The notes beneath the pieces were generated by a model. The model worked only from the letters and a program-made list of their open reading frames with translations. It ran no database searches and was not told the DNA's origin. Below are positions 1-6,286 of a stretch of DNA of 6,286 bases, piece by piece. This stretch comes from Bacteroidota bacterium (lineage in GTDB: Bacteria; Bacteroidota; Rhodothermia; Rhodothermales; Rubricoccaceae), in the NCBI GenBank assembly GCA_022564455.1, contig JADFLK010000137.1, positions 1-6,286 on the forward strand, in the 5' to 3' direction. Made by a program: the position numbers and the translations under genes. How positions within the stretch are numbered: the stretch's first letter is position 1; each line of letters begins with the position of its first letter.

Positions 1-496
1 GTACGCCCTGCCAGCATGCGAGCGCCCCGAGCATCATCGCCAGGCAATGGAACACAATGGGCAGCCCCGAGCCCTGAAAGCCATCCCAGGTAGCCTGCGC
101 CGCCTCCACCGACAACGGTAGCCCACTAAACAACGATGTGCCCGTGTAGTACACGCACCACCCGGCCACGACGCTGTAGTAGAACATGATGGCCGTGGCC
201 ACAAACCCGACGAAGGCGCCCATCCACGCAAACTTGCCTTTCGTCAGCTTCGAGAAGGTGCCGATGGTGCCCATCCGCCCACGCTGGCCCATCGCGTACT
301 CCGCAATGATCAGCGGGATGCTCCACACGAGCAGAAACACGAGCCACGCCACAAGAAAGGCCCCCGCGCCGTCTTCACCCGCGTTCTGCGCGGCAATGCG
401 GGGGAAGCGCCAGATGTTGCCGGTGCCGACGGCGATGCCGAGCACGCTCAGCAGCAACCCCCACCTCGACGAGAACCGTTGCTCGGATGCCTTCAT
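1..496 (-). CDS. Sodium:neurotransmitter symporter family (SNF/LeuT-type) transporter, N-terminal 165 residues
   Basis: This is the N-terminus of a sodium-coupled amino-acid or amine transporter of the inner membrane. The gene runs off the left edge, so only 165 residues are visible where the family usually has 440-520. TM1 (about 12-36) carries the family signature GTGNIWRFP at 24-32. Residues G20, A22, V23 and N27 match the sodium-site positions of LeuT, with identical numbering, and R30 matches the outer-gate arginine. TM2 is about 44-66, ending in EYAMGQRG. TM3 is about 89-123 and has a Tyr pair at 106-107, near the LeuT substrate-site tyrosine. TM4 begins near 145. The loop after TM1 reads NAGEDGAGAF where NGGGAF is usual, a small insertion. 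The ATG at 494-496 follows an in-frame TAA two codons upstream, which supports this start; no Shine-Dalgarno is seen. It lies 67 bp downstream of parA on the same strand. The substrate cannot be told from this fragment. Confidence 0.93.
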   Translation of the reverse strand, partial: MKASEQRFSSRWGLLLSVLGIAVGTGNIWRFPRIAAQNAGEDGAGAFLVAWLVFLLVWSIPLIIAEYAMGQRGRMGTIGTFSKLTKGKFAWMGAFVGFVATAIMFYYSVVAGWCVYYTGTSLFSGLPLSVEAAQATWDGFQGSGLPIVFHCLAMMLGALACWQGV

Positions 497-563
497 GTGT
501 TAGATGATACTCGTCGGATGGAGAACCCACCGAATATCGCACATGCAGCCTGGAAAAGGGCCA

Positions 564-1475
564 CTAACAATGATCGAGTGGAATCCACGAGTGCAGAACG
601 GCCTCGCCTCCTCCCGTCCCCGCCGACCCTGCCGACCCTGCCGACCCAGAATGTGCCGCTTCATACGGTTCTACTTCAGGCTTGCCGTTCGGACTCTCTT
701 CAACCGATTCCGTCTGGTGTCCAGGGAAGAAGTGGCGGCTGAGTTCGTCGGCGGCGTTGGCATAGTCCCTGGCGCCTCGGGATACCACATCGTGGTCAAA
801 AACTGTCCGGCCGTCGTGGGTCGTATCCGCCAGCGAGGTACAGGTCCGTACTACCGAATCCAGGACTCGTCCAGCGTACGTTGTGCGGATGTACTGCGAG
901 TACGCGGCGTGGTCGCGCTTGCGGCCATCAACTTGCGTAAGGAGGAACAGCGGTTCGGCCAAACTCGGGTTCAATTTCTCGCGGACGAGTTGGCAGGTTT
1001 GCCAGGTCTGCCCGGCGCCTACCACCGGCTGGTATTCCGGCGTTACCGGCACCACAGCATAATCGCTGGCCACCAGTGCGTTCATGGTATACACGGAGAG
1101 AGCAGCGGCCGTATCCAGCATCACTATGTCATAATCGTGCCCCTTCGCCAGCGCCTCCTTGATCCAGAACGAGTCCATCGGGCCGGTAAGCTTTTTCTGG
1201 GCTCGCGTCATGTATTGCGTAGCCGGAAGGAGATCGAAACCACTTACCTTGACCACAGGCAACGTGCGGAGATTCGCATCGTGGGTCATCAAAGCCAGCG
1301 AAGACATGGCGGGCTCGGGCTCGCCGACACCCATGATCTGGGTGAGGAAGCACTGCGGGTCGAGATCTACCACGAGGACGCGCTTTCCGCCGAGGCCCAT
1401 CGCGGCCGCGAGATTCATTACGGTAGTCGTCTTACCCGTACCACCTTTGTGGTTACAGATGGTAATGACCGGCAT
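564..1475 (-). CDS. parA: ParA/Soj-family partition ATPase with low-complexity C-terminal tail
   Basis: This is a ParA-type P-loop ATPase of 303 residues, a cytoplasmic family that positions DNA or other cargo on the nucleoid. The deviant Walker A motif KGGTGKTT lies at 10-17 with its signature Lys at 10. Switch I is DLDPQ at 37-41. Walker B is DIVMLD at 116-121, followed by TAAA where many ParAs have PPS. The block SRGARDYANAADEL, near the end of the ATPase domain, is typical of Soj-like proteins. After about residue 250 comes a 53-residue tail with a GSAGSAGSAG run, encoded by a 9-bp tandem repeat, which does not look like part of the ATPase fold. I chose the ATG at 1475 because family members begin a few residues before the Walker motif. 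A TTG at 1508 would add 11 atypical residues. No parB or parS is visible, so it may be an orphan with a cargo other than the chromosome origin. Confidence 0.93.
   Translation of the reverse strand: MPVITICNHKGGTGKTTTVMNLAAAMGLGGKRVLVVDLDPQCFLTQIMGVGEPEPAMSSLALMTHDANLRTLPVVKVSGFDLLPATQYMTRAQKKLTGPMDSFWIKEALAKGHDYDIVMLDTAAALSVYTMNALVASDYAVVPVTPEYQPVVGAGQTWQTCQLVREKLNPSLAEPLFLLTQVDGRKRDHAAYSQYIRTTYAGRVLDSVVRTCTSLADTTHDGRTVFDHDVVSRGARDYANAADELSRHFFPGHQTESVEESPNGKPEVEPYEAAHSGSAGSAGSAGTGGGEAVLHSWIPLDHC
622..648. repeat. 9-bp tandem repeat, three copies, inside the 3' end of parA
   Basis: Three consecutive copies of GCCGACCCT (plus-strand reading, the last ending in A) lie at 622-630, 631-639 and 640-648. 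Read on the minus strand they encode the Gly-Ser-Ala run in the ParA tail. The 9-bp period keeps the reading frame, so copy-number change would lengthen or shorten the tail by three residues at a time. Confidence 0.85.
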
Positions 1476-1607
1476 GCGAAGTGGGGGGACTAAACAGGAG
1501 GTGATCAAGAACGAGAGCTAAGTTAGCAAGGGCTTCCACGTTGGCCAATCGACTTTAGTTGACAATCGCTCCAACCGATACTTCGCGCGACTCTCTGCCT
1601 ACACCCG
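1476..1607. promoter_or_regulatory. Divergent intergenic region between parA and the lnt homologue
   Basis: This 132-bp spacer separates two divergent genes, so promoters for both should lie here. I see no convincing -35/-10 pair. A TTGACA at 1559-1564 faces lnt but has no good -10 at 16-18 bp. Two short palindromes could be operator half-sites: GCTAAGTTAGC at 1517-1527 and TTGGCCAA at 1541-1548. An AGGAGGTGATC at 1496-1506 looks like a perfect ribosome-binding site on the plus strand, but no start codon or gene follows it. The regulatory role is inferred from gene orientation only. Confidence 0.35.
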
Positions 1608-3254
1608 ATGCAGCACGCGCGCATGCGGTCTCCAAATCCTCTTCTCAACCGCTTCTCCCATCCGGCATGGGCGATGAACTGTGGCATACTGCTCGGTCTG
1701 AGTATGCCCCCGTACGGTCTGTACCCGCTCGCATGGATCGCGCTGGTGCCGTTGCTCGTTCGCTGGAGCCTGTTGAAGCATCCCATGACGGTGTTCCGTG
1801 AGGCGTACGTCGCGTTCTTGCTGATGACTATCGTGGCCGGCTTCTGGATGTTGCTGCACTCGTCCATGACGGTCGGCTTGCTCTCCGGGGTCGGCCTGCT
1901 TCTCCTTCCACTCCCCCACGCCATCGCCTTTACGCTGGCTCTTCTGGTCCGGAAGCGATTTGGATTGGTGATGGGTACGGTTGCGCTGGTGGTGAACGTA
2001 CTCTCGGTCGAATACCTGATGGCTCACGGCGCCTTTGCCTTCCCGTGGCTGCTACTGGGGCACACGCAGGCTGACGCGTTGATGTTCAATCAGCACGCAG
2101 ATCTGGGAGGGGTTGGCCTGCTTACTCTGGGCGTACTTGTATCGAATATCCTCGGGATGCTGTTCGTTAGGATGGCCTACAGGCCGGGGCTCGTCCCTGG
2201 TTGGCGCTCGCTTATCGCGCTGGCGATGGTGGCCATGCTATCCGGAATAGCCGTGTATGGTGATGAACAACGTGCCGGCCTCGGCGACGAAGACCAAAGC
2301 ATTCGCATCGGCCTCGTACAGCCGGCGGTAAGAGCCGACATATGGGCGGACGTCACGGATGGCAGCCGGGTTGAATACCTCGCGTCGCTCTCCGACCGGC
2401 TGATTAACAACCGCGGTGGCCTCGTAGTACCGGCATCGGATACCGGTAGAGAACGGCTGGACCTTCTCATCTGGCCGGAGGCCTCGCTCCCCGTATTCGC
2501 AGAGAGCGGCCGGCAGTCACGCCTCTATCGCCGGCTTTCCATCTGGAGCCGCCGGCGCCAGGTAGCGTTGCTTTCCGGCGCCTTCACCAATCACGGGGAA
2601 AGCAGCACCTACTACAACTCTGCCATGCTGTTTGAGGGCTACGAGCAGCCCCAGGAGTACGCCAAGAGCCACATGGTTCCACTCGCCGAGGTTATTCCGT
2701 TCCTCCATCAGAGCCCCATTCTGGACGCGATGACCATCCCGACAACCGCCGATGCGCGCCTCGGGTTTGGCAATCAACCGAATGTGCTTCGCGGGAACCG
2801 TTTCACAGCGGGCACAACCATCGGGTCGGAATCACTGCACGGCGATTACGTTCGCAAGTATGTAGCCAACGGCGCCGACGTGCTCGTGAATCTGGCTCAG
2901 AATGGATGGTGGGGCTATTCCCCCGGCGCGGTCCAGCACCTCAATCTCACCCGCCTCCGCGCCATCGAAACGCGGCGTACCGTCGTGGTCTCCACCGTCA
3001 GCGGAACATCGGGTATCGTGTACCCGGACGGGCGTATCGAGCGCGTTGCAGGTTGGATGGAGGAAGAGATTGTCGAGCGCGAAATCCCACTCCGCACCGG
3101 GCAAACGATATACGTGAAGCACGGCGACTGGCCGGGCCGTTTCAGCCTCATCCCCGCAGCAGGCCTCTTGCTTCTCCTTGGAGTTGCGGCCGTGTTTTAC
3201 CGGCGACCCAACTCGAAATCCTCTTCAAGGAAACGAAAACGGAAACAGGGCTAG
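1608..3254 (+). CDS. lnt: Apolipoprotein N-acyltransferase (Lnt) homologue lacking the catalytic cysteine
   Basis: Lnt is an inner-membrane enzyme that adds the third acyl chain to the N-terminal Cys of lipoproteins. This 548-residue homologue has the usual layout. The N-terminal membrane part has segments near 23-52, 66-87, 89-113, 118-138, 165-188 and 200-217, with the family motif PPYGLYPLAWIALVPLL at 34-50. A periplasmic nitrilase-fold domain spans about 232-495, and a last helix is near 512-531. Catalytic E291 (WPEASLP) and K353 (KSHMVPLAE) are present, as is the equivalent of E. coli E343 (E361). However, the ICYES motif reads IGSES at 405-409: Gly406 replaces the nucleophilic Cys and Ser407 the Tyr. 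The NDxW[FW]G motif reads QNGWWG at 431-436. The reading frame is intact, so this is not a simple pseudogene. It may be inactive, or acting with other chemistry. No Shine-Dalgarno is seen; Met6 (1623) is an alternative start. It is followed by a palindromic repeat and then maf. Confidence 0.9.
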   Translation: MQHARMRSPNPLLNRFSHPAWAMNCGILLGLSMPPYGLYPLAWIALVPLLVRWSLLKHPMTVFREAYVAFLLMTIVAGFWMLLHSSMTVGLLSGVGLLLLPLPHAIAFTLALLVRKRFGLVMGTVALVVNVLSVEYLMAHGAFAFPWLLLGHTQADALMFNQHADLGGVGLLTLGVLVSNILGMLFVRMAYRPGLVPGWRSLIALAMVAMLSGIAVYGDEQRAGLGDEDQSIRIGLVQPAVRADIWADVTDGSRVEYLASLSDRLINNRGGLVVPASDTGRERLDLLIWPEASLPVFAESGRQSRLYRRLSIWSRRRQVALLSGAFTNHGESSTYYNSAMLFEGYEQPQEYAKSHMVPLAEVIPFLHQSPILDAMTIPTTADARLGFGNQPNVLRGNRFTAGTTIGSESLHGDYVRKYVANGADVLVNLAQNGWWGYSPGAVQHLNLTRLRAIETRRTVVVSTVSGTSGIVYPDGRIERVAGWMEEEIVEREIPLRTGQTIYVKHGDWPGRFSLIPAAGLLLLLGVAAVFYRRPNSKSSSRKRKRKQG

Positions 3255-3266
3255 GGCGTGAAGCAG

Positions 3267-3428
3267 GGAGTCTGTCGGACTTAGGGGTTCGTAACGAGGC
3301 GAGCGGAAAATCGAGAGCAGTTTTTCGATCTTTTGAGGCACATAGTTGTGCTACGTATCGAAAAAGATCGGAAAAATGGGCCGATTTGGTGCCACCGCAG
3401 TAGAATCATCTCAAGTCCGACGGACTCC
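3267..3428. repeat. MITE-like 162-bp palindromic element between lnt and maf
   Basis: Terminal inverted repeats of 16 bp lie at 3267-3282 and 3413-3428 and match at 15 of 16 positions. Inside them, nested pairs share nearly the same centre (about 3345-3351): GCGG 3303-3306 with CCGC 3395-3398; AAATCG 3308-3313 with CGATTT 3382-3387; TTTTTCGATCTTTT 3321-3334 with 3362-3376 (one bulged base); and GCACA 3338-3342 with TGTGC 3347-3351 around a TAGT loop. The whole element can therefore fold into one long imperfect hairpin. It contains no plausible ORF. I see no clear target-site duplication. The size, terminal repeats and intergenic position suggest a non-autonomous element, but a transcribed structured RNA or a bidirectional terminator is also possible. 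Confidence 0.75.
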
Positions 3429-3442
3429 TAGACAACCATCTT

Positions 3443-3448
3443 AGGAGG
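3443..3448 (+). promoter_or_regulatory. Shine-Dalgarno site of maf (AGGAGG), fixing a TTG start
   Basis: AGGAGG lies four bases before the TTG at 3453. It is the only strong Shine-Dalgarno at a gene start in this window. An in-frame TAG at 3429-3431 closes the frame upstream and no ATG or GTG lies between it and the conserved Maf N-terminus, so the TTG is the only conventional start available. The spacing is rather short. Confidence 0.65.
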
Positions 3449-3452
3449 CTCC

Positions 3453-4076
3453 TTGCTGACTCTCAACGTACCACTGGTTCTCGCGTCTCGCTCACCCAGG
3501 AGGAGCGCGTTACTCCGCCGCCTCGACATACCGTTCATTGCCCATCCAAGTTCGGTTGAAGAGGTCTGGCCGGAGAACGAACCTCCCGGCGCGGCCGTCG
3601 AAAGTATCGCGTTGCAGAAAGCGAATCCCGTCAGCCTGGCCCATCCGGAGGCCCTCACGCTCGGAGCAGACACAGTGGTTGTGTTGGAAGGCGAGGTACT
3701 TGGAAAACCGGGCTCAAAAGAGGAAGCGCGCGCAATGCTCCGCCGACTGAGCGGCGCAACGCACACCGTCTACACTGGGCTGGCGCTTCTCCATCCTTCA
3801 TCAGGGCGTTCCGTTACGGACCACGAAGCCACGCAGGTGACCTTTGCCGAGCTTGACGACGGCGAGATTACCCGGTACGTAGCCACCGGCTCTCCTATGG
3901 ACAAGGCTGGGGCGTATGGCATCCAGGATGACTACGGGGCCTTCTTCGTCTCCCGCATCGACGGCGATTTCTACAACGTGGTCGGCCTGCCACTCCACTG
4001 CCTCTATCGGATGCTGACCGAGCACTTCGCCGATTTGCTTGGCACACCTCCAGTGCATGAGAGCACGGCCTCCTAA
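3453..4076 (+). CDS. maf: Maf-family nucleoside triphosphate pyrophosphatase (dTTP/UTP type, YhdE-like)
   Basis: Maf proteins hydrolyse dTTP, UTP and some modified nucleotides to the monophosphate plus pyrophosphate, cleaning the nucleotide pool; they have also been linked to septum inhibition. The 207-residue length is normal. The N-terminal phosphate-binding motif LASRSPRRSALL is at 10-21. E36 and E37 follow a short spacer, the catalytic Asp is D73 in GADTVVV, and K85 lies in LGKPGS. YTG at 107-109 and SPMDKAGAYGIQ at 147-158 follow, the latter being the signature of the dTTP/UTP subgroup rather than the YceF m7GTP subgroup. FYNVVGLPL at 173-181 closes the domain. DDYGAFFV replaces the commoner GxGAxFV after GIQ, a small change. 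Translation starts at TTG with a strong AGGAGG. The gene sits 24 bp after the palindromic element, which must therefore be in its leader or carry its promoter. Confidence 0.95.
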   Translation: MLTLNVPLVLASRSPRRSALLRRLDIPFIAHPSSVEEVWPENEPPGAAVESIALQKANPVSLAHPEALTLGADTVVVLEGEVLGKPGSKEEARAMLRRLSGATHTVYTGLALLHPSSGRSVTDHEATQVTFAELDDGEITRYVATGSPMDKAGAYGIQDDYGAFFVSRIDGDFYNVVGLPLHCLYRMLTEHFADLLGTPPVHESTAS

Positions 4077-4079
4077 GTG

Positions 4080-4154
4080 CCAAATTCCAAGTACCAAATT
4101 CCAAGCGGTCTCATCAAGCACTCTTTGTGATTTGGAGTTTGGAACTTGGTACTT
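4080..4154. repeat. CCAAATTCCAAG direct repeats and long inverted repeat after maf
   Basis: CCAAATTCCAAG occurs twice in direct orientation, at 4080-4091 and 4094-4105 (period 14). A third copy in inverted, slightly changed form makes a 16-bp stem: 4089-4104 pairs with 4139-4154 at 15 of 16 positions, around a 34-base loop. It begins three bases after the maf stop codon. There is no T-run after the stem, so it is not a classic intrinsic terminator, though it could protect or end the maf transcript. The rest of the 234-bp spacer (4155-4280) shows nothing clear; TTGGAA 4139-4144 and TACAAT 4161-4166 with a 16-base spacer are a weak promoter candidate for the lipoprotein gene. Confidence 0.7.
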
Positions 4155-4280
4155 CAGACTTACAATTCCCTACGAGTCTATTGAATTACGTGCTCTTTCG
4201 TTGGCCGGATGACGTGGTTCAACAGTCTCCTCGGCCTCCACGGGCCGTAGCTTCTGCACCATTGCCCTTCATCGTTTCGT

Positions 4281-4310
4281 TCTTCCCTTCGTCTTCGTTC
4301 CCCCTTTTTC
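4281..4310 (+). other. Pyrimidine tract directly before the FAS1 lipoprotein start
   Basis: Of the 30 bases before the ATG at 4311, 28 are C or T. This rules out a Shine-Dalgarno and leaves an unstructured, purine-free leader. It may be a translation-initiation feature or simply composition; the sequence alone does not decide. Confidence 0.4.
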
Positions 4311-4862
4311 ATGCGTGGTTTTCTGTCCGCCGCCGCACGCGCTGTGCTTCTCGTCGTGCTCGTTTCTCTCGGAGCCTGCGCCAGCGACGAGCCCTCGGAA
4401 TCGGAACCCGTCGCGGCCCTGCCTGCACCTGCAGCGCGAAACGACATCACGACAGCCGTTTCCGAGGCAGGCCTCGATACACTGACACGTCTGCTCCAGG
4501 AAACGGGGCTCGGCGATTCGCTGCGTGGCGAGGGGCCGTATACCCTCTTCGCTCCCACCGATCTCGCCTTTACTGAACTCCCCGGTGGATCGCCAGATGG
4601 GATGTCCCCGGATGACCTTGCCGCAATGTTGGCCTACCACATCATCCCCGGCCGTTTTGAAACGACTTCACTGGCCGGAACCATGGACATCAACACCCTG
4701 CATGGCGGCTCCGTCACCTTTACGGTGGACGCTAGTAACGCTACGTTGCGTGATGGAAGTGGGCATACTGCCATCCTCGTAATACCAGACATGAACGTGG
4801 ACAACGGCGTCATTCACATCATCGACCGCGTATTGATCGCGGGTTCGGTTGAAGGCCGCTAG
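4311..4862 (+). CDS. FAS1 (fasciclin) domain lipoprotein
   Basis: This is an exported lipoprotein of 183 residues with a single FAS1 domain, a fold used in cell adhesion and surface binding. The signal peptide has two arginines near the start (R2, R10), a hydrophobic core at 11-20 and the lipobox LGAC at 20-23, so C23 should be lipidated. A Ser/Glu/Pro/Ala-rich linker (24-42) follows. The FAS1 domain covers about 44-178, with the H1 motif YTLFAPTDLAF at 77-87, YHIIPG at 109-114 and the H2 motif NGVIHIIDRVL at 165-175. One FAS1 repeat is usual for bacterial members. The ligand is unknown. The gene lies 45 bp before the epimerase gene and may share its transcript. As a lipoprotein it is a natural client of the Lnt pathway encoded upstream, though proximity alone does not show a functional link. 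Confidence 0.92.
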   Translation: MRGFLSAAARAVLLVVLVSLGACASDEPSESEPVAALPAPAARNDITTAVSEAGLDTLTRLLQETGLGDSLRGEGPYTLFAPTDLAFTELPGGSPDGMSPDDLAAMLAYHIIPGRFETTSLAGTMDINTLHGGSVTFTVDASNATLRDGSGHTAILVIPDMNVDNGVIHIIDRVLIAGSVEGR

Positions 4863-4907
4863 CTGCGAAACAGGACATCTACAAACTCACTGCTTGCCGT
4901 CCGCATC

Positions 4908-5867
4908 ATGGAGCCGCCTTCAGGCCAGGTAGTTGACTTCAGGCCTCGGACCATCGTGGTTACGGGTTCTTCGGGGCTTATCGGAAGCGCACTTTGCCGC
5001 CGATTGGGGGAGCTAGGAAACCGCGTTGTGCGTCTCGTTCGCACGCACGAAGCCGCCAAAGACGAGCACGCGCTTTACTGGAACGTAGCTGACGGCGTAA
5101 TCGACCGCAAAGGGTTGGAGGAAGCGGCTCCCGATGCCGTCATCCACCTGGCCGGAGAGAGCGTTTATGCATTACGTTGGACACGCGCCAAAAAGCGGCG
5201 CATCCTGGAAAGCCGGAGCGTGGGAACGACATTGCTCTCTGAGACTCTCGCCGGCCTCAATCGCAAACCTGTCGTGCTGCTGTCTGCCTCAGCCGGCGGC
5301 ATCTACGGCGACCACGGCGACCGGCCGGTCATAGAAGAGAGCGCCCTGGGCAGCGGCTTTCTCGCGGAAGTATGCAAAGCGTGGGAGGCTGCCACGAGTC
5401 CAGCCGGAGAAGCTGGAATCCGAACGGTTCACATGCGGATCGGGGTCGTGTTGGCCCAATCCGGCATCCTGCTCCAGCGCCTCGTTCCTCTGTATCGCCT
5501 CGGGCTCGGCGGGCCTCTCGGCATGGGCAATCGCTACATACCGTGGATTGCGCTAGATGATTTGGTGAGTGCGATGTTGCACCTTCTGGATTCCCAACTG
5601 CACGGCCCGGTCAACCTGGCCGCACCCGGATCTGTAACGGGGCGCGCATTCGGAAAGGCGCTGGGCCGGGTTCTCCGACGCCCGTCAATCATTCCAGCAC
5701 CTGCTCCTTTGCTTTCGATGCTTGGTGGCGAGATGGCGCGAGAGATTGCTCTCACGAGCATCCGCCTTTCGCCTCAGCGGTTGCTGGAGGATGGCTTTGC
5801 CTTCGCGTTCCCCGAAGTAGAGGGCGCACTTGCACACGCGCTGGAGACATCAGTCGGGAAGGCGTGA
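4908..5867 (+). CDS. TIGR01777-family NAD(P)-dependent epimerase/dehydratase (extended SDR, DUF1731 C-terminus)
   Basis: This is a full-length 319-residue extended short-chain dehydrogenase of the YfcH/SDR39U1 group, whose substrate is not established. The Rossmann cofactor motif TGSSGLIG is at 19-26 and follows the first beta strand. AVIHLAGESV is at 77-86 and RSVGT at 103-107. SASAGGIYGDHGD at 126-138 holds the probable catalytic Ser and Tyr133; most relatives have VGYYG here, so GGIYG is a mild variant. FLAEVCKAWEAA at 151-162 and the later GPLGMGNRYIPWIALDDL block are also typical. The C-terminal DUF1731 part starts near RRPSIIPAPAPLLSMLGGEMA and ends at FPEVEGALAHAL. The ATG at 4908 gives a 12-residue leader before the first strand; no Shine-Dalgarno is visible. 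The stop codon lies only three bases before the second palindromic element. Confidence 0.94.
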   Translation: MEPPSGQVVDFRPRTIVVTGSSGLIGSALCRRLGELGNRVVRLVRTHEAAKDEHALYWNVADGVIDRKGLEEAAPDAVIHLAGESVYALRWTRAKKRRILESRSVGTTLLSETLAGLNRKPVVLLSASAGGIYGDHGDRPVIEESALGSGFLAEVCKAWEAATSPAGEAGIRTVHMRIGVVLAQSGILLQRLVPLYRLGLGGPLGMGNRYIPWIALDDLVSAMLHLLDSQLHGPVNLAAPGSVTGRAFGKALGRVLRRPSIIPAPAPLLSMLGGEMAREIALTSIRLSPQRLLEDGFAFAFPEVEGALAHALETSVGKA

Positions 5868-5870
5868 TTT

Positions 5871-6026
5871 TAGCAGCCTGTTGAAGAAGTCATCCTGCCT
5901 GCGTCGGCGCCTCTCGGTCGATCTCAGCGTTGCGAGATGCTCGCCGAATCGCCTGGGATCTCGCGCCTCGATCTCAACCGAGACTCGCTCGCCTCGGCAA
6001 CAGAGCGCTTCTTCAACTGGCTGCTA
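5871..6026. repeat. MITE-like 156-bp palindromic element between the epimerase gene and scpA
   Basis: Terminal inverted repeats of 19 bp at 5871-5889 and 6008-6026 match at 18 of 19 positions, with tips TAGCAGCC and GGCTGCTA. Nested inside on the same centre (about 5948) are TCTCGGT 5912-5918 with ACCGAGA 5977-5983, and GCGAGAT 5932-5938 with ATCTCGC 5958-5964. A 9-bp direct repeat, TCGATCTCA, lies at 5918-5926 and 5968-5976. No plausible ORF or clear target-site duplication is seen. From memory, TAGCAGCCTGTTGAA-type ends are common on intergenic repeats in several phyla, but I could not check this. It starts 3 bases after one stop codon and ends 16 bases before the scpA start. Confidence 0.78.
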
Positions 6027-6042
6027 GGTTCGCTCGCTCGCC

Positions 6043-6286
6043 GTGTACCGCGTCCAACTCGACCAGTTTGAAGGGCCTCTGGACCTGCTGCTCTTCTTCA
6101 TCCACCGCGATGAACTGGACATCTATGACATCCCCGTAGCGCAAATTACGGACGAGTACCTGGAGTACGTCCGCCTGCTGGAGCAGGTCGATCTGGACGG
6201 TGCTGCCGATTTCATCTACATGGCGGCGCTCCTGATCTCAACCAAGGCGCGAATGCTGCTGCCGCGCCAGGAGTTGGACGAGGAAG
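6043..6286 (+). CDS. scpA: Segregation and condensation protein A (ScpA), N-terminal 81 residues
   Basis: ScpA is the kleisin subunit that bridges the SMC heads and, with ScpB, forms the bacterial condensin that compacts and segregates the chromosome. Only 81 residues are seen; the family is usually about 230-280 long, and the gene continues past the right edge. The N-terminal kleisin signature is clear: YRVQLDQFEGPLDLLLFFI at 2-20, then LDIYDIPVAQITDEYL at 25-40, DFIYMAALLISTKARMLLP at 57-75, and an acidic run beginning after it. An in-frame TAG at 6025-6027 lies at the end of the palindromic element. GTG at 6043 is the only standard start between that stop and the conserved FEGPLD block, so the start is well fixed. 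No Shine-Dalgarno is visible. ScpB would be expected nearby, often downstream, beyond this window. Confidence 0.95.
   Translation, partial: MYRVQLDQFEGPLDLLLFFIHRDELDIYDIPVAQITDEYLEYVRLLEQVDLDGAADFIYMAALLISTKARMLLPRQELDEE

Follow-up and report, generated by a model that had tools for sequence, protein, structure and literature searches.

Lnt homologues without the nucleophilic cysteine occur in part of the Rhodothermales and probably persist as pseudoenzymes

We analyzed a stretch of 6,286 nucleotides from a Bacteroidota bacterium (contig JADFLK010000137.1), hereafter the window. Its only Lnt gene (positions 1608–3254, forward strand) codes for a 548-residue homologue of apolipoprotein N-acyltransferase (Lnt) lacking the nucleophilic cysteine. 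This state is shared by many homologues, at the same locus, in genomes that mostly code for Lnb, another enzyme proposed for the same step. The reading that we favor, with a probability of roughly 0.6, is that Lnb made the chemistry of Lnt dispensable, and that Lnt without its Cys persists under constraint as a pseudoenzyme whose role is non-catalytic, probably the binding of lipids or lipoproteins.

The window protein matched the Lnt equivalog profile TIGR00546 with 201.2 bits, above the cut-off of 132.9. It exhibited both domains of the Lnt fold as Pfam matches, namely the LNT_N membrane domain (PF20154; residues 26–182, positions 1683–2153) and the carbon-nitrogen hydrolase, or nitrilase, domain (PF00795; residues 279–498, positions 2442–3101), both on the forward strand like all residues described below. 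Its identity to E. coli Lnt was about 20% in a structural alignment. A first-pass annotation, made from the letters alone, had proposed that Gly-Ser (GGG TCG, 2823–2828) stands without gaps in place of the catalytic Cys-Tyr. As a matter of fact, the HMMER alignment with E. coli Lnt (entry 5vrh, a C387S mutant) showed an ungapped block from residue 405 on, in which G406 (GGG, 2823–2825) takes the position of the nucleophile C387, and S407 (TCG, 2826–2828), a position that varies within the Cys-less clade, that of Y388. The same annotation had described a Glu, a Lys and a second Glu as kept. Here too the alignments agreed, pairing E291 (2478–2480) with the general base E267, K353 (2664–2666) with the oxyanion residue K335 and E361 (2688–2690) with the fourth catalytic residue E343. 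In addition, E408 (GAA, 2829–2831) aligned with E389 and R451 (2958–2960) with R432.

The sole cysteine of the window protein is C25, outside the nitrilase domain, and a scan of the nitrilase region (residues 230–515) found no other. This ruled out an alternative Cys nucleophile in this protein, including another Cys placed at the elbow, a case that the first pass had envisaged. The AlphaFold2 model (pLDDT 92.5, pTM 0.92) predicted that residue 406 opens a short helix, 406–410, in the manner of E. coli C387, which begins helix alpha3′, a helix capped by R432 (PMC5500890, in the portion available). Sequencing error, already deemed unlikely in the first pass, was ruled out: the motif IGSES also occurs in the 93%-identical gene (locus L001) of an independent metagenome-assembled genome (MAG), which makes an error very unlikely, and the same residues recur in independent contigs across the clade.

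How widespread is this state? Our first homologue search gave 307 matches, and in alignment A1, made of the best 120 of these plus the window protein (121 rows), column 406 held Gly in 69 rows, Cys in 46, Ala in 5 and Ser in 1. Two further searches, each likewise giving its best 120 matches, brought the proteins read to 302, with 156 Gly, 136 Cys, 5 Ala, 4 Asp and 1 Ser, that is, 166 Cys-less proteins; since the searches were partly seeded with Cys-less queries and each gives its best 120 matches, these proportions are no census. The loss of the nucleophile noted in the first pass was thus real, but what had been treated as a single oddity is a clade-wide state. It includes cultured kinds, that is, Rubricoccus marinus (P0292) and Rubrivirga sp. 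(P0258, P0263, P0268 and P0273); in Rhodothermus marinus and R. profundi, the Cys is present.

The other catalytic positions behaved differently in the two types. Read at residues 291, 353, 361, 406 and 408, the Cys rows were EKECE in 134 cases out of 136; of the two exceptions, P0297 is truncated and misaligned. Among Cys-less rows of the 302 set, the commonest patterns were QQDGE (74), EKEGE (18), which is that of the window, EQPGE (13) and RQEGE (11). Hence, the catalytic Glu and Lys were often lost once the Cys was gone; the set is complete in the window protein and incomplete in many sister sequences. At the 75 outgroup loci, mostly from other phyla, E and C were present in all 74 that could be read (L037 has a split frame and is unreadable at 406), and K and E361 in all 74 with a letter there. 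Outside the nucleophile column, E408 was Glu in 121/121 rows of A1, in 166/166 Cys-less rows of the 302 set and in 87/88 Cys-less rows of a further set, larger than A1, the sole exception being an Ala from genome G078. In these 88 rows R451 was Arg throughout, and W246 (2343–2345), which we take to be the position of E. coli W237, was Trp in 84 of the 87 rows with a letter there. Finally, 62 of the 88 rows had no Cys within 230–515, 25 had one at column 314 and one had it at column 231. Column 314 falls in helix 300–316 of the window model, and the window protein itself has no Cys there.

To count the losses, we used a tree of 135 rows built by a quick method with the catalytic columns removed, for which long branches and uneven letter composition were warned. 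It comprised 61 loci of the order, 64 of the 121 protein rows (thinned at 72% identity and 480 residues) and 10 of the 75 outgroup loci, five fragments (L139, L142, L143, L152 and L155) being left out. On this tree, the Cys-less state required a minimum of three changes, and the Cys-less rows formed three groups, one of 36 rows with the window among them (clade 1), one of 7 rows with Ala, Gly or Ser that is sister to a Cys group (clade 2), and one of 9 rows, among them those of G025 and G076–G078. A single origin of all Cys-less rows was rejected (AU p 7.6e-6, on 80 of the 135 rows), but a union of clades 1 and 2 was not (AU p 0.36, likewise on 80 rows), and we therefore limit the claim to what is supported, that the nucleophilic Cys was lost at least twice.

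Gene order gave a consistent picture. In the window, lnt lies between a ParA-family ATPase gene (564–1508, reverse strand) and a Maf nucleotide pyrophosphatase gene (3453–4076, forward strand), both identified by profile and Pfam matches, and locus comparison showed these to be frequent upstream and downstream neighbors of lnt in the order, allowing for some loci being only about 4 kb long or ending at a contig edge. Both flanked lnt at 34 of 53 Cys-type loci (for example L097, L099, L107, L109 and L133) and, the window aside, at 11 of 13 Cys-less loci; at L004 and L152, Maf alone was seen. Among 20 loci chosen from the 51 genomes in which no Lnt was detected (for example L195–L214), 15 had ParA immediately upstream of Maf and nothing resembling Lnt in between, and a profile search of all 20 found no lnt remnant. 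The remaining five comprised three with an SNF gene and no ParA (G027, G028 and G111), one with none of the query genes (G034) and one at a contig end (G110). Since the same parA-lnt-maf arrangement occurs with a Cys-type, a Cys-less or a missing lnt, the Cys-less genes are lnt orthologues altered in place. Judged by its sequence, the window protein is an Lnt orthologue by descent, without the standing of a working Lnt.

The window holds several other features. Downstream of maf, a gene at 4311–4862 (forward strand) codes for a fasciclin-domain protein (Pfam match) with a signal peptide that ends, by eye, in a lipobox-like LGAC; it is likely a lipoprotein of the same organism and a candidate substrate. 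Between lnt and maf, a gap that is short in L001, lies a 162-bp stretch (3267–3428) with 16-nt terminal inverted repeats, which looks like a small mobile element; copies were seen elsewhere in L001 (972–805, 74% identical) and in L033, from a Candidatus Manganitrophaceae MAG (71%). A 156-bp stretch just before scpA (5871–6026) has 19-nt inverted ends (95% complementary), and no copy of it was found among the compared loci. After maf, a 66-bp hairpin-forming repeat (4089–4154), perhaps REP-like, was 99% identical in L001; in L091, which belongs to the same genome as L001, 31 bases of it were matched.

We then considered which enzymes of lipoprotein maturation are coded in the order. We searched 114 genomes of the Rhodothermales, the order of G001, a MAG with an Lnt that shares 93% identity with the window protein. 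Lnt was of Cys type in 50, Cys-less in 13 and not detected in 51; three of the 13 Cys-less proteins (in G076–G078) fell below the Lnt cut-off and the one in G051 is a contig-edge fragment. The first pass had asked for a second Lnt copy, and none was found in any of the 13 Cys-less genomes, which led us to reject the idea of a Cys-less paralogue beside a canonical Lnt. The other TIGR00546 matches in these 13 genomes were sub-cut-off frames of about 270–600 residues elsewhere, which we read as nitrilase-like. Two Lnt copies were present in G033 and G089, both of Cys type. Divergent Lnt-like proteins with the E-K-E-C residues, possibly of separate origin, were seen in five of the 50 Cys-type genomes (L147, L148, L150, L153 and L154 in G063, G064, G065, G067 and G068, respectively), elsewhere in the genome and away from maf, four of the five scoring under the curated cut-off. 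Both ParA and Maf were absent next to these divergent forms and next to the second copies.

Lgt was found in 109 of the 114 genomes and LspA in 107; in the 13 Cys-less genomes, Lgt was found in 12 and LspA in 11, with at least one of both in each. The Lnb_N domain, PF13387, whose Pfam name identifies it with Lnb, was found in 106 of the 114 genomes, and among 14 control genomes in Bacteroides alone. Both domains of Lnb, Lnb_N and 5TMH_Lnb, were in one protein in all 10 proteins scanned out of 18 aligned, and H64, C163, H329 and H345 were invariant in all 18, the His and Cys being presumably catalytic. The first pass had also suggested a search for another N-acyltransferase, and Lnb was indeed coded in 12 of the 13 Cys-less genomes, the MAG G003 being the one in which none was found. 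It was equally common with a Cys-type Lnt (47/50) or with no detected Lnt (47/51, the other four genomes being possibly incomplete); as its occurrence does not vary with the loss of the Cys, we rejected Lnb as a marker of the Cys-less state. By extension from G001, the organism of the window would have Lnb as well. Lnb is described as a lipoprotein N-acyltransferase of the Bacteroidota distinct from Lnt (PNAS 2024, as cited in the accessible parts of PMC12345273, PMC13103446 and PMC11694511).

According to the available text of PMC5500890, E. coli Lnt acts through a thioester on C387, Ala at any of C387, E267, K335, E343, Y388 or E389 abolishes rescue, and E389 holds a helix through Y333. Because the acyl-thioester cannot form without the Cys, the window protein should not act as an Lnt-type N-acyltransferase, which is a strong inference from the E. 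coli mutants. A plausible course of events is as follows. Lipoproteins would still be made, Lgt and LspA genes being present in relatives, and their N-acylation would most likely be performed by Lnb, whose gene is order-wide. Lnb being already there, the catalytic Cys of Lnt could go, at least twice, and the lnt orthologue of this lineage would have turned in place into a pseudoenzyme; in other lineages, the entire gene would have gone from between parA and maf. Purifying selection would keep the Cys-less protein for a non-catalytic task, the likeliest being that its conserved membrane cavity binds phospholipid or diacylated apolipoprotein, and the bound lipoproteins may be held, handed over or sorted. 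The first pass had offered a choice between a non-catalytic lipoprotein-binding protein and a different enzyme for the acylation step. The data favor both at once, lipoprotein binding being plausible. A more specific version, which we find tempting but doubtful, is that the former enzyme now serves the pathway that took its place, as a chaperone or a subunit: it would present the diacylated apolipoprotein, or else the phospholipid donor, to Lnb or to a Lol sorting step. The 47 Lnt-less genomes with Lnb live without a detected Lnt, which speaks against an obligatory presenter role, and with no Lnt detected in 51 of 114 genomes, the order as a whole does not depend on the Cys-less protein.

Could the Cys-less gene instead be functionless and decaying toward deletion, Lnb having made it redundant? 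Two observations would fit with this: several genomes of the order have no lnt at the parA-maf locus, and part of the Cys-less clade has lost E, K and the equivalent of N314. Substitution patterns pointed the other way. Restricted to unsaturated dS, dN/dS was 0.13–0.37 for Cys-less pairs and 0.11–0.32 for Cys pairs. Relative to Maf, dN of Lnt was no higher in the Cys-less type than in the Cys type (median ratio 1.02 for 6 Cys-less pairs vs. 1.67 for 10 Cys pairs; Mann-Whitney p 0.023, only indicative since pairs share branches). The pair L005–L141, whose Maf frame is overlong, was left out; its ratio of 0.68 would favor maintenance. Relative to ParA the picture was mixed, with 0.73–3.03 for Cys-less pairs, so that some of these are fast, and 0.90–7.46 for Cys pairs. 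Moreover, 165 of the 166 Cys-less homologues are 490–590 residues long, with identities to the window protein down to about 34% among the homologues listed (best 120 of 307), and W246, E408, R451, W80 and E135 are nearly invariant in Cys-less rows. These sequence data indicate that the Cys-less gene is maintained and not decaying, and we regard decay as improbable.

The same constraint relative to Maf, which is not relaxed, could also be expected if the protein were still an acyltransferase, using Ser407, Ser409 or a water held by Glu291 and Lys353, or transferring directly without an acyl-enzyme; Glu291, Lys353 and Glu361 are mostly kept in the subclade of the window. However, Ser at 407 is found in only 14 of the 26 rows that make up the Glu-keeping part of clade 1, Ser409 is common in Cys-type proteins too (94 of 121 rows, both kinds together), and in the 43 rows of the Glu-losing part Lys is replaced by Gln in 40 with Gly406 kept. 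Even a Ser in place of the nucleophile does not work in E. coli: C387S has no activity, its oxygen ester being too stable (PMC5500888, available portion). Retained catalysis thus appears to us quite improbable, and the least probable of the readings considered. A different possibility concerns the step itself rather than the protein, namely that N-acylation is done by an enzyme other than Lnb, or that lipoproteins stay diacylated and these bacteria can do without N-acylation, like the lnt-tolerant species that have LolF. Some Proteobacteria do tolerate the loss of lnt (PMC11784454, in its accessible part), and the four Lnt-less, possibly incomplete genomes without a detected Lnb would suit this reading. 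The near order-wide occurrence of Lnb_N and the co-occurrence of both Lnb domains in every protein scanned argue for Lnb, and we hold this alternative to be unlikely.

Compared with known systems, the window protein shares the domains of E. coli Lnt (TIGR00546; PF20154 plus PF00795) but has no nucleophilic Cys, and its relatives carry an Lnb gene. With the plan of Lnt present and its defining catalytic feature failing, the Cys-less proteins qualify as a natural pseudoenzyme clade of Lnt. Lnb of Bacteroides (Lnb_N, PF13387; 5TMH_Lnb, PF25221) is proposed for the same pathway step in the same genomes; it differs in its domains and would be a partner or a replacement. A further parallel is with the laboratory mutants C387A and C387S of E. 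coli (5n6l and 8b0m, the latter being a C387S-PE complex), which lack the nucleophile, keep the fold and still admit lipid. In the C387A crystal, the inactive protein still has lipids filing into the active-site portal (PMC5500888, in the text available). These mutants are engineered and inactive, whereas the loss seen here is natural and clade-shared, in a gene under selection. In the literature covered, namely titles and openings of abstracts, with most subscription papers outside its scope, we met neither a natural Cys-less Lnt nor a Rhodothermales Lnt.

One practical consequence concerns annotation: proteins without the nucleophile are named "apolipoprotein N-acyltransferase," as is P0292 of Rubricoccus marinus, and such names call for caution. 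Lnt, an essential enzyme in E. coli, is under discussion as a target for drugs. The Rhodothermales offer a natural series at one locus, in which lnt is of Cys type, Cys-less or missing, alongside a gene for the same step that is unrelated to it, and they include cultured environmental members such as Rubricoccus marinus. With this series, the questions of when the chemistry of Lnt can be dispensed with, and of what other functions the Lnt fold has, become directly testable.
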